Assembly: GCF_014803385.1 (NCBI RefSeq)
Contig: NZ_JACYFC010000005.1
Coordinates: forward strand, 62,001 to 126,000
Direction: 5' to 3'
Length of the DNA: 64,000 nt
From: Marinomonas colpomeniae
GTDB lineage: Bacteria > Pseudomonadota > Gammaproteobacteria > Pseudomonadales > Marinomonadaceae
Shown: in pieces, positions 1 through 64,000 of the stretch
Position numbering within the stretch: position 1 is the first letter of the stretch
How the letters are laid out: each line of letters starts with the position of its first letter
Program-made: the position numbers and the translations under genes
Notes under the pieces: model-generated
The model's database searches: none
The model's input: the letters and a program-made list of their open reading frames with translations, nothing else
What the model was told of the DNA's origin: nothing

Positions 1-1
1 A

Positions 2-1036
<1,035 letters not shown>

Positions 1037-1048
1037 AAGATAAAACGG

Positions 1049-1315
1049 ATGAGAAACTCACTGCATAAATTAGCAATGAAGTTAGGTAATAATCCTAAAC
1101 TTGCGCTCATGAAAATGATCCAAGGCGGATTGATGTTCGTTTTTGGCGTACTTATGCTAATGGTAGCAGATCGTGTTATTGAAGAATCACTTATTCAAGA
1201 GGTCATCGCCCTATTAGGCTTGATTATCGCTGGATGTGGCCTGCTATGGACTCTCATCGGTTACTTATCTATGAGTGTACTTAGAATTTATCATATGATT
1301 AAAAAGAAGAGTTAA
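1049..1315 (+). CDS. Small two-helix membrane protein, unknown function
   Basis: An 88-residue protein with a basic N-terminus, two hydrophobic segments (about residues 23-45 and 52-75) and a lysine-rich tail (KKKS), so probably an inner-membrane hairpin with both ends inside. I do not recognise the family. It starts 12 bp after dapE and is followed 4 bp later by another unknown gene, so the three are probably co-transcribed. The start has no clear Shine-Dalgarno sequence; translation from an ATG near 1076 is possible but would clip the first helix flank. Confidence 0.6.
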   Translation: MRNSLHKLAMKLGNNPKLALMKMIQGGLMFVFGVLMLMVADRVIEESLIQEVIALLGLIIAGCGLLWTLIGYLSMSVLRIYHMIKKKS

Positions 1316-1319
1316 TAAG

Positions 1320-1694
1320 ATGCAAACTGACATCGAAATATATCTATTATCCTGCCCAACAGAGAATATTATTGCTTGGCTTGAAAAAGAATTTATTTTA
1401 GTTAATAAAAGCGAACCATCAAAGTTGTGCTCAAAAATTGTTATCAACTCAAACGGAAACGACATTGAAGTTACTATTTTGAAGCAAGCTGCGGGCAAAC
1501 GATTCACTTCTGTTTGGTTTGATTCGGATAAAACACCTTGGGAAAATGATATGGACTGCGCTAAACAGGCCTTCCAATCCCTTAATTGCGAAGTACGCTG
1601 TAATTTTCAAGCATGGGAAGAAAAAGGCGAGCAAGATCCTGATCAATGGTGGCAAATAAATGCATACGGAGAAGGTCCTTTTATTTGGAACTAA
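1320..1694 (+). CDS. Hypothetical soluble protein, 124 aa
   Basis: An acidic, tryptophan-rich soluble protein (124 residues) with a C-terminal segment EDPDQWW-like in character (actual DPDQWW near residue 107) and ending GPFIWN. There is no signal peptide or membrane segment, and I cannot assign a domain or function. It begins 4 bp after the preceding small membrane protein gene and is followed 26 bp later by a strong hairpin with a T tract, so it looks like the last gene of the dapE operon. Confidence 0.6.
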   Translation: MQTDIEIYLLSCPTENIIAWLEKEFILVNKSEPSKLCSKIVINSNGNDIEVTILKQAAGKRFTSVWFDSDKTPWENDMDCAKQAFQSLNCEVRCNFQAWEEKGEQDPDQWWQINAYGEGPFIWN

Positions 1695-1720
1695 GTTAAT
1701 TAAAGTATTTTCAAGAACAA

Positions 1721-1758
1721 AAAAACCAGCTCTATTTTCATAGAGCTGGTTTTTTTTT
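1721..1758. terminator. Bidirectional intrinsic terminator
   Basis: A 14-bp stem (aaaaaccagctcta pairing with tagagctggttttt) closes a six-base loop and runs into a T tract; the A tract on the other side makes it work on both strands. It lies between the convergent dapE operon and tpx. Confidence 0.9.
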
Positions 1759-1768
1759 CAATCAAATA

Positions 1769-2266
1769 TTACGTAAGTACAGCTAACGCTGCATCGTAAT
1801 TAGGCTCATCAGCTGTTTCAGCAACTTGCTCTGTATATATTACTGTACCAACTTCATCAAGAACGACAACAGCGCGAGACAAAAGTCCAACTAGCGGACC
1901 AGTTGAGAAAGCAAGTCCGTAATCATTACCAAATGTAGAACGGAAAGAAGATCCAGTATCAACATTATCAATACCTTCAGCACCACAAAAACGAGCCGCG
2001 GCGAAAGGTAAATCTGCAGAAACGCAAATTACATTAACATTTTTTAATGCCGCTGCAGATTCGTTAAATTTACGAACCGATGTCGCGCACGTTGGCGTGT
2101 CAATAGAAGGGAAGATATTTAAAACAAGTTTCGCCCCTTTAAAATCGACTAGCGTAGCAACAGACAAGTCTGGCTTTACTAATTCGAATGAAGGTGCTGC
2201 AGAGCCAACAGATGGAAGTGAACCAACTGTCTCAAAAGGGTTGCCTTGTAATGTTACAGTAGCCAT
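1769..2266 (-). CDS. tpx: Thiol peroxidase (Tpx, atypical 2-Cys peroxiredoxin)
   Basis: Tpx reduces hydrogen peroxide and alkyl hydroperoxides with thioredoxin as electron donor. The 165-residue product matches the family's usual length of about 168. The peroxidatic cysteine is Cys60 in DTPTCATSVR and the resolving cysteine is Cys94 in ARFCGAEG, equivalent to C61/C95 of E. coli Tpx. The frame extends further upstream, but the ATG at 2266 (protein MATVTLQGNP) is preceded by AAGAGA and gives the correct N-terminus. It shares a terminator with the convergent dapE operon. Confidence 0.95.
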   Translation of the reverse strand: MATVTLQGNPFETVGSLPSVGSAAPSFELVKPDLSVATLVDFKGAKLVLNIFPSIDTPTCATSVRKFNESAAALKNVNVICVSADLPFAAARFCGAEGIDNVDTGSSFRSTFGNDYGLAFSTGPLVGLLSRAVVVLDEVGTVIYTEQVAETADEPNYDAALAVLT

Positions 2267-2353
2267 ATTTAATCTCTTAAAACGGTGTGCATAAAAACGA
2301 GAATTACCACGGTACATAGATATACTATGGTAATTACCCAAAGGTATTAGCAA

Positions 2354-2824
2354 TTAGCCACGGATAATAGAAACGTTTTCCGCCTGCTTGCCTTTTTCGC
2401 CTTCAGTTACATAAAAACGAACCAACTGGCCTTCAACAAGGAAGCGACGGCCACGACCGCGAATAGCACGGTAATGAACAAAAACATCATCGCCGTTTTC
2501 CATAGTCAAAAAGCCGAAGCCTTTTGAAGAATTAAACCATTTTACTGTGCCTTGCTCACGATCATCGTCTTCATCTTCTTCTGAATCAGAATCACCACCA
2601 ACAAAACGAGCTTGACTAACCATAGTACCGACATAAACAGATACTAAAATAAAGCCAAAATAAATTAGAAAGTTTGTTTTTATATCTTCGTTTAAAACCC
2701 CAGCAATTAGCAAAGGAACAATCAAAGCAATAACAAGGCTAACGACCAATGCGCGCATTGAAAAAAGACCGGAACCAACAGAAGACTCTTTACTATGTGG
2801 AACATTATCCTGATGATCATTCAT
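2354..2824 (-). CDS. Membrane-anchored cold-shock-domain protein
   Basis: A 156-residue protein made of two parts: two hydrophobic segments (about residues 25-45 and 52-72), an acidic linker ([11 protein letters not shown]), then a complete cold-shock domain from residue 90 to the end. The domain has both RNA-binding motifs, KGFGFL (RNP1) and VFVHY (RNP2). The family binds single-stranded nucleic acid; free CspA proteins are about 70 residues and have no membrane part. The topology places the domain in the cytoplasm tethered to the inner membrane (inference). An AAGAGA element precedes the ATG. It lies upstream of tpx on the same strand, with 87 bp between the two genes. Confidence 0.8.
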
Positions 2825-3106
2825 AACTGTATATCTCTTATTAAATATTATTGTGAAAAGAGACCTATTTTGAAAAATAGACCCCGTGTTAGTACAAAAG
2901 TGGATAAATAAATATATTTACTAAACTCTTTCTAAAATTGCCATGTGAAGCTAAAGAAGATAGTAGTAAAATACCACTCCTCTTTTTAAGAGCAATTATC
3001 ACGCCAGTCTTTCACTTTAAATAGACAATACTTGCGCTACATAAAGTATAGAACAGCTTATAAAATACGAATTTAGCTTACTAAGGTTAACACACAGAAG
3101 GTATAT

Positions 3107-3319
3107 ATGAACACCTCACAAATCAATCAACGCATAGACGAATTAGAATTCAAACTACAATTTCAAGAAGATACAATCGACAGTTTAAATCAAGCACTTA
3201 TTGCTCAACAAAAAGACATTCTTTTAATGAAAGAGAAATTACTTATTATAGGCAAACAACTTGACTCTCAGCGTCAGCAACAAAACATTAACGAAGGTGA
3301 AAGGCCACCACATTACTAA
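3107..3319 (+). CDS. slyX: SlyX family protein
   Basis: A 70-residue coiled-coil protein with heptad-like leucines and the family's typical C-terminal PPHY. SlyX is widespread in gammaproteobacteria; its molecular role is unknown. A good ribosome site (agaagg) lies 8 bp before the ATG. The 282 bp upstream, shared divergently with the cold-shock-domain gene, hold the promoters for both; no strong consensus stands out there. Confidence 0.85.
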   Translation: MNTSQINQRIDELEFKLQFQEDTIDSLNQALIAQQKDILLMKEKLLIIGKQLDSQRQQQNINEGERPPHY

Positions 3320-3344
3320 TAGCCGAATATACATATTAAAATTA

Positions 3345-4139
3345 TTACGTGGATAATAGATCCAGAGATTTCTGTACGTAAATATCAAACCTTCCAGATT
3401 TCCCTTCAAGTTGATACGTTGGCTCTGTGTTATTTAAAAACGGAGCACCTTTAGGGCGCTTAACAACGACTCTATATTCTGCTAGCTGCATCGCGCGAGG
3501 CAAAAGAGCATCGGCATCTTCATCTTTACCCACTAGGTCTCTAAAAAAAGCCATTTCTTTTTTGGCTGCCGCAGAAGATTTTTCTGTATGTGGGTACATC
3601 GGGTCTAAATAGACAACATCAAACAAAGTACCACCTTCAATACCTTGTATATCATTATCAAGCAGTGGCATTTTTTCAATAATATCAGCCACCTCATAAT
3701 GTAAAGAAGCCCTATATAAGCCATCTTTTAACATAGCTCTAACAAAACCGACTCTCTCACACAAAGAGACAGAGCAACCTAAGCACGCCAGCACAAACGC
3801 ATCCCGTCCTAAGCCTGCAGTAGCATCAAGCACAGATAAATTCGCACGCTTATTTAACCCAATTGCCTTAGCAATATCTTGTCCCTTACCGCCACCAAAT
3901 CGTCTTCTATGATCAACAGCACCTGAAGTAAAGTCTACATAAACAGGTTTAGGCGCCCCCTTCCCTGTTTTTGCAACCGCAATACCTTCTGACGTTTTGA
4001 GCAATAAATACCCATAATCAGAAACAAATTTAATCGCATCTTTAACAAAGAAAAATGGCAAGTTTAGTGATTGAGCTAATAAACGGGCATCAGGTTCTAA
4101 AAACCTATCTGTTGTTGATACCGCGATAGAATTAAGCAA
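3345..4139 (-). CDS. rsmJ: 16S rRNA (guanine-1516-N2)-methyltransferase
   Basis: RsmJ methylates G1516 of 16S rRNA using S-adenosylmethionine. The SAM-binding motif [12 protein letters not shown] and the catalytic DPMYP motif, followed by the [10 protein letters not shown] segment typical of this family, are all present. The product is 264 residues against about 250 in E. coli. The start is TTG at 4139, supported by a GGAGAA ribosome site; no ATG near it would keep the N-terminus. The 3' end converges on slyX with 25 bp between. Confidence 0.9.
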
Positions 4140-4230
4140 AACTTTTCTCCAAAAACAGAATTAGGAATGCAAATAAAAACGATTTACTAAAAAAACAAAA
4201 TATAAAGAGCAAGTCTATCTAACTCCAAAA

Positions 4231-4270
4231 TAGAAAAAAGCTTCTAGAGAACTCTAAAAGCTTTTTTCTA
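4231..4270 (-). terminator. Intrinsic terminator after uppP
   Basis: The outer stem tagaaaaaagctt pairs perfectly with aagcttttttcta, with a partly paired interior. It sits 56 bp beyond the uppP stop codon on the minus strand, ahead of rsmJ. Confidence 0.75.
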
Positions 4271-4325
4271 AAATAGTTAGTCACCTAACTTTGTAACATA
4301 TTTTAAAGATGCAATATGAAAAGTA

Positions 4326-5126
4326 TTAAACATACACCAATAAAAGAAGCACCGACCCTAAAACCAATCTGTAAACAAAAAATGGAAAAAAGCCAATGGT
4401 ATTCAACCATTTTAAAAACAAATGAATGCAAAAATAAGCACTTATCGCAGATAGAGCAACACCTAAACCAATACTAATCCAATCCACCGAGATATTTGAT
4501 GATATAAGCTCTAGCAGCTTCATACTACCTGCAGCCAAAATAAGAGGAATAGATAAAAGAAAAGAAAACCTTGCAGCACATTCTCGGCTAAACCCTAAAT
4601 AACGTGCTGCAGTCATAGTAATGCCTGAACGAGAGGTGCCAGGTATCAAAGCCAGCGCTTGTGCTAGACCAATAGACAAAACACTTTTCAAACAAAAGTC
4701 ATATTCAGTCTTATTAGAAGAACCATAGCGATCAGATAACCAGAGTAAAACACCAAATCCTATTGTGGTATATCCAATCACTTCAACAGATCGCAAATGA
4801 GTACTAATAAAATCATCAAATAACAGCCCAGCAACGCAAGCGGGTATTGTCGCAAGACAGATCCACCAAGCTAAACGACTATCAGATGTAGACTCTTTAC
4901 GCTTAATGGATACACACCAAGCGGCAATAATTTGCACAAGATCTTTACGAAAATACGCAACAATAGCAATTAACGTCCCCACATGCACAGCAACATCGAA
5001 AGCCAAACCTTGATCTTGCCAGTTCAATAGTTGTGCGGGAAGAATTAGATGTGCTGAACTTGAAATTGGAAGAAATTCCGTTAACCCTTGAATAAGAGCT
5101 AAAAAAACAATTTGATACCACAACAT
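4326..5126 (-). CDS. uppP: Undecaprenyl-diphosphatase
   Basis: UppP (BacA) dephosphorylates undecaprenyl pyrophosphate to recycle the lipid carrier for peptidoglycan and O-antigen synthesis; high levels give bacitracin resistance. The 266-residue integral membrane protein carries the family motifs LTEFLPISSSAH (residues 15-26) and PGTSRSG (about 168), with several hydrophobic helices. It starts 4 bp after tsaB and is very likely co-transcribed with it. Confidence 0.95.
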   Translation of the reverse strand: MLWYQIVFLALIQGLTEFLPISSSAHLILPAQLLNWQDQGLAFDVAVHVGTLIAIVAYFRKDLVQIIAAWCVSIKRKESTSDSRLAWWICLATIPACVAGLLFDDFISTHLRSVEVIGYTTIGFGVLLWLSDRYGSSNKTEYDFCLKSVLSIGLAQALALIPGTSRSGITMTAARYLGFSRECAARFSFLLSIPLILAAGSMKLLELISSNISVDWISIGLGVALSAISAYFCIHLFLKWLNTIGFFPFFVYRLVLGSVLLLLVYV

Positions 5127-5130
5127 AATA

Positions 5131-5838
5131 CTAACGTTTCCCTATGCGAGGAGCTTGTTTTTCCCAGCTTATTTCATCTCTTAAATATGTAGGCATAGCA
5201 TCATAAGAAGACACCGTTTCACCTCGATTAAATGCCAATAACCCCAACTCTGCAATACAAGCCGCGCGAGGCGCTAAATCCATTAAAACATGCGATGGAG
5301 ACTCAGGAAGCAACATACTTAGTATCTCTTCATAACACCAACCGGACCCCACACCATTAAAATCCGTTACAAGTTTAGACAGAGCATCTGGCTTGACTAC
5401 ACATTCATCAATCAATGAATGAATTTCGTAATGACCTTCGACTTTATTAACGTGATAACCACCTAAATAAATTTCACCCATACGTGCGTCAAGTGCTGCC
5501 AACCAGTTATTTTTTCCTGTCTTTTGAAAGGCCTCTAGAGATAAAGCTGCAAGAGTAGAAACAGGAACAACGGGTAAATCAGCACCAAAAGCAAGCCCCT
5601 GGACTACACCAGCACTAATGCGAAGCCCTGTAAAAGATCCTGGGCCACGGCCGAACGCGATAGCGTCAAGATCAGATAAGGTTAAATTGGCCTGGGCAAG
5701 AATTTGATCCACCATAGGTAAAATCAAATCATTATGAAGACGAGGTGCCATGCGGAAATCTTCCAACACGACACCATCAATATTCAACGCCACAGAACAA
5801 GCTGGCGTTGATGTATCTAATGATAGAATTGCAGTCAT
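5131..5838 (-). CDS. tsaB: tRNA t6A37 biosynthesis protein TsaB
   Basis: TsaB is the ASKHA-fold partner of TsaD in the complex that puts threonylcarbamoyl on A37 of ANN-decoding tRNAs. The N-terminal LSLDTSTPACSVAL and the GRGPGSFTGLRIS motif are diagnostic. At 235 residues it matches the family. It lies between adk (7 bp upstream) and uppP (4 bp downstream), forming a compact adk-tsaB-uppP transcription unit. Confidence 0.95.
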   Translation of the reverse strand: MTAILSLDTSTPACSVALNIDGVVLEDFRMAPRLHNDLILPMVDQILAQANLTLSDLDAIAFGRGPGSFTGLRISAGVVQGLAFGADLPVVPVSTLAALSLEAFQKTGKNNWLAALDARMGEIYLGGYHVNKVEGHYEIHSLIDECVVKPDALSKLVTDFNGVGSGWCYEEILSMLLPESPSHVLMDLAPRAACIAELGLLAFNRGETVSSYDAMPTYLRDEISWEKQAPRIGKR

Positions 5839-5845
5839 TGAATGG

Positions 5846-6544
<699 letters not shown>

Positions 6545-6726
6545 TCAGGCAATGCATCGCAACAGTGTATTTAAGCACTACAACAAAACATACAGGTGAA
6601 CCAAATACATACTTTAAAATAAATGGTCGCCAAGCATACCCAAGCAGCCCTTCATTATGCAAACTTACGTGTCTTTTTTTATCATTTTCTTGCTCATAAT
6701 GAGCATTTAGTAACCCTATATACAAA

Positions 6727-9357
6727 TTAGCCCGTATTTTGCATACCACTGGCGATTCCAGCCATTGTGATCATCAACGCTTTATTCACTTCTGCATTTT
6801 CTTCATCTTTACGGCTACGGTATAAAAGCTCAGCCTGCAAGTAATGTAATGGATCTATATATGGGTTCCGTACATCGATAGACTGGCGAATGGTTTTATT
6901 ATCTTCAATCAATCTATCTTGTTTTTTCAGCATCTTAACAAGCTCACACACTTGCTTTAGTTTACTACGTAAAAGCCGGCCTAAGCCTTGTAACTCTTCA
7001 CTAACTAAACGTTTTTCGTAATATTCTGCGATCTCAGGTTCCGCTTTTGCCAAAACCATATCAAGCATATCTAGATAAGCCCCAAAGAATGGCCATTTTT
7101 TATGCATTTCACGTAATTTGTCTAGGTTCCCAGATTCCACAGCTTGTTCTAATGCACTTTCTGCACCAAGCCAAGCGGGTAGCATTAATCGAATCTGCAT
7201 CCAAGCAAAGATCCAAGGAATGGCTCGCAAACTTTCTACGCCACCATCCGAACGGCGACGAGCGGGACGAGAACCCAGTGGCAGTTTAGCCAACTCTTGT
7301 TCAGGTGTTGTCGCCCTAAAGTAAGGAACAAAATCTTCATGCCCTCTGATGATAGAGCGATATTGATTCATACCTACTTCAGACATTTCATCCATAATTG
7401 CTCGCCACTCTTCCATCGGTGGCTCAGCAGGCATAAGAGATGCCTCCATTACCGCAGAGCAATACAACTCAAGAGACCGTACCGCGATGTCTGGAATACC
7501 AAATTTGAAGCGAATCATTTCACCCTGCTCGGTCACTCGAATCGAGCCATTTACAGAACCTGGAGGTTGAGAAAGAATTGCCACATGAGCAGGACCGCCG
7601 CCACGACCTACGGTGCCACCACGACCATGAAATAAAGTCAGATGAACATCGTGCTTTTTACACAACCGAGTCAAGGCCTCTTGGGCTCGATATTGCCCCC
7701 ACGTCGCTGCAATTTGACCTGCATCTTTCGCTGAGTCAGAGTAGCCAATCATCACTTCTTGACGACCATTTATGTAGGATTTATACCAAGGAATTGAGAA
7801 AAGCTGCTCTATGGTTGGCTCAGCGTTATCCAAATCTGCCAATGTTTCAAATAAAGGCACAATACGCATTGGGAAACTCACGCCAGATTCTTTCAACATC
7901 AGCGCGACCGCCAATACATCAGACGGCGAACTAGCCATAGAAATAACATAAGAACCAAATGAATTCTGCTGACCTTGAGCAATCATTTTAAAGGTATCAA
8001 CAACCTCTTTTACTTCTTCGGTTGTTTCCCAATCTAAGGGCAATAATGGCCGTTTAGAATTGAGCTCAGTTAACAAAAAAGCCTGACGAGACATTTCATC
8101 CCATTCAGCATAATCACCAAGGCCATAAAAACGTGTAATAGCAGACAAGGCATCAATATGACGCGCGGCATCCTGACGAACATCCAAGCGTACCAATGTC
8201 GTACCAAAGGTGGCTGCACAACGAATTAAATCAATCAAAGCGCCGTTCGCAATAACTTTCATTCCGGAGTCTAATAGCGATTGATAGCATAAAGTCAAAT
8301 CATCAATAAGCTCTTGTATATCCAGAAATATATCGTCGTCTGTCGTTGGCCTTCCATCTAGACATGCTTTAGCCCAGTTTTTGGTTGCCTGCATTTTACG
8401 CTCTAAGTATCGGATAACTTCACGGTATGGCTGAGCACTGTCACCTACACGCTCACGTAAAGCGGCATTACATTGCGTCATCGAAAATTCAGCACGCAGA
8501 ACATCTAAATCTTTTATATATAAATCGGCAGCCATCCAGCGAGCTAGTAATGCAACTTCTTTTGTTACCTTATGAGTTACATTAGGATTACCATCTCGGT
8601 CCCCTCCCATCCAAGTAGCAAAACGAATAGGCGCTAAATCAAGAGGCAGATGATCAGCTTCACAGAAATCATTAAACTGTTCGTCCAACTGTCTAAAAAA
8701 ATCTGGAACGGCTTGCCATAGAGATTGCTCAATAACGGCAAAACCCCATTTAGCTTCGTCTACTGGAGTAGGACGCTCCTCTCGAATTTCATCCGTATGC
8801 CAAGCTTGTGTGATGATCTCTTTGAGACGTCGAATATGTTTGGCTTCTTCTAATGGAAGGATATTATCTTTGTCTAAAGCTTCTAGCTCACTAGAAATGT
8901 TATCGTATTTTCGGATTAAGGAACGTCTTACAACTTCAGTTGGGTGAGCAGTAAGCACCAATTCAATAGACTGGGATTGCAAAGACGCCATCATTTGTTC
9001 TGGGGTGAAATTTTGCTTTGAAAGGCGCGCTAATAAATCCCCAATTGGATTCTGGTACACACCTAGACTTTCATTCGTTCTGCGGCGGTGTACACGGTGA
9101 TATTGTTCTGCAATATTAGACAGATTTAAGAACTGATTGAATGCCCTAGCAACAGGTACAATTTCTTTATCATCTAACGCTTCCAGTGCTTCAATAAGAG
9201 CAGCAGAGTCTCCGGATTGACGTCCATTTTTAGAAAGTAATCGAATATTTTCCACTTTTTCTAGAAAACCGTCTCCTAAATGATTACTCATGCTTTCACC
9301 GAGACAGTCTCCCAGCAACCTAACATTTTCACGCAATGACGCCTGTCGATCACTCAC
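6727..9357 (-). CDS. ppc: Phosphoenolpyruvate carboxylase
   Basis: Ppc carboxylates phosphoenolpyruvate to oxaloacetate, refilling the TCA cycle. The 876-residue product is close to the 883 of E. coli. Active-site motifs are present: LTAHPTEVVRR (catalytic His), FHGRGGTVGRGGG, GYSDSAKDAG, and the conserved C-terminal QNTG. The start is GTG at 9357, preceded by a near-perfect AGGAGA ribosome site. It stands alone, with 224 bp to adk downstream. Anaplerosis here fits with the glyoxylate-shunt genes at 41-45 kb, though the loci are not linked. Confidence 0.97.
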   Translation of the reverse strand: MSDRQASLRENVRLLGDCLGESMSNHLGDGFLEKVENIRLLSKNGRQSGDSAALIEALEALDDKEIVPVARAFNQFLNLSNIAEQYHRVHRRRTNESLGVYQNPIGDLLARLSKQNFTPEQMMASLQSQSIELVLTAHPTEVVRRSLIRKYDNISSELEALDKDNILPLEEAKHIRRLKEIITQAWHTDEIREERPTPVDEAKWGFAVIEQSLWQAVPDFFRQLDEQFNDFCEADHLPLDLAPIRFATWMGGDRDGNPNVTHKVTKEVALLARWMAADLYIKDLDVLRAEFSMTQCNAALRERVGDSAQPYREVIRYLERKMQATKNWAKACLDGRPTTDDDIFLDIQELIDDLTLCYQSLLDSGMKVIANGALIDLIRCAATFGTTLVRLDVRQDAARHIDALSAITRFYGLGDYAEWDEMSRQAFLLTELNSKRPLLPLDWETTEEVKEVVDTFKMIAQGQQNSFGSYVISMASSPSDVLAVALMLKESGVSFPMRIVPLFETLADLDNAEPTIEQLFSIPWYKSYINGRQEVMIGYSDSAKDAGQIAATWGQYRAQEALTRLCKKHDVHLTLFHGRGGTVGRGGGPAHVAILSQPPGSVNGSIRVTEQGEMIRFKFGIPDIAVRSLELYCSAVMEASLMPAEPPMEEWRAIMDEMSEVGMNQYRSIIRGHEDFVPYFRATTPEQELAKLPLGSRPARRRSDGGVESLRAIPWIFAWMQIRLMLPAWLGAESALEQAVESGNLDKLREMHKKWPFFGAYLDMLDMVLAKAEPEIAEYYEKRLVSEELQGLGRLLRSKLKQVCELVKMLKKQDRLIEDNKTIRQSIDVRNPYIDPLHYLQAELLYRSRKDEENAEVNKALMITMAGIASGMQNTG

Positions 9358-9425
9358 TTCACTCTCCTAAACAGTACCAACAATGTTTCTAACAAACATA
9401 TTCATACACACTACGATAAGCAAGT

Positions 9426-10244
9426 CTATAAACCTTCGCGTTTAGCTTGCTCCCAATAACGATCCAACTCCACTAAAGAACAATCCGTTAATTTTTTATT
9501 CTGTGCCAATACGAGTGTTTCTATCCTGCCAAAACGACGACGGAATTTAATATTAGTTTTATTTAATGCCACATCAGGAGCAACATCAAGATGCCGAGCC
9601 AAATTACTCATAGTAAATAAAACATCTCCCATTTCCTCTTCAACATGAGGTTGACTTTGCTCTTTTATCGCTTCTTCTAGCTCATCTAGCTCTTCTCTAA
9701 TTTTTGCAAATACAGGAGAAACGTCTGGCCAATCAAATCCTACTTTAGCCGCTTTTTTCTGTATTTTAACGGCTTGCATTAAAGCAGGCATTGAAGTCGG
9801 TATTTCATCTAAAAAACTGTTTTCTGAGCTACTTTTAACTGTGTTTTCTTTCTCTTTTGCTTTGATTCTTTGCCATTGCTCTGTGATCTCATTTTCACTC
9901 AATGACGAAGGTTCACCAAAACGTGTAATGTCGCCATCAGGGAATACGTGTGGATGACGTCGAAGCATTTTTTCAGTAATACCGATAGCAATATCATCAA
10001 ACGTAAAACGCTGTTCTTCTTGCGCTATTTGAGCATAGAAAATCACCTGAAAAAGTAAATCCCCTAGCTCTTCTTCTAAATGTTCAAAATCTTCTCGTTC
10101 AATAGCATCAATGACTTCGTATGCTTCTTCTAATGTGTAAGCTGCGATACTTTTATAAGTTTGTTTTTTATCCCAATTACAACCCATTTCAGGGTCTCTG
10201 AGACAAACCATCAAATGCTGTAGTGTTTTAAGTGCGTCGCTCAA
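9426..10244 (-). CDS. mazG: Nucleoside triphosphate pyrophosphohydrolase MazG
   Basis: MazG hydrolyses NTPs and dNTPs to the monophosphate and pyrophosphate and dampens the (p)ppGpp response in E. coli. The 272-residue product has two tandem MazG domains with the acidic metal motif EEAYEVIDA...EEELGD in the first and EELDELEE...EEEMGD in the second. The start is TTG at 10244, which overlaps the relA stop codon (TTTGA) and has a purine-rich AGAGAGAG upstream, so translation is probably coupled to relA. Confidence 0.95.
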   Translation of the reverse strand: MSDALKTLQHLMVCLRDPEMGCNWDKKQTYKSIAAYTLEEAYEVIDAIEREDFEHLEEELGDLLFQVIFYAQIAQEEQRFTFDDIAIGITEKMLRRHPHVFPDGDITRFGEPSSLSENEITEQWQRIKAKEKENTVKSSSENSFLDEIPTSMPALMQAVKIQKKAAKVGFDWPDVSPVFAKIREELDELEEAIKEQSQPHVEEEMGDVLFTMSNLARHLDVAPDVALNKTNIKFRRRFGRIETLVLAQNKKLTDCSLVELDRYWEQAKREGL

Positions 10245-12490
10245 AAATCTCTCTCTCTAAAAACATTTAATACATTTGGTAGCTGATTAATTCTGTGTAG
10301 TATTTTGCTCAATACACTTAACGCACCGACTTCGATAGTAAAACGAATACACGCTGTATGATCTTCTTTTGTAGACAGAGTATTCATTGATAACAAGTTC
10401 ACTTTTTCGTTCGCAAGTAAGCTTGTTATATCGCTTAGTAAACCGGTTCGATCATATGCTTCAACTTGAATATTAACTGGGTATTGGTTATCAACCTCCT
10501 CCCCCCAACTAACATTGATAATACGTTCAGGCTCGTCTAAAGCAAGCTGACCAATGTTAATACAATCTTGTCTATGAACAGATACCCCTCGACCTTGAGT
10601 TATAAAACCAGTCACGTCATCACCCGGAATTGGCGTGCAGCATTTAGCCATTTGAGTCAGTAGTTTACCAACACCCAAGATGTGAATATCATTTTCTGAA
10701 GACTTATGGAGACTCTTTTTCAACCGAACAGGGCGGACTGGCGCAACATCGCCATTCAAACTATACAATTCATCAATAATACGCATCACGCGCGTTAATT
10801 GAATGTCACCAGCACCTAAAGAAACAAATACATCACTGGCACTTGAAAAGCTAAATCGAGACGCTATTTTTTGAAAATCTATACGGTTTTCTTCAATGCC
10901 AAGGCGCTTCAATTGCTTGTCTAATAAATGCTTGCCCGCTTCTAGGTTCTTCTCACGATCTTCTTTTCGAAACCAGTTTTGAATATTTGCACGTGCTCGG
11001 CTAGTTTGAACATAGCCCAACATAGGGTGAAGCCAATCTCGGCTTGGCCCTCCTTCTTTTGTTGTTAAAATTTCTACTTTATCGCCTGTTTTTAACTGTG
11101 TAACCAGAGTAATGATTTTTCCATTCACTTTCGCGCCACGGCATCGATGGCCGATTTCCGTGTGTACTCGATATGCAAAATCCACTGGTGTTGAATTAAC
11201 AGGTAAATCGACAACATGCCCATCTGGCGTAAACACATAAATGCGGTCTTGTTCTATGTCGCTGCGAACCTGCTCAGACAAAGACTCTAAATCACCTTCT
11301 TCTTCATGAAAATCTAAAATAGTTCTTAACCATTGAAGCTTCTCTTCATAGCTTGAGCTGTTTGAGCTTAAATCTGTGCCCTTGTACTTCCAATGAGCAC
11401 AGACACCAAGTTCTGCATCATCATGCATTGCATGTGTGCGAATTTGGATTTCTAATACTCGACCTTGTGGGCCAACCACCGCGGTGTGCAATGACTGGTA
11501 ACCATTTGTTTTAGGGTTGCTAATATAATCATCAAATTCTTGAGGGATCGGACGCCATAAATTATGAACAATGCCCAAAACACCATAACATTCCATCGTT
11601 TCATCAACTAAGATGCGTACCGCACGTACATCATAGACTTCATCAAAACCAATATTCTTGCGCTTCATTTTCCGCCAAATACTGTAGATATGTTTAGCTC
11701 TTCCCATTAGATCGGCATGAATATTAATGCCTTTTAAACGCTCATCTAATAGCTTAATCATGTCATCAATATATTGCTGACGATCAAGGCGTTTTTCATC
11801 TAACAGTGTCGCAATACGCTTGTAGTCGGTAGGGTATAAATAGCGGAAAGAAAGGTCTTCCAATTCCCATTTGATATGACCAACCCCTAAACGGTGTGCC
11901 AAAGGTGCGTATACACTTTGCACCTCCAATGACACAGCAATACGACGTTCTTCATCTTGATATTTTGCTTCTTTAATAGCACAAGCGCGTTCAGCTAGCT
12001 TAATCAATACAACACGCACATCATCGATAATAGACACGAGCATTTTGCGTAAAGATTCTAACTGGTTATCATGGCTCCCCAACACTTCCGCAGCGGTATC
12101 TGCCGTGAGATTCTTCGACACTTCCCCCATGCGTATAACGCCTTCAATGAGGGATGCCACTTTTCGGCCAAACATCTCGGTAACACGCGATAAAGGTAAT
12201 TGGTCTTCACGGACAGCACGATATAAAGCCGCTGCTACTAAAGAATCTTGATCAGCCCGAAAACCAGACAATATTTCAACCATTTCTAAACCTGCACGAA
12301 AGGTACTTGCCTGCGGGCCCCAATAGGATGGTCGTGAACACTGTAAATCAGCCTGTCGTGCAAGCTCGCACGCCATACGTAAAGGAACACGCGCTCCATC
12401 ATCCATTAGATGGGTGAATTGTCCCATCCATGCGTCGATATCAACACTGCCATCTTCTAATACAGGGTGATCTTTTCTTACAGTAACCAT
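10241..12490 (-). CDS. relA: GTP pyrophosphokinase RelA, (p)ppGpp synthetase I
   Basis: RelA makes (p)ppGpp on ribosomes stalled by uncharged tRNA. Order of domains in the 749 residues: a degenerate hydrolase domain (no intact HD motif), the synthetase domain with GYQSLHT and EIQIRT followed by MHDDAELG (the acidic RelA-type signature), a TGS domain (VFTPDGHVVDLP), the zinc-finger-like segment with KCCTPIPGD and HRQDC, and a C-terminal ACT domain. It is therefore a synthesis-only RelA rather than SpoT. The ATG has AAGG 7 bp upstream; rlmD lies 16 bp before it and mazG overlaps its end. Confidence 0.96.
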   Translation of the reverse strand: MVTVRKDHPVLEDGSVDIDAWMGQFTHLMDDGARVPLRMACELARQADLQCSRPSYWGPQASTFRAGLEMVEILSGFRADQDSLVAAALYRAVREDQLPLSRVTEMFGRKVASLIEGVIRMGEVSKNLTADTAAEVLGSHDNQLESLRKMLVSIIDDVRVVLIKLAERACAIKEAKYQDEERRIAVSLEVQSVYAPLAHRLGVGHIKWELEDLSFRYLYPTDYKRIATLLDEKRLDRQQYIDDMIKLLDERLKGINIHADLMGRAKHIYSIWRKMKRKNIGFDEVYDVRAVRILVDETMECYGVLGIVHNLWRPIPQEFDDYISNPKTNGYQSLHTAVVGPQGRVLEIQIRTHAMHDDAELGVCAHWKYKGTDLSSNSSSYEEKLQWLRTILDFHEEEGDLESLSEQVRSDIEQDRIYVFTPDGHVVDLPVNSTPVDFAYRVHTEIGHRCRGAKVNGKIITLVTQLKTGDKVEILTTKEGGPSRDWLHPMLGYVQTSRARANIQNWFRKEDREKNLEAGKHLLDKQLKRLGIEENRIDFQKIASRFSFSSASDVFVSLGAGDIQLTRVMRIIDELYSLNGDVAPVRPVRLKKSLHKSSENDIHILGVGKLLTQMAKCCTPIPGDDVTGFITQGRGVSVHRQDCINIGQLALDEPERIINVSWGEEVDNQYPVNIQVEAYDRTGLLSDITSLLANEKVNLLSMNTLSTKEDHTACIRFTIEVGALSVLSKILHRINQLPNVLNVFRERDF

Positions 12491-12506
12491 TTATCTGCCT
12501 TTTCTT

Positions 12507-13823
12507 TTAATTCTTTTTTTGCAATAACATCATGGTTTCGACATGAGATGTTTGGGGAAACATATCCATCAAAGCCACTCGTTGTACTCGATATCCCTTC
12601 GCGACTAAATACTCAGCATCCCTAGCTAAGGTGGAAGCATTGCAAGAAACATACAAGATTTGCATCGGTTTAATTTTTATTATGGTATCTAAAAACTCAA
12701 ATGCCCCTGCTCGAGGCGGATCGAGTAGAATTTTGGTGATTTTTTCTTTAACAAACGACTGGGCTATTGGTTGAGTTAAGTCTGCAGCAATAAATGACAA
12801 ATTATCTAAATTATTAGAGCTGGCGTTATCTCGAGAGGCTTGTACCATGCTCTCTTGCACCTCTACACCAATCACTGACTTCGCACGTTTTGCCAAGGGC
12901 AGAGAGAAATTACCAACACCGCAAAATAAATCTAAAACCACATCCTGATCGTTTAGCTTTAACCAATCGATCGCTTGATCAACCATTTTGTGATTCATTA
13001 CTTCATTTACTTGAATAAAGTCCTGAGGGTGATAACTCAACCTCATACCATCCAAATCATAATAACGCATTTGCTCTAAAGCAATGTCTGCTCTGCTCTC
13101 TTTTGGTGCTTGCCAATACAAGGTAATCGCTTCTTTTTCAGCCCATTCCTTCCAGTCTTTTTCAAACATTTCAGAAATAGTTTGTGTCAATCGGAACAAT
13201 ACAGAAACACCTTTGGTGTCTTCTAATAATTCGATATGACCCAAAATTTTAATTAAATCACTATCGATTAACTTGGTTTTTAATGAAGTAAAAATAGCCT
13301 GTAATGGGGCAGTAAGAACGGCACACTGGTCGATTGACACTATATCTTTTGATGCTTTTCCACGAAAGCCTAACGCTAATGAACCATCTCTTTGATCTAC
13401 AGCAATACGCGCCCGACGGCGATATTGTGTAGACGGACCTGACAGTACTTCGAATGGAAGTTTAGGAAGAAGATTCCGTAATTGACCCTTTAGCCAATTC
13501 GTTTTTGATAGAAGCTGCTGCTCGTCCATTAAATGCTGAAAACTACAGCCACCGCATTGCTTAAAATGCGAACACGCGGGATTTTTACGATATTCACTTA
13601 ACACCATGACATTTGACAAAAGCGCTTCATCAAAATGGCGACCCGCTTTAGTCACTTGCGCGGTAACCGTTTCGCCTGGCAATGCACCATCTATAAAAAC
13701 GACTTTACCTTGCAAGCGCGCAACACCTTTCGCGTCATGTGTTAAGCCATCGATCTGAAATGTTTGAATAGGACCAATTGGCTGTGGCTTCGATTGTCGA
13801 CGTGACGAGGTTCTTTTTCTCAA
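12507..13823 (-). CDS. rlmD: 23S rRNA (uracil-1939-C5)-methyltransferase
   Basis: RlmD (RumA) makes m5U1939 in 23S rRNA. The 438 residues contain an N-terminal TRAM domain, the iron-sulfur cysteine motif CSHFKQCGGC, the SAM motif LDLFCGVGNFSLPL, LLDPPRAGA, and the catalytic-cysteine region YVSCNASTLARD. The start is TTG at 13823: no ATG occurs near the N-terminus and the purine run AAAGAGAG lies about 8 bp upstream. It leads the rlmD-relA-mazG operon, the same order as in Pseudomonas. Confidence 0.95.
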   Translation of the reverse strand: MRKRTSSRRQSKPQPIGPIQTFQIDGLTHDAKGVARLQGKVVFIDGALPGETVTAQVTKAGRHFDEALLSNVMVLSEYRKNPACSHFKQCGGCSFQHLMDEQQLLSKTNWLKGQLRNLLPKLPFEVLSGPSTQYRRRARIAVDQRDGSLALGFRGKASKDIVSIDQCAVLTAPLQAIFTSLKTKLIDSDLIKILGHIELLEDTKGVSVLFRLTQTISEMFEKDWKEWAEKEAITLYWQAPKESRADIALEQMRYYDLDGMRLSYHPQDFIQVNEVMNHKMVDQAIDWLKLNDQDVVLDLFCGVGNFSLPLAKRAKSVIGVEVQESMVQASRDNASSNNLDNLSFIAADLTQPIAQSFVKEKITKILLDPPRAGAFEFLDTIIKIKPMQILYVSCNASTLARDAEYLVAKGYRVQRVALMDMFPQTSHVETMMLLQKKN

Positions 13824-13951
13824 AGGAGGCTCTCTTTATCAGAGTTTAGGATAAACGCAGTATATTCTATCGTATCTATTCATATATCTACACGTCTAAA
13901 GAAAGCCATTGCGACACTTTACGATTCAGTTACTTATACCTTATTCATCTC

Positions 13952-14848
13952 TTATGAATCGAAAACACCTGTTGATAGATAGCGATCTCCACGATCACAA
14001 ACAATTGCCACAATAACGGCATTATTAAGCTGTTCGGATAATTTCATTGCCATGGCAACAGAACCTCCAGAAGAGACTCCACAAAAAACGCCCTCCTCTT
14101 TGGCCAAACGGCGCATAGTAACTTCTGCAATTTCTTGCGACACGTCCATCACAGTATCGACACGATTCTCTTCAAAAATAGACGGAAGATAGTCTTTACC
14201 CCAACGACGAATACCAGGAATACTTGCGCCATCTTGTGGCTGGAGACCTACAATTTGAATGTCTTTGTTTTGTTCCTTTAGATAATGAGAAACCCCCATG
14301 ATTGTGCCTGTTGTTCCCATAGAACTGACAAAGTGCGTCACAGTACCTTGAGTTTGCTGCCAAATTTCTGGCCCTGTCGTCAAATAGTGAGCATTAGGAT
14401 TATCTTGATTAGAGAATTGATTCAGAACCACACCAACACCTTGATCTTGCATTTCCTGAGCAAGGTCTCTCGCTCTTTCCATACCTCCCTCAGCTTGTGT
14501 GACTAAATGAAGGATTGCGCCATAGGCCGTCATTGCCGACTTACGCTCTTGACTCATATTATCAGGCATAATCAGATGTATTTTATAACCCTTAATTGCG
14601 GCAACCATAGCCAAGGCGATACCAGTATTACCGCTGGTTGCTTCAATTAAGCTATCTCCTGATTTAATGTCTCCACGCAATTCGGCTTGATGTATCATAT
14701 TAAAAGCAGGCCGATCTTTTACTGAGCCCGCTGGATTTTGTCCTTCTAATTTCAATAAAATCGTATTATTTGGATTTGGATTAATTCGCTGTAGACGAAC
14801 CAAAGGTGTCTGCCCAATTAAGGACTCAATACTAGGATACTGGATCAT
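13952..14848 (-). CDS. cysM: Cysteine synthase B
   Basis: CysM makes cysteine from O-acetylserine and sulfide or thiosulfate with pyridoxal phosphate. The PLP lysine is in NPAGSVKDR, the substrate loop is EATSGNTG, and the IPGIRRW segment is characteristic of CysM rather than CysK. Three in-frame ATGs occur (14866, 14860, 14848). I chose 14848 because MIQYPSIESLIGQTPLV aligns with the N-terminus of Pseudomonas CysM and has GAAG upstream. It lies next to gacS (divergent) and rlmD, a neighbourhood shared with Pseudomonas. Confidence 0.93.
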   Translation of the reverse strand: MIQYPSIESLIGQTPLVRLQRINPNPNNTILLKLEGQNPAGSVKDRPAFNMIHQAELRGDIKSGDSLIEATSGNTGIALAMVAAIKGYKIHLIMPDNMSQERKSAMTAYGAILHLVTQAEGGMERARDLAQEMQDQGVGVVLNQFSNQDNPNAHYLTTGPEIWQQTQGTVTHFVSSMGTTGTIMGVSHYLKEQNKDIQIVGLQPQDGASIPGIRRWGKDYLPSIFEENRVDTVMDVSQEIAEVTMRRLAKEEGVFCGVSSGGSVAMAMKLSEQLNNAVIVAIVCDRGDRYLSTGVFDS

Positions 14849-15232
14849 AAAAAACTTCATTGACATTGATGTTATAGGGAATGAAACTTAACACTATAAG
14901 TCTATTTAAAAACACTTAGCCCAAACTGTACAATAAAAAAGCGTTATAAACTTAGTTTCGATTTCGTATACTAAAGTAAAAAGGTATGTTCATAGCATGT
15001 AGCTTCATCTTACTATTTCTTTTAAAAATAGTAAGTGCTTATAAAAAAATGGATGAACACCCCTCTAACACTGAGTAATTTATCACTCATAACAATAGCG
15101 TGAATCCTTCTATATTCACACTCCTTCTAGTAGCAAATAAAAGACATGTGGCACTATGAATAGGAACTCAACCATCATAAAGTCAAAAATAACTCGGCTT
15201 GCTAGAAACACACAAATTAGACTCCTAGAATT
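14849..15232. promoter_or_regulatory. Divergent cysM/gacS intergenic region with a hairpin
   Basis: This 384-bp gap must hold the divergent promoters of cysM and gacS. I see a perfect 10-bp inverted repeat at 15009-15035 (cttactattt / aaatagtaag, 7-base loop) but no T tract and no recognisable small RNA. No open frame here looks real. Confidence 0.4.
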
Positions 15233-17998
15233 ATGAAAATAGCAATTAGACTTAACGTAAATCAGAAGTTTTTCTGGGCTCTATTCGCTCCTATTTTTAT
15301 TGTGTCTCTGCTTAGTTGTTTTTTTTTGCTGTCGTCACGCTTTAATGATTTAGACAAAAACCTATACGAACGCACTCTTCACATCACAGAGCAAGTAGCT
15401 ACAACCAGTGAATACGCTATCGTTTTTTCTGACCAAAACATGATGTACAGAATACTGCAAAGTGCACTCAATCATCAGAGTATAAGTAGTGTTCAGATTT
15501 TTAATAACGAACAAAAAATCATTGCAGAATTGGGCAAACCGCCTTTTTCAATAGGAAGTTCATTTCCAGATTCAGACTATATAATGGAGTACGAAGACCA
15601 TTTAGAATCAGTTAGTGGCATTCACTATGCTAGTGATTCACTAGACAGTACCTTCAACCCTCGGACAAATGCATTCAATCCATTGAATCAACGTAACTTA
15701 ATCGGTTGGGTTAAAGTTGAAGTTAGTAAATCAGACATTCAAATTAAAAAATACCAATACGCCAGCTTCATCATTTTCACTTTTATTATTTTTATTTTTC
15801 TAACTATCTTAGGTGCAGTACGTATTTCAAGAACCCTGACACTTCCAATCAATAAACTATCCACGTCATTAGACAAATTAGCACAAGGTCAGTTCTCAAA
15901 CGCCAAACTGATGAAACTACCACCTGAGTACACCGATATACAAAAGAATCTACTCGAACTAACGGAAAGATTAGAAAACCACAATGAAGAACTCATTTCA
16001 GGTATTGAGCAGTCTACCGAAGACATGCGTCGCAGTATGGATAGCATGGAAGAAAAGAGTGCGCAGCTTCACATAGCAAACCGCGAAGCAATGGAATCAA
16101 ATCGTTTGAAATCGCAATTCCTTGCCAATATAAGTCATGAAGTTCGCACGCCACTTAACGCAATTTTGGGTTACACGAAAACGTTACAAAAAGATGTGAC
16201 TGACACACAGCAACGCCTTTATGTTGATACCATTCAGCAATCAACCAATAGTTTACTGGCAATTATTGGCGATATATTAGATTTTTCAAAAATTGAAGCA
16301 GGAAAACTGAACTTAGAGAGCAATCACTTTAACTTAAAATCACTTATTGACGATGTATATCAAACCCTCAGCATCAACTTACTCACCAAAGACAAAGAAA
16401 TAGATTTAGTGCCAGAGTTTCATCCAGATACGCCTGAATGGTTCATTGGTGATAGTACTAGAGTACGTCAAATTCTAACTAATTTAATTGGAAATGCGAT
16501 TAAGTTTACCCACCAAGGGTCTATTCAAACTAAAGTATCCATTCTATCTAAGAGCGATAGCGATGTTGTTTTATGCTTTCAGATCATAGACACAGGCATT
16601 GGAATCCCAGAGCAGAAAATAAACCGTTTATTTAAAGCCTTTTCACAAGTAGACACCAGCACAACGAGGCAATTTGGTGGTACTGGATTAGGCTTGGTCA
16701 TTACTAAGAAATTAGTCGAACAAATGGATGGCAGAATTGAAGTAAGCAGTGACCCTAGTATTGGCTCAACTTTCCGCTTCACTTTGCGCCTAAAAACATC
16801 ACCTAAGTTAAAAAGTAGCCACCAACCACTAAACCAGTGTGTAATATTACTAGAACCAAGCATCACTTATCGTAACTTCATGAAAAAATATTTACATGAT
16901 ATAGGCGTTGATTGCACCACCTGTTCAGACCTAGAGCAAATGATCACTCTAATCAAAAAACAGCACGACACCACCGACGCCTTATTACTTAGCGTCGCAC
17001 CGGACAAACAAAGCATTTCAGAAGCCAAAGAACTTATCAACTATGCCTCCCAGCAATTTAATATTCCCTGTATCTTAATGATTCAGCCGCCAGGCCAAAT
17101 TTCACACTACTCAGACCTAAAAGATCTCTGCAGCGATATCTTGCTAAAACCTGTCAGCCAAGATCGCCTTTATAACGCGCTAAAAAACATCAATAACGCT
17201 ACGTCCATAACACCATTAATATCTCAACCAGAAGTATTCATAGATAAGCTTAAAGGATTAAAAATACTCGCCGTTGACGACAGTCCAATAAACCTTCAAC
17301 TACTTGGTCATTGGTTAAACCCGAAAGGTCTAGAAGTCTCATTAGCATACAGCGGAAAGCAAGCAATAGAGATGGCTGAAAAAAATCAGTACGACCTGAT
17401 TTTTATGGACATACAAATGCCAGAAATGGACGGCATGGAAACGACTCGTCAACTCCGCTTGCTCAAAAATTATAAAAATACGCCTATTATCGCCTTAACA
17501 GCACATGCTTTAGGATCAGAACAACAGCAGATTCTCGCCAGCGGAATGAACGCTTATTTGACCAAGCCTATTGATGAAGATATTTTGCTGAACACCATTG
17601 AAGCATGGCATGCCAATACAGAAACATTTGAAGAGCAAGTAAACCTTAAAATGGCGGATATTTTTGACTTAGACAAAGCGCTTAGCATTGTCGATGGCAA
17701 AGAAGAAATTGCACGAGAAATGTTTGACCTTTTAGCGGATACGTTGGACGCAGAGAAAAAGCTCATACAACATCACTTGCAAAACCAAGATATTGAGAAA
17801 CTCATTGAGGTTGTGCACAGAGTGCATGGCGCATCAAAATACACAGGCACTATCAGCATTGCACGTAACGCAGGTTTTTTGGAAATACACTTGAAAGAGC
17901 TAGGTTTAGAAGAAGTAGAAGGCGTGGCAGAAGACTTTATGGATGCAATAGAAGAGCTTCTCAACCATCGCCAACTTATTCCTTGGACTCAGGCCTGA
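15233..17998 (+). CDS. gacS: Hybrid sensor histidine kinase GacS/BarA
   Basis: GacS/BarA phosphorylates the response regulator GacA/UvrY, which drives the CsrA-titrating small RNAs and so switches metabolism, biofilm and secretion. The 921-residue protein has two membrane helices (about 13-34 and 178-196), a periplasmic sensor between them, a HAMP linker, a histidine-kinase core with His302 in SHEVRTPL, ATP-binding boxes DTGIGIP and GGTGLGL, a degenerate receiver-like stretch, a receiver domain with phospho-acceptor Asp726 in FMDIQMPEMDG, and a C-terminal Hpt domain with His862 in VHRVHGA. All relay residues are intact. The 3' end converges on acpS with 18 bp and no visible terminator. Confidence 0.93.
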   Translation: MKIAIRLNVNQKFFWALFAPIFIVSLLSCFFLLSSRFNDLDKNLYERTLHITEQVATTSEYAIVFSDQNMMYRILQSALNHQSISSVQIFNNEQKIIAELGKPPFSIGSSFPDSDYIMEYEDHLESVSGIHYASDSLDSTFNPRTNAFNPLNQRNLIGWVKVEVSKSDIQIKKYQYASFIIFTFIIFIFLTILGAVRISRTLTLPINKLSTSLDKLAQGQFSNAKLMKLPPEYTDIQKNLLELTERLENHNEELISGIEQSTEDMRRSMDSMEEKSAQLHIANREAMESNRLKSQFLANISHEVRTPLNAILGYTKTLQKDVTDTQQRLYVDTIQQSTNSLLAIIGDILDFSKIEAGKLNLESNHFNLKSLIDDVYQTLSINLLTKDKEIDLVPEFHPDTPEWFIGDSTRVRQILTNLIGNAIKFTHQGSIQTKVSILSKSDSDVVLCFQIIDTGIGIPEQKINRLFKAFSQVDTSTTRQFGGTGLGLVITKKLVEQMDGRIEVSSDPSIGSTFRFTLRLKTSPKLKSSHQPLNQCVILLEPSITYRNFMKKYLHDIGVDCTTCSDLEQMITLIKKQHDTTDALLLSVAPDKQSISEAKELINYASQQFNIPCILMIQPPGQISHYSDLKDLCSDILLKPVSQDRLYNALKNINNATSITPLISQPEVFIDKLKGLKILAVDDSPINLQLLGHWLNPKGLEVSLAYSGKQAIEMAEKNQYDLIFMDIQMPEMDGMETTRQLRLLKNYKNTPIIALTAHALGSEQQQILASGMNAYLTKPIDEDILLNTIEAWHANTETFEEQVNLKMADIFDLDKALSIVDGKEEIAREMFDLLADTLDAEKKLIQHHLQNQDIEKLIEVVHRVHGASKYTGTISIARNAGFLEIHLKELGLEEVEGVAEDFMDAIEELLNHRQLIPWTQA

Positions 17999-18016
17999 AG
18001 GTTCAAAAACTATCAT

Positions 18017-18406
18017 TTAGGAAGTAAGAGACTCGAGAATAACAAATGCTTGAGCATATGCTTTTTCGTCTGTCAGGCTCAAATGCCATGAAACAGGAAA
18101 ATCATAACGAGCAGAAATACTTTTATCAACATTAAGTACAGGCTGACCAGAAGGCAAATTACTGACTGAAAAATGTTGAAAGCTGACTCCTGAACCAATA
18201 CCCGTTCCTAATGCTTTAACCGCCGCTTCTTTCGCAGCAAAACGTTTTGCAACATAGGCAGCGGCTTGTTCTGGATGACTTATCTCTAACCAGCGTCGCT
18301 TTTCATCCACCGTTAGAATACGATCAATAAAGCGCTCACCTAGCTTACTAATTGACGCAGCGACACGAGAAATATCAACTAAATCCGTTCCGATACCAAT
18401 AATCAA
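18017..18406 (-). CDS. acpS: Holo-[acyl-carrier-protein] synthase
   Basis: AcpS transfers 4'-phosphopantetheine from CoA to acyl carrier protein. The metal-binding Asp8 in IGTDLVDISR and the Glu in RFAAKEAAVKALG are present; 129 residues is normal. The start is TTG at 18406, supported by the strong AAGGGGG 5 bp before it. In most gammaproteobacteria pdxJ lies between recO and acpS; here acpS follows recO by 27 bp directly. Confidence 0.95.
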   Translation of the reverse strand: MIIGIGTDLVDISRVAASISKLGERFIDRILTVDEKRRWLEISHPEQAAAYVAKRFAAKEAAVKALGTGIGSGVSFQHFSVSNLPSGQPVLNVDKSISARYDFPVSWHLSLTDEKAYAQAFVILESLTS

Positions 18407-18433
18407 GAAAACCCCCTTCTTAAAATATATACA

Positions 18434-19171
18434 TTACAACGAACGAAAAATGGGCACACCTAGATGTCGCTCACCCTGAAAAGGTTGCTGTGGTAATAAA
18501 CGCCTAGAATCAATAGGCTTACCGTTTAAAATACCGTCTAACCAATTACGATGAAGCTCTTTTGCCAAACTCAACACCTGCTTATCTGTCCACCTCCCAG
18601 CATGATAATCTAATGCCACCTGCCCCTCTACAAACAGCATAGGCGCTTGTTTAGGTATTTCACCGTAATATGGGCGCAAACCAAATTTATAATGAAACTG
18701 GTACAACTGACGAGCTTCTATCATTTCTCCTCGTCCAGTCGATATCATATTGATTGCAACGCCTAATTCAGAGAATAAGCCAACTTCAAAACGTCGTAAT
18801 AAAGGCGCAATAGAGACACCTGAGTGCAAACTCTCAATGAGCCATTGATAAAGCGAAAATATATCAGGTAAAGGTAAATTCAAGGGAAGTAATTTTTCGA
18901 GCAACTCATGTGAATAAAGTGCTGCGTACAAAGGTAGACCTTCTAGAGAAAACGCGGCTTTGATCGATTCTAAACTTTTGACAGTTTTTAAATCACTGCG
19001 ACCGACGTATTCCATTTCGTAACATAAAAAAGACCCAGGTATTACCCGAGCCTCTTTTTTTGGCAACCGCCACACACCTCTTATTAAACCTTGTTCAAGA
19101 GTAAGTACATCAAGCAAAATCTTACCATCTTGAAAAGGTCGGGTATGAATAACATACGCAGCAGCGCGCAT
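18434..19171 (-). CDS. recO: DNA repair protein RecO
   Basis: RecO helps RecR load RecA at gaps and anneals SSB-coated strands. The 245-residue protein has the N-terminal OB-fold (residues 1-80, beginning RAAAYVIHTRPFQD) and a helical domain; it lacks the four-cysteine zinc finger of many Gram-positive RecO proteins. It sits 5 bp after era, within the rnc-era-recO operon. The ATG is preceded by AAGAAGAG. Confidence 0.92.
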   Translation of the reverse strand: MRAAAYVIHTRPFQDGKILLDVLTLEQGLIRGVWRLPKKEARVIPGSFLCYEMEYVGRSDLKTVKSLESIKAAFSLEGLPLYAALYSHELLEKLLPLNLPLPDIFSLYQWLIESLHSGVSIAPLLRRFEVGLFSELGVAINMISTGRGEMIEARQLYQFHYKFGLRPYYGEIPKQAPMLFVEGQVALDYHAGRWTDKQVLSLAKELHRNWLDGILNGKPIDSRRLLPQQPFQGERHLGVPIFRSL

Positions 19172-19176
19172 CGAAA

Positions 19177-20148
19177 TTACTCTTCTTGATAACCTAAACT
19201 AGCTAGCGCACGTTCATCATCAGACCAACCAGAACGAACTTTAATCCAGAGATTCAGCATAACTTTATGCTGAAATAAGTTCTCCATATCAATACGCGCC
19301 TCTTTACCTATCAGCTTAATTTTATCGCCACGTTCACCAATAATGATCCGTTTTTGGCCATTTCGCTCAACCAAAATCAATGCACTAATATGTATTGCCG
19401 ACTCTTCGTAAGTGAACTCTTCAATCTGAACCGCCACTTCATAAGGCACTTCCTGTCCAAGCTGGCGAGTAATTTTTTCACGTACAATTTCTGCCGCCAA
19501 AAACCGAGAACTTCGATTGGTAATTTGATCTTCAGGGTAAAATTGAGTTCCTTCTGGAATATAACTTTCTACCAAGCGCTCTAATCGATCTAGGTTTTTA
19601 TTACGTAACGCTGAAATAGGTACGATTTGAGAAAAATTCATCCGATCAGATAAATTTGCCAAGCGAGGTAATAAATCATCTTGTTGATCTAATTGGTCTA
19701 CTTTATTAACGACTAAAATTACCGGGCAGCGAGCATGCTTTACTTTCTGAAGAACAGATTCATCTTCTTCTGTCCAGCGATCCGCATCGATCACAAACAA
19801 CACCACATCGACATCTTTCAATGCAGCGGCTGCCGTTTTATTCATAATACGGTTCATCGCTTTATCTGAACCCAAATGCAACCCAGGAGTATCTACATAA
19901 ATTGCTTGAATATGGCCTTCAGTCTTTACACCTAAAATTTGATCTCGTGTGGTCTGAGGCTTACGAGAAGTAATAGATAGTTTTTGACCCAAGATATGAT
20001 TCAATAAGGTCGACTTACCTACATTTGGACGCCCCACAATGGCAATATAGCCACAATGAGTAACCTCTACTTCAGCCGCTTCGTTTTCAGATACATCGAA
20101 TGCAGGCATTGCCATTTCAGACATTTTAGACTCAAACTCTTCAGTCAT
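19177..20148 (-). CDS. era: GTPase Era
   Basis: Era binds the 3' end of 16S rRNA and assists 30S assembly. The GTPase domain has G1 GRPNVGKST, the switch segment QTTRD, DTPG and NKVD; the C-terminal KH domain includes [10 protein letters not shown]. The 323 residues include about 30 extra N-terminal residues rich in Glu, longer than the 301 of E. coli. Its ATG overlaps the rnc stop by 8 bp (ATGACTGA), so translation is coupled; an internal start is possible but lacks a better ribosome site. Confidence 0.95.
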
Positions 20149-20824
20149 TTTTCTTTTCCAATTTTGCTAATGCTTTCGCTGCCGCATTTTGTTCTGCGAT
20201 TCGACGACTATTACCTTTGCCTTCAATTGAATCATCGCAAAGTTCGATTTGGCAATGAACATAAAATGTCTGATCATGGGGTTCGCCATCGATCTTCACT
20301 ACATCATACTGAGGCAAACCATGCCTACGGGCTTGTAAAAACTCTTGCAACCGGGTTTTTGCGTCTTTAGTCACTATTTTAAGCGATGTTGCATCTAAAC
20401 GCTCTTTATACCAGGCTAGGATATGCTCACGGCAAACATCCATACCAGCGTCTAAATAGATGCCACCGATAATACCTTCAACGGTATCCGCTAGAATAGA
20501 ATCACGTCTGAAACCACCACTTTTTAATTCTCCAGCGCCTAACTTCAGGAAGTCCCCTAACTGAAACTCTCTTGCTAATTCAGCTAAGGTGTCGCCTTTT
20601 ACCAATGAAGCTCGTAAACGACTTAACTCACCTTCCTTGGCTTTTGGAAAACGATGAAAAAGATCTTCCGCAATCACATAGTTAAGTATTGAATCACCCA
20701 AGAATTCAAGGCGTTCGTTGTTTTTCCCACCAAAACTACGGTGCGTTAGCGCCAGTTCAAGCAACCCAAGGTCTGCAAAAAAATAACCTATGCGTCGACT
20801 CAATTTCTGATACTGTGAGCTCAA
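20141..20824 (-). CDS. rnc: Ribonuclease III
   Basis: RNase III cleaves double-stranded RNA in rRNA processing and regulation. The signature [11 protein letters not shown], with its catalytic acidic residues, is followed by a second metal-binding region (DTVEGIIGG) and a C-terminal dsRNA-binding domain (residues about 155-225). Length is 227 against 226 in E. coli. The start is TTG at 20824 with GGAGAA just upstream. It overlaps era and follows lepB by 18 bp. Confidence 0.96.
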
Positions 20825-20842
20825 AATTTCTCCAAAGAATAC

Positions 20843-21667
20843 TTATTCAATCAAACCGTTATTTTTAATGCTTGGGACACTGAAAAATTCACCCCAATGC
20901 AGCCATACATAAAAAGCACGGCCTTTCATATTCTCTTCTGGAACAAAGCCCCAAAATCGGCTGTCTGCGCTATTATCTCTGTTGTCACCCATAACAAAAT
21001 AGTGACCTTCTGGAACAACCCACTCACCTTCGTGAGGCGTAAAACGATAGCTATTATAAATGTCATGCTGCACACCGCCTAAGTTTTCATTAAACAGTTG
21101 AACAGGTTCTTTACTTGGATTTAACGATACAGACAGTTTAGCCAATAATTCTTTACTGACTTGCTTATTATTAACCGTTAATACTTTATCGTGATAACTT
21201 ACCGTATCACCCGGCAAACCAACTAAACGTTTAATATAGTTTAGACTAGGATCAAGAGGATATTTAAAAACAACAACATCACCACGCTCAGGCTCGGTCG
21301 TTGGAATAATAGTAGTATTTGAAACAGGCAAGCGCAGCCCATAATCAAACTTATTTACTAAAATAAAATCGCCTATTTTCAGCGTCGGTAACATAGAGCC
21401 AGACGGAATTTGAAACGGCTCCACCACAAATGAGCGAACGCCAAAGATAACCGCAATAATAATGAAATAAGACTTAACCTCTACAACTAAACGAGGTGTT
21501 TCTGCCAAGCGCTGCTGAGCATCTTTACTCACAGCAATACGCGTTTCTGGTGCCATATTTGCCAATACCACTTTGCGCTTAGGAAGGTACACAATGCGAT
21601 CATAAACCCAGAATACACCAGTCACTAAAAATGCAATGGCTAGTATCAGCTCAAAATCAAAACCCAT
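20843..21667 (-). CDS. lepB: Signal peptidase I
   Basis: LepB cleaves signal peptides from exported proteins at the periplasmic face of the inner membrane. Ser91 in PSGSM and Lys146 in YIKRLVGLPGD form the catalytic dyad; GDNRDNSADSR is the conserved box E. Two N-terminal membrane helices are visible (about residues 4-22 and 64-80). At 274 residues it is shorter than E. coli LepB (324). It lies 50 bp after lepA, and the order lepA-lepB-rnc-era-recO is the standard one. Confidence 0.96.
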   Translation of the reverse strand: MGFDFELILAIAFLVTGVFWVYDRIVYLPKRKVVLANMAPETRIAVSKDAQQRLAETPRLVVEVKSYFIIIAVIFGVRSFVVEPFQIPSGSMLPTLKIGDFILVNKFDYGLRLPVSNTTIIPTTEPERGDVVVFKYPLDPSLNYIKRLVGLPGDTVSYHDKVLTVNNKQVSKELLAKLSVSLNPSKEPVQLFNENLGGVQHDIYNSYRFTPHEGEWVVPEGHYFVMGDNRDNSADSRFWGFVPEENMKGRAFYVWLHWGEFFSVPSIKNNGLIE

Positions 21668-21717
21668 ATTTCATGTCTCCATTTAGGCGTGTAAATCACA
21701 CCTACTTGATTATCTGA

Positions 21718-23520
21718 TTAGCTGTCTAATTGTAAAACGGCAAGGAAAGCAGACTGTGGCACTTCAACATTACCTACTTGTTTCATACGTTTCTTACCGT
21801 CCTTTTGCTTCTGTAACAGTTTCTTCTTACGACTTACATCGCCACCGTAACATTTTGCAATTACGTTTTTACGCAAGGCTTTAACTGTCGTACGAGATAT
21901 TACCTTCGCACCTACTGCACCCTGAATAGCCACATCAAACATTTGGCGAGGAATTAATTCTTTCATTTTTTCACACAAGGCACGCCCTTTGTATTGAACG
22001 TTGTCTTTATGCATGATCAACGCCAATGCATCAACACGCTCACCATTAATCAAAATATCCAATCGAACAAGTGGAGCGGCACTAAAGTGAGAAAAACTAT
22101 AATCTAACGATGCGAAACCACGGCTACAAGATTTCAACTTATCAAAGAAATCCATCACAACTTCGTTCATTGGTAATTCATAACGTAGCTGAACTTGACG
22201 ACCAACGTACTGCATGTCTTTCTGTACGCCACGTTTTTCAATACAAAGCGTAATAACATTACCTAAGTATTCTTGTGGTACCAAAATATTGGCTTCCACA
22301 ATAGGTTCACGCATTTCACGGATAGTACCTGGATCAGGCATTTTCGATGGGCTATCAACGTAAATAACCTCACCATTATTCAGTTCTATTTCAAACACTA
22401 CAGTTGGCGCAGTAGTAATCAGATCAAGGTCATATTCACGCTCTAGACGTTCTTGAATAATCTCCATGTGAAGCATGCCCAAGAATCCACAACGGAATCC
22501 AAAACCAAGCGCATCAGAACTCTCTGGTTCAAAAAACAAAGACGCATCGTTTAACGTCAATTTACTCAACGCCACACGGAAGTCTTCATATTCATCAGAG
22601 CTAACAGGAAAAAGACCCGCATACACCTGAGGTTTTACTTTTTGGAAACCGGCAAGTGTATCAACATCTGGCGTCGAAGCATGAGTGATAGTATCACCCA
22701 CTGGCGCACCTTGAATGTCTTTAATACCAGCAACAACGTAACCTACTTCACCTGCTTTCAAAATACCTGTTTCTTTACGTTTTGGCGTAAAGATACCTGC
22801 CATATCAACAGGATGAGCTTGTTTAGTCGATTTGATAAAAATCTTATCTTTCTTACGTAAGGTGCCCTGTTTAATACGTACAAGAGACACAACACCTAAG
22901 TAATTATCAAACCATGAATCAATAATCAGTGCTTGAAGCGGCGCATCTACATCCCCTTCTGGTGGTGGAATAGTCGCAACCAAACGCTCAAGAACATCGT
23001 CAACACCCATGCCTGTTTTCGCAGAACAAGTAACGGCATCCATAGCATCAATACCGATAATTTCTTCGATTTCTGCACTCACTCGCTCAGGATCAGCCTG
23101 CGGTAAATCAATTTTGTTCAGTACGGCCATAACTTCAAGACCTTGCTCGATCGCCGTATAACAGTTAGCAACAGACTGAGCCTCTACACCTTGAGCCGCA
23201 TCGACCACCAGCAGCGCACCTTCACAAGCCGCCAGAGAACGAGAAACTTCGTAAGAAAAATCTACGTGTCCAGGTGTGTCGATGAAATTAAGTTGGTAAG
23301 TTTGGCCATCTTTCGCGTGGTAATCCAGCGTCACACTTTGCGCCTTTATTGTAATACCACGTTCACGCTCGATGTCCATGGAATCAAGAACCTGAGCGGA
23401 CATTTCCCGTTCACTCAAACCTTCACAAGTTTGAATAAAACGGTCAGCTAAAGTGGATTTACCGTGATCAATATGGGCAATGATAGAAAAATTACGTATG
23501 TGCTTGAGATTATTAGACAT
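21718..23520 (-). CDS. lepA: Elongation factor 4 (LepA)
   Basis: LepA is a ribosome-dependent GTPase that back-translocates or remodels ribosomes under stress. G1 [18 protein letters not shown] and SAKTG are all visible, as is the LepA-specific C-terminal domain with the [16 protein letters not shown] stretch. The 600 residues match E. coli (599). The ATG at 23520 has AGAG upstream. It is the first gene of the block that runs to acpS. Confidence 0.96.
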
Positions 23521-23669
23521 TTTTTACTCTAAATATGCATTTACAAGAGGCCATATACTCATTTATCTACAGACTTTTATGCAATGCGAAGAAAACAGTG
23601 AAAATAATTTTCGGGATTATACAGTGTGTTCATAGGAGTTGATAGACTAGAAAGTTCACAACAAAATGT

Positions 23670-23697
23670 AAAAAGCCCCACATATGAAGGGCTTTTT
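23670..23697 (-). terminator. Intrinsic terminator after riboflavin synthase gene
   Basis: The 9-bp stem aaaaagccc / gggcttttt closes a 10-base loop. It lies about 95 bp past the ribE stop on the minus strand and before lepA, so it separates the two units. U/A tracts on both sides could serve either direction. Confidence 0.8.
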
Positions 23698-23791
23698 CGT
23701 AAATATCAGAATCAATTTACGATACACCTATAGTGAAACAGCTAAAGCTCATCTTATCGCTTCAAATACAAGCAACTGATAAAAATTAGTT

Positions 23792-24424
23792 TTAAGGTAA
23801 AACGATCCCTCTTTCTTTTAAAATACGCTCAACCGTATCCACAGTAGCCTGCGTATGAGCATCTATTTCTAAGTTCACTCTATCTCCTACAGATAAGGTA
23901 CCGAATGTCGTCAATCTCAGTGTTTCAGGGATCAAAGAGACTTCAATCCAATCGTTTCCGATATTACTGACCGTCAAGCTAGAGCCGTTAAGTCCGACAT
24001 ACCCCTTATTAAATAAGTAACGTCTTGCATCTACTTCGTTCTGGCGATCGGTCGTAAAACGAATATGAACGCTTTCCTCTATTTTCTCGATTCGAGACAC
24101 AGAAACTGTCGTCATAATATGACCAGACATCACATGCCCACCTACTTCGTCACCCATTCTGGCAGCACGTTCAAAATTCACTGTATCACCAGCTTGAAGA
24201 AGTCCGATATTCGTCAGCTCTAACGTCATATCAATCACATCAAAGGTCAATACATCATGACCGATTTCAGAGACTGTCAGGCAAACGCCGTTAATAGCAA
24301 CACTCGCGCCTAACTGCTGGCCTAACATAACGCCGGCAGGAAAAACTATCTCCAAATGCTTGTTACGCCCTATTTGATGTGCTGCCTGCACGCTAGCCGT
24401 TCCCTGAACAATACCTGTAAACAT
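23792..24424 (-). CDS. ribE: Riboflavin synthase, alpha chain
   Basis: This enzyme dismutates two 6,7-dimethyl-8-ribityllumazines into riboflavin. The protein begins with the invariant MFTGIVQG and shows the two-fold lumazine-binding repeat: GVCLTVSEIG in the N-terminal half and SSLTVSNIG in the C-terminal half. Length is 210 residues. The frame is open upstream but the ATG at 24424 gives the canonical start. It stands alone here, apart from ribD/ribB/ribH. I looked for an FMN riboswitch upstream and saw none. Confidence 0.94.
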   Translation of the reverse strand: MFTGIVQGTASVQAAHQIGRNKHLEIVFPAGVMLGQQLGASVAINGVCLTVSEIGHDVLTFDVIDMTLELTNIGLLQAGDTVNFERAARMGDEVGGHVMSGHIMTTVSVSRIEKIEESVHIRFTTDRQNEVDARRYLFNKGYVGLNGSSLTVSNIGNDWIEVSLIPETLRLTTFGTLSVGDRVNLEIDAHTQATVDTVERILKERGIVLP

Positions 24425-24633
24425 AAAACGCCCCATTGCTCGGTAAAAATAAGATCTATAGTAGCGAAATACTGCCTGCAAAACCAAAGAATGAAGAAGA
24501 AATGAACACTTATAATCAAAGCAGCATAACAATTGGCTTTGCGAACGTTATCAATAATTCACTAATAGGTTTATCCACAGGTTGCGGGGACAACCACTCA
24601 ACTAAAATATACTGGGATAAGTAAGAGGGAAAA

Positions 24634-24663
24634 AATAAAGCCGCTTAAATAAGCGGCTTTATT
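24634..24663 (-). terminator. Intrinsic terminator after glgC
   Basis: A 13- to 14-bp stem (aataaagccgctt / aagcggctttatt) with a very small loop lies 26 bp past the glgC stop codon on the minus strand. It separates glgC from ribE. Confidence 0.85.
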
Positions 24664-24688
24664 CAACATAGATACCAACTACCAAAAA

Positions 24689-25939
24689 CTAAGGTAAGGC
24701 ATCAATCATTTCTTGCGTTACTAAGGTGATGCCATCGGCATTTCGATAAAAGCGCTCTGCATCAGCAACAGCATCCTCACCGATTACAGTGCCTTCTGGT
24801 ATATGACAATCTGAGTCGACTATTACTTTGTTTAAGCGGCAATGACGACCAATATCGCAACTCGGTAAAACAACGCATTTATTAACGTAAGAGTAAGAAT
24901 TCACTCTCACGTTGTTGAATAAAATAGACTGCTCAACTGTTGAACCAGACACAATACAACCCGCTGAAACAACCGAATTGAGTGCAGTTCCAATCCTTTC
25001 TTCATAATTGTAATTGAATTTTGCCGCTGGGCGCTGATATTGAGCAGTACGAATAGGCCATTCTTCATCGTACAGATCTAGCTCCGGTGTCAATTTTGCC
25101 AAATCCATATTGGCTTCCCAATATGCCGTTAACGTTCCAACATCACGCCAGTAAGGTGTGTCTGGATAACTTTCATTTTGAATTACACTTTGAGAAAAGT
25201 GATGGGCTTTAATTTTACAATGACCGACAAACAGTGGAATAAGATCTTTACCAAAATCGTGGCTGGACGCTTCATCACCAGCGTCAGAACGTAAGTGCTC
25301 AGATAAAAATTTAGTATTAAAGATGTAAATCCCCATACTAGCTAAGCAAATACTAGGCTTACCTGGCATGGTTGGAGGGTTGGTAGGCTTCTCCTCAAAT
25401 GCAATGATATTATCACCTTCGTCCACATGCATGATGCCAAACTGATCAGCTTCTTTTATTGGCACTTCGATACAAGCAACCGTAACATCTGCACCACTTT
25501 CAATATGTTGCTTTAACATAATGCTGTAATCTTGTTTATACAAATGATCGCCAGCAAGAATTAGTATGTACTCACTTTTCAAACCATCAATCATAGTCAG
25601 GTTTTGATATACAGCATCTGCTGTACCACGGTACCAATCACTGCCAGTCTGTTGCTGAGCAGGCCAGAGCTCTATAAATTCGTTAAAGTCCGAACGTAGA
25701 AAATTCCAACCTCTCTGTACATGCTGATTCAAAGTATGGGAACGATACTGGGTTAGTACCGCAATACGACGCATACCTGAATTGATGCAATTGGACAGAG
25801 GAAAATCAATGATTTTATACTTGCCTGCAATAGGAACAGCAGGTTTGGAACGATTATTTGTTAATTGCTTTAATCTAGAACCCCGTCCACCCGCTAATAT
25901 AATGGACAAAGTTTTCATGCGTGCTGTATTTAAATCCAT
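24689..25939 (-). CDS. glgC: Glucose-1-phosphate adenylyltransferase
   Basis: GlgC makes ADP-glucose for glycogen synthesis and is the allosterically controlled step. The nucleotidyltransferase motif AGGRGSRLKQLT, the KPAVPIAGKY segment and the catalytic AGDHLYK are present, followed by a C-terminal left-handed beta-helix region (about residues 300-400). Length 416 is normal. The ATG has AAGGG five to six bases upstream. It is divergent from glgA with 93 bp between them, so the two promoters share a region. Confidence 0.95.
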   Translation of the reverse strand: MDLNTARMKTLSIILAGGRGSRLKQLTNNRSKPAVPIAGKYKIIDFPLSNCINSGMRRIAVLTQYRSHTLNQHVQRGWNFLRSDFNEFIELWPAQQQTGSDWYRGTADAVYQNLTMIDGLKSEYILILAGDHLYKQDYSIMLKQHIESGADVTVACIEVPIKEADQFGIMHVDEGDNIIAFEEKPTNPPTMPGKPSICLASMGIYIFNTKFLSEHLRSDAGDEASSHDFGKDLIPLFVGHCKIKAHHFSQSVIQNESYPDTPYWRDVGTLTAYWEANMDLAKLTPELDLYDEEWPIRTAQYQRPAAKFNYNYEERIGTALNSVVSAGCIVSGSTVEQSILFNNVRVNSYSYVNKCVVLPSCDIGRHCRLNKVIVDSDCHIPEGTVIGEDAVADAERFYRNADGITLVTQEMIDALP

Positions 25940-26032
25940 GAGATGCCCTTAAAATTATTATCAACTCACTCTATTCCAAGTATGGTTTAGGTATACTCTG
26001 ATCATTACCCCAAATCAATAAGACTCTAAATA

Positions 26033-27472
26033 ATGAAAATACTCTTCGCGGCTTCTGAAATTTATCCTTTGATTAAAACCGGTGGGTTGGCCGATGTTGC
26101 AGGCGCCCTACCTGTTGCGTTGAGAAAAAAAGGTCATGATGTGAAACTCATCATGCCAGCTTACAAAGGTATACTAGAAAAGGTAGCTCCTATTCAGAAG
26201 ACTATCAACCTAGGAGATCAATTTGGTGTAGGTCATTTACTTCTTCTTGAAACTCATATCCCTGAAAACGGCACGCCTATTTGGTTACTACAATGTCAAG
26301 CGCTCTACGAGCGAGAAGATGGCCCTTATGTCGATAAAAACGGCTTCGACTTTAATGACAATCACATCCGTTTTGCAGCGCTATCATGGGCTACAGCAAC
26401 ACTAGCTCTAAAAGGTGGCCTTATAGATTGGCAAGCCGACATTCTACATTTGAATGATTGGCAAACTGGCTTTGCGGCGGCCTATCTTAAAGGCTGGAAA
26501 ACAGAACACATCCCAGTTGTCACTACGGTACATAATTTACGTTATAACGGTAGTTTTGACTTGAATCAATTTGCTGATACCCACTTATCATCAGAATTAC
26601 TTAACATACATGGCATAGAATTTTATGGTCGATTCTCGGGCTTAAAAGCGGGTTTAGTATATGCTGACGCGATTACCACTGTTAGCCCAACTTACGCAGA
26701 AGAAATTCTCACACCCGAATATGGTGATGGTTTAGACGGTGTATTAAGAGTCATGCAAGAAAAGTTAACTGGTATTTTAAATGGTGTTGACTATGACCAA
26801 TGGTCTCCAGAAAAAGATTTACTTATTCCATGCAATTACAATTTAGAAACACTAGACCAAAAACAAGTCAATAAACTCGCATTATTGAAAGAAAATAATC
26901 TCTCAGAAGATATTAAAAAACCAATATTTGGGATAGTAAGCCGTTTAACAGAACAAAAAGGATTAGACCTTGTTTTAGATGCTATGCCAGCATTACTTAA
27001 AAAAGGTGCTCGATTGATTGTCTTAGGCTCAGGTGACAGACACCTAGAAGCGGGTTATTTAGAATTGCAAAAACGCTACCCTAAACAAGTTTCTGTTCGG
27101 ATTGGCTACTTTGAGGATTATTCTCATAGAATTCAAGCAGGCATAGACGCGCTGCTTATCCCATCACGCTTTGAGCCTTGTGGGTTAACACAGCTTTATG
27201 CACTGAAATATGGGACATTGCCAGTTGTAAGGCAAACAGGCGGGCTGGCAGACACTGTTTTTGAGGACGGAGAACATACCAATGGCTTTGTTTTCAAAGA
27301 CGCTGACAGTAAATCCTTACAAGCCGCAATGGAACGCTGTTATGAAAGCTTTAAAGACATAAATGGCTGGCGAGTAAAGCAACAAAATGCAATGAAGTAT
27401 GATTACAGTTGGGACGCTGTGACAGATCAATGGATAGACTTATATGAATCGCTGATCTGCAAAAAATTATAA
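26033..27472 (+). CDS. glgA: Glycogen synthase (ADP-glucose)
   Basis: GlgA adds glucose from ADP-glucose to alpha-1,4-glucan. The N-terminal KTGGLADVAGALP binds ADP-glucose, and the C-terminal half has RLTEQKGLDLV and the GT-B motif FEPCGLTQLYALKYG. The 479 residues match E. coli (477). The partner glgC is divergent. No branching enzyme (glgB), glgX or glgP is in the window, so the rest of the glycogen pathway must be elsewhere. The ribosome site is weak. Confidence 0.95.
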   Translation: MKILFAASEIYPLIKTGGLADVAGALPVALRKKGHDVKLIMPAYKGILEKVAPIQKTINLGDQFGVGHLLLLETHIPENGTPIWLLQCQALYEREDGPYVDKNGFDFNDNHIRFAALSWATATLALKGGLIDWQADILHLNDWQTGFAAAYLKGWKTEHIPVVTTVHNLRYNGSFDLNQFADTHLSSELLNIHGIEFYGRFSGLKAGLVYADAITTVSPTYAEEILTPEYGDGLDGVLRVMQEKLTGILNGVDYDQWSPEKDLLIPCNYNLETLDQKQVNKLALLKENNLSEDIKKPIFGIVSRLTEQKGLDLVLDAMPALLKKGARLIVLGSGDRHLEAGYLELQKRYPKQVSVRIGYFEDYSHRIQAGIDALLIPSRFEPCGLTQLYALKYGTLPVVRQTGGLADTVFEDGEHTNGFVFKDADSKSLQAAMERCYESFKDINGWRVKQQNAMKYDYSWDAVTDQWIDLYESLICKKL

Positions 27473-27482
27473 TAAAGGTAAA

Positions 27483-27521
27483 AAAAATAGAGAGGAGCAA
27501 CAAACCTTCTTCTCTATTTTT
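27483..27521. terminator. Bidirectional terminator between glgA and the solute-binding protein gene
   Basis: An 11-bp stem (aaaaatagaga / tctctattttt) encloses a 17-base region that can pair further. It lies 10 bp after glgA and 16 bp after the convergent neighbour's stop. Confidence 0.75.
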
Positions 27522-27536
27522 GCCGAGTAATAAGCG

Positions 27537-28388
27537 TTATTCGGCAGCTTGTCCTATACGTTCTTCACTTCCCCACATTTTAATACCTTCAAGCAACGCT
27601 TTGTCCATAAAACCCTCCGCTTTCATTTGCTGCAATGCCATAGTAATACGATGCTTTATACCCCCTGTATTACAAAGTGACTGTTTAGATATAGTCAAAT
27701 ACAAACCCTCACTGCTTAAGTAAGGTTCTACGGGGGCGATAACATCAGATAAATTCAACATAGTCGCATAAGCATTTGCAGGGTTTTTTTCGTACAACAT
27801 ATAATCGACTTGGTCTTCCGCCAACATGTGTAAAGCTTGAGATAAGCTCGCTACCGTCAATACATTGAGGCGGCGGCGTGCATACTCATCAAATGCCTGA
27901 CCCAGGCTATTGTTAATAACAGTTACCCCCCACTTCCCCTCTAAATCTTCTTTACGAGTAAAAGGAAATGGCTTATTTTTTTGCTGCCAGGCAACACTGT
28001 TCGTATGCAACATAACAGGAGTAAAGTAATCCATATAATGGGCACGCTCATTAGTATAAAAAGCACCCGCAATAAGATCAACATGGCCATTTTTAAGTTC
28101 CGTTTGAACTCGTGACCAAGCTCCCACATGTATCAACTCAATAGGAATATCTATTCGACGACTAACTTCATCAATAATAAAGCGATTAATACCTTGCAAC
28201 TGAACAGATGAATGAGTTTGTCGCCATAAAAAAGGAGGGTATTCAGAATTACCTGAGGCAGTTAATGACGTACATTCAGAAGACAGCGTCATTGTTGGAT
28301 TTTCAGCCAAAACAGCGGCGGTATGAAAAATACCTATTGCTATTAGACAAAAAAGCATCTGTTTATGTAAATCTATAAAGGTATTCAT
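27537..28388 (-). CDS. Orphan periplasmic solute-binding protein, family 3
   Basis: A 283-residue protein with an N-terminal signal peptide (about residues 1-28, ending AVLA) and the family-3 solute-binding fold seen in amino-acid ABC transporters (YPPFLW, the LIAGAFYTNERAHYMDYFTPV region). There is no permease or ATPase gene beside it, so it may feed a distant transporter or act as a sensor or inactive binding protein. Two cysteines (near 39 and 239) could form a disulfide. The ligand cannot be told from the sequence. Confidence 0.75.
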   Translation of the reverse strand: MNTFIDLHKQMLFCLIAIGIFHTAAVLAENPTMTLSSECTSLTASGNSEYPPFLWRQTHSSVQLQGINRFIIDEVSRRIDIPIELIHVGAWSRVQTELKNGHVDLIAGAFYTNERAHYMDYFTPVMLHTNSVAWQQKNKPFPFTRKEDLEGKWGVTVINNSLGQAFDEYARRRLNVLTVASLSQALHMLAEDQVDYMLYEKNPANAYATMLNLSDVIAPVEPYLSSEGLYLTISKQSLCNTGGIKHRITMALQQMKAEGFMDKALLEGIKMWGSEERIGQAAE

Positions 28389-28449
28389 ACCGCCCTACTA
28401 TTATTCATCTTCCTATAATATATATGCTGACCACTTTGTAATCATATAA

Positions 28450-30750
28450 CTAAAAAGGCCAAAAACAAGAGGTACTGTCTTTTGGTTCAGTGCCTAAAAT
28501 AAACGCTAATGGTATTTTATCTTCGCAACGATCTGCTGCGATTTCAAATTTACTGTCCAATACATCAAAACGAGCAGCGCCATAAGGTAAGCTATCAGGT
28601 AGCGATATTGGGTTCGTATGCTGAGTAAAGTCAATCCATACTTTTTGTGCACCACTACTCCCTGTAATACTCAACGGAACATTATTATCGTCACCAAGCC
28701 ATACAGTAGATGAATAGTCCCCCGTAATACCTATATACCAACTATCCTTTTGCTGGTTGGTTGTCCCTGTTTTGGCCGCGAAGTTCAATTTTGGAAATAC
28801 AGCCTGTGCCGCGCGAGCGGTACCAATTTTAGGTGTTTTTGCCATACCATCTAAGGTCACAGCCAATAGTGCATCAGTAAAGGGGATATCATTCAGTTGA
28901 TTAAAACGCTTTATCAACCGGTCATCTTGATCCATAACAGCCAACACGACACCGAGCTCACTACTCGCCCCTTGGGAGACAATAGGCTGATACAAACGAG
29001 ACACTTCAAACGGAGATAATTCCAGGGAACCAAGTGCCATTGCAGGATGCATGGTGAAAGACCGTTTAACACCAAGTTGCCTTAATGTGTCCCCAACTCG
29101 ATCAAAGCCAATATCGTTAGCCAAAGAAACTGTTGCTAAGTTATAAGATTTTGCCATAGCTTCATATAAATGAACGACACCATGAGTTTTACGATCGTAG
29201 TTTTCAGGAGCCCAAACCTTTCCACCCACATTAAAACGTATACGCTTATCTTCTATTTTGGTCCACCAAGTATAACGACCTGTTGCTAAAGCAGATAAAT
29301 ATAAAGGCGGTTTCACCAAAGAACCTATCGGTCTAACGGCACCTAAAGCACGATTAAAACCCGTATAGTGATCACCACTAGAACCAACAATGGCACGTAC
29401 CTGCCCAGAAAGCCTGTCAGTAACAACCATGGCGCCCTGCAATCCTTTTAATTTAGGATCTCGTTTTTCTAACTGAGCCACCTGACGTCGCATAGCCGAA
29501 TTTGCCGCCCTTTGTGCCCGTATATCAACACCAGTATAAATACGTAAATTTTTTGTGGCTAAAGTAGTTTCATCAAAATCTCGTGACAATTGCATAGCAA
29601 CAAGATCTAAATAATCCCCATAAACAGAACGTGATTTTTGCTTACTAGCAAGACGAATAGGTTGCTTAATTAGACTATTATAATCGCCGTTCGTTAAACG
29701 TCCCTGCTCTTTTAATATGGCTAAGACAACATTACGACGAGTTTTCGCTCGATTAGGAGAACGCTGAGGATTATAGAGCGATGGGCCTTTAACCATTCCT
29801 ACCAAAAGCGCAAATTCATCAATATTTAATTCATTGATAGGACGCCCAAAGAAATGCTGGCTCGCAGCGGCGAAACCATGTAAAGCATTACTTCCAAGCT
29901 GAGCCAAATACACTTCATTCATGTAAGCAGTAATAATGGCTTCTTTTGAATAGTGATATTCCAGCAACAAACTCATCACAACTTCAGTTAATTTTCGTGT
30001 ATAGGTTCGTTCCGAACTCAAATACATATTCTTAACCAATTGTTGTGTCAGTGTCGAACCACCTTGACGACGTGAACCATGCGTTAAATTGACCACTACA
30101 GCACGAGCTATACCCGTTAACGAAATCCCCCAATGTTCATAAAAGTCCTGATCCTCCACTGCAATCAGAATATCTAGCAAAGGTTTCGGTATTTCGTCAT
30201 ACGTTAAAATTTGGCGGCTTTCGGTATTACCATCGTATAGGAACCCAATACGTTGGGGTTCAATTCTTGCTTCAACGACTTCATCACCATTCAACTTCTG
30301 AATAACCAAATGACCATTATTAAATGAGAATATGCGACGCTGACTTTCATGAAAACCGAGATGATCTACGTATGCGCGTAGATGTGCACTAACTTTTATA
30401 TTACTTCTAGCGGCCCAACCGACATTTTGACTGTTCCGCCCGAAGCGATAGCCCGTTTCTTCCAATAAGTTTTCTAGATCCTGTTTTTTCCACAGGGCAC
30501 CGCTCCTCAATATAATAGGAGCACTATAAACCTCAGAAGGAACTTGCCATTTTTGCCCTTCAAACCGGCTTACAACTTGGCCGTTCAGCCACCAGACCCA
30601 AATAGAAAATGGGATACTTCCTAACAAAGAAAATATTAGCCCCCATTTTAAAAGGGTACGAGTTATCCTCATCAAGAATGAAGGTTTCAGTTTTTTTTTC
30701 GATTTAGTCGAGGACTTGCGTGAAGACTTTACAGGAGTTTTTTTAGCCAT
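28450..30750 (-). CDS. mrcB: Penicillin-binding protein 1B, bifunctional
   Basis: PBP1b polymerises and crosslinks peptidoglycan at the inner membrane. A lysine-rich cytoplasmic tail and one membrane helix (about 34-54) precede a UB2H-like region, the GT51 transglycosylase (catalytic Glu in AVEDQDFYEH; QGGSTLTQQLVKN) and the transpeptidase with its three motifs GSLVKP (SxxK), SYN and KTGTT. The UB2H region suggests regulation by an LpoB-type lipoprotein (inference). At 766 residues it is shorter than E. coli PBP1b (844), mainly at the ends. Confidence 0.94.
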   Translation of the reverse strand: MAKKTPVKSSRKSSTKSKKKLKPSFLMRITRTLLKWGLIFSLLGSIPFSIWVWWLNGQVVSRFEGQKWQVPSEVYSAPIILRSGALWKKQDLENLLEETGYRFGRNSQNVGWAARSNIKVSAHLRAYVDHLGFHESQRRIFSFNNGHLVIQKLNGDEVVEARIEPQRIGFLYDGNTESRQILTYDEIPKPLLDILIAVEDQDFYEHWGISLTGIARAVVVNLTHGSRRQGGSTLTQQLVKNMYLSSERTYTRKLTEVVMSLLLEYHYSKEAIITAYMNEVYLAQLGSNALHGFAAASQHFFGRPINELNIDEFALLVGMVKGPSLYNPQRSPNRAKTRRNVVLAILKEQGRLTNGDYNSLIKQPIRLASKQKSRSVYGDYLDLVAMQLSRDFDETTLATKNLRIYTGVDIRAQRAANSAMRRQVAQLEKRDPKLKGLQGAMVVTDRLSGQVRAIVGSSGDHYTGFNRALGAVRPIGSLVKPPLYLSALATGRYTWWTKIEDKRIRFNVGGKVWAPENYDRKTHGVVHLYEAMAKSYNLATVSLANDIGFDRVGDTLRQLGVKRSFTMHPAMALGSLELSPFEVSRLYQPIVSQGASSELGVVLAVMDQDDRLIKRFNQLNDIPFTDALLAVTLDGMAKTPKIGTARAAQAVFPKLNFAAKTGTTNQQKDSWYIGITGDYSSTVWLGDDNNVPLSITGSSGAQKVWIDFTQHTNPISLPDSLPYGAARFDVLDSKFEIAADRCEDKIPLAFILGTEPKDSTSCFWPF

Positions 30751-31027
30751 AGCGCAGAATTATAAGGAGCTTACCTCAAGCAAGCAACGATCTAGAATGA
30801 ACTCACCCTGTTTTTGCGTATTGACTCGTCTATCATTGCACTTTAAAGTCCTTCATCACTAAAAGCTGATCTAATTGACACAATTCTGAACTTTGTAAAA
30901 TACAGTCAATAATGGAATGAGAAAAAAATACTAATTTATATAGTAGTCAAATTGACACTTTTCATACTAAAATAGACACATTCCTTTGCAATAAATAACT
31001 TCAATTATACAAAAGTGCGGTAATCAA

Positions 31028-31357
31028 GTGTTTAATAAGCATCTAATACCTGATGCGCAAAACCTTTCTGAAGGCAAAGCGCTCAATATAAAAGTAGCAG
31101 ATTACGATTTCTTAATTACTAAGTATGAAGGTAAACTTCTTGCTTATGAGAATCTCTGCCCTCATCAAAACAAACAACTTAACTGGTCTTCAACGGAAGC
31201 CGTAGATGAAGATGGCGATTATTTAAAATGTCACCATCATGGCGCACTTTTCTCGCCACGTGATGGTTCCTGCATTACGGGTCCATGTCAGGGTGGTCAG
31301 CTAAAAAAAGTGACTATTGGTATGGAAAAAGGAAATTGCTACTTACTGCTAGCATAG
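31028..31357 (+). CDS. Small Rieske-type [2Fe-2S] protein
   Basis: A 109-residue stand-alone Rieske domain. Cys44 and His46 (CPH) with Cys68 and His71 (CHHHG) form the cluster site. Such small proteins act as ferredoxins for oxygenases or as subunits of nitrite-type reductases, but no oxygenase is nearby and the function is unknown. The start is GTG at 31028; there is no ATG option. It lies 23 bp before modA on the same strand and may be the first gene of the molybdate operon. Confidence 0.8.
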   Translation: MFNKHLIPDAQNLSEGKALNIKVADYDFLITKYEGKLLAYENLCPHQNKQLNWSSTEAVDEDGDYLKCHHHGALFSPRDGSCITGPCQGGQLKKVTIGMEKGNCYLLLA

Positions 31358-31380
31358 CCCTAATAAGCATTCAGTACATT

Positions 31381-32175
31381 ATGACAAACAAGACGTTGTC
31401 TGCTGCTAAGTCCACTTTCGGACACGCTAAACACATCGTCTCGTTTGTTATTATCTTAAGTAATTTTATTCTATTACCTCAATTACAAGCCGCTACCCTA
31501 CATGTAGCTGTCGCTTCGAACTTCATTTCTCCGATAAAACAATTGGCACAGGAATTTGAACAAGAGACAGGGCACTCGTTACAGTTATCATTTGGTTCAT
31601 CTGGTAAACTTTTTGCTCAAATTCAAAATAATGCACCTTATGATATATTTCTCTCCGCGGATGTCATTAAACCAAAGGCGCTGATCGATAATAAAATGGC
31701 TCTATCATATAGCTTAATCGTCTACGCAAAAGGCCAATTGACACTTTGGTCAATGAAACCTATTTCCCCCTTAACGCTTCCAGAAGCCCTACTCAACGCT
31801 AAGCGCATTGCTATCGCAAACCCACGATTGGCACCTTATGGTAAAGCCGCTGAGGAAAGCTTGCGTCATCTATCTGTCTGGGAAGGTATTCAAGGTAAAT
31901 TAGTACAAGGCGAAAACATAGGACAAGCCTATCAATTTACCTATTCAGAAAATGCCAATTTAGGCCTAGTCGCCTTATCTCAAGTATTAGCAGGCCCCCA
32001 AAAAGGCTACTCAATTAACATACCTAATTCATTTTATAAGGGTATAAACCAAGCGGCTGTCATTTTATCAAGAACTCAAAAGACTGTATTAGCTGAGACT
32101 TTTATGGCATTTTTAATACGCGCCGATACACAGGCTAAAATTGCTCACTTTGGGTATTCCACAAAAAAAAACTAG
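31381..32175 (+). CDS. modA: Molybdate-binding periplasmic protein
   Basis: ModA delivers molybdate (and tungstate) to ModBC. The 264-residue product has a signal peptide ending LQA before ATLHVAVASN and shows the ModA features FGSSGKLFAQI and DIFLSADVIKP. The open frame begins earlier, overlapping the Rieske gene, but that stretch is a frame-shifted copy of coding sequence, so I start at the ATG at 31381 although its ribosome site is weak. It is followed 10 bp later by modB. Confidence 0.92.
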   Translation: MTNKTLSAAKSTFGHAKHIVSFVIILSNFILLPQLQAATLHVAVASNFISPIKQLAQEFEQETGHSLQLSFGSSGKLFAQIQNNAPYDIFLSADVIKPKALIDNKMALSYSLIVYAKGQLTLWSMKPISPLTLPEALLNAKRIAIANPRLAPYGKAAEESLRHLSVWEGIQGKLVQGENIGQAYQFTYSENANLGLVALSQVLAGPQKGYSINIPNSFYKGINQAAVILSRTQKTVLAETFMAFLIRADTQAKIAHFGYSTKKN

Positions 32176-32185
32176 GCTCAGACAG

Positions 32186-32884
32186 ATGCAACTCAGCCCC
32201 GAAGATCTTGGTGCAATATGGTTAACATTAAAGCTTGCCAGCCTTGTTACCTTATTACTAATTCTAATGAGCACGCCGATTGCTTGGTGGTTGGCACGAA
32301 CTCAATCTTGGTTTAGAGGCCCGATAAATGCCATTGTCGCTATGCCTCTTGTTTTACCGCCAACGGTATTAGGCTTTTATTTATTACTTTTTCTAGGCCC
32401 ACAAGGTGCTATTGGTAAAATTTTAGACGATCTAGGGCTATCACCTTTACCTTTTAGTTTTTCAGGTCTTGTAGTAGCTTCAATGGTGTATTCATTGCCT
32501 TTTGTTGTACAACCGATTCAAAATGCCTTTATTGCCATAGGAGATAAACCATTAGAAGCCGCTGCCACACTTCGCTCATCGCCATTGAATCGTTTCATTT
32601 ATGTCGCATTGCCACTCGCTAAACCAGGCTACATCAGCGCCACTATTTTAGGCTTTGCCCATACTGTAGGCGAATTCGGTGTTGTACTCATGATAGGTGG
32701 TAATATTCCAAATGAGACCAAAGTAGTATCAGTACAAATTTATGATCATGTAGAAGCATTAGAGTATGGCCAAGCGCACACCCTTTCCTTATTAATGGTT
32801 GCTTTTGCTTTTACCGTCCTTGCTTTTTTATATAGCCTTCAGAAACGGCGTAAACACCAGCCAGCTGCAGGCGGCTTACTATGA
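32186..32884 (+). CDS. modB: Molybdate ABC transporter permease
   Basis: The 232-residue inner-membrane permease has about five helices and the permease motif with EAAATLRSS preceding the coupling helix (contacting ModC), and GEFGVVLMIGG. The ATG at 32186 (MQLSPEDL) is chosen over an upstream in-frame start that overlaps modA. Its last codons overlap modC by 4 bp (ATGA), so the two are translationally coupled. Confidence 0.94.
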   Translation: MQLSPEDLGAIWLTLKLASLVTLLLILMSTPIAWWLARTQSWFRGPINAIVAMPLVLPPTVLGFYLLLFLGPQGAIGKILDDLGLSPLPFSFSGLVVASMVYSLPFVVQPIQNAFIAIGDKPLEAAATLRSSPLNRFIYVALPLAKPGYISATILGFAHTVGEFGVVLMIGGNIPNETKVVSVQIYDHVEALEYGQAHTLSLLMVAFAFTVLAFLYSLQKRRKHQPAAGGLL

Positions 32885-33975
32885 CAAAATCAAATATTTT
32901 AAAAGTAAGAATACGAAAGTATCACTTAAAAGATTCAAACTTTTCTTTAGATGTCGATTTAAACATTCCAAGCACTGGTGTTACTGCATTATTTGGCCCA
33001 TCAGGTTCGGGGAAAACTACTTTACTACGCTGTATTGCAGGTCTAGAAAAGAACCAACAAAGTGAGCTCAGTCTAAGCAATGAGTTTTGGCAGACAAACA
33101 AAATATCACTTCCAGCTCATAAACGCCCTATTGGTTACGTGTTTCAAGAAGCGAACCTATTTCCACATCTTACGGCGGCTGAAAATCTACAATTCGCTAT
33201 AAAACGAGCAGACAAAAGTCAGTCAGTTATTTCATATTCTGAAGTGATTCGCCTTATGGATATTGAGGAAATCTTACCCCAATATCCATCACAGCTGTCA
33301 GGTGGTGAGCGCCAACGAATTGCTATTGCTAGAGCCCTATTAATTCGACCTAAACTTCTCCTTATGGATGAACCTCTGGCTGCGCTAGATGACTCTTTAA
33401 AAAAAGAAATATTGCCTTATCTAGAAGCTATTTGTCATAGTTCAAAGATCCCTATTATCTATGTCAGTCACTCATTAGATGAAGTTATCCGATTAGCAGA
33501 TCACATGGTCGTTTTAGAAAAAGGTAGGGTAGTAGAGCAAGGTGAAACACAATTTTTACTAGGTAAACTTGGCACCTTTTTTTCTCGACACAAAGATGCC
33601 AGCGTTGTTATTACAGGCATAATAACTGAACAATCTGCCCAGTGGGGATTGTCATGGCTACACTTCGACAACCAAGATATTATTGTAAAACAAGGTAATG
33701 AAAAAATCGGAGACCAGTTACGTTTACGAATTCAATCTAAAGATGTTAGCCTGTCCCTCAGCCCACAAGAAGATTCGAGCATCTTAAATCGCTTAACCGT
33801 TATCATTGATGACATGATAAAAGATCCCAAAGATCCAAGTATGGTCATGTTACGTTTACTGGCTGGTAGCACTCCTATTTTGGCCAGAGTCACTGCCTTA
33901 TCCACGCATAACTTAGCTCTTTCAAAAGGCCAGACAGTTATTGCTCAAATAAAGTCTGTCGCCCTTTTACGTTAG
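32881..33975 (+). CDS. modC: Molybdate ABC transporter ATP-binding protein
   Basis: The 364-residue ATPase carries Walker A GPSGSGKTT, signature LSGGERQR, Walker B LLLMDEPLAALD and a C-terminal Mop/TOBE domain (about residues 295-360) that senses molybdate. It ends the Rieske-modABC operon. No modE regulator gene is in the window. Confidence 0.94.
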   Translation: MTKSNILKVRIRKYHLKDSNFSLDVDLNIPSTGVTALFGPSGSGKTTLLRCIAGLEKNQQSELSLSNEFWQTNKISLPAHKRPIGYVFQEANLFPHLTAAENLQFAIKRADKSQSVISYSEVIRLMDIEEILPQYPSQLSGGERQRIAIARALLIRPKLLLMDEPLAALDDSLKKEILPYLEAICHSSKIPIIYVSHSLDEVIRLADHMVVLEKGRVVEQGETQFLLGKLGTFFSRHKDASVVITGIITEQSAQWGLSWLHFDNQDIIVKQGNEKIGDQLRLRIQSKDVSLSLSPQEDSSILNRLTVIIDDMIKDPKDPSMVMLRLLAGSTPILARVTALSTHNLALSKGQTVIAQIKSVALLR

Positions 33976-34015
33976 AGGAAAAGTTTGACCATAAAAAATG
34001 CATCAGTGAATAAAA

Positions 34016-34654
34016 TTATATTTCACTCGCCAGTTGTTCAAGAAAAACACGCATTACACTTTCACGCCTTCTTCCTTCTTGTTGAGCAGATACAGTATTC
34101 AAGCTCTCTGTGATATGAAATAGTTTTTTATAAAAGTGATCAATTGAATACTCTGTATCGTTTGGTTTTCGTACCGTACAAAATGGGTCATTAAGTGAGT
34201 ATAAAGCTCGATTCAAAGAACCACTCACTTGCATACAGCGCGCAATTCCTACGGCACCTAAAGCATCTAAACGATCTGCATCTTGTACGATTTTTGCCTC
34301 TACGCTTTCAGGGTTGATATTAGCGCTAAAGCTATGAGCACGAATCGCATGATGAATTGCCATATAATATTCACTGGGGTAATGAACAGAAGTTAAAAAT
34401 TCAACCGCTCTATCGCCTGCAAATGTAGATGCTAAGTGCCGGTCGGAATGGTTTTTAGGTAAAGACACACAATCATGTAGCCAAGCAGCAGGTACAATCA
34501 CCGACATATCTGCCTTTTCATCTATGGCCAATTGCTTTGCAATTTTGACGACACGCAATATATGGCTCAGATCGTGCGCAGCGTCCGCTTGATCTTGCTT
34601 TTCAATAAAAGCCTGAAAAATGACTTCGTATTCCAATAAAAACTCAGGTGTCAT
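34016..34654 (-). CDS. HD-domain metal-dependent phosphohydrolase (YedJ-like)
   Basis: A 212-residue protein of the HD superfamily. Metal ligands are visible: His31 in DLSHILRV, His60-Asp61 in WLHDCV, and Asp127 in QDADRLDALG, all intact, so it is likely an active phosphohydrolase on nucleotides or related phosphates. The exact substrate is unknown. It converges on modC with 40 bp between and no clear terminator. A GAGGA element sits upstream of the ATG. Confidence 0.8.
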   Translation of the reverse strand: MTPEFLLEYEVIFQAFIEKQDQADAAHDLSHILRVVKIAKQLAIDEKADMSVIVPAAWLHDCVSLPKNHSDRHLASTFAGDRAVEFLTSVHYPSEYYMAIHHAIRAHSFSANINPESVEAKIVQDADRLDALGAVGIARCMQVSGSLNRALYSLNDPFCTVRKPNDTEYSIDHFYKKLFHITESLNTVSAQQEGRRRESVMRVFLEQLASEI

Positions 34655-34819
34655 AAATACTCTGTTCCTCTATCCCATATTACCTTTAATATTACTATAA
34701 ACAACTAAAAAGATTGTTTTAAAACTACTTGTAAACCAACATTGAAAATAAAAGTAAACTGTTTTACCTCTGTTTAAGAAATCGTTACACTTGCCCGAAA
34801 TTTTTAAGAGGACACAAAA

Positions 34820-34870
34820 ATGCCGTTACTTATTGCCGTTCGCCCTTTCAATATGACTTTTATGAACTAA
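34820..34870 (+). CDS. Possible 16-residue small protein or leader peptide
   Basis: A 17-codon frame (MPLLIAVRPFNMTFMN, stop) preceded by an AAGAGGA ribosome site 6 bp before the ATG and immediately followed by a hairpin. It is on the plus strand in a 294-bp gap, with no plus-strand gene downstream until 35960. It could be a small protein, a leader, or coincidence. I do not recognise the peptide. Confidence 0.3.
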   Translation: MPLLIAVRPFNMTFMN

Positions 34871-34902
34871 AAACGCACAATTCGAACTGGGTGTTTTTAG
34901 TT
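34865..34902. terminator. Hairpin between sORF and DUF2057 gene
   Basis: The 10-bp stem aactaaaaac / gtttttagtt closes a long loop. T-rich flanks on both strands make it a candidate weak terminator for the DUF2057 gene (ending 34949) and for the possible short transcript at 34820. Confidence 0.5.
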
Positions 34903-34948
34903 TATAAAGAAATAAATGTTATACAAAAAATATTTATTCATATCTTAC

Positions 34949-35698
34949 TTAATGGGTGAACCAAAGCTCAAAGGCTTCTTGCTCACTACTATTTGCTTTG
35001 GTGTACCACAGCTGAGACATTTCAAACTGAATACTTGATAATTTAGATTGATAAAGTGCATCAGAAATCCAGATTCGAAGCTCTTTACGGGTTACCTCAT
35101 CAGATTGGTTATACCAAAACTTCATCATATCCAAACTCATATCATCCGACATAATAAGTGGAGCGGTAAAAGGCCTTTCTGAAAAGGCAATATTTTTATC
35201 AATATAGGTATGATTTTTAGGTCGAGTTTCCGATGTTAATTGTTCAATTTCATCGACGTAATCTCGAGTATTTTGCAATCCAGATTGGGTTGGAAGTATA
35301 TGTTGCTGGTACTCAACGCTTTTACCACTTAATTTATCTGAAATAGTATATTTAGGAGCTTTCAAATAAGACTCAGCCTGTTTTTGATTAGAAATATAAG
35401 GAGCTTTTATAATGAGAGAAACGTCTTTTTCAAAAACTAGGTCTAACACAATAGGCTCTGATTGATACACTTCTGTGTCGCCACCGCTTCTCAATAGTTT
35501 GTTAAAACGAATGACTATTTGGTGAGCACCGGCACTTACTTCAATTTTGAAATCATTACCAAACTTCCCAGTCCCTTCAAGATCTACATACATAATTTCA
35601 AATGATCTTGGTACTTCAAACGTTGCCGCCTGAATAGGTACAACCAACATAGAAGAAAACAAAACACAGTATTCAATTAAACGTTTTTTCAATGACAT
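34949..35698 (-). CDS. DUF2057/YccT-family secreted protein
   Basis: A 249-residue exported protein with a signal peptide (about residues 1-24, ending IQA before ATFEV) and a beta-rich domain of the DUF2057 (YccT) family, including the GAHQIVIRFN segment. YccT/CsgI in enterobacteria dampens curli assembly; a role here is not known. The frame opens further upstream, but the ATG at 35698 has an AAGAGG ribosome site. A C-terminal section (about residues 150-249) goes beyond the family domain and has a repeated W/Y-rich helical pattern (FWYNQS, LWYTKA, LWFTH). Confidence 0.7.
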   Translation of the reverse strand: MSLKKRLIEYCVLFSSMLVVPIQAATFEVPRSFEIMYVDLEGTGKFGNDFKIEVSAGAHQIVIRFNKLLRSGGDTEVYQSEPIVLDLVFEKDVSLIIKAPYISNQKQAESYLKAPKYTISDKLSGKSVEYQQHILPTQSGLQNTRDYVDEIEQLTSETRPKNHTYIDKNIAFSERPFTAPLIMSDDMSLDMMKFWYNQSDEVTRKELRIWISDALYQSKLSSIQFEMSQLWYTKANSSEQEAFELWFTH

Positions 35699-35959
35699 TG
35701 CACACCTCTTAACAAGGAAATCGCTCAAGTAATGAATCTAACATAATGTCTTAATTAGTTTTCTGGATTTGCTGTCTACTGCGCGCACTTGCTAATTTTT
35801 ATCTTTTTTCATTACTAATAAGATTCTATAACCAAAACATATTCGAAATAAAAAGTGTAAAAAAAGCACTTAGTCTCATGTATAATTTTTTGATCGAGCA
35901 TCATCTAATTAAATGTCGTTTAAGATTGGTGTAACTGAATAAGCTGATATGATCAATTT

Positions 35960-36997
35960 ATGCACATAACGAAACAAGACCAGCTAAACCACATGTTAAC
36001 ACTACGAATTGTAGAGCTAACTATTGTCACCTTAATATGTGCCATTCTTATCAGGCCTTTACTGTCTGAAATACACCCTTATTTTCTATGGATAGAATTA
36101 ATAGATTTAGCCTTGGCTACAGTTTTCTATTTTATCATTCGTGCGGGATTTTTAGATAAATGGAAAATCTCAATATCATTAACTGCTTCTAACCTTCTTA
36201 TACTTCCACTTCTTGTTATATCAGGAGGAGTAAACAGTCAATTAGCTTTCTTCTTACCTCTAATTCCTATTATGGCGGCATTAATCGGTGGCAGACTAGA
36301 GTCTCTCGTGGTCGGTTTTATTTTGATCACTGCCATTATTTTAGCCACTGTATTTGGTGATTCTATTATGGATCTAAACGATCATATATATTCTGATGAA
36401 AAAACTATTAGTCGTAGTTTTTGGTTGATCATTACGATTGTTTTTAGCATGATTTTTGGTCGCTTTTTTCTACAAAAATACACTGAATTGACTGACCAGC
36501 TTAAAGATGAAAACCTTCAGGATCCTCTAACGAAATTACTTAATCGACGAGGATTAAGTCTTCACTTTGAAAAAGAGCTTGATAAAACCAATACAGATTC
36601 ACCATTAAGCTTGATGATTATTGATATCGATTATTTTAAAAAAATCAATGATTTTCACGGCCATAATATAGGCGATTTATGTTTAATCGAAGTAGCTAAT
36701 ATTCTTAAAAATGCACTGAGAAAAAATGACATTATTGCTCGATTTGGTGGTGAAGAATTTATTGCCATCCTTCCAAAGACATCTAAAATAGAAGCTATAA
36801 CAATAGCAGAAACATTAAGAAGAAAAGTATCCGAGAATACTTACAGTGAATTAGAACTACCTTTGACTATTACCTTAGGCTTAACAGAATCCAAGCCAGA
36901 AAATGAAACCACCTTAAAAATAATTAAACGTGCGGATAAAGCCCTTTATAAAGGAAAAAACAAAGGGCGTAACCGTGTAGAACTGTCTGAAGATTAA
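35960..36997 (+). CDS. Membrane diguanylate cyclase (GGDEF)
   Basis: A 345-residue protein with about six N-terminal membrane helices (residues about 20-165), a short linker and a GGDEF domain. The active site GGEEF is at residues 263-267 and a product-inhibition site RxxD (RKND, ending Asp257) lies exactly five residues before it, so it should make cyclic di-GMP under feedback control. No other domain is fused. The gene converges on the tandem Cache-like protein gene with 42 bp between. Confidence 0.9.
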   Translation: MHITKQDQLNHMLTLRIVELTIVTLICAILIRPLLSEIHPYFLWIELIDLALATVFYFIIRAGFLDKWKISISLTASNLLILPLLVISGGVNSQLAFFLPLIPIMAALIGGRLESLVVGFILITAIILATVFGDSIMDLNDHIYSDEKTISRSFWLIITIVFSMIFGRFFLQKYTELTDQLKDENLQDPLTKLLNRRGLSLHFEKELDKTNTDSPLSLMIIDIDYFKKINDFHGHNIGDLCLIEVANILKNALRKNDIIARFGGEEFIAILPKTSKIEAITIAETLRRKVSENTYSELELPLTITLGLTESKPENETTLKIIKRADKALYKGKNKGRNRVELSED

Positions 36998-37039
36998 TTA
37001 ACATTTAAATGCAACTCACATACATCAATGCAGCCTGAC

Positions 37040-39046
37040 TTAGCAAGGCACTAAAACCCAAGAAATTACGCAGTTTTCATAACCATCAGTTTGCTTATAT
37101 TCACGATAACCTATCGATTTAGCCGCACCAATAAGATAAGAAGAGCCCCCCAATTTAATTACTGCGGCTATCGTTCCCTGTTCTTCTAATTCATGTAAAT
37201 TAATATCAGGTAAAAAAGTATCTCCAATAAGATACTCCTCTGATGTACTGGATATTACAAAACCGGTATCCGTTGTAAACAAGGCTTTTGAACCTGATTT
37301 TATGACTCCATTCTCGCGGGGTAGAATATCATGAAGTATTGCACTAAATTCCACGGTCGAGTCGAATACAATTCCTATCCCTCCAATGATGCCACCAGTG
37401 CCATTTATATCGCGAAGTGCAGCATTATAAATATAAGTATGTTTCCCTTGATAACAATCAAACATTTCAAAAGCAGATACAGTGTATTTATAGGCCGTTT
37501 CTAATTGGAATACGTTCTTTCCACCTGAAAGCTCTTCTATAGTTTGGCCAATTTTATCGTTATATTGATCATCAGAAAACGCCACATAACGACCTTGTTT
37601 ATCGTAAACATATAAGGTGTGATAAACAGTATAAAGGGAATGAATCGTTGCCAAGGTTTTCTGAATACTTTTTCTATCAACAATCGATGCAGACAGTGCA
37701 GTACGCAATAAACCACTTAATCCCCACCAACGACAATCATTTGCTCGTTCAAACAAATTACGATCCATGATGTCTACAGCTAAACTGGCCTGCAAACGCA
37801 TAACATTTAATTGTCCGGAAACAATAGTCGAAAATAAAGACTCAATGGAATTATCAAATACTGTATCAATGTCTTGGCCAATTTTTTTAATCGCCTCTAA
37901 AACAGGCATCAACTCAACCGCGTCATTTCGTGCAGCAGTAATAATACCGTTTAAAACGATCAACTGAAGGTCATCGTTGATCGATACAGATTGATGTCGA
38001 ATATCAAATAAATCAGCAGAAATTAGTCCTGTGAAATCAGTAGATAATGACGTATTTTCTTTTTTCTCATTTCCAGCACGATGGGAGCCACCTTCTATCC
38101 TATCCAGTGGTAACAAAGATGCCACGTGCCAATTTTTAGGTCCTAAATAATCCTGATAAGACTGCCCTTTTGCACACACCTTCATTACACTACGCCTATT
38201 AAAAGACATAATCTGAGGCTCTAAATTTAGTGATAATTTTGAAGACGATTCAGAAGAGCTATATTGTGGCGCAAACAAAATCTCACCCGCACCATCCAAG
38301 AGCAAGAAATGATTTTCTTCTCTTTTTGCTAAAAGACGTCCCACTATGCCTTCCAACTCATCTTTAAAACGAAAACAAAGCACAATCACTCCGATAACAG
38401 AACCGCCTTCTACGACCGCATTAGCGTATAAAAGGTTTGATCCGGATTCCCCTACAAGCTCTGTCTCACCAAAATATTCAACATAGTCATTCGGCTTTTT
38501 AACTACTTGTTCTATAAAAACATCGTGTACTTTTCCGGTTCGAGAAGGTTGACTCAATTGGAACACTAATTCACCGTCAGGCGTCAATAAAAAAGCGTCT
38601 TGATAAACTGAATAAATACTGACATAAGCTTGTAGACGCTGCTTGATAAAATCTCTATCTAATTCATTTTTATGAGATTTTTTTAAAAACTGAACAACAT
38701 CATAATCGGTTGATAAAAAGCCAATATCCGCCGTTCGCTCAAACAAATTTCGAATGAGAACATCAATCGCCATCTGAGAACGGGAAGTATTTTGAAGCAG
38801 AACTTTTCGAACATGCTCGCTAATCAGGCTTTCAATCAAGCGTTCTTGTAAATCATTAAACTGACCTAGAGTGTTATCCATATCTTGTAAGATAGTAGAT
38901 GCAACTTCAAAACTATTTATTTTGCCAATGAGTGCTATTTTTTCCCACCAAGTACTTAATGACTTTAAACTTTGATCGTATCGATCGACGTCTTTTATCA
39001 CACCCTTCATCGTACTTTGATGAGCAGAAAGAAAAGCCTGCACCAT
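37040..39046 (-). CDS. Tandem Cache-like sensor without output domain
   Basis: A 668-residue protein with no signal peptide, no membrane helix and no recognisable output domain. It has two halves (about residues 60-320 and 390-665) that share an RNLFER motif (residues 99-104 and 429-434) followed by a helix and a strand pattern typical of Cache/PAS-like domains, for example VYQDAFLLTPDGELVF and VYHTLYVYDKQGRYVAF. Cache domains usually bind small ligands outside the cell; here both would be cytoplasmic. It probably hands its signal to a partner. Neighbours are a diguanylate cyclase and a chemoreceptor. TAGGGG precedes the ATG. Confidence 0.75.
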   Translation of the reverse strand: MVQAFLSAHQSTMKGVIKDVDRYDQSLKSLSTWWEKIALIGKINSFEVASTILQDMDNTLGQFNDLQERLIESLISEHVRKVLLQNTSRSQMAIDVLIRNLFERTADIGFLSTDYDVVQFLKKSHKNELDRDFIKQRLQAYVSIYSVYQDAFLLTPDGELVFQLSQPSRTGKVHDVFIEQVVKKPNDYVEYFGETELVGESGSNLLYANAVVEGGSVIGVIVLCFRFKDELEGIVGRLLAKREENHFLLLDGAGEILFAPQYSSSESSSKLSLNLEPQIMSFNRRSVMKVCAKGQSYQDYLGPKNWHVASLLPLDRIEGGSHRAGNEKKENTSLSTDFTGLISADLFDIRHQSVSINDDLQLIVLNGIITAARNDAVELMPVLEAIKKIGQDIDTVFDNSIESLFSTIVSGQLNVMRLQASLAVDIMDRNLFERANDCRWWGLSGLLRTALSASIVDRKSIQKTLATIHSLYTVYHTLYVYDKQGRYVAFSDDQYNDKIGQTIEELSGGKNVFQLETAYKYTVSAFEMFDCYQGKHTYIYNAALRDINGTGGIIGGIGIVFDSTVEFSAILHDILPRENGVIKSGSKALFTTDTGFVISSTSEEYLIGDTFLPDINLHELEEQGTIAAVIKLGGSSYLIGAAKSIGYREYKQTDGYENCVISWVLVPC

Positions 39047-39164
39047 TTAACCCCTACACAAATTAAAGATCTACGAGCATATGCAAGGCTTACACCAATA
39101 GACCAACATTTTGTCTATTCGGACAAATTTAAATAATAAAGCATCAAAAAATTTATGTATTCAT

Positions 39165-39196
39165 AAAAAAAGGAATGCCAAAGCATTCCTTTTTTT
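39165..39196 (-). terminator. Intrinsic terminator after the chemoreceptor gene
   Basis: A 14-bp stem (aaaaaaaggaatgc / gcattccttttttt) with a four-base loop lies 40 bp past the chemoreceptor stop codon. The A and T tracts make it symmetrical. Confidence 0.9.
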
Positions 39197-39235
39197 AAAC
39201 TTATAATTTTCTAAGCCAAATATTTACACTAATAA

Positions 39236-40906
39236 TTAGACTTTAAATTTATCACTAATACTTTTGATGACCTGAGCTTGCTCTTCTAACAAAACCATTT
39301 GCTCTGCTGTTTGATTAGATTCATCTCCAATATTTTCAGCAAGTTGTGCAATGCCAACCACATTTTTAGCGATGTCTGTTGCTACTTCAGATTGTTGATA
39401 AGCAGCAGTAGATACCTGAACATTCATTTGCGTCAAATTCTTAATAGAATCTGTGCTTGAGTATATGATCTCACTAATTTTTGCCATAGCAGCTTCAACC
39501 ATTTCACGTCGTTGCATTGATCCATGCATATCCTCTGAAGCTTTAGCGGCGCTTTGCTGAAGTTTCTCCAGCACTTCTTTAATCTCAACCGTGCTTTGCT
39601 GGCTACGTTGAGCTAATCCACGCACTTCGTCTGCGACTACAGCAAAACCACGACCTTGCTCACCAGCTCTGGCGGCTTCAATTGCTGCATTAAGTGCTAA
39701 CAAATTAGTCTGCTCAAATATTCCTTGAATTACCTCAATTGCAACATTAATTTCATTAACATTACCGCCAAGGACATGAATCGACTGCTCAACTGTATTT
39801 AATACAGAACTCAACTCATTTAGCTCGCCACTAGAAAGTTGCACTTGTTTTAATACTTCTTGAATTTCCAATTCGGTGCTTTCAGCAGATCGTTTCGTTG
39901 ACTCTGCATTATCTGCAATATCATTCGAGTTCGCTCTCATTTCTTCAATTGCACTAGCAACCAAATTTGTTTCGTTAATCTGTCTATCTGATGCTTCAGA
40001 TAATTTGATTCGTTGCTGATTTGATTTCACAGAAATAGAAAGAAGATCACTGCTCGAACGTTTCAAATAGCCGATATCCACCGCCATCGAATCTAAGAAA
40101 GTATTAAAGTCCGTTGCAATATTATTCAGAATATCGATGGAGCTGTCTGGCAACTTTTTAGTTAAATCACCTTGACCGCTTGCTAGATTCTTCACAGCAG
40201 AACCTAACGTCATTAACGGACTTAAAACAGAGCGAGAAGACAGTAGAACTATTAGAGTTAATACACCGAAAACAAACGCTAAAATAACTAACGCAGTTAA
40301 CTGGCTAGTAGACTGAATGTCATCTACAGAAGATGATATTTCTGCAACGATTTTTTCAGCGCTATCTATATAGAAGCCGGAGCCTATAATAATGTCCCAC
40401 TTTTGAACATAAACAGCATACGCATATTTACTTTTTGCTTCAGTTTCACCGGGCTTAGGAAAGTAATACTGACTAAAACCATCACCTTGAGTTGCAGACT
40501 GAATCATATTTTTCAAGATGAAATTGCCTTGTGTATCCTGTAAATCCATCTGATTAATATTTAGCTTGCCACCAGCACCATGCATCAACCTCAAGCCTTT
40601 AATATCATAAGCGAATAAATATCCTTCTCCGCCATCAAACTTATAGGTATTCAACAGATCCATGGCTTCTTGTAAGCCTTCTTTAGCTGGCTTATTGATT
40701 TGCGGCTGAATAATACTGATGGCAGAATCAAGTACAGTCACTAGACGGTTTTTTTCTGTCTCAATCGTGGCTTGTTCAACAAGATGAGATACTCCACTGT
40801 TTACTGTCTTTAGAGTCTGCATTTGAGTTAATGCGCTGATAATGGCAATAAATAGAAAGGGACCAAACGCTAGTAAGTAGATCCTTAATTTAAGAGACTT
40901 AAACAT
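39236..40906 (-). CDS. Methyl-accepting chemotaxis protein, single Cache
   Basis: A 556-residue chemoreceptor: membrane helix about 10-30, a periplasmic single-Cache domain ([23 protein letters not shown]), a second helix about 206-226, HAMP, and the methyl-accepting signalling domain with the conserved hairpin tip [18 protein letters not shown]. Single-Cache receptors often bind small carboxylates or amino acids. There is no C-terminal pentapeptide for CheR tethering. The ATG at 40906 has AAGGA upstream; the longer frame starting 14 codons earlier is less likely. The ligand is unknown. Confidence 0.9.
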
Positions 40907-41253
40907 ATTTTTTCCTTTTCCTTGTAGTAGATATAAAAACAAGCCCACTACAAGTGGAGCTTATGCTTGCTATCTAAAGTATTCTCCCATCTTCGTTTAA
41001 AACAAACAAAAAAGGTTCATTAAGTCAGAAAGATACCAGAGAAAAAATTAAAGTCATATAAAGGCACAAGAAAAATAACAAAAAAATAAAAATCCTTACT
41101 TTTCATTTGGTTAAAAAAACTATATGTGAGTCTGAAGAGACATATCTTTGAGCTTAAGTAACCAAACACAATGTGATGAAACAGTTTAAAAAGGCCAGTA
41201 ATAAAACTGCTGGCCTTTTGCTTTCAATACAAACTGCATTATTACTTTTATTA
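40907..41253. promoter_or_regulatory. Intergenic region between chemoreceptor and aceA
   Basis: This 347-bp gap holds the chemoreceptor promoter region and the aceA terminator (41188-41219). An 8-bp inverted repeat (cttgtagt / actacaag, 40921-40954) lies just upstream of the chemoreceptor's ribosome site. The middle is AT-rich; nothing else is recognised. Confidence 0.4.
41188..41219 (-). terminator. Intrinsic terminator after aceA
   Basis: A 10-bp stem (aaaaggccag / ctggcctttt) with an 11-base loop and flanking A/T tracts lies 35 bp beyond the aceA stop codon. Confidence 0.85.
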
Positions 41254-42855
41254 TCAGACTGCAAATTGATTCATCGTATTGTCTTTACCAGATGCTTTCA
41301 AAGCATGCGCACCAGAGAAGTACTCTTTATGATCATCGCCCATGTTAGAGCCAGACATATCTTGGTGTTTCACACAGGCTAAACCTTGGCGAATCTCTTT
41401 ACGCTGAACCTCTAGCACGTAACCCAACATACCTTGTTCTCCAAAGTAGTCTTTCGCTAAGTTGTCTGTCGACAAGGCCGCAGTATGATAAGTCGGTAGC
41501 GTAATCAAATGATGGAAGATGCCCGCTTGCGCCGCCGCGTCTTTTTGGAAGCGACGAATCTGTTCATCGGCTTCAACAGAAAGCGCCGTCTCATCGTATT
41601 CTTGTAACATAAGTTTTTCACGTTGGTACGCTGACACGTCTTTGCCTTCTGCCAACCATGTATCAAATATTTGCTGACGGAAATTCAATGTCCAGTTAAA
41701 AGATGGACTATTGTTGTAAACCAACTTGGCGCTTGGCACGACATCACGAATGCGATTCACAATAGAGGCAATTTGCCCAATGTGTGGCTTCTCAGTTTCA
41801 ATCCACAAAAGATCAGCACCATTTTGCAAAGAGGTAATGCAATCCAATACCACGCGATCTTCGCCTGTATTCGGTTTAAAACGAACCAAACCATTGGCTA
41901 AACGAGTCGGCTTAATCAGTTGATCACCTTGCTTGATTGCCATGTCACCCGAATTCATCTCTGCCAAAGACGTAATCTCTTCACCATCTATAAAAGCATT
42001 GTACTGTTCTGCCAAATCACCTTCTGTTTGTGATACTGGAATCTTTTGAGTCAAACCAGCACCCAAGGAATCCGTGCGCGCTACGATAACACCATCGTCC
42101 ACACCCAACTCTAAAAAGGCATAACGCACTGCATTAATTTTTGCCAAGAAATCTTCATGAGGTACCGTTACTTTGCCATCTTGATGACCACACTGTTTAG
42201 CATCGGATACTTGGTTCTCTAACTGGATACAACAAGCCCCCGCTTCAATCATTTTCTTCGCCAGCAAGTAGGTTGCTTCTTCGTTACCAAACCCTGCATC
42301 AATATCGGCAATGATAGGCACTACATGCGTTTCAAAATCATCTATTTTTTGTTGCGCTGCTTGCTCACGTACTTGATCGCCGGCCTCTCTCGCCTCGTCC
42401 ATTTCTTTAAACAAATGCTGTAATTCACGAGCATCGGCTTGTTTTAAGAAGGTATATAACTCTTCGATCAAGGCAGGTACTGAGGTTTTCTCATGCATGG
42501 ATTGATCTGGTAATGGACCAAATTCAGAGCGCATCGCCGCAACCATCCAGCCTGAAAGGTAAAGGTAACGGCTTCGTGTTGTACCAAAATGCTTCTTAAT
42601 CGAAATCATTTTTTGTTGACCAATAAAACCATGCCAGCAACCTAAAGATTGCGTGTAATTAGCTGGGTCTTTGTCATAATTCGCCATGTCTTCACGCATT
42701 ATTTTGGCTGTGTATTTCGCAATATCCAAGCCAGTATTGAAACGATTTTGCAATTGCATTCTCGTCACATACTCAGGATTCATCGCCGCCCAAGTTGAGC
42801 CTTGTTGTTGAAGTGTTTGAGTAGCTTGCTGTATTTTATTTTTATAAGTTTGCAT
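41254..42855 (-). CDS. aceA: Isocitrate lyase
   Basis: AceA splits isocitrate into glyoxylate and succinate, the first step of the glyoxylate shunt. The 533-residue product is the long form found in Pseudomonas and relatives rather than the 434-residue E. coli form. The catalytic cysteine is Cys222 in KQCGHQDGK, and the PSFNW segment and C-terminal QFAV are present. The ATG at 42855 has GTGAGGA just upstream; an upstream GTG is possible but less likely. It follows glcB by 75 bp on the same strand. Confidence 0.95.
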   Translation of the reverse strand: MQTYKNKIQQATQTLQQQGSTWAAMNPEYVTRMQLQNRFNTGLDIAKYTAKIMREDMANYDKDPANYTQSLGCWHGFIGQQKMISIKKHFGTTRSRYLYLSGWMVAAMRSEFGPLPDQSMHEKTSVPALIEELYTFLKQADARELQHLFKEMDEAREAGDQVREQAAQQKIDDFETHVVPIIADIDAGFGNEEATYLLAKKMIEAGACCIQLENQVSDAKQCGHQDGKVTVPHEDFLAKINAVRYAFLELGVDDGVIVARTDSLGAGLTQKIPVSQTEGDLAEQYNAFIDGEEITSLAEMNSGDMAIKQGDQLIKPTRLANGLVRFKPNTGEDRVVLDCITSLQNGADLLWIETEKPHIGQIASIVNRIRDVVPSAKLVYNNSPSFNWTLNFRQQIFDTWLAEGKDVSAYQREKLMLQEYDETALSVEADEQIRRFQKDAAAQAGIFHHLITLPTYHTAALSTDNLAKDYFGEQGMLGYVLEVQRKEIRQGLACVKHQDMSGSNMGDDHKEYFSGAHALKASGKDNTMNQFAV

Positions 42856-42930
42856 GATATTCCTCACTTTTTAAGGTCATTTTTTATTAGGTTATTGCTT
42901 TATTTATTCATTAAGTCGCTTTCTTTAACA

Positions 42931-45132
42931 TCACGAATTAAGTGCTTTCACGCGTTTACGATAATCGTGTAATAAAGGCTCGGTATAACCATTCGGTTGA
43001 ACTTGCCCTTTGAAAATCAAATCTTGTGCAGCTTGAAAAGCAAAGCTTGGTTCTTCGTTTTTATTTAAACCGTTTGGCATCATTGGACGATAACCTTGAG
43101 TTCCTTTATTTTGCTCATCCACCACAATGGCCATCCTCTGCATCACGTCATCCACCTGCATTTTTGTACAGATTCCATGCAGCAACCAATTGCTTAAATG
43201 CTGACTAGAAATACGTAAAGTGGCACGATCTTCCATCAAACCGACATTATTGATGTCTGGGACTTTTGAACAACCAACCCCCGCCTCTACCCAGCGCACT
43301 ACATATCCCAATAAACCTTGAACGTTATTTTCAATTTCTTTTTCAATCACTTGGTTTGATAACGTCAAGGTATTGGGAATAAGTGGAATACTCAGTAGAT
43401 CCTTTAAACTTGATTTAGGACGCGATTTGATTCGCTGCTGAACATCGAACACATTCACTTGGTGATAATGCAAAGCGTGTAACGTTGCCGCCGTTGGTGA
43501 AGGTACCCAAGCCGTGTTCGCACCCGCTTTAGGATGAGCGATTTTCGCTTCCATCATGGCGGCCATTTCATCTGGCATCGCCCACATGCCTTTGCCAATT
43601 TGTGCCTTACCTTGCAAACCACATTGCAGACCAATATCAACATTGCGATTTTCGTACGCTTGAATCCAAGGCTGAGCTTTAATCTGATCTTTTGGTAAGA
43701 ATGCGCCCGCTTGCATACTGGTGTGAATCTCATCACCAGTGCGATCTAAGAAACCAGTATTAATAAAAAATACGCGCTCTTTTGCCTGACGAATACATTC
43801 TTTCAAGTTCACAGTTGTACGACGTTCTTCATCCATAATGCCGATCTTGATGGTTTTTTTTGGTAAGCCCAACATTTGCTCTACACGACCAAACAACTGA
43901 CAACTAAACGCCACTTCATCAGGGCCGTGCATTTTTGGTTTGACGATATAAATGCTTCCTGTTCGGCTATTCCGGCAGTTTCGGCTGTTGGATGTGGATT
44001 TCAGATCAAGTGCGCCAATCAAGGTGGTCACCACCGCATCCATAATGCCTTCAGGTACAAAGTTGCCGAGCGAGTCTTGTATCAAGTCGCATTCCATCAA
44101 ATGTCCAACATTACGAATCAACAACAATGAACGGCCATGCAAACGGTATTCTTCTCCGTCTAAATCAGTGAAACAGCGATCTGGGTTCATTCTGCGTGTC
44201 TGACGTTGGCCACCTTTTTCGAAGCTCGCTTCTAACGTGCCTTGCATCAAACCAAGCCAATTGCGATACACGTCAATTTTGTCTTCTGCGTCCACGGCAG
44301 CAACAGAATCTTCGCAATCCATAATAGTGCTCAGCGCTGACTCAATTATAATGTCGCTAATATTGGCCTTATCTTTCGCGCCATTTGTGTCGTTACGATC
44401 AAACTTAATTTCCACATGCAAACCATTGTTTCTTAACAAAACCGCCTCTGGTTCACTACGCTGGCCATTCACTGCTACTAGCTTAGAAGGCTGTTGCAAA
44501 CCGGACTGACTGCCATCCTCAAAAAACGCCAACAAATGGTGGTAATAAACCACATAGCTAGTCACGCTTTGATGAGAGCCATTTTCCAAAGGAAACACGT
44601 CATCCAGAAATGCTTTCGCTTTCCGGATAACCTGCTCGCCACGAGCTTGGTTGTATCCATTGCTTGTTTTCGATTCATCAGCATTGGGAATCACATCCGT
44701 TCCATAAAAGGCGTCGTACAAACTGCCCCAACGAGCGTTCGCGGCATTCAAAGCAAAACGCGCATTTTTCACTGGAACCACCAATTGCGGTCCAGCTAAG
44801 GTGGCAATCTCAGCATCAACATTTTCAGTTGTGATCGAAAAGTCTTCGCCTTCTTCTACTAAGTAACCAATCTCTCGTAAAAACGATTCATAGCTTTGCA
44901 CATCAATAGGTTGACCTTTTCTTGCCAAATGCCATTGGTCGATCTGTTGCTGCATCCGATCTCGAGTTGCCAATAACTGACGATTAATAGGTGCTAAATC
45001 TGCAATTAATGTTTCGAGATCACACCAAAAAGTCGTTGGCTCAATATCATGGAGTGGCAACACTTCTTCATTGATGAAGTTATAAAAATCGGGATGAATC
45101 TCGTTGTTATTTTTAGGTAAGGGCATTGTCAT
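42931..45132 (-). CDS. glcB: Malate synthase G
   Basis: Malate synthase G condenses glyoxylate with acetyl-CoA. The 733-residue product has the large single-chain architecture of isoform G rather than the shorter isoform A. Conserved segments include [13 protein letters not shown] and the catalytic-Asp region [14 protein letters not shown] start at the ATG at 45132 because AAGGAA lies about 6 bp upstream; the frame opens further. It is the first gene of glcB-aceA, divergent from the DUF3612-type regulator. Confidence 0.95.
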
Positions 45133-45263
45133 TTTACTTTCCTTCTTAGTGAGCTTTTTCATCTTCATCATGTGGCAATTCGGTATTCACTGCTTTCTTG
45201 TGTGATTTCCGTTTGCTTGATTTATAGTCTATGCGCTACTAAGATAAAATTTCACAATAAGAA

Positions 45264-45276
45264 TTACACAGTGTAA
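45264..45276. promoter_or_regulatory. Palindromic site between regulator and glcB
   Basis: TTACAC-A-GTGTAA is a perfect 6-1-6 palindrome 11 bp before the regulator's ATG. It is flanked by an imperfect repeat (aaaatttcac / gtgtaaatttt). Its position between the divergent glyoxylate genes and regulator makes it a candidate operator. Confidence 0.5.
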
Positions 45277-45287
45277 ATTTTACAAAA

Positions 45288-46814
45288 ATGAAAAATAAAA
45301 ATAGCCTAAACCGCAAAACCCATTTTTTGGGCACAAAGATTCGTAACCTGCGTAAACGCAACCGTTTGACGATGGAAGACCTGTCGGCAAGATGCATCAA
45401 AGTTGATGCTGAGTCCGCTCCTTCTGTGTCCTATTTATCGATGATTGAACGAGGGAAACGCATTCCCAGCGAAGACGTTTTGGAAGTTATTGCCAACGTT
45501 TTTCAAAAAGAAGTGGATTGGTTCCTTGACGATATCCCCGAAGAAGATGCTATTACACCGTCAAAAGGGTCTGGCGGTGGCATCAGCGGCATGGCTTTAG
45601 AGCCCAATTTTTTATTCTCGAAAGAGATACTGCAAATCGCGATTCCTGAAATGCTGTCACAAACAGGAACCAGTGGTCGTCAATTCGCTCATTTATTGAT
45701 TCGTGCACACCAAGAACACCATCAAAACCATTTCCCAGATCTCGAACGCGCCGCCGAAGAGGTTGGGCTCAAACGATTACCGTTAAGTCTTGATGATATT
45801 GTCGCTATTACTAAACAAATGGGCTTACAGATAAAATGGTTTCGCAAAACACCTTTGTCTGTTTTAGAAAGCATGGGCATCGATGAAAGCCACGTCGTCA
45901 CTTCTTTCTTTGATCCACCAAGCACGATTTATATCAACCAGATCATGAAAGCTCAACCGCAGCGTTTGAAATACAACTTGGCCGTTCACATTGGCCATGC
46001 GGTATTACACGACAAAGACGGTATGAAAAATGTACTGGTTACAGGGCGTAATGAAATCTCGCCACTGCAAGCACGTAATTCAAAAGTACAGTCATCAGGA
46101 ATGGACTCTCAAGATATTTTGCACGCATGGCGAGACTTTGAGTGCAGTTTTTTTGCAGGCGCATTGCTTTGTCCTAAAGTGCCGTTTCGACAAATGCTGG
46201 ATCGCAATGGTTACGAGATCAATACCGCGAAATTGGCAGGGGTTTCAGAATCCGTTGCCATGCGCCGTATGACCGCAGCTTCACCTTATCCTCATTGGCA
46301 TTATTTTGATGCCTACGCACCAGGAAAATTAAAGGCAGTTTATCGAGGTAACGGGATTCCTTTACCTTGGGGGAACATGAACTTAGTGGAGGACCCTTGT
46401 CAGCACTGGGCCGTTTTTCGCATGATCAGTGAGCCCACTACTGGAACCTCTGCGCAGATATCGATTCTTAACGTCGCCGATGAACCTCGCATTTATGCTT
46501 GTGAATCCATTAAAGTTCAAGACCTTGCTGGTAACAGCCATGTACTTTGTTCTGGTATCGACCTCAATCCAGCTATCGATGCACAAGGCAAAGACGCTAT
46601 TTCCATTGCCAATGACTTGAAACAAGCCTGTGTCAGTCATGGTGGCTCTTCTCGAATCCCCAAAAGCATTCAGAAAGACCTAATGAGCGTCGCCAAGATT
46701 CTTAATATCAATTGGGTCGAACGCGGTATAGACAATGATGCCAGACTTATCTGCTCACGTGGCGCCGTTTGCCCAAGAACACCAAGTTGTTACAAGCAAT
46801 GTGAAGGGAGTTAA
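45288..46814 (+). CDS. XRE-family regulator with DUF3612-type C-terminus, likely glyoxylate-shunt regulator
   Basis: A 508-residue protein with an N-terminal Xre helix-turn-helix (about residues 12-80, including SYLSMIERGKR) and a long C-terminal part of the short-chain fatty-acyl regulator / DUF3612 type seen next to aceB-aceA in Vibrio relatives. It contains an IrrE-like HIGHAVLHD segment (residues about 230-240) and a C-terminal cluster of cysteines (CSRGAVCPRTPSC) that could bind a metal. Divergence from glcB-aceA points to control of acetate or fatty-acid use. No Shine-Dalgarno is visible before the ATG, so it may be leaderless or start later. Confidence 0.8.
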   Translation: MKNKNSLNRKTHFLGTKIRNLRKRNRLTMEDLSARCIKVDAESAPSVSYLSMIERGKRIPSEDVLEVIANVFQKEVDWFLDDIPEEDAITPSKGSGGGISGMALEPNFLFSKEILQIAIPEMLSQTGTSGRQFAHLLIRAHQEHHQNHFPDLERAAEEVGLKRLPLSLDDIVAITKQMGLQIKWFRKTPLSVLESMGIDESHVVTSFFDPPSTIYINQIMKAQPQRLKYNLAVHIGHAVLHDKDGMKNVLVTGRNEISPLQARNSKVQSSGMDSQDILHAWRDFECSFFAGALLCPKVPFRQMLDRNGYEINTAKLAGVSESVAMRRMTAASPYPHWHYFDAYAPGKLKAVYRGNGIPLPWGNMNLVEDPCQHWAVFRMISEPTTGTSAQISILNVADEPRIYACESIKVQDLAGNSHVLCSGIDLNPAIDAQGKDAISIANDLKQACVSHGGSSRIPKSIQKDLMSVAKILNINWVERGIDNDARLICSRGAVCPRTPSCYKQCEGS

Positions 46815-46867
46815 TTCGGCCTGTTTTATAAGGCTTTCATGTAAATAAAAACCTTCATTATCATTCT

Positions 46868-46896
46868 TTGACATGAAATTGCCATTTATACGTAAT
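46868..46896 (+). promoter_or_regulatory. Sigma-70 type promoter of the PRPP-synthetase-like gene
   Basis: A perfect TTGACA -35 (46868-46873), a 17-bp spacer and CGTAAT as -10 (46891-46896), 71 bp before the gene's ATG. Confidence 0.55.
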
Positions 46897-46967
46897 CAGG
46901 CCTATCGAAATGCGTCTACAAGTATTAAAATCTGCTCAAATCCCCAACCCCTCGTAAAGGATCTTCA

Positions 46968-48182
46968 ATGACTTTGTCGACCAGTCAGTCAACTAATGTC
47001 GTAGTTGTTAGTAACTCTTCCGATAATCCATTTGCCATCGATATTGCTTATGCAATGGGCCAATTCGATGACATCGCTGATTTGATCAGTATGAAACAAT
47101 TTATGAACTCTGAATTTTGTCCTCGGTTTATTTCCGACGAAACAGATTTTGAGAACATTGGTCGTAAGCTCAAGGGCAAATCTGTCATTATTGTTAGTAC
47201 TGGCAGCCATGTGAAAAGTCGTCAAGAATTGGCTATGTCGAATTTTATTATCGCTCGTGCAGCGAAAGAAAACGGCGCAGCTCGTGTAATTCTTGTGGAA
47301 CCTGATTTGTTCTACAGCGCACAGGATCGTGGTCCACATAAAAGTTTAGGTAAAACCAGCTTCGAACGTGATGTCAAAGACATTAAGAAATTCGACGGCC
47401 AACCTTTTACCGCCAAGCTTTACGCCCAGATGCTAAAACTGTCTGGTGTCGACACGGTAATGACGATTCACAACCATTCTGATTCGGTACAAAAAATCTT
47501 TACCGAAGTCTTCGAAGGCGATTTTCATAATCTAATCCCTTATGAAATTTACGCTCACTATTTGTTAAATTCAGACATTTTGCACTACGGAAAAGACGGT
47601 GAAGGTCTTGTACTTTGTGCACCGGATAAAGGCGCACGCGATTTCGTTAAAGAAATGTATAAGACACTTGGACTAAGCAAAGCAAAATTCATCATGCTCG
47701 ATAAAGAGCGAACAGATGAACGCAAAGTCGAAATCACTCTTCATAAAGAAAGCGAACACACCTTTGATGGCTTAGACGGAGCGAGTATCGTTTTGTTTGA
47801 TGACATGGTTCGTACTGGTTCTACCGTTGTTAAATCTTGTCAGTTTTTACGTCAGATTAATCCTCAACGTATGGTGTTTGCGGTATCGCATTTTTATGCC
47901 AGCGATGAAGGTCGTGAACGTATGGCGCACCCTGCTTTGGGTGAAATTTTAACGCTGAATACGTTACCGACAATTTTAAATCGTGATGAGCAAGGTCGTT
48001 TGCGTAAGAAGATGGTGGTATTGAAAGTAGAGAAATGGCTTGCTCAAGAGCTGTGTAATATTCTTGATTTACCACATAACCAAGACGCCAACCCATATAA
48101 AATTGATATGTCGTCTAAGAACCCACGCTTTACACGTAAAATTTGGTTCAGTGAAGAGTTAAGCGAACTGCAAGCAAAATAG
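46968..48182 (+). CDS. Ribose-phosphate pyrophosphokinase-like protein
   Basis: A 404-residue protein with the PRPP-synthetase/phosphoribosyltransferase fold. A segment like the ATP/ribose-5-phosphate loop is YSAQDRGPHKS, and the PRPP motif is LFDDMVRTGSTV. It is about 90 residues longer than the standard 315-residue Prs, with a C-terminal extension, so it is probably a paralogue with a special role rather than the housekeeping enzyme. AAAGGA precedes the ATG. It converges on an unknown gene. Confidence 0.75.
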   Translation: MTLSTSQSTNVVVVSNSSDNPFAIDIAYAMGQFDDIADLISMKQFMNSEFCPRFISDETDFENIGRKLKGKSVIIVSTGSHVKSRQELAMSNFIIARAAKENGAARVILVEPDLFYSAQDRGPHKSLGKTSFERDVKDIKKFDGQPFTAKLYAQMLKLSGVDTVMTIHNHSDSVQKIFTEVFEGDFHNLIPYEIYAHYLLNSDILHYGKDGEGLVLCAPDKGARDFVKEMYKTLGLSKAKFIMLDKERTDERKVEITLHKESEHTFDGLDGASIVLFDDMVRTGSTVVKSCQFLRQINPQRMVFAVSHFYASDEGRERMAHPALGEILTLNTLPTILNRDEQGRLRKKMVVLKVEKWLAQELCNILDLPHNQDANPYKIDMSSKNPRFTRKIWFSEELSELQAK

Positions 48183-48186
48183 CAGT

Positions 48187-48222
48187 TTGAAGTCAGGTGA
48201 ATAGGCTTTCACCTGACTTCAA
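48187..48222. terminator. Perfect 14-bp hairpin after the PRPP-synthetase-like gene
   Basis: ttgaagtcaggtga pairs perfectly with tcacctgacttcaa around an 8-base loop, five bases after the stop codon. There is no long T tract, so it may be a 3'-end stabiliser or a weak terminator. Confidence 0.6.
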
Positions 48223-48257
48223 TGTTATTGCTTATCGTAACCTTGGCGACGGGCTTA

Positions 48258-48860
48258 TTAAGCACGAAACGCCAATAACAAAATGTCTTTAATTTTCCGA
48301 TCTATCTCCACACCCGCCGATTCAAAATCATCCCTTATGACCTTATAAAGGAAAGGCTGAACGCCGCGTAATTTTTTGATCGCTTGTGGATCTTCTGCCA
48401 ATAATACAGCGGTATAAGAAAATGCATCGTAATATGGAAAAGCTTGTTCTTTTAGCGCATTTAAATAAGAGTCGACGGTTTCTTCACCAAATACCTGTCG
48501 GATCGCTGTAATCGCGCCGAACACGGCTGCACCTTCACACAATGCCGATGTTTTCACATCATCGGTACCAACCGGGTACAAACCTCGAACCATTTCTTGA
48601 ATCACATCAACAAACAACATTACGTCATTAGTGAAGCTTCGTGTTGGCATTTGAATGGTGTATCGATAAGGATCATCCGCGTGTGCAAAGAGAACCGTTG
48701 GTTTAGCGATATCGTCTAATACATCAAAACCATCAAATTTTGCTCCGGGAACCGCTTCGCCAAAAAGAAATTCAACCGCAGGTAACCAAGCTGTACGTAA
48801 TTTGTCTAATTTTTCGATCTGTGTAGATTGAGTGTCTGCCACAACTTTTTCCTCATTCAT
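48258..48860 (-). CDS. Hypothetical protein, 200 aa
   Basis: A soluble, acidic 200-residue protein. There is no signal peptide or clear domain. The segment SALCEGAAVFGAI resembles helical metallopeptidase-type repeats but has no catalytic motif, so I assign no function. Its 3' end converges on the PRPP-synthetase-like gene. The ribosome site is weak. Confidence 0.6.
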   Translation of the reverse strand: MNEEKVVADTQSTQIEKLDKLRTAWLPAVEFLFGEAVPGAKFDGFDVLDDIAKPTVLFAHADDPYRYTIQMPTRSFTNDVMLFVDVIQEMVRGLYPVGTDDVKTSALCEGAAVFGAITAIRQVFGEETVDSYLNALKEQAFPYYDAFSYTAVLLAEDPQAIKKLRGVQPFLYKVIRDDFESAGVEIDRKIKDILLLAFRA

Positions 48861-49046
48861 TCTAAAAACGGAACGCCCGACTTATATCGAAAACGCTTTT
48901 TACTTTTGCCTTTTTTATGGGCAGAACCTTACCATAATGTCAAAGTTCAAACAGGTGAAAATCAATCTGAAATACATGGATTCAATAAAACCATCCTATC
49001 TGGATCAATAAAGATGAAGATACCTAAGGAAGAGTAAGAGGACACT

Positions 49047-49310
49047 TTATCTAAGTTGGCTGTCTTTACTACCAGCACGATTAAACAATGCAGAATGGCC
49101 TTTCTTTTCTTGCTTGGACTGACATTGAATACACAGCCGGACTCCTGCAATAGCTTTGCGCCTCGGTTCTGGAATCACGGCATCACACTCTTCACAATGG
49201 CTTAGGCTTTCTCCTTTTGGCATGCTGTTTTTTGCACGCTCAACTTCCGAATCGACCGTCGCGTCTATTTGATCTTGCACTGCACCATCGTGCGCCCAAC
49301 CACCAGCCAT
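49047..49310 (-). CDS. DksA/TraR-type zinc-finger protein (YbiI-like)
   Basis: An 87-residue protein with the C-terminal four-cysteine zinc finger CEEC...CIQC of the DksA/TraR family. The N-terminal coiled coil of DksA is mostly missing, as in small YbiI-type members, which may bind RNA polymerase's secondary channel. An AAGGG element precedes the ATG. It sits between two unrelated genes; no terminator is evident. Confidence 0.85.
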   Translation of the reverse strand: MAGGWAHDGAVQDQIDATVDSEVERAKNSMPKGESLSHCEECDAVIPEPRRKAIAGVRLCIQCQSKQEKKGHSALFNRAGSKDSQLR

Positions 49311-49479
49311 AATTTGACCCTTTTCCTAGTAAGTGTATAAAATATATTACCGCGATTTACATTTTTATACCTTTTTTGCATCTATATTTTCTACATTTGA
49401 CTTAGAAGCATACCAATCTGAAAAAATCGCGATACTAACAACGCATCATTCAATTCCCCCTCTCTGTGAGTATGCTAGA

Positions 49480-49533
49480 ATGAGAAACTATTCCAGCCGC
49501 AAGAGCGGTGGTTTTTTAGACGTTTTTAACTAA
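49480..49533 (+). CDS. Possible 17-residue leader peptide upstream of hupE
   Basis: A short frame reads MRNYSSRKSGGFLDVFN and ends 38 bp before the HupE/UreJ gene. It overlaps the hairpin at 49493-49517. There is no strong ribosome site. It could be a regulatory leader, but chance is a serious alternative. Confidence 0.25.
   Translation: MRNYSSRKSGGFLDVFN
49493..49517 (+). terminator. Hairpin with T6 tract upstream of hupE
   Basis: CCA-g-CCGC pairs with GCGG-TGG around an AAGA loop (one bulged G) and runs into six T residues. This is a terminator shape on the plus strand, 55 bp before the HupE/UreJ start. No plus-strand gene ends nearby, so it may be an attenuator of hupE. Confidence 0.5.
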
Positions 49534-49571
49534 ATTGTCTTAACACTCATCTTACTTTAGGAGATTAAACC

Positions 49572-50156
49572 ATGCGTCTAAACACGCTTAAAATGGGATT
49601 GGTAGCCATTCTTACTGCCGTACCAGCTCTTGCATTAGCTCATCCAGGACACGAACATGCTTCCAGTTTTATGACTGGATTTATGCATCCTATGGGTGGC
49701 TTAGATCACTTATTGGCTATGCTGGCTATTGGTCTTTGGGCTGCTAGCCTTGGCGGTCGCGCCCTACTAGCAGTACCTATAGCGTTTGTTGGTGCTATGT
49801 TGATTGGCGGCGGTATTGCCATTGCTGGCATGCAAGTTCCTTTCGTCGAACAAGGGATTCTCTTGTCAGTGATATTAATGGGTGCGTTATTAGTAACAAC
49901 AAAACGTTTTCCAATAGTCACTTGTGCTGCCATTGCTGGACTGTTCGCAATATTTCATGGTGCAGCCCATGGTATAGAAATGCCATTAAGCACTCACAGT
50001 GCACAATATGCATTAGGCTTTGCCGTTGCTACTGCTCTACTTCATATCGTTGGTATTGGTTTTGGTGGCGCTATTACTCGCTTTCAAACACCTCTCGCAA
50101 CTCGCTTAATAGGAAGTGTTATTGGGCTCACTGGTGTTTTTCTAGCCATCGCATAA
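49572..50156 (+). CDS. HupE/UreJ family nickel or cobalt transporter
   Basis: A 194-residue inner-membrane protein with a signal-like first helix (ending ALA) followed by the metal motif HPGHEH and the family signature HPMGGLDHLLAML, then about five more helices. HupE/UreJ proteins import or export Ni2+ or Co2+ and usually sit beside hydrogenase or urease genes; neither is in the window. A good ribosome site (TAGGAGA) is present. A hairpin with a T6 tract lies between it and the upstream region. Confidence 0.9.
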   Translation: MRLNTLKMGLVAILTAVPALALAHPGHEHASSFMTGFMHPMGGLDHLLAMLAIGLWAASLGGRALLAVPIAFVGAMLIGGGIAIAGMQVPFVEQGILLSVILMGALLVTTKRFPIVTCAAIAGLFAIFHGAAHGIEMPLSTHSAQYALGFAVATALLHIVGIGFGGAITRFQTPLATRLIGSVIGLTGVFLAIA

Positions 50157-50292
50157 TAAATGGCTACGAGCATAATTATAAAGTGTATGCCGTAGCCAGT
50201 TTCCTCAGACCTCTAGACATCCCTAAAAACAGCTTACAAAACATTTCATCAATACTTATAGCGTTAACATCCTCCACATCTATTTACAAAAA

Positions 50293-52566
50293 ATGAAACA
50301 TCAATACACGCTTTTTGTGTATGCTTTTTCATATTGGTATAAAGCACATCTAAATAAGGGCAATGGATTGAAAGAGTTAAAAGCAACACAACTTATAGCG
50401 ATAATTATTGCTTGTATTGTTTTTTGTATCACTGGAATACTAGGCGTCTATTGGACTCACTCCATGAACAGCGCCATAATTAATCAGCAGGTATCTCTAT
50501 TAAACGAGTTATCCCATACACAAGCTGCTGTACTAGAACGTAAGTTGTCTTCCGCTTTTACTGCTTCTAAAATATTAGCCTACGAAATAGAGCACCATAA
50601 AGGTGATAGTAGCTGGTTTCCAGAGTACGCAGATAAGCTCCTTCAATCTATTAGTGATGTGGATAGTTTACATCTTGCACCTGACGGCATCATCAGCCAA
50701 TTTTTCCCTATTGAAGGCAATGAGTTAGCCATTGGCTTAGATATTTTATCTAGAGACAAGTACAAAGAAGAAGGCTTTTATGCCATTAAAAAACAACAAT
50801 TTGTTCTTGTTGGCCCTGTCGAGCTTGTACAAGGAGGCACAGCTATCATAGGCCGAGCCCCTGTTTTTTTATATTCAGGCACTCAACGTGAAGTATTTTG
50901 GGGTTTCGTTTCTTCTGTTATTTACTTAGATAATTTATTAGCCTCTACCCAATTACAGAAGCTTGAAGAAAGAGGTTATCAATATAATCTTTCAAGGGTC
51001 AATATTGGTACTGAAGAAAATCTCATCATTGCTTCTTCTACTAAGCCTCTTACTGAAATTCAAATCACAGCCGAGCTAATAACACCGTCAGGGGAATGGA
51101 ACCTCACTATTAGTAAAGAGTTAGACGTTCAATTAGAAGAACGTGAAATAATCGGTTATACAGTGAGCATCACTATCGCATTTTTACTCGCTGTCGCACT
51201 CTATATAATACTTATTCAACCCCAGCGTCTAAGAGCATTGGTAAAAGCCAAGACAAAGGAACTAGAAGAGCTGGCTTACCAAGATCCATTAACCAGCTTA
51301 CCAAATCGTCGATACTTACAAGATACTCTTCCGCGGGTGCTATATAACAATCAGCACCGAAAACGCATTTCAGCATTTATTTATTTTGACCTAGACAATT
51401 TCAAACATATCAACGATACGATTGGTCATGACATTGGCGATAAGGTGTTAGTTGTCGTCGCTAATAGGTTAAGTAATCTTCAAAAAAAATCTGACCTAGT
51501 AATACGCTTAGGCGGAGATGAGTTTGGGATATTACTTGGTAATATCAAAAGTAATAATGAAGTTGAAAAGCAGGCAGACCAAATACTCGAAAGTATTCGA
51601 ACATCAGTAAGAATAGATAATAGTGAATACTCTTTAAGTACTTCACTAGGTATTGCAATGATTCCCGAGCACGGTTATGACCTAGTCACTATTATGAAAA
51701 ATGCAGATATGGCTCTGTATCAGGCGAAGCTTGACGGGAAAAATAGATACGCTTTTTATAATGAAAGTATGAAGATCAATACCTATACTCAAATCCAAGA
51801 TGAGTATGATCTATCTCAAGCAATACAAGGAAATGAATTTGAGTTGTATTATCAACCTCAATTTAATCTTCATACAGATAAAATCATTGCAGCTGAGGCG
51901 CTAATTCGTTGGAATCATCCAGAAAAAGGTTTAGTTTTTCCTGATGATTTTATTCCATTAGCAGAGACTACAGGGAAGATCATTGAATTAGGTTATTGGA
52001 TTTTAGAAAGCAGCATCGCGTATTTGGCAAGACGTAAAAAAGAAGGTAAGCCTGAGATTCTATTGCATATCAATCTTTCTTCGAAGCAACTTTCCGACCC
52101 AAACTTTGTTACTCTAGTACAAGATTTACTTATACAGTATGACGTATCTGCCAAGCTTGTTGGCTTTGAGATTACAGAAACATTAATACTTGAAGATGTT
52201 GAGTTAGCAAAACAAGTGCTACAAATATTTAAAGAAATGGGCATTTGTATTGCCATTGATGACTTTGGAACAGGCTATTCATCTCTTGCCCAGCTAAAAA
52301 ACCTGCCAGTTACCTTATTGAAAATTGATCGTAGTTTTGTAATGGATTTAGAGAATGATATAGATGACAGAAAAATCATTGAGGCCATTATCGCCATGGC
52401 ACACAAATTAAATATTCAGGTGCTGGCAGAAGGTATAGAAACAAGAGAACAATGGAACATGCTAGCTTCATTCCACTGTAATTATGGTCAAGGTTACTAT
52501 GTAAGCAAAGCAATCACTGCTGATCAGTTTAATCTTCTCCCACAAATTAATCATGATAATTTATAA
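50293..52566 (+). CDS. CHASE-GGDEF-EAL bifunctional cyclic di-GMP protein
   Basis: A 757-residue protein with two membrane helices (about 33-55 and 288-310) around a periplasmic CHASE-like sensor, then a GGDEF domain (GGDEF at 407-411) and an EAL domain (EAL at 535-537, DDFGTGYSSL, LKIDRSFV, LAEGIET). Both catalytic motifs are intact, so it may make and break cyclic di-GMP, with the sensor choosing direction. The inhibition site RxxD is not conserved (KKSD). The start is uncertain: no Shine-Dalgarno precedes the ATG at 50293, while a TTG at about 50367 has AAGGG upstream. Confidence 0.88.
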   Translation: MKHQYTLFVYAFSYWYKAHLNKGNGLKELKATQLIAIIIACIVFCITGILGVYWTHSMNSAIINQQVSLLNELSHTQAAVLERKLSSAFTASKILAYEIEHHKGDSSWFPEYADKLLQSISDVDSLHLAPDGIISQFFPIEGNELAIGLDILSRDKYKEEGFYAIKKQQFVLVGPVELVQGGTAIIGRAPVFLYSGTQREVFWGFVSSVIYLDNLLASTQLQKLEERGYQYNLSRVNIGTEENLIIASSTKPLTEIQITAELITPSGEWNLTISKELDVQLEEREIIGYTVSITIAFLLAVALYIILIQPQRLRALVKAKTKELEELAYQDPLTSLPNRRYLQDTLPRVLYNNQHRKRISAFIYFDLDNFKHINDTIGHDIGDKVLVVVANRLSNLQKKSDLVIRLGGDEFGILLGNIKSNNEVEKQADQILESIRTSVRIDNSEYSLSTSLGIAMIPEHGYDLVTIMKNADMALYQAKLDGKNRYAFYNESMKINTYTQIQDEYDLSQAIQGNEFELYYQPQFNLHTDKIIAAEALIRWNHPEKGLVFPDDFIPLAETTGKIIELGYWILESSIAYLARRKKEGKPEILLHINLSSKQLSDPNFVTLVQDLLIQYDVSAKLVGFEITETLILEDVELAKQVLQIFKEMGICIAIDDFGTGYSSLAQLKNLPVTLLKIDRSFVMDLENDIDDRKIIEAIIAMAHKLNIQVLAEGIETREQWNMLASFHCNYGQGYYVSKAITADQFNLLPQINHDNL

Positions 52567-52638
52567 CGTTATACAAAGTGAGGCTATTTTTAAGAACCTC
52601 ATCGCTCCATTAAAACCTTAACGTAAAAAAATATTCAT

Positions 52639-52683
52639 AATAAAAAGCCTTAAGTCAAAACGATAGACTTAGGGCTTTTTATT
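52639..52683. terminator. Bidirectional terminator between GGDEF-EAL gene and ask
   Basis: An 18-bp stem with one G-U pair (aataaaaagccttaagtc / gacttagggctttttatt) closes a nine-base loop. It serves both convergent genes. Confidence 0.9.
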
Positions 52684-52725
52684 AACTCTGTTTTCTTAAA
52701 ATCAACTACTAAACACTCTCAAGTG

Positions 52726-54168
52726 TTACGATGCTAAGCAAATAGCACGACCATGATTATGTGATTCTACTAATTCTTTATGCAAACTGCATATCGCTTT
52801 TTCATAGTCTTCTTCATCAACAACAAACTGCATATCAACCTGACGCATAGATTGGTGCATAGCCAATACGTTTACGCCTTGCTCTGCAATCGCCTTAACC
52901 GCTTTAGCAAGCATACCCGTTGTTTTCATGTCACTACCAATAGCCGACACGATTGCGACTTTACGCTGGGTGATTTCCGCATCTTCAAAGCGCTCGTGAA
53001 GCACTTTCATAACACGTTTTAATATTTTTAAGTTAATCGCTAAATAATGCGTAATCGTATTCGCATTAATATCTTTGGCAATAATATGAACATTAAATTG
53101 ATTCAATACCTTAAGAATACCAACATCGAATTTATCGATATCACCCGCCATGTCTTGGTCAAATAACTCAACAGCAAAAACGCCACGACAACCCGCAATG
53201 ATTTCAACACAAGGTGCATCACTCACGTAATCACCCGTAATTAGTGTGCCTGTATGTTCTGGCTCAAAGGTATTTTTTACTCGTAATGAAATACCGCTTT
53301 GACGTAACCCTTTTGCTGCTTTCGGATGAATTGCTTCCATACCAAGATTTGCTAATTGATCAGCTACATCATAGTTTGTACGGCCAATTGGAACAGCCTT
53401 ACTCTCACCCACTAAACGAGGGTCTGCACTGCTCAAGTGAAACTCTTTGTGGATAACGGCTTCATGAGCTTTAGTTAATACAGCAATACGACTAAATGTC
53501 ATCTCACTGTAACCGCGATCAAACGTCGACATCAAGCCAGTTTCACTGTGAGCATAGCCTGTTGTAATCGGTAGCTCTTTGCTTAAATCAATCCCTTTAA
53601 ACGCATCGAGAATTCGTTCATCAAGCGACATATGATTAGGACTATTCCAACCGGTCAAATCGACAAAGACAGCGTTTACACCATCGCGCTCTAAAAGATG
53701 TGCGGTATTCCATGCACTATGAGCTTCGCCAATACTGGCAAGCATTTCTCGTACGGTAGCGAGATGTTCGCTAATCGAGAAATGTCCGTGCTGACAAAGG
53801 CGGTGCAAGTCTTCTAAGCATTCTTGAGCTTCTTGTAGACGACTATTTAAAAATGCATTGGCTTTATCGCGCAGTTCACCAGCCATAAACAGGTTATTGT
53901 TAATTTTTAACATGGCATTACGCACATCGGTAAGTGCCGTAAACCAGTTATTTTGCTTACGTTCTTGTGCGAACAAAGCAAACACACCCGCATCACCCGT
54001 TTTTTTATGCTCGAGTAATTTATCTGTCATGCCAGCATAAGCTGAAACAACAAAAATACGCTGGTACATGTTGCCAGCTTGAGTCGGCTTAAAAATTATA
54101 TTATCTCTAACTGAACGATAGTCACTCATGGACGTACCGCCAATTTTTTCAACTGTATGTTGTCCCAT
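52726..54168 (-). CDS. ask: Ectoine-type aspartate kinase
   Basis: This is an aspartokinase of the Ask_Ect type that supplies aspartyl phosphate for ectoine synthesis; such enzymes are less feedback-inhibited. The 480-residue product has the N-terminal EKIGGTSM motif, a kinase domain and C-terminal ACT repeats. It follows ectC on the same strand but is cut off from it by a 20-bp perfect hairpin and a 260-bp gap, so it may have its own promoter. A GGAT element precedes the ATG. Confidence 0.9.
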   Translation of the reverse strand: MGQHTVEKIGGTSMSDYRSVRDNIIFKPTQAGNMYQRIFVVSAYAGMTDKLLEHKKTGDAGVFALFAQERKQNNWFTALTDVRNAMLKINNNLFMAGELRDKANAFLNSRLQEAQECLEDLHRLCQHGHFSISEHLATVREMLASIGEAHSAWNTAHLLERDGVNAVFVDLTGWNSPNHMSLDERILDAFKGIDLSKELPITTGYAHSETGLMSTFDRGYSEMTFSRIAVLTKAHEAVIHKEFHLSSADPRLVGESKAVPIGRTNYDVADQLANLGMEAIHPKAAKGLRQSGISLRVKNTFEPEHTGTLITGDYVSDAPCVEIIAGCRGVFAVELFDQDMAGDIDKFDVGILKVLNQFNVHIIAKDINANTITHYLAINLKILKRVMKVLHERFEDAEITQRKVAIVSAIGSDMKTTGMLAKAVKAIAEQGVNVLAMHQSMRQVDMQFVVDEEDYEKAICSLHKELVESHNHGRAICLAS

Positions 54169-54253
54169 TATTTATCCAATTCACTAAGGGGTCGAAAACA
54201 AACATCGACCAGAGTCATAAAACTGCCGCTATATTGTCATAAGGTCGCGGAAA

Positions 54254-54283
54254 TTTTAAGCATTAATCACCTTTTTAAGCATT
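54254..54283. repeat. Direct repeat upstream of ask
   Basis: TTTTAAGCATT occurs twice, at 54254-54264 and 54273-54283, with starts 19 bp apart, about 90-115 bp upstream of the ask start codon. It could be a regulator site. Confidence 0.4.
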
Positions 54284-54365
54284 CAAATCATCTCATAACC
54301 ACCATAAACTAAGGTTATAGCGCTCTATTTAAAAATAACGCTCAACTTAAATTGGTCTAGGTAAA

Positions 54366-54410
54366 ATGGTCGAAAAAGACGCTTCATGAAGAAGCGTCTT
54401 TTTCGACCAT
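54366..54410. terminator. Perfect 20-bp hairpin between ectC and ask
   Basis: atggtcgaaaaagacgcttc pairs perfectly with its reverse complement across a five-base loop. It lies 18 bp past the ectC stop. The T-rich stem suggests termination of ectABC, perhaps leaky. Confidence 0.85.
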
Positions 54411-54428
54411 AATTAGGTGCGTCGTTTA

Positions 54429-54815
54429 TTATAAAATTTCGTAAGCACCTTCTAAATTATGTACTTCTTTACCCGTAATCGGCGGATTAAATACGCACGC
54501 TAACTTCAACTCTTTAAAGGCTCTTAGCGTATGTGCATCGTGTTTATCTAAAACATACACAACGCCAGGTTTAATCTGATGTTTCTCACCTGTTTCACGA
54601 CTTTCTACTTCACCTTCACCTGAGATGCAGTACACAGACTCAAGATGATTCTGATAATGCATATCAAAGTCTTTACCTTCATAAATTGTTGTAATATGGA
54701 AAGAAAAGCCCATATTATCTTCTTTTAACAACAAACGAGTACTTTCCCAATTACCATCTGGCGAAACTACTCGGCGATCAGTTTTTTCGCATTCTGCTAG
54801 GTCACGTGCAAACAT
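54429..54815 (-). CDS. ectC: L-ectoine synthase
   Basis: EctC closes N-gamma-acetyl-diaminobutyrate into ectoine. The 128-residue cupin has the likely iron ligands Glu59, Tyr87 and His95, matching the positions known in characterised EctC proteins. It follows ectB by 58 bp and has AGAGGAA before the ATG. It is the last gene of ectABC; no ectoine hydroxylase (ectD) follows. Confidence 0.95.
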
Positions 54816-54873
54816 TTACTATTCCTCTTTGTTTTTATCCGAAAAATGGCTTTAACTTGATTTTACAAATACC

Positions 54874-56187
54874 TTAAACGGCAATATCGTAATTTTCGTC
54901 AAAATAGCTTTTAGCTTCCGGCATATCATCTTCTTTAGCACACACTTCACGAATGGCATTTTCTAAAATATCGATACCTTGTTTCAAATCTTCATCACTA
55001 ATGATTAGAGGACAAAGAAATTTCACTACTTGATCATCCGCACCTGAGGTTTCAATCATCAAACCGTTTTGAAAACATTTTTTGGTGATCTTATTTGCTA
55101 ATTCACCACTAACGCAGTTGATACCACGCATCATACCTCTGCCCTGAACCACAAAATTACCTTCACCGAACTCTTTAACAATCGCTTGTGTCCGCTGATG
55201 AATATATTCGCCTTTACGTTTAATTTCTTTCTCGAATGCGTCGTCTTTCCAATAGGTATCAATAGCAGCTTTTGCTGTTACAAAAGCAAGATTATTACCA
55301 CGGAAAGTACCGTTATGCTCACCAGGTTTCCACTCATCCAACTCTGGACGCATTAATACCACTGCAAATGGCAAACCGTAGCCGCTTAGAGATTTAGACA
55401 TAGTGATAATGTCTGGTGTTATAGCAGCGCCTTCAAAGCTAAAGAAAGTACCTGTGCGACCACAACCAGCTTGAATATCATCTAAAATCAATAACACACC
55501 ATGTTTTTTGCACACGGTATCAAGATTTTGTAACCAGCCAAAACTCGCTACATTGATTCCGCCTTCACCTTGAACTGTCTCTACAATCACAGCCGCTGGC
55601 ATATCGACACCACTACTAGAGTCAGATAACACCTTGTCTAAATATTCAGTAGTTTCTATGCCTTCTCCTAAATAACCATCAAATGGCACAGTAGATACAC
55701 CTGCACCTAGAGTAAGACCTGCTGCCCCACGGTGATGAGAGTTACCCGTTACAGATAAAGCACCTAAACTACAACCGTGGAAACCATTGGTAAAACTGAT
55801 AATATTTTCACGACCAGTAACATTACGAGCTAGTTTTAATGCCGCTTCTACCGCGTTTGTCCCTGTTGGCCCAGTAAACTGCATCATATATTCAAGGCCA
55901 CGAGGCTCTAAAATATGTTGTTTAAAAGCTTCTAAGAATTCACCTTTAGCCTTCGTATGTAAGTCCAAACCGTGTGTAATGCCGTCTTCTAATATGTATT
56001 CAATTAACTTTTCTTTAAACACTGGGTTGTTATGTCCGTAATTTAAAGTACCTGCACCCGCCAAAAAATCGAGGTATTTATTACCTTCTTGGTCAAATAA
56101 ATGAGCGCCTTCAGCACGATGAAAGACACGTGGAAAAGAACGGGCATAAGACTGTACTTCAGATTCGATTTCATCAAAAATTTTCAT
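54874..56187 (-). CDS. ectB: Diaminobutyrate-2-oxoglutarate transaminase
   Basis: EctB converts aspartate semialdehyde to L-2,4-diaminobutyrate, with glutamate as amino donor. The 437-residue PLP aminotransferase has the cofactor lysine Lys265 in [26 protein letters not shown], and GTFRGNN. A good AAAGGAAA element lies upstream. It is the second gene of the ectABC cluster. Confidence 0.96.
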
Positions 56188-56285
56188 GTTTTTATATTTC
56201 CTTTAAGAGAATAAATGGTGATGTGGCGAGCGAAAGTTCAACTCTCAAGCTCAGCGTAGTATCTAATTCAATGTATTTTGCTAAT

Positions 56286-56783
56286 TCAAAATGAGATTGG
56301 GCCAATTCTGACGAGATGTTCGGTATCGTGCTTGCCTTTGAAGTGCTCTTGTTTATCAAACATAACAGTCTCTTCCAAAGTCGATCCTAGCTGACCAGCA
56401 AGGCTTCGAAATAGAGCCCAGGAACCCAAATTAGACTCAGTAATACTGGTTTCTATGAAACGCACGCCAGAACAACGAGCACGTTTAAGCAATGAAGAAA
56501 GCATTTTTTTCGCGACCCCTTTACCACGTACTTTTTCGCTCACAGCGACCTGCCAAATAAATAATGTATCGATTGAATTAGGGAGGATATAACCCGACAC
56601 AAAACCTACTAATTGACCGTCATTTAAACTGGCAGTAATAGATGTTTCATCAAAATGACTAGTTTGAAGAAGATTACAGTAAGTCGAATTTGTATCCAGT
56701 GGAGGACATGATGCCACCAATTGATGCACAGCCATTCCGTCTATTGAGCTGGGGTTATTAAAAATAAATTCTTCTGCATTCAT
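56286..56783 (-). CDS. ectA: Diaminobutyrate acetyltransferase
   Basis: EctA acetylates diaminobutyrate with acetyl-CoA. The 165-residue GNAT protein carries the acetyl-CoA binding motif RGKGVAKK. Two in-frame ATGs exist, 56795 and 56783; I chose 56783 (MNAEEF) because of the weak GGA upstream, but the first could also be used. It is the first gene of the cluster, 98 bp before ectB, with a 130-base leader if the promoter at 56922-56950 is used. Confidence 0.92.
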   Translation of the reverse strand: MNAEEFIFNNPSSIDGMAVHQLVASCPPLDTNSTYCNLLQTSHFDETSITASLNDGQLVGFVSGYILPNSIDTLFIWQVAVSEKVRGKGVAKKMLSSLLKRARCSGVRFIETSITESNLGSWALFRSLAGQLGSTLEETVMFDKQEHFKGKHDTEHLVRIGPISF

Positions 56784-56910
56784 GATTATATCCATTAGAT
56801 AACAAAGTATTAAAAATCTGTATTTTTAATTGTCCATATTAAGAACATAAAAAAACCTCTGTTTTATAAAGAATAAAATAAAGGCATAAGGTAAAACGAA
56901 CAATTAATTT

Positions 56911-56973
56911 GATGTCTAATCATTATATCTAAAAGCATTATTCAATCCAATAATTTATTTAGATGTCTAATCA
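56911..56973. repeat. 12-bp direct repeats flanking the ectA promoter
   Basis: GATGTCTAATCA occurs at 56911-56922 and 56962-56973, with starts 51 bp apart (about five helical turns). The second copy forms a 5-2-5 palindrome TTAGA-tg-TCTAA with its flank. They bracket the predicted promoter, so they are candidate operators. Confidence 0.65.
56922..56950 (-). promoter_or_regulatory. Predicted ectABC promoter
   Basis: Reading the minus strand, TTGGAT (56950-56945), a 17-bp spacer and a perfect TATAAT (56927-56922) form a sigma-70-like promoter. The start site would be near 56914, giving a leader of about 130 bases. Confidence 0.6.
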
Positions 56974-57225
56974 ATAAGGACAAAAAAACGTCTTGAAAAG
57001 AGCGCAATCAAGACCACCAATACGTCACAGCAATAAAAGGAATTAGCATAAAATGTCATTTTTTGTTGCATATAAGCGACTAAATTCGGAAAATCCCGCG
57101 CCTATTCCAAGTTTTGCTTATTTAGCACTCATACATTTTTGTGTTGTGGGAGACACAATCTTGATATGAAACAAACTGGGATCGCTGTATATATTTTTTG
57201 CTTTCAATATAACTTAGAGATAATT

Positions 57226-58584
57226 ATGACTAATAAAACATCTATTCACGGCTCATGGGCGAGCCGCTGGATATTCATTTTAGCAGCAACAGGTTCTGCT
57301 GTTGGTTTAGGCAATATCTGGAAATTCCCTTATATTACTGGCGAGAACGGTGGTGGCGCATTTGTATTGGTTTACTTGGCCTGTATTTTACTTGTTGGTA
57401 TTCCAATTATGATGGCAGAAGTTTTTATTGGCCGCCGTGCTCGCAAAAATCCTATTCATGCATTAACTGACATAGCAGAAGAGTCAGGCGGATCTAAAGC
57501 CTGGGGGTTGATTGGTTTCATGGGAATGCTTTCAGGTGTCCTAATCTTCTCTTTCTATTCTGTTGTTGGCGGCTGGGTACTTCATTACATCAAGGTCATG
57601 CTAACTGGCGAGATGCTGGGAGTCAGTGCTGAACAAGCTGGCGCGACGTTTGACGTGCTTCTTGGCGACCCAAAAACACTATTGGGCTGGCACACACTTT
57701 TCAGCATCATGACTATTTCCGTTGTGGCCGGTGGTATCAATAAAGGTATCGAAACAGCCACTCGCATCATGATGCCTTCGTTGTTTGTATTGCTGCTTAT
57801 CTTGCTTGGTTACGCCATGTCTACCGATGGTTTCGCACAAGGCTGGGACTTCATGTTCCACGTTGACTTCGGTCAATTAACTTGGAATGCGACGCTTGTT
57901 GCACTAGGCCATTCTTTCTTTACCTTGTCATTAGGTATGGGAACGATAATGGCGTACGGTTCTTACATGACGAAGAAAGCATCTATTGGTAAAACTGTAT
58001 TAACTATCGGTGCACTGGATACACTTGTTGCCTTGGTTGCTGGCTTAGCTATTTTCCCAATCATATTCTCAAATGGATTGAACCCAGGTGCAGGTCCAGG
58101 CTTGATGTTTATTTCTTTGCCTGTTGCATTCGGTCAAATGCCACTTGGTCAACTGTTTGGTTCTTTGTTCTTCATCTTAGTGGGTGTTGCTGCATGGACT
58201 TCTGCCATTTCTTTGTTAGAGCCAACCGTTGCATTTTTGATCGAAAAATTCGAAATGAAACGTATCACAGCCTCGATAACATTAGGTGTTGTCGTATGGG
58301 GATTAGGCATTGCATGCCTAGGTTCATTCAGTTTCCTATCTGATGTGACTTTGTTTGGTAAAAATACGTTTGATTTCTTAGACTATATTACCGCTAACAT
58401 CATGTTGCCATTAGGCGGTATCTTGATTGCGCTGTTCGCAGGTTGGGTTGTAAAAGATAAGTTCGCACAGGACGAATTGCAGCTGTCTGACTCTATCTAC
58501 ACACTATGGAATATCTCAATGAAGTTCACAGCACCAATTGCCGTTGCTGTTGTTCTATACTTCTTGATCAATCCATTGACGTAA
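57226..58584 (+). CDS. Sodium-dependent NSS-family transporter
   Basis: A 452-residue symporter of the neurotransmitter:sodium family, with about 12 helices and the helix-1 motif AATGSAVGLGNIWKFPY. Bacterial members carry amino acids or similar solutes. I start at the ATG at 57226, preceded by TAGAGA; the frame opens further. It is divergent from ectA across 442 bp, so it could be osmotically controlled, but the substrate is unknown. Confidence 0.9.
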   Translation: MTNKTSIHGSWASRWIFILAATGSAVGLGNIWKFPYITGENGGGAFVLVYLACILLVGIPIMMAEVFIGRRARKNPIHALTDIAEESGGSKAWGLIGFMGMLSGVLIFSFYSVVGGWVLHYIKVMLTGEMLGVSAEQAGATFDVLLGDPKTLLGWHTLFSIMTISVVAGGINKGIETATRIMMPSLFVLLLILLGYAMSTDGFAQGWDFMFHVDFGQLTWNATLVALGHSFFTLSLGMGTIMAYGSYMTKKASIGKTVLTIGALDTLVALVAGLAIFPIIFSNGLNPGAGPGLMFISLPVAFGQMPLGQLFGSLFFILVGVAAWTSAISLLEPTVAFLIEKFEMKRITASITLGVVVWGLGIACLGSFSFLSDVTLFGKNTFDFLDYITANIMLPLGGILIALFAGWVVKDKFAQDELQLSDSIYTLWNISMKFTAPIAVAVVLYFLINPLT

Positions 58585-58599
58585 TATATCGATCTCCCT

Positions 58600-58626
58600 C
58601 ACCGCTAACGCTGAGCGTTAGCGGTG
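58600..58626. terminator. Perfect 12-bp hairpin after the NSS gene
   Basis: CACCGCTAACGC pairs with GCGTTAGCGGTG across a three-base loop, 15 bp after the NSS stop codon. There is no T tract, so it may be a terminator of another type or a 3'-end stabiliser. Confidence 0.6.
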
Positions 58627-58665
58627 CCTTCGAGGAGCTAAATGCCTATTACCCAACACACCAAC

Positions 58666-58920
58666 TTACATAGCTCTTAATGCGTAGCTCTCACCCACTG
58701 CTTGAAAGCCTTTCGAAAGTGCTATTTTTTTGTTTTTTTCTCTATTTGCTTGTTGTAGCTTTTTATTCCAAAAAATCTCATGAAAATAATATGCCACGGT
58801 ATTAATAGCTGGCTCAACAATCGCAACCAAACCACCCACAATAAAACTGCCTGTGATTAAGTAAGCAACACTGAATGCAATGGTAAAATGCATAACAGCA
58901 AAAGTAATAGTTTTAGTCAT
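58666..58920 (-). CDS. DUF2061 membrane protein
   Basis: An 84-residue protein of the DUF2061 family with two membrane helices (about 6-22 and 24-45) and a basic C-terminus. Function is unknown. A strong GAGGAGA ribosome site precedes its ATG, which suggests good expression. The next gene upstream on the same strand, the MerR regulator, ends at 59012. Confidence 0.8.
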   Translation of the reverse strand: MTKTITFAVMHFTIAFSVAYLITGSFIVGGLVAIVEPAINTVAYYFHEIFWNKKLQQANREKNKKIALSKGFQAVGESYALRAM

Positions 58921-59011
58921 TTGAATCTCCTCGTTTTATTTAATAAAGATATTAGAGGAGGTAAGTCGATACTCAAAATATATTATAAATATGTGGCTGA
59001 TAGTTTTTCCA

Positions 59012-59941
59012 TTAATTTATTTTAATAAACTCAGAAATACCTTCCAGAGGCTCCGAATACACTTTTACATCACCCTGTGCTGTTATGTCTAGCTCATGTG
59101 CTGCCAGCCAAAATCCTGCCCCTATCGCTGTAATAGGCCTGTTCCATTTTTGCATTTGTAATATTAGACCAGGCGCTTTCGGTGCCAATTCATTCTCACA
59201 AAACACCAAAACTGATTGAGCCCTAATACCTTCTATCAGGTCCGACCAATCATCACTATGCTGAACATTGGGCACTACTCGACAAGATATTCCCTTGTCT
59301 AGTAGCATGGCCGCGGCCATATAACACCAAAGCCCTCTCTGAGACATCAGACCTGTAATTAATACTTTAGAGGAATGCTTTTGTTGAGATTTAAGACTAT
59401 TAATACGTGTAACCAAACATGACAACACAACAGATTCACAAAACGCCAATGGTGCACCTTTACCTAATTGTTCAAAACTAGGTAAAAGCCAATCTCGTAC
59501 TGCAATGTCCGAAGGATATTGAGAGAAAATTTGCTGGTACAGTTGTTCAATTTTTTCTTCTTGGAACTCTTGTGATGCTTTTATCAAAGAGCCTTGCCAA
59601 TCAAGCCATTCATTAGATGGCGCTACTCCATCAAAAGCGATGTCTTGATCTAGTAAAGCTCGTACCTTACTAACAGCTACCCCTTGTTGAATCCAACGTA
59701 ATATTCCCTCTACACGCTGCACATCACCTTGATCATAAAGGCGATGACCTTTCTTAGTTCGTTTTGGTTTCAATAAACCATAACGACGCTCCCAAGCCCG
59801 CAAGGTAACCGAGTTCACCCCCGTTTTTAACGATAATTCTCGAATGGGAAAGTAAGAAGAACTATCTAGGGAAAGCACTTCATCCAATAGATCTGGCACT
59901 TCTGCATTGACGGTTTCTTCACTCTGGCTTAACTGACTCAT
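59012..59941 (-). CDS. MerR-family regulator of the LitR/CarH type lacking cobalamin-binding residues
   Basis: A 309-residue regulator with an N-terminal MerR helix-turn-helix (SLKTGVNSVTLRAWERRYG) and a C-terminal domain related to cobalamin-binding domains. The family motif DxHxxG is replaced by LMSQRG and the EH of the cap helix by ES, so cobalamin binding is unlikely. This resembles the B12-independent light regulators described in Pseudomonas, which work with a LOV-type partner. The ATG at 59941 has GGAAG upstream. It is divergent from the photoprotection operon. Confidence 0.82.
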   Translation of the reverse strand: MSQLSQSEETVNAEVPDLLDEVLSLDSSSYFPIRELSLKTGVNSVTLRAWERRYGLLKPKRTKKGHRLYDQGDVQRVEGILRWIQQGVAVSKVRALLDQDIAFDGVAPSNEWLDWQGSLIKASQEFQEEKIEQLYQQIFSQYPSDIAVRDWLLPSFEQLGKGAPLAFCESVVLSCLVTRINSLKSQQKHSSKVLITGLMSQRGLWCYMAAAMLLDKGISCRVVPNVQHSDDWSDLIEGIRAQSVLVFCENELAPKAPGLILQMQKWNRPITAIGAGFWLAAHELDITAQGDVKVYSEPLEGISEFIKIN

Positions 59942-60028
59942 ATTCGCTTCCAATACATAACAATTATTAAAAGGTTTAAATTCACACAATAAATACATTG
60001 TGGCCTAAACTTATAGAATAGACAAAAG

Positions 60029-60091
60029 TTATACAAATATTTTTTTGTACAATTAACTTGCTTTTATTGTACAACTTTATATATTGTATAA
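60029..60091. promoter_or_regulatory. Four TTGTACAA-type operator boxes
   Basis: TTATACAA (60029-60036), TTGTACAA (60045-60052), TTGTACAA (60067-60074) and TTGTATAA (60084-60091) lie in the 183-bp gap between the MerR gene and the oxidoreductase gene. Two inverted pairs with 8- and 9-bp spacing fit the TGTACA-type sites of light-responsive MerR proteins. Confidence 0.75.
60058..60085 (+). promoter_or_regulatory. Candidate promoter of the photoprotection operon
   Basis: TTGCTT (60058-60063), a 16-bp spacer and TATATT (60080-60085) overlap the third box and abut the fourth. It is a moderate match and would be blocked by a repressor on the boxes. Confidence 0.45.
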
Positions 60092-60124
60092 GAAAGTCAT
60101 CGAAACAGTTGGAGCAGTATCATC

Positions 60125-61135
60125 ATGAGCACATCCAAAAACGATAAAGTGAAAACATCAACCTTTGATATCGCCATTATTGGCGCAGGGTTGGCTGGAA
60201 GCTTATCAGCTCATTTGCTTTCCAAGTCTGGATACAAGGTATGCGTAATAGAAAAAAGTCGTGGAAGCGGCGGACGTGCAAGTAGTAAAAGAATCACAGA
60301 TAAGATCCACTGTGATTTAGGCGCTCCTTTTATTTATGCTCACCACCCTGAATCCGAAGAAATTCTAGAAGAACTAGTAAAAGAAAATGTTGCCGCACCT
60401 TGGAAGCAATTAAGTAAAGCCGATGCTCAAGCGTTTGTAGGGATTCCTAAAATGAGTTCAATTACTCGGTATTGGCTAACAAAAGCGACATTGATTACTG
60501 AGACACGGATTCACCACATAGAGCAAGTAAATGACGAGAACGGCCAATTACTTTGGTTACTAAGAAATGATAAGTATCAAGTGATTGTTCGCGCTAAGAA
60601 AATCATTATCACCGCACCAGCGCCACAAGCAGCAATGATATTAGCCACTCAAGCAGATTTGGCCGTTCTACTATTAAGAGCAAGCCAAGCGAGTAAGTTC
60701 TATCAATCACAATGGGCTATGTGGGTAGAAACCAAAAGTAGTGATCTAAGTGCCTTGATAGACCTAGACAACTCTCCGATTGTTCGAATGATAAAGGATA
60801 ACTACAAACCTATGCGGAATGGCGATGATATTGACCGTTGGGTTATCCAAGCAAGCGCAGAGTGGACGAATAAACATCTTGATGTAGATAAAAAACAAAT
60901 CACACAAGAGCTCCTTCAAACGTTTTCGCAATATACAGAACAAAGAGCCTTAAAACACGGCGAACCACACCGATGGCTTTTAAGCCGATTCTTAGAGAAC
61001 GGAGGTAACAAACCTTTCGTCTGGTCTTCTGAATACAATATTGGACTCGCTGGAGATTGGTTATTTCAAGGTGATGCTGAGGGCGCACTACTAAGTGCAC
61101 TCTTCCTAACAAATGCAATAAAAGACGATCGTTAA
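60125..61135 (+). CDS. FAD-dependent oxidoreductase, renalase/amine-oxidase-like
   Basis: A 336-residue flavoprotein with an N-terminal dinucleotide fold (IIGAGLAGS, then VIEKSRGSGGR) and a C-terminal FAD segment (IGLAGDWLFQGDAEGA). Related proteins often lie beside photolyase genes in light-induced clusters. The substrate is unknown. GGAG lies 11 bp upstream of the ATG. It is the first gene of a three-gene unit with rudS and phrB. Confidence 0.82.
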   Translation: MSTSKNDKVKTSTFDIAIIGAGLAGSLSAHLLSKSGYKVCVIEKSRGSGGRASSKRITDKIHCDLGAPFIYAHHPESEEILEELVKENVAAPWKQLSKADAQAFVGIPKMSSITRYWLTKATLITETRIHHIEQVNDENGQLLWLLRNDKYQVIVRAKKIIITAPAPQAAMILATQADLAVLLLRASQASKFYQSQWAMWVETKSSDLSALIDLDNSPIVRMIKDNYKPMRNGDDIDRWVIQASAEWTNKHLDVDKKQITQELLQTFSQYTEQRALKHGEPHRWLLSRFLENGGNKPFVWSSEYNIGLAGDWLFQGDAEGALLSALFLTNAIKDDR

Positions 61136-61183
61136 ACTATTAACTGATTTTTAGTTAGCAACTTATCTTTTGGAGAATACAAA

Positions 61184-62161
61184 ATGCCATTATTTCATAC
61201 ACCAGATCAGCTAGAGCAAAAAATACCAGTTGGAATCAGCGCTTGTTTGTTAGGTGAAAATGTTCGCTTTAATGGTGGACACAGCCACTCAGACTACTGC
61301 GATAAAGTACTGACTGACTATTTTGACTATCAAAAATTCTGCCCAGAAGTGGCAGCAGGATTTGGGACACCTCGCCCAACCTTACGTTTAGAAGGCGATC
61401 CAAATGACCCAAGAATGGTATTCACTAAGCAAACAGACAAAAACGTCTCTGATGTTTTTATGTCCGCATCTGATGCTTACTTAGAAAAACTCTCTCACCT
61501 TGATGGCTATATCGTCATGAAGAACTCACCAAGCTGTGGATTAGAGAGAATTAAGGTGTACCAAGAAAACGGACATCCTCACATGCAAAGAAGCGCAGGT
61601 TTGTTCACCAAAGAATTACAGCGACGTTATCCATTATTGCCAATCGAAGAAGATGGACGTTTAAATGATCCAAAACTGAGAGAAAATTTCTTGTTACGTG
61701 TTTTTACGCATCATGATTTTCGCCACAGTGTTGGAGAATCAATAAAGATGAAAGATTTAATTGCTTTCCATAGCCGTTATAAATACATGGTGATGGCGCA
61801 CTCTCAGCCAATATATCGCCAGCTTGGTCGTTTACTTTCTGGCAATGATCCACGACCAGTGGCCGAACTAAGAGACGCGTACTTTGAGATATTAATGACA
61901 ACACTATCCAAACCAGCGCAACGTAAAAATCACTGTAATGTGCTCATGCATTTGATTGGATACCTAAAACATGCGGTCGATGTTTCAGTACGAAAAGACA
62001 TTATTAATGTGGTCGAGCAGTACCGTCGTGGCGAAGTGAATCTCGCCACTCCGATGACACTACTGCAACATTATTTAAAACATTACGGCAGTGAATACAT
62101 TAATCAGCAAAGCTATTTCGCTCCGTACCCAACGCCATTAGGTATTCGTAATACGGTTTAG
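61184..62161 (+). CDS. rudS: DUF523-DUF1722 protein, tRNA 4-thiouridine desulfidase-like
   Basis: A 325-residue protein with an N-terminal DUF523 (TudS-type) domain and a C-terminal DUF1722 (YbgA) domain. Cys21, Cys53 and Cys118 (SACLLG, CPEV, SPSCG) are the likely three [4Fe-4S] ligands. The same fusion has been described as RudS, which removes sulfur from 4-thiouridine in tRNA. This nucleoside absorbs near-UV, so its removal fits a light-response locus. GGAGA precedes the ATG and phrB follows 13 bp later. Confidence 0.82.
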   Translation: MPLFHTPDQLEQKIPVGISACLLGENVRFNGGHSHSDYCDKVLTDYFDYQKFCPEVAAGFGTPRPTLRLEGDPNDPRMVFTKQTDKNVSDVFMSASDAYLEKLSHLDGYIVMKNSPSCGLERIKVYQENGHPHMQRSAGLFTKELQRRYPLLPIEEDGRLNDPKLRENFLLRVFTHHDFRHSVGESIKMKDLIAFHSRYKYMVMAHSQPIYRQLGRLLSGNDPRPVAELRDAYFEILMTTLSKPAQRKNHCNVLMHLIGYLKHAVDVSVRKDIINVVEQYRRGEVNLATPMTLLQHYLKHYGSEYINQQSYFAPYPTPLGIRNTV

Positions 62162-62174
62162 GACTCAAAAAACA

Positions 62175-63572
62175 ATGAAAATTGAACACCTTGTTTGGCT
62201 AAGAAACGATCTTCGCAGCTTAGATAACCCAGCTCTTTACCATGCCTCCCAGCAAGGTAATGTTGCTGTGGTTGTCGCAGTAACACCACAACAATGGGCA
62301 GAGCATAACGAATCAGATGCCAAAACAGGTCTGCGAGCAGGCCTTATTCAAACGCTTGCTAATACCTTAGCGACACTTGGTATTCCATTGCATCTCATTC
62401 ACGCAGACACTTTTTCACAAATGCCAGATGAGATAACTGATTTCTGTTTAAAGCAAGGCATCAAACATCTCTGGTTTAACCGTGATTTACCGATACACGA
62501 AAAACAAAGAGACAAATCTGTCTGTCTGTCTCTAAAAAACCACAATATAGATGTACACGTTCAGGGTGCTGATTTAATCGTCCCTCAATCCGTACTGAGT
62601 CAACAAGGCACACCTTTTAAAGTGTTCACGCCTTTCTTTAAACGCTGGGTAACCTTACTTGCCCAACAAGACCTAACACCGTTACCGGCTCCTGAATCAC
62701 AAGCCGAGCCAATTGACCCAATATTGCTTAACTTAGACTGGAGTAAGCCTTTTAGGGAAGATTTATGGCCTGCAGACCAAGACACAGCCAAAAAGCGTCT
62801 TTGGCAATTCTGCCACCATAAAGAGCGTCACTACCAAACAGGTAGAGATTACCCAATACAGCCTGCTACCAGTACGATTTCCCCTTATCTTGCATTGGGC
62901 GCATTGGGTCCAAGACAATGCTTAGAGGCTATTTTTTACACTTGCGATCAAGAGGAAAAAAAATGGCAAGACAGTATTTGGCTCAAAGAGCTCGCGTGGC
63001 GTGATTTCTATCGTCAGTTAATGGAACATTTCCCTTCGCTCTCGATGAATCAGCCGTTCAAACCTAATACTAATTTCCTACGCTGGCGTAATAACCAAGA
63101 TGAGTTTTATGCTTGGTGTGAAGGTAAGACCGGATTCCCTATTGTTGATGCGGCCATGAGGCAGCTCAATCAAACAGGTTGGATGCATAACCGTCTCAGA
63201 ATGATTACGGCAAGTTTCTTTACCAAGCTGCTTTTTGCTGATTGGCGAAAAGGCGAAGCCTACTTTATGAGTAAGTTAATTGACGGTGAATTTGCAGCCA
63301 ACAATGGCGGTTGGCAATGGAGTGCATCGACAGGTTGCGATGCCGCGCCATACTTTCGAGTCTTTAACCCAACCAGACAATCTGAAACTTACGATAAAGC
63401 AGGTGATTTTATCCGCCGATTCGTACCTGAACTGGCTGAGTTAGATGCGAAGTCCATACATAGTCCAAGCTCAGAACAAAGAAAACGATGCAATTACCCA
63501 GAGCCTATCATTGATTACAAGCCAGCAAGATTGGCAGCTATCGATGCATTTCACGAACTAAAAATGCTCTAG
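62175..63572 (+). CDS. phrB: CPD-type deoxyribodipyrimidine photolyase
   Basis: A class I cyclobutane-pyrimidine-dimer photolyase of 465 residues that repairs UV dimers with blue light. The N-terminal antenna domain starts LVWLRNDLRSLDNPAL; the FAD domain has ELAWRDFYRQLM, TGFPIVDAAMRQL, MHNRLRMITASF and GGWQWSASTGCDA. It is the third gene of the photoprotection operon, 13 bp after rudS. Confidence 0.96.
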   Translation: MKIEHLVWLRNDLRSLDNPALYHASQQGNVAVVVAVTPQQWAEHNESDAKTGLRAGLIQTLANTLATLGIPLHLIHADTFSQMPDEITDFCLKQGIKHLWFNRDLPIHEKQRDKSVCLSLKNHNIDVHVQGADLIVPQSVLSQQGTPFKVFTPFFKRWVTLLAQQDLTPLPAPESQAEPIDPILLNLDWSKPFREDLWPADQDTAKKRLWQFCHHKERHYQTGRDYPIQPATSTISPYLALGALGPRQCLEAIFYTCDQEEKKWQDSIWLKELAWRDFYRQLMEHFPSLSMNQPFKPNTNFLRWRNNQDEFYAWCEGKTGFPIVDAAMRQLNQTGWMHNRLRMITASFFTKLLFADWRKGEAYFMSKLIDGEFAANNGGWQWSASTGCDAAPYFRVFNPTRQSETYDKAGDFIRRFVPELAELDAKSIHSPSSEQRKRCNYPEPIIDYKPARLAAIDAFHELKML

Positions 63573-63714
63573 TAACAGTTTTAACAAAAGCTCTGCTACT
63601 GGAGCCTTTCTTCATAGAAAATTTACCTTACTGGCTTTCTAATGATGTAGAGTCTGTCTATACTTTGAGCTGTAACAAACTAAAACTTAGCTTTTATCAG
63701 CTCTGACAACACTA

Positions 63715-63720
63715 TATAAT
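63715..63720 (+). promoter_or_regulatory. -10 element of the MarR gene
   Basis: TATAAT lies 30 bp before the MarR start. The -35 (TTTTAT or TTATCA) is weak. Nothing else obvious is in the 178 bp after phrB. Confidence 0.4.
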
Positions 63721-63750
63721 TCGGAAAATTTTTTAGGTCTATTTATCTTT

Positions 63751-64000
63751 ATGTCTGATCCACAGCACTTACACGACGTTTTAGTTCATCTACGACGCAT
63801 TATTCGAGCAACAGACCTACAATCAAAACGTGTTGTAAAAGCCTGCGGCTTAACCATTCCTCAAATTATGGTACTTAGATCCATTGAAGAACTTGGTGAT
63901 GTTACTGTGCGCCGTATTTCAGACAGCGTATCGTTAAGCCAAGCCACAGTAACAACTATCCTTAACCGCTTAGAAGACAGAAAATACGTAGAGCGCGTAA
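63751..64000 (+). CDS. MarR-family regulator (CosR/EctR-like), 3' end cut by window edge
   Basis: The visible 83 residues begin MSDPQHLHDV and contain a winged-helix segment (ISDSVSLSQATVTTILNRLE). The N-terminal LRRIIRATDLQSKR pattern resembles MarR proteins CosR/EctR that repress ectoine and compatible-solute genes. This is an inference from partial sequence. The gene runs past the window end. It is about 7 kb from ectA, with the photoprotection locus in between. Confidence 0.75.
   Translation, partial: MSDPQHLHDVLVHLRRIIRATDLQSKRVVKACGLTIPQIMVLRSIEELGDVTVRRISDSVSLSQATVTTILNRLEDRKYVERV

Follow-up and report, generated by a model that had tools for sequence, protein, structure and literature searches.

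Palindromic boxes at the ectABC promoter of Marinomonas colpomeniae and a candidate CosR/EctR-type regulator

The ect locus and its promoter

The stretch of DNA analysed here (the window; 64,000 nucleotides, positions 62,001 to 126,000 of contig NZ_JACYFC010000005.1 of Marinomonas colpomeniae) carries on its minus strand the ectoine genes ectA, ectB and ectC together with ask, and at its plus-strand end a gene for a MarR-family regulator. The genes and promoter features considered below are the following:

52726–54168, minus strand: ask, ectoine-type aspartate kinase (NF006614, above cutoff)
54429–54815, minus strand: ectC, ectoine synthase (NF009806, above cutoff)
54874–56187, minus strand: ectB, diaminobutyrate transaminase (TIGR02407, above cutoff)
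56286–56783, minus strand: ectA, diaminobutyrate acetyltransferase (TIGR02406, above cutoff)
56795–56806, minus strand: O3, operator-like box, TTTGTTATCTAA, 11 bp ahead of the ectA start codon
56908–56919, minus strand: O2, TTAGACATCAAA on the minus strand and TTTGATGTCTAA on the plus strand (TTTGA-TG-TCTAA), covering the predicted transcription start near 56915
56922–56927, minus strand: −10 element TATAAT, column conservation averaging 0.92 over the 30 aligned genus loci
56944–56950, minus strand: weak −35 element, read as TTGGAT (17-bp spacer) or as TGGATT (16-bp spacer)
56959–56970, minus strand: O1, distal box, a palindrome, TTAGACATCTAA on the minus strand and TTAGATGTCTAA on the plus strand (TTAGA-TG-TCTAA)
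63751–64000, plus strand: MarR-family regulator, candidate CosR/EctR-type repressor (PF01047, above cutoff; 163 aa, extending beyond the window end)

For ectA, a start at 56795 was set aside in favour of 56783, where the ATG is conserved in the alignment. Divergent from ectA lies a gene of the sodium:neurotransmitter symporter family (57226–58584), which is found beside ectA in 30/30 aligned Marinomonas loci.

A preliminary description of this DNA had singled out two identical repeats, GATGTCTAATCA, at 56911 and 56962, and both are exact (56911–56922 and 56962–56973); the 3.7-Mb genome contains no copy beyond these two at the ectoine promoter. The repeat as reported is off-register by 3 bp, the conserved unit being a 12-bp palindrome whose half-sites stand 2 bp apart. 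In the corrected register, most of the repeat copy at 56962–56973 is contained in O1, while O2 follows immediately after TATAAT in the ectABC promoter. Two sites had been recognised and both are present, but a third box near the start codon, O3, had been missed. Comparison with the operator consensus of Vibrio CosR, TTTGA-NN-TCTAA, as quoted in PMC8070244, revealed that O2 matches the quoted form exactly and that O1 is one base off. The genome-wide box pattern TTWGANNTCWAA was found at 30 places, most of them inside genes, versus 27 with a reversed control, so the pattern by itself is uninformative.

The core promoter is recognisable by its perfect TATAAT, which was found as described, on the minus strand at 56927–56922. 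A TTGGAT does stand at the described 17-bp spacing, but it is a weak −35 element with only three of the six consensus bases, and the consensus promoter scanner did not include the TTGGAT promoter of ectA in its list. In the genus alignment, the −35-region element conserved in the relatives reads TGGAC(A/T), and its spacer is 16 bp long. Given the position of TATAAT, transcription is expected to start near 56915, inside O2; the proximal site, previously taken to abut the start, thus in fact covers the expected +1. In the transcribed, minus-strand direction the order is O1, −35, TATAAT, O2, leader, O3 and ectA, with predicted centres near −50 (O1), +2 (O2) and +115 (O3) relative to the start. 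Since ect promoters called from sequence alone have been described as unreliable (PMC5924519), we treat the ectA start site as a prediction throughout. The scanner also proposed a promoter at 56813–56785, over O3, which was rejected; its TATAAT is lost in relatives, and the match count of the region is no higher than that of shuffles.

Conservation of the boxes in Marinomonas and across the order

A strong ectA match was identified in 41 of 50 genus genomes, and 30 loci were aligned. Mean column conservation reached approximately 1.00 over O2, 0.92 over both O1 and the −10 element and 0.91 over O3, against 0.55 for the leader and 0.51 for the DNA bordering O1 on its upstream side. The start-to-start distance between O1 and O2 took three values in the 31 loci with both boxes, 51 bp (13 loci), 50 bp (14) and 49 bp (4), and no other. 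When 84,980 species genomes were scanned with spacings of 36–66 bp allowed, 21 records emerged, 20 of which were Marinomonas, all at 49–51 bp; the remaining record was unrelated and had a spacing of 38 bp. The distance between O2 and O3 is far looser, ranging from about 85 to 138 bp. Relatives keep the class of palindrome and the 49–51-bp spacing upstream of ectA, but not the letter-for-letter identity of the two repeats, which is confined to the M. colpomeniae genome and a few relatives. O1 itself differs in sequence between loci, most relatives having TTAGTTCTCTAA, and this exact identity is therefore incidental.

The narrow spacing might reflect dimers bound at O1 and O2 that touch across the promoter and bend the DNA between them, giving cooperative or looping repression. 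An arrangement of this kind had been proposed in the preliminary description, which placed the two repeats five helical turns apart on the same face of the helix. The constancy of 49–51 bp in all paired loci, its restriction to this range among the Marinomonas records of the worldwide scan and the much greater variation of the O2–O3 distance are in line with that proposal. The distance of 51 bp is correct for M. colpomeniae, but it amounts to 4.86 turns and makes the same-face placement only approximate; across the relatives, 49–51 bp corresponds to 4.67–4.86 turns of 10.5 bp, which falls short of a whole number and sets the faces roughly 50 to 120 degrees apart. Moreover, each site is locked to its own place relative to the promoter, so that the spacing can be explained without dimer contact, and O1 is missing from a sister clade, which argues that the O1–O2 pair is not obligatory. 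Overall, contact between the two dimers appears unlikely to account for the arrangement.

The sister clade, a second group within Marinomonas (L049, L050, L051, L053, L055 and L056), retains O2 and O3 and lacks O1. Its start-site box reads TTAGACATGTAA (TTAGACGTGTAA in L053), and its near-start box reads TTAGAGATGTAA (TTAGAGGTGTAA in L049). Because this clade keeps both boxes in the absence of O1, we infer that O2 and O3 are probably the older pair and that O1 was probably gained later, in the main clade.

Most genus copies of O3 are imperfect palindromes (TTTGTTTTCTAA; TTTGATTTCTAA also occurs in relatives), and its position 11 bp ahead of the start codon places the box in leader DNA of a kind that is often under constraint; O3 might consequently be a translation-initiation signal or another leader feature that happens to resemble the box. 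Against such an origin, the full palindrome is restored at the O3 position in some relatives (TTTGAGATCAAA and TTTGATGTCAAA), and a near-start box recurs far beyond the genus. When 60 ectA upstream regions from other families of the order were searched, with a 95% shuffle threshold set for each region, 44 contained a box above threshold versus 3 expected, and 35 contained one between −60 and −12, again versus 3 expected. These genomes constitute an independent test, since the weight matrix was built from Marinomonas sites alone, although a few of the near-start hits have low scores. A mere leader feature is accordingly an improbable explanation for O3. None of the 60 order-level loci carried a 50-bp box pair, the distances there being 15–37 bp or at least 64 bp.

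One other family of the order (L112, L113, L117, L119, L127 and L140) carries a MarR gene directly upstream of ectA and in the same direction, which suggests a MarR–ectABC operon. No box was seen directly before ectA in these loci, and in at least these six of the box-less regions the promoter probably lies ahead of the MarR gene, given its position and orientation.

The MarR-family candidate and further box-bearing genes

The regulator gene at 63751 is followed by proX and proW and usually lies about 7 kb from ectA in Marinomonas. Marinomonas genomes in which its product has a match at E ≤ 1e-20 contain one such match each. The gene is also retained in genus genomes without ectA, and ectABC cannot therefore be its only target. 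In several families of the order, homologues with 47–55% identity adjoin ectA. Vibrio homologues are about 50% identical, the recognition-helix region being very similar. One of these Vibrio homologues (50%) adjoins a BCCT gene 62% identical to that of M. colpomeniae. On a conjugative plasmid of Vibrio nigripulchritudo (L091:402-8474), ectABC-ask, proVWX and a 49%-identical MarR homologue were found in one cluster, a possible mobile salt-tolerance island.

In an unrooted tree of the 63751 protein and its homologues, this protein shares a well-supported branch with other, mostly proX-linked proteins, beside a separate one that contains the Vibrio and ect-adjacent proteins. Because the branches separate in this way, the protein is best assigned to the wider CosR/EctR group and not to the orthologs of CosR or of EctR1. 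NCBIfam yielded no equivalog above cutoff for it, and the PDB contained nothing closer than distant MarR relatives.

Further support for a common regulator came from a second compatible-solute gene. A box, TTTGACATCTAA, which matches the CosR consensus exactly, occurs some 400 bp ahead of a gene for a BCCT betaine-type transporter (L044:1501-1512, genome C8:39198). Of 30 genus loci, 28 have the exact box and 1 more has it with a single base changed; it stands 290–460 bp upstream, the intervening length being variable. The corresponding pair of targets, a BCCT gene and ectABC-asp, is directly repressed by CosR in Vibrio (PMC7876524). The earlier view that the sites look like ectABC repressor sites is thus borne out by the fit to the CosR consensus, by their conservation and by their recurrence at the betaine-transporter gene.

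Two further observations concern other sequences in the genome. Just upstream of proX, after the MarR gene, three weaker box-like sequences occur in a row (L048:1092-1141); they are weak and variable, with no clear conservation among relatives, and for this reason we left them out as support. An intergenic consensus box, TTTGACGTCTAA (L046:1501-1512, genome C8:312772), lies about 70 bp upstream of a gene that matches both a VTT domain and a pyridine-nucleotide oxidoreductase, and may be another target or a chance occurrence.

MarR proteins are many and several bind similar palindromes, and the 63751 protein stands outside the branch formed by the Vibrio and ect-adjacent proteins; the boxes might accordingly be read by a different MarR-type protein or by another regulator. 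At E ≤ 1e-20, however, no Marinomonas genome had a further protein of the group, and both the close resemblance of the recognition-helix region to that of the Vibrio homologues and the recurrence of the box at the BCCT gene speak against a different reader, which we consider quite unlikely. The protein at 63751, already suspected in the preliminary description, turns out to be the only close CosR/EctR relative in the genus and to be linked to compatible-solute transport genes, and it is most likely the reader of the boxes. Assignment of O1 to the divergent symporter gene at 57226 rather than to ectA is very unlikely, for although that gene is a constant neighbour of ectA and a palindromic O1 could be used in both directions, O1 lies about 256 bp from the symporter start codon across poorly conserved DNA (0.51), its distance to the ectA promoter is kept within 2 bp, and the second clade keeps the symporter gene without O1.

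Proposed repression and relation to known switches

Taken together, we propose that O1 and O2, with O3 at the ectA start codon, are operators for a CosR/EctR-type MarR repressor, most likely the 63751 protein, which would act by occlusion at O2 with help from O1 and O3; judging from the sequence evidence, we assign this reading a probability of about 0.8. At low salt, a repressor dimer on O2 would cover the transcription start and exclude RNA polymerase. A second dimer on O1, over the DNA upstream of the −35 element, and a third on O3, in the early transcribed region, may strengthen or grade the repression. High salt would then loosen repressor binding and open ectABC-ask. Salt as the signal is itself a supposition of this model: in Methylomicrobium, salt induction persists after the loss of EctR (PMC5924519), and hence the repressor may not be the main or sole salt sensor. 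According to the same 2018 review, the signal sensed by EctR and CosR is still unknown.

The types of operator and regulator are already known, and what appears to be new is the operator layout, mostly a rearrangement of a known switch. The closest parallel is CosR, a MarR-family protein of Vibrio cholerae and V. parahaemolyticus with the operator consensus TTTGA-NN-TCTAA (PMC8070244). As CosR represses ectABC-asp and the BCCT gene of Vibrio at low salt (PMC7876524), so the Marinomonas boxes precede ectABC and BCCT genes. Marinomonas differs in having three boxes and a fixed 49–51-bp pair, although the Vibrio site was compared by its consensus only, and in that the 63751 protein belongs to a branch apart, whose members are mostly linked to proX.

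EctR1 of Methylomicrobium alcaliphilum 20Z is likewise a MarR-type repressor of ectABC-ask, like the regulator proposed for Marinomonas. Its operator, an A/T-rich pseudo-palindrome in which 2 bp separate the two half-sites and which overlaps the −10 element, is similar to the Marinomonas boxes. In that system one site, at the −10 element, has been reported and ectR adjoins the ect genes, whereas Marinomonas has three boxes and a regulator gene at a distance of about 7 kb; EctR1 and the 63751 protein are likened here by description. A looser analogy in mode of action, also by description only, is offered by BusR of Lactococcus lactis, which represses a compatible-solute gene set with a proposed response to ionic strength; BusR governs uptake and not ectoine synthesis, and we claim no membership of its family. 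In the literature consulted, outside the main CosR and EctR1 papers, we found no account of three sites arranged in this way, with one operator at the start codon and a 49–51-bp pair specific to the genus.

A more detailed scenario, which we put forward tentatively, is that of a three-operator array in which O2 and O3 would be the older pair, with O3-type sites found order-wide. The operator near −50 would be a later gain of the main clade and would serve to tune a graded response to salt, perhaps through dimer contact or looping. The array would be read by a proXW-linked relative of CosR and EctR in a genus without an adjacent ectR.

The three-box promoter, together with relatives that lack one box or shift the spacing by 1–2 bp, provides a ready set of variants for relating operator number and spacing to the salt response, and the conserved box motif is usable for predicting the regulon in marine bacteria.
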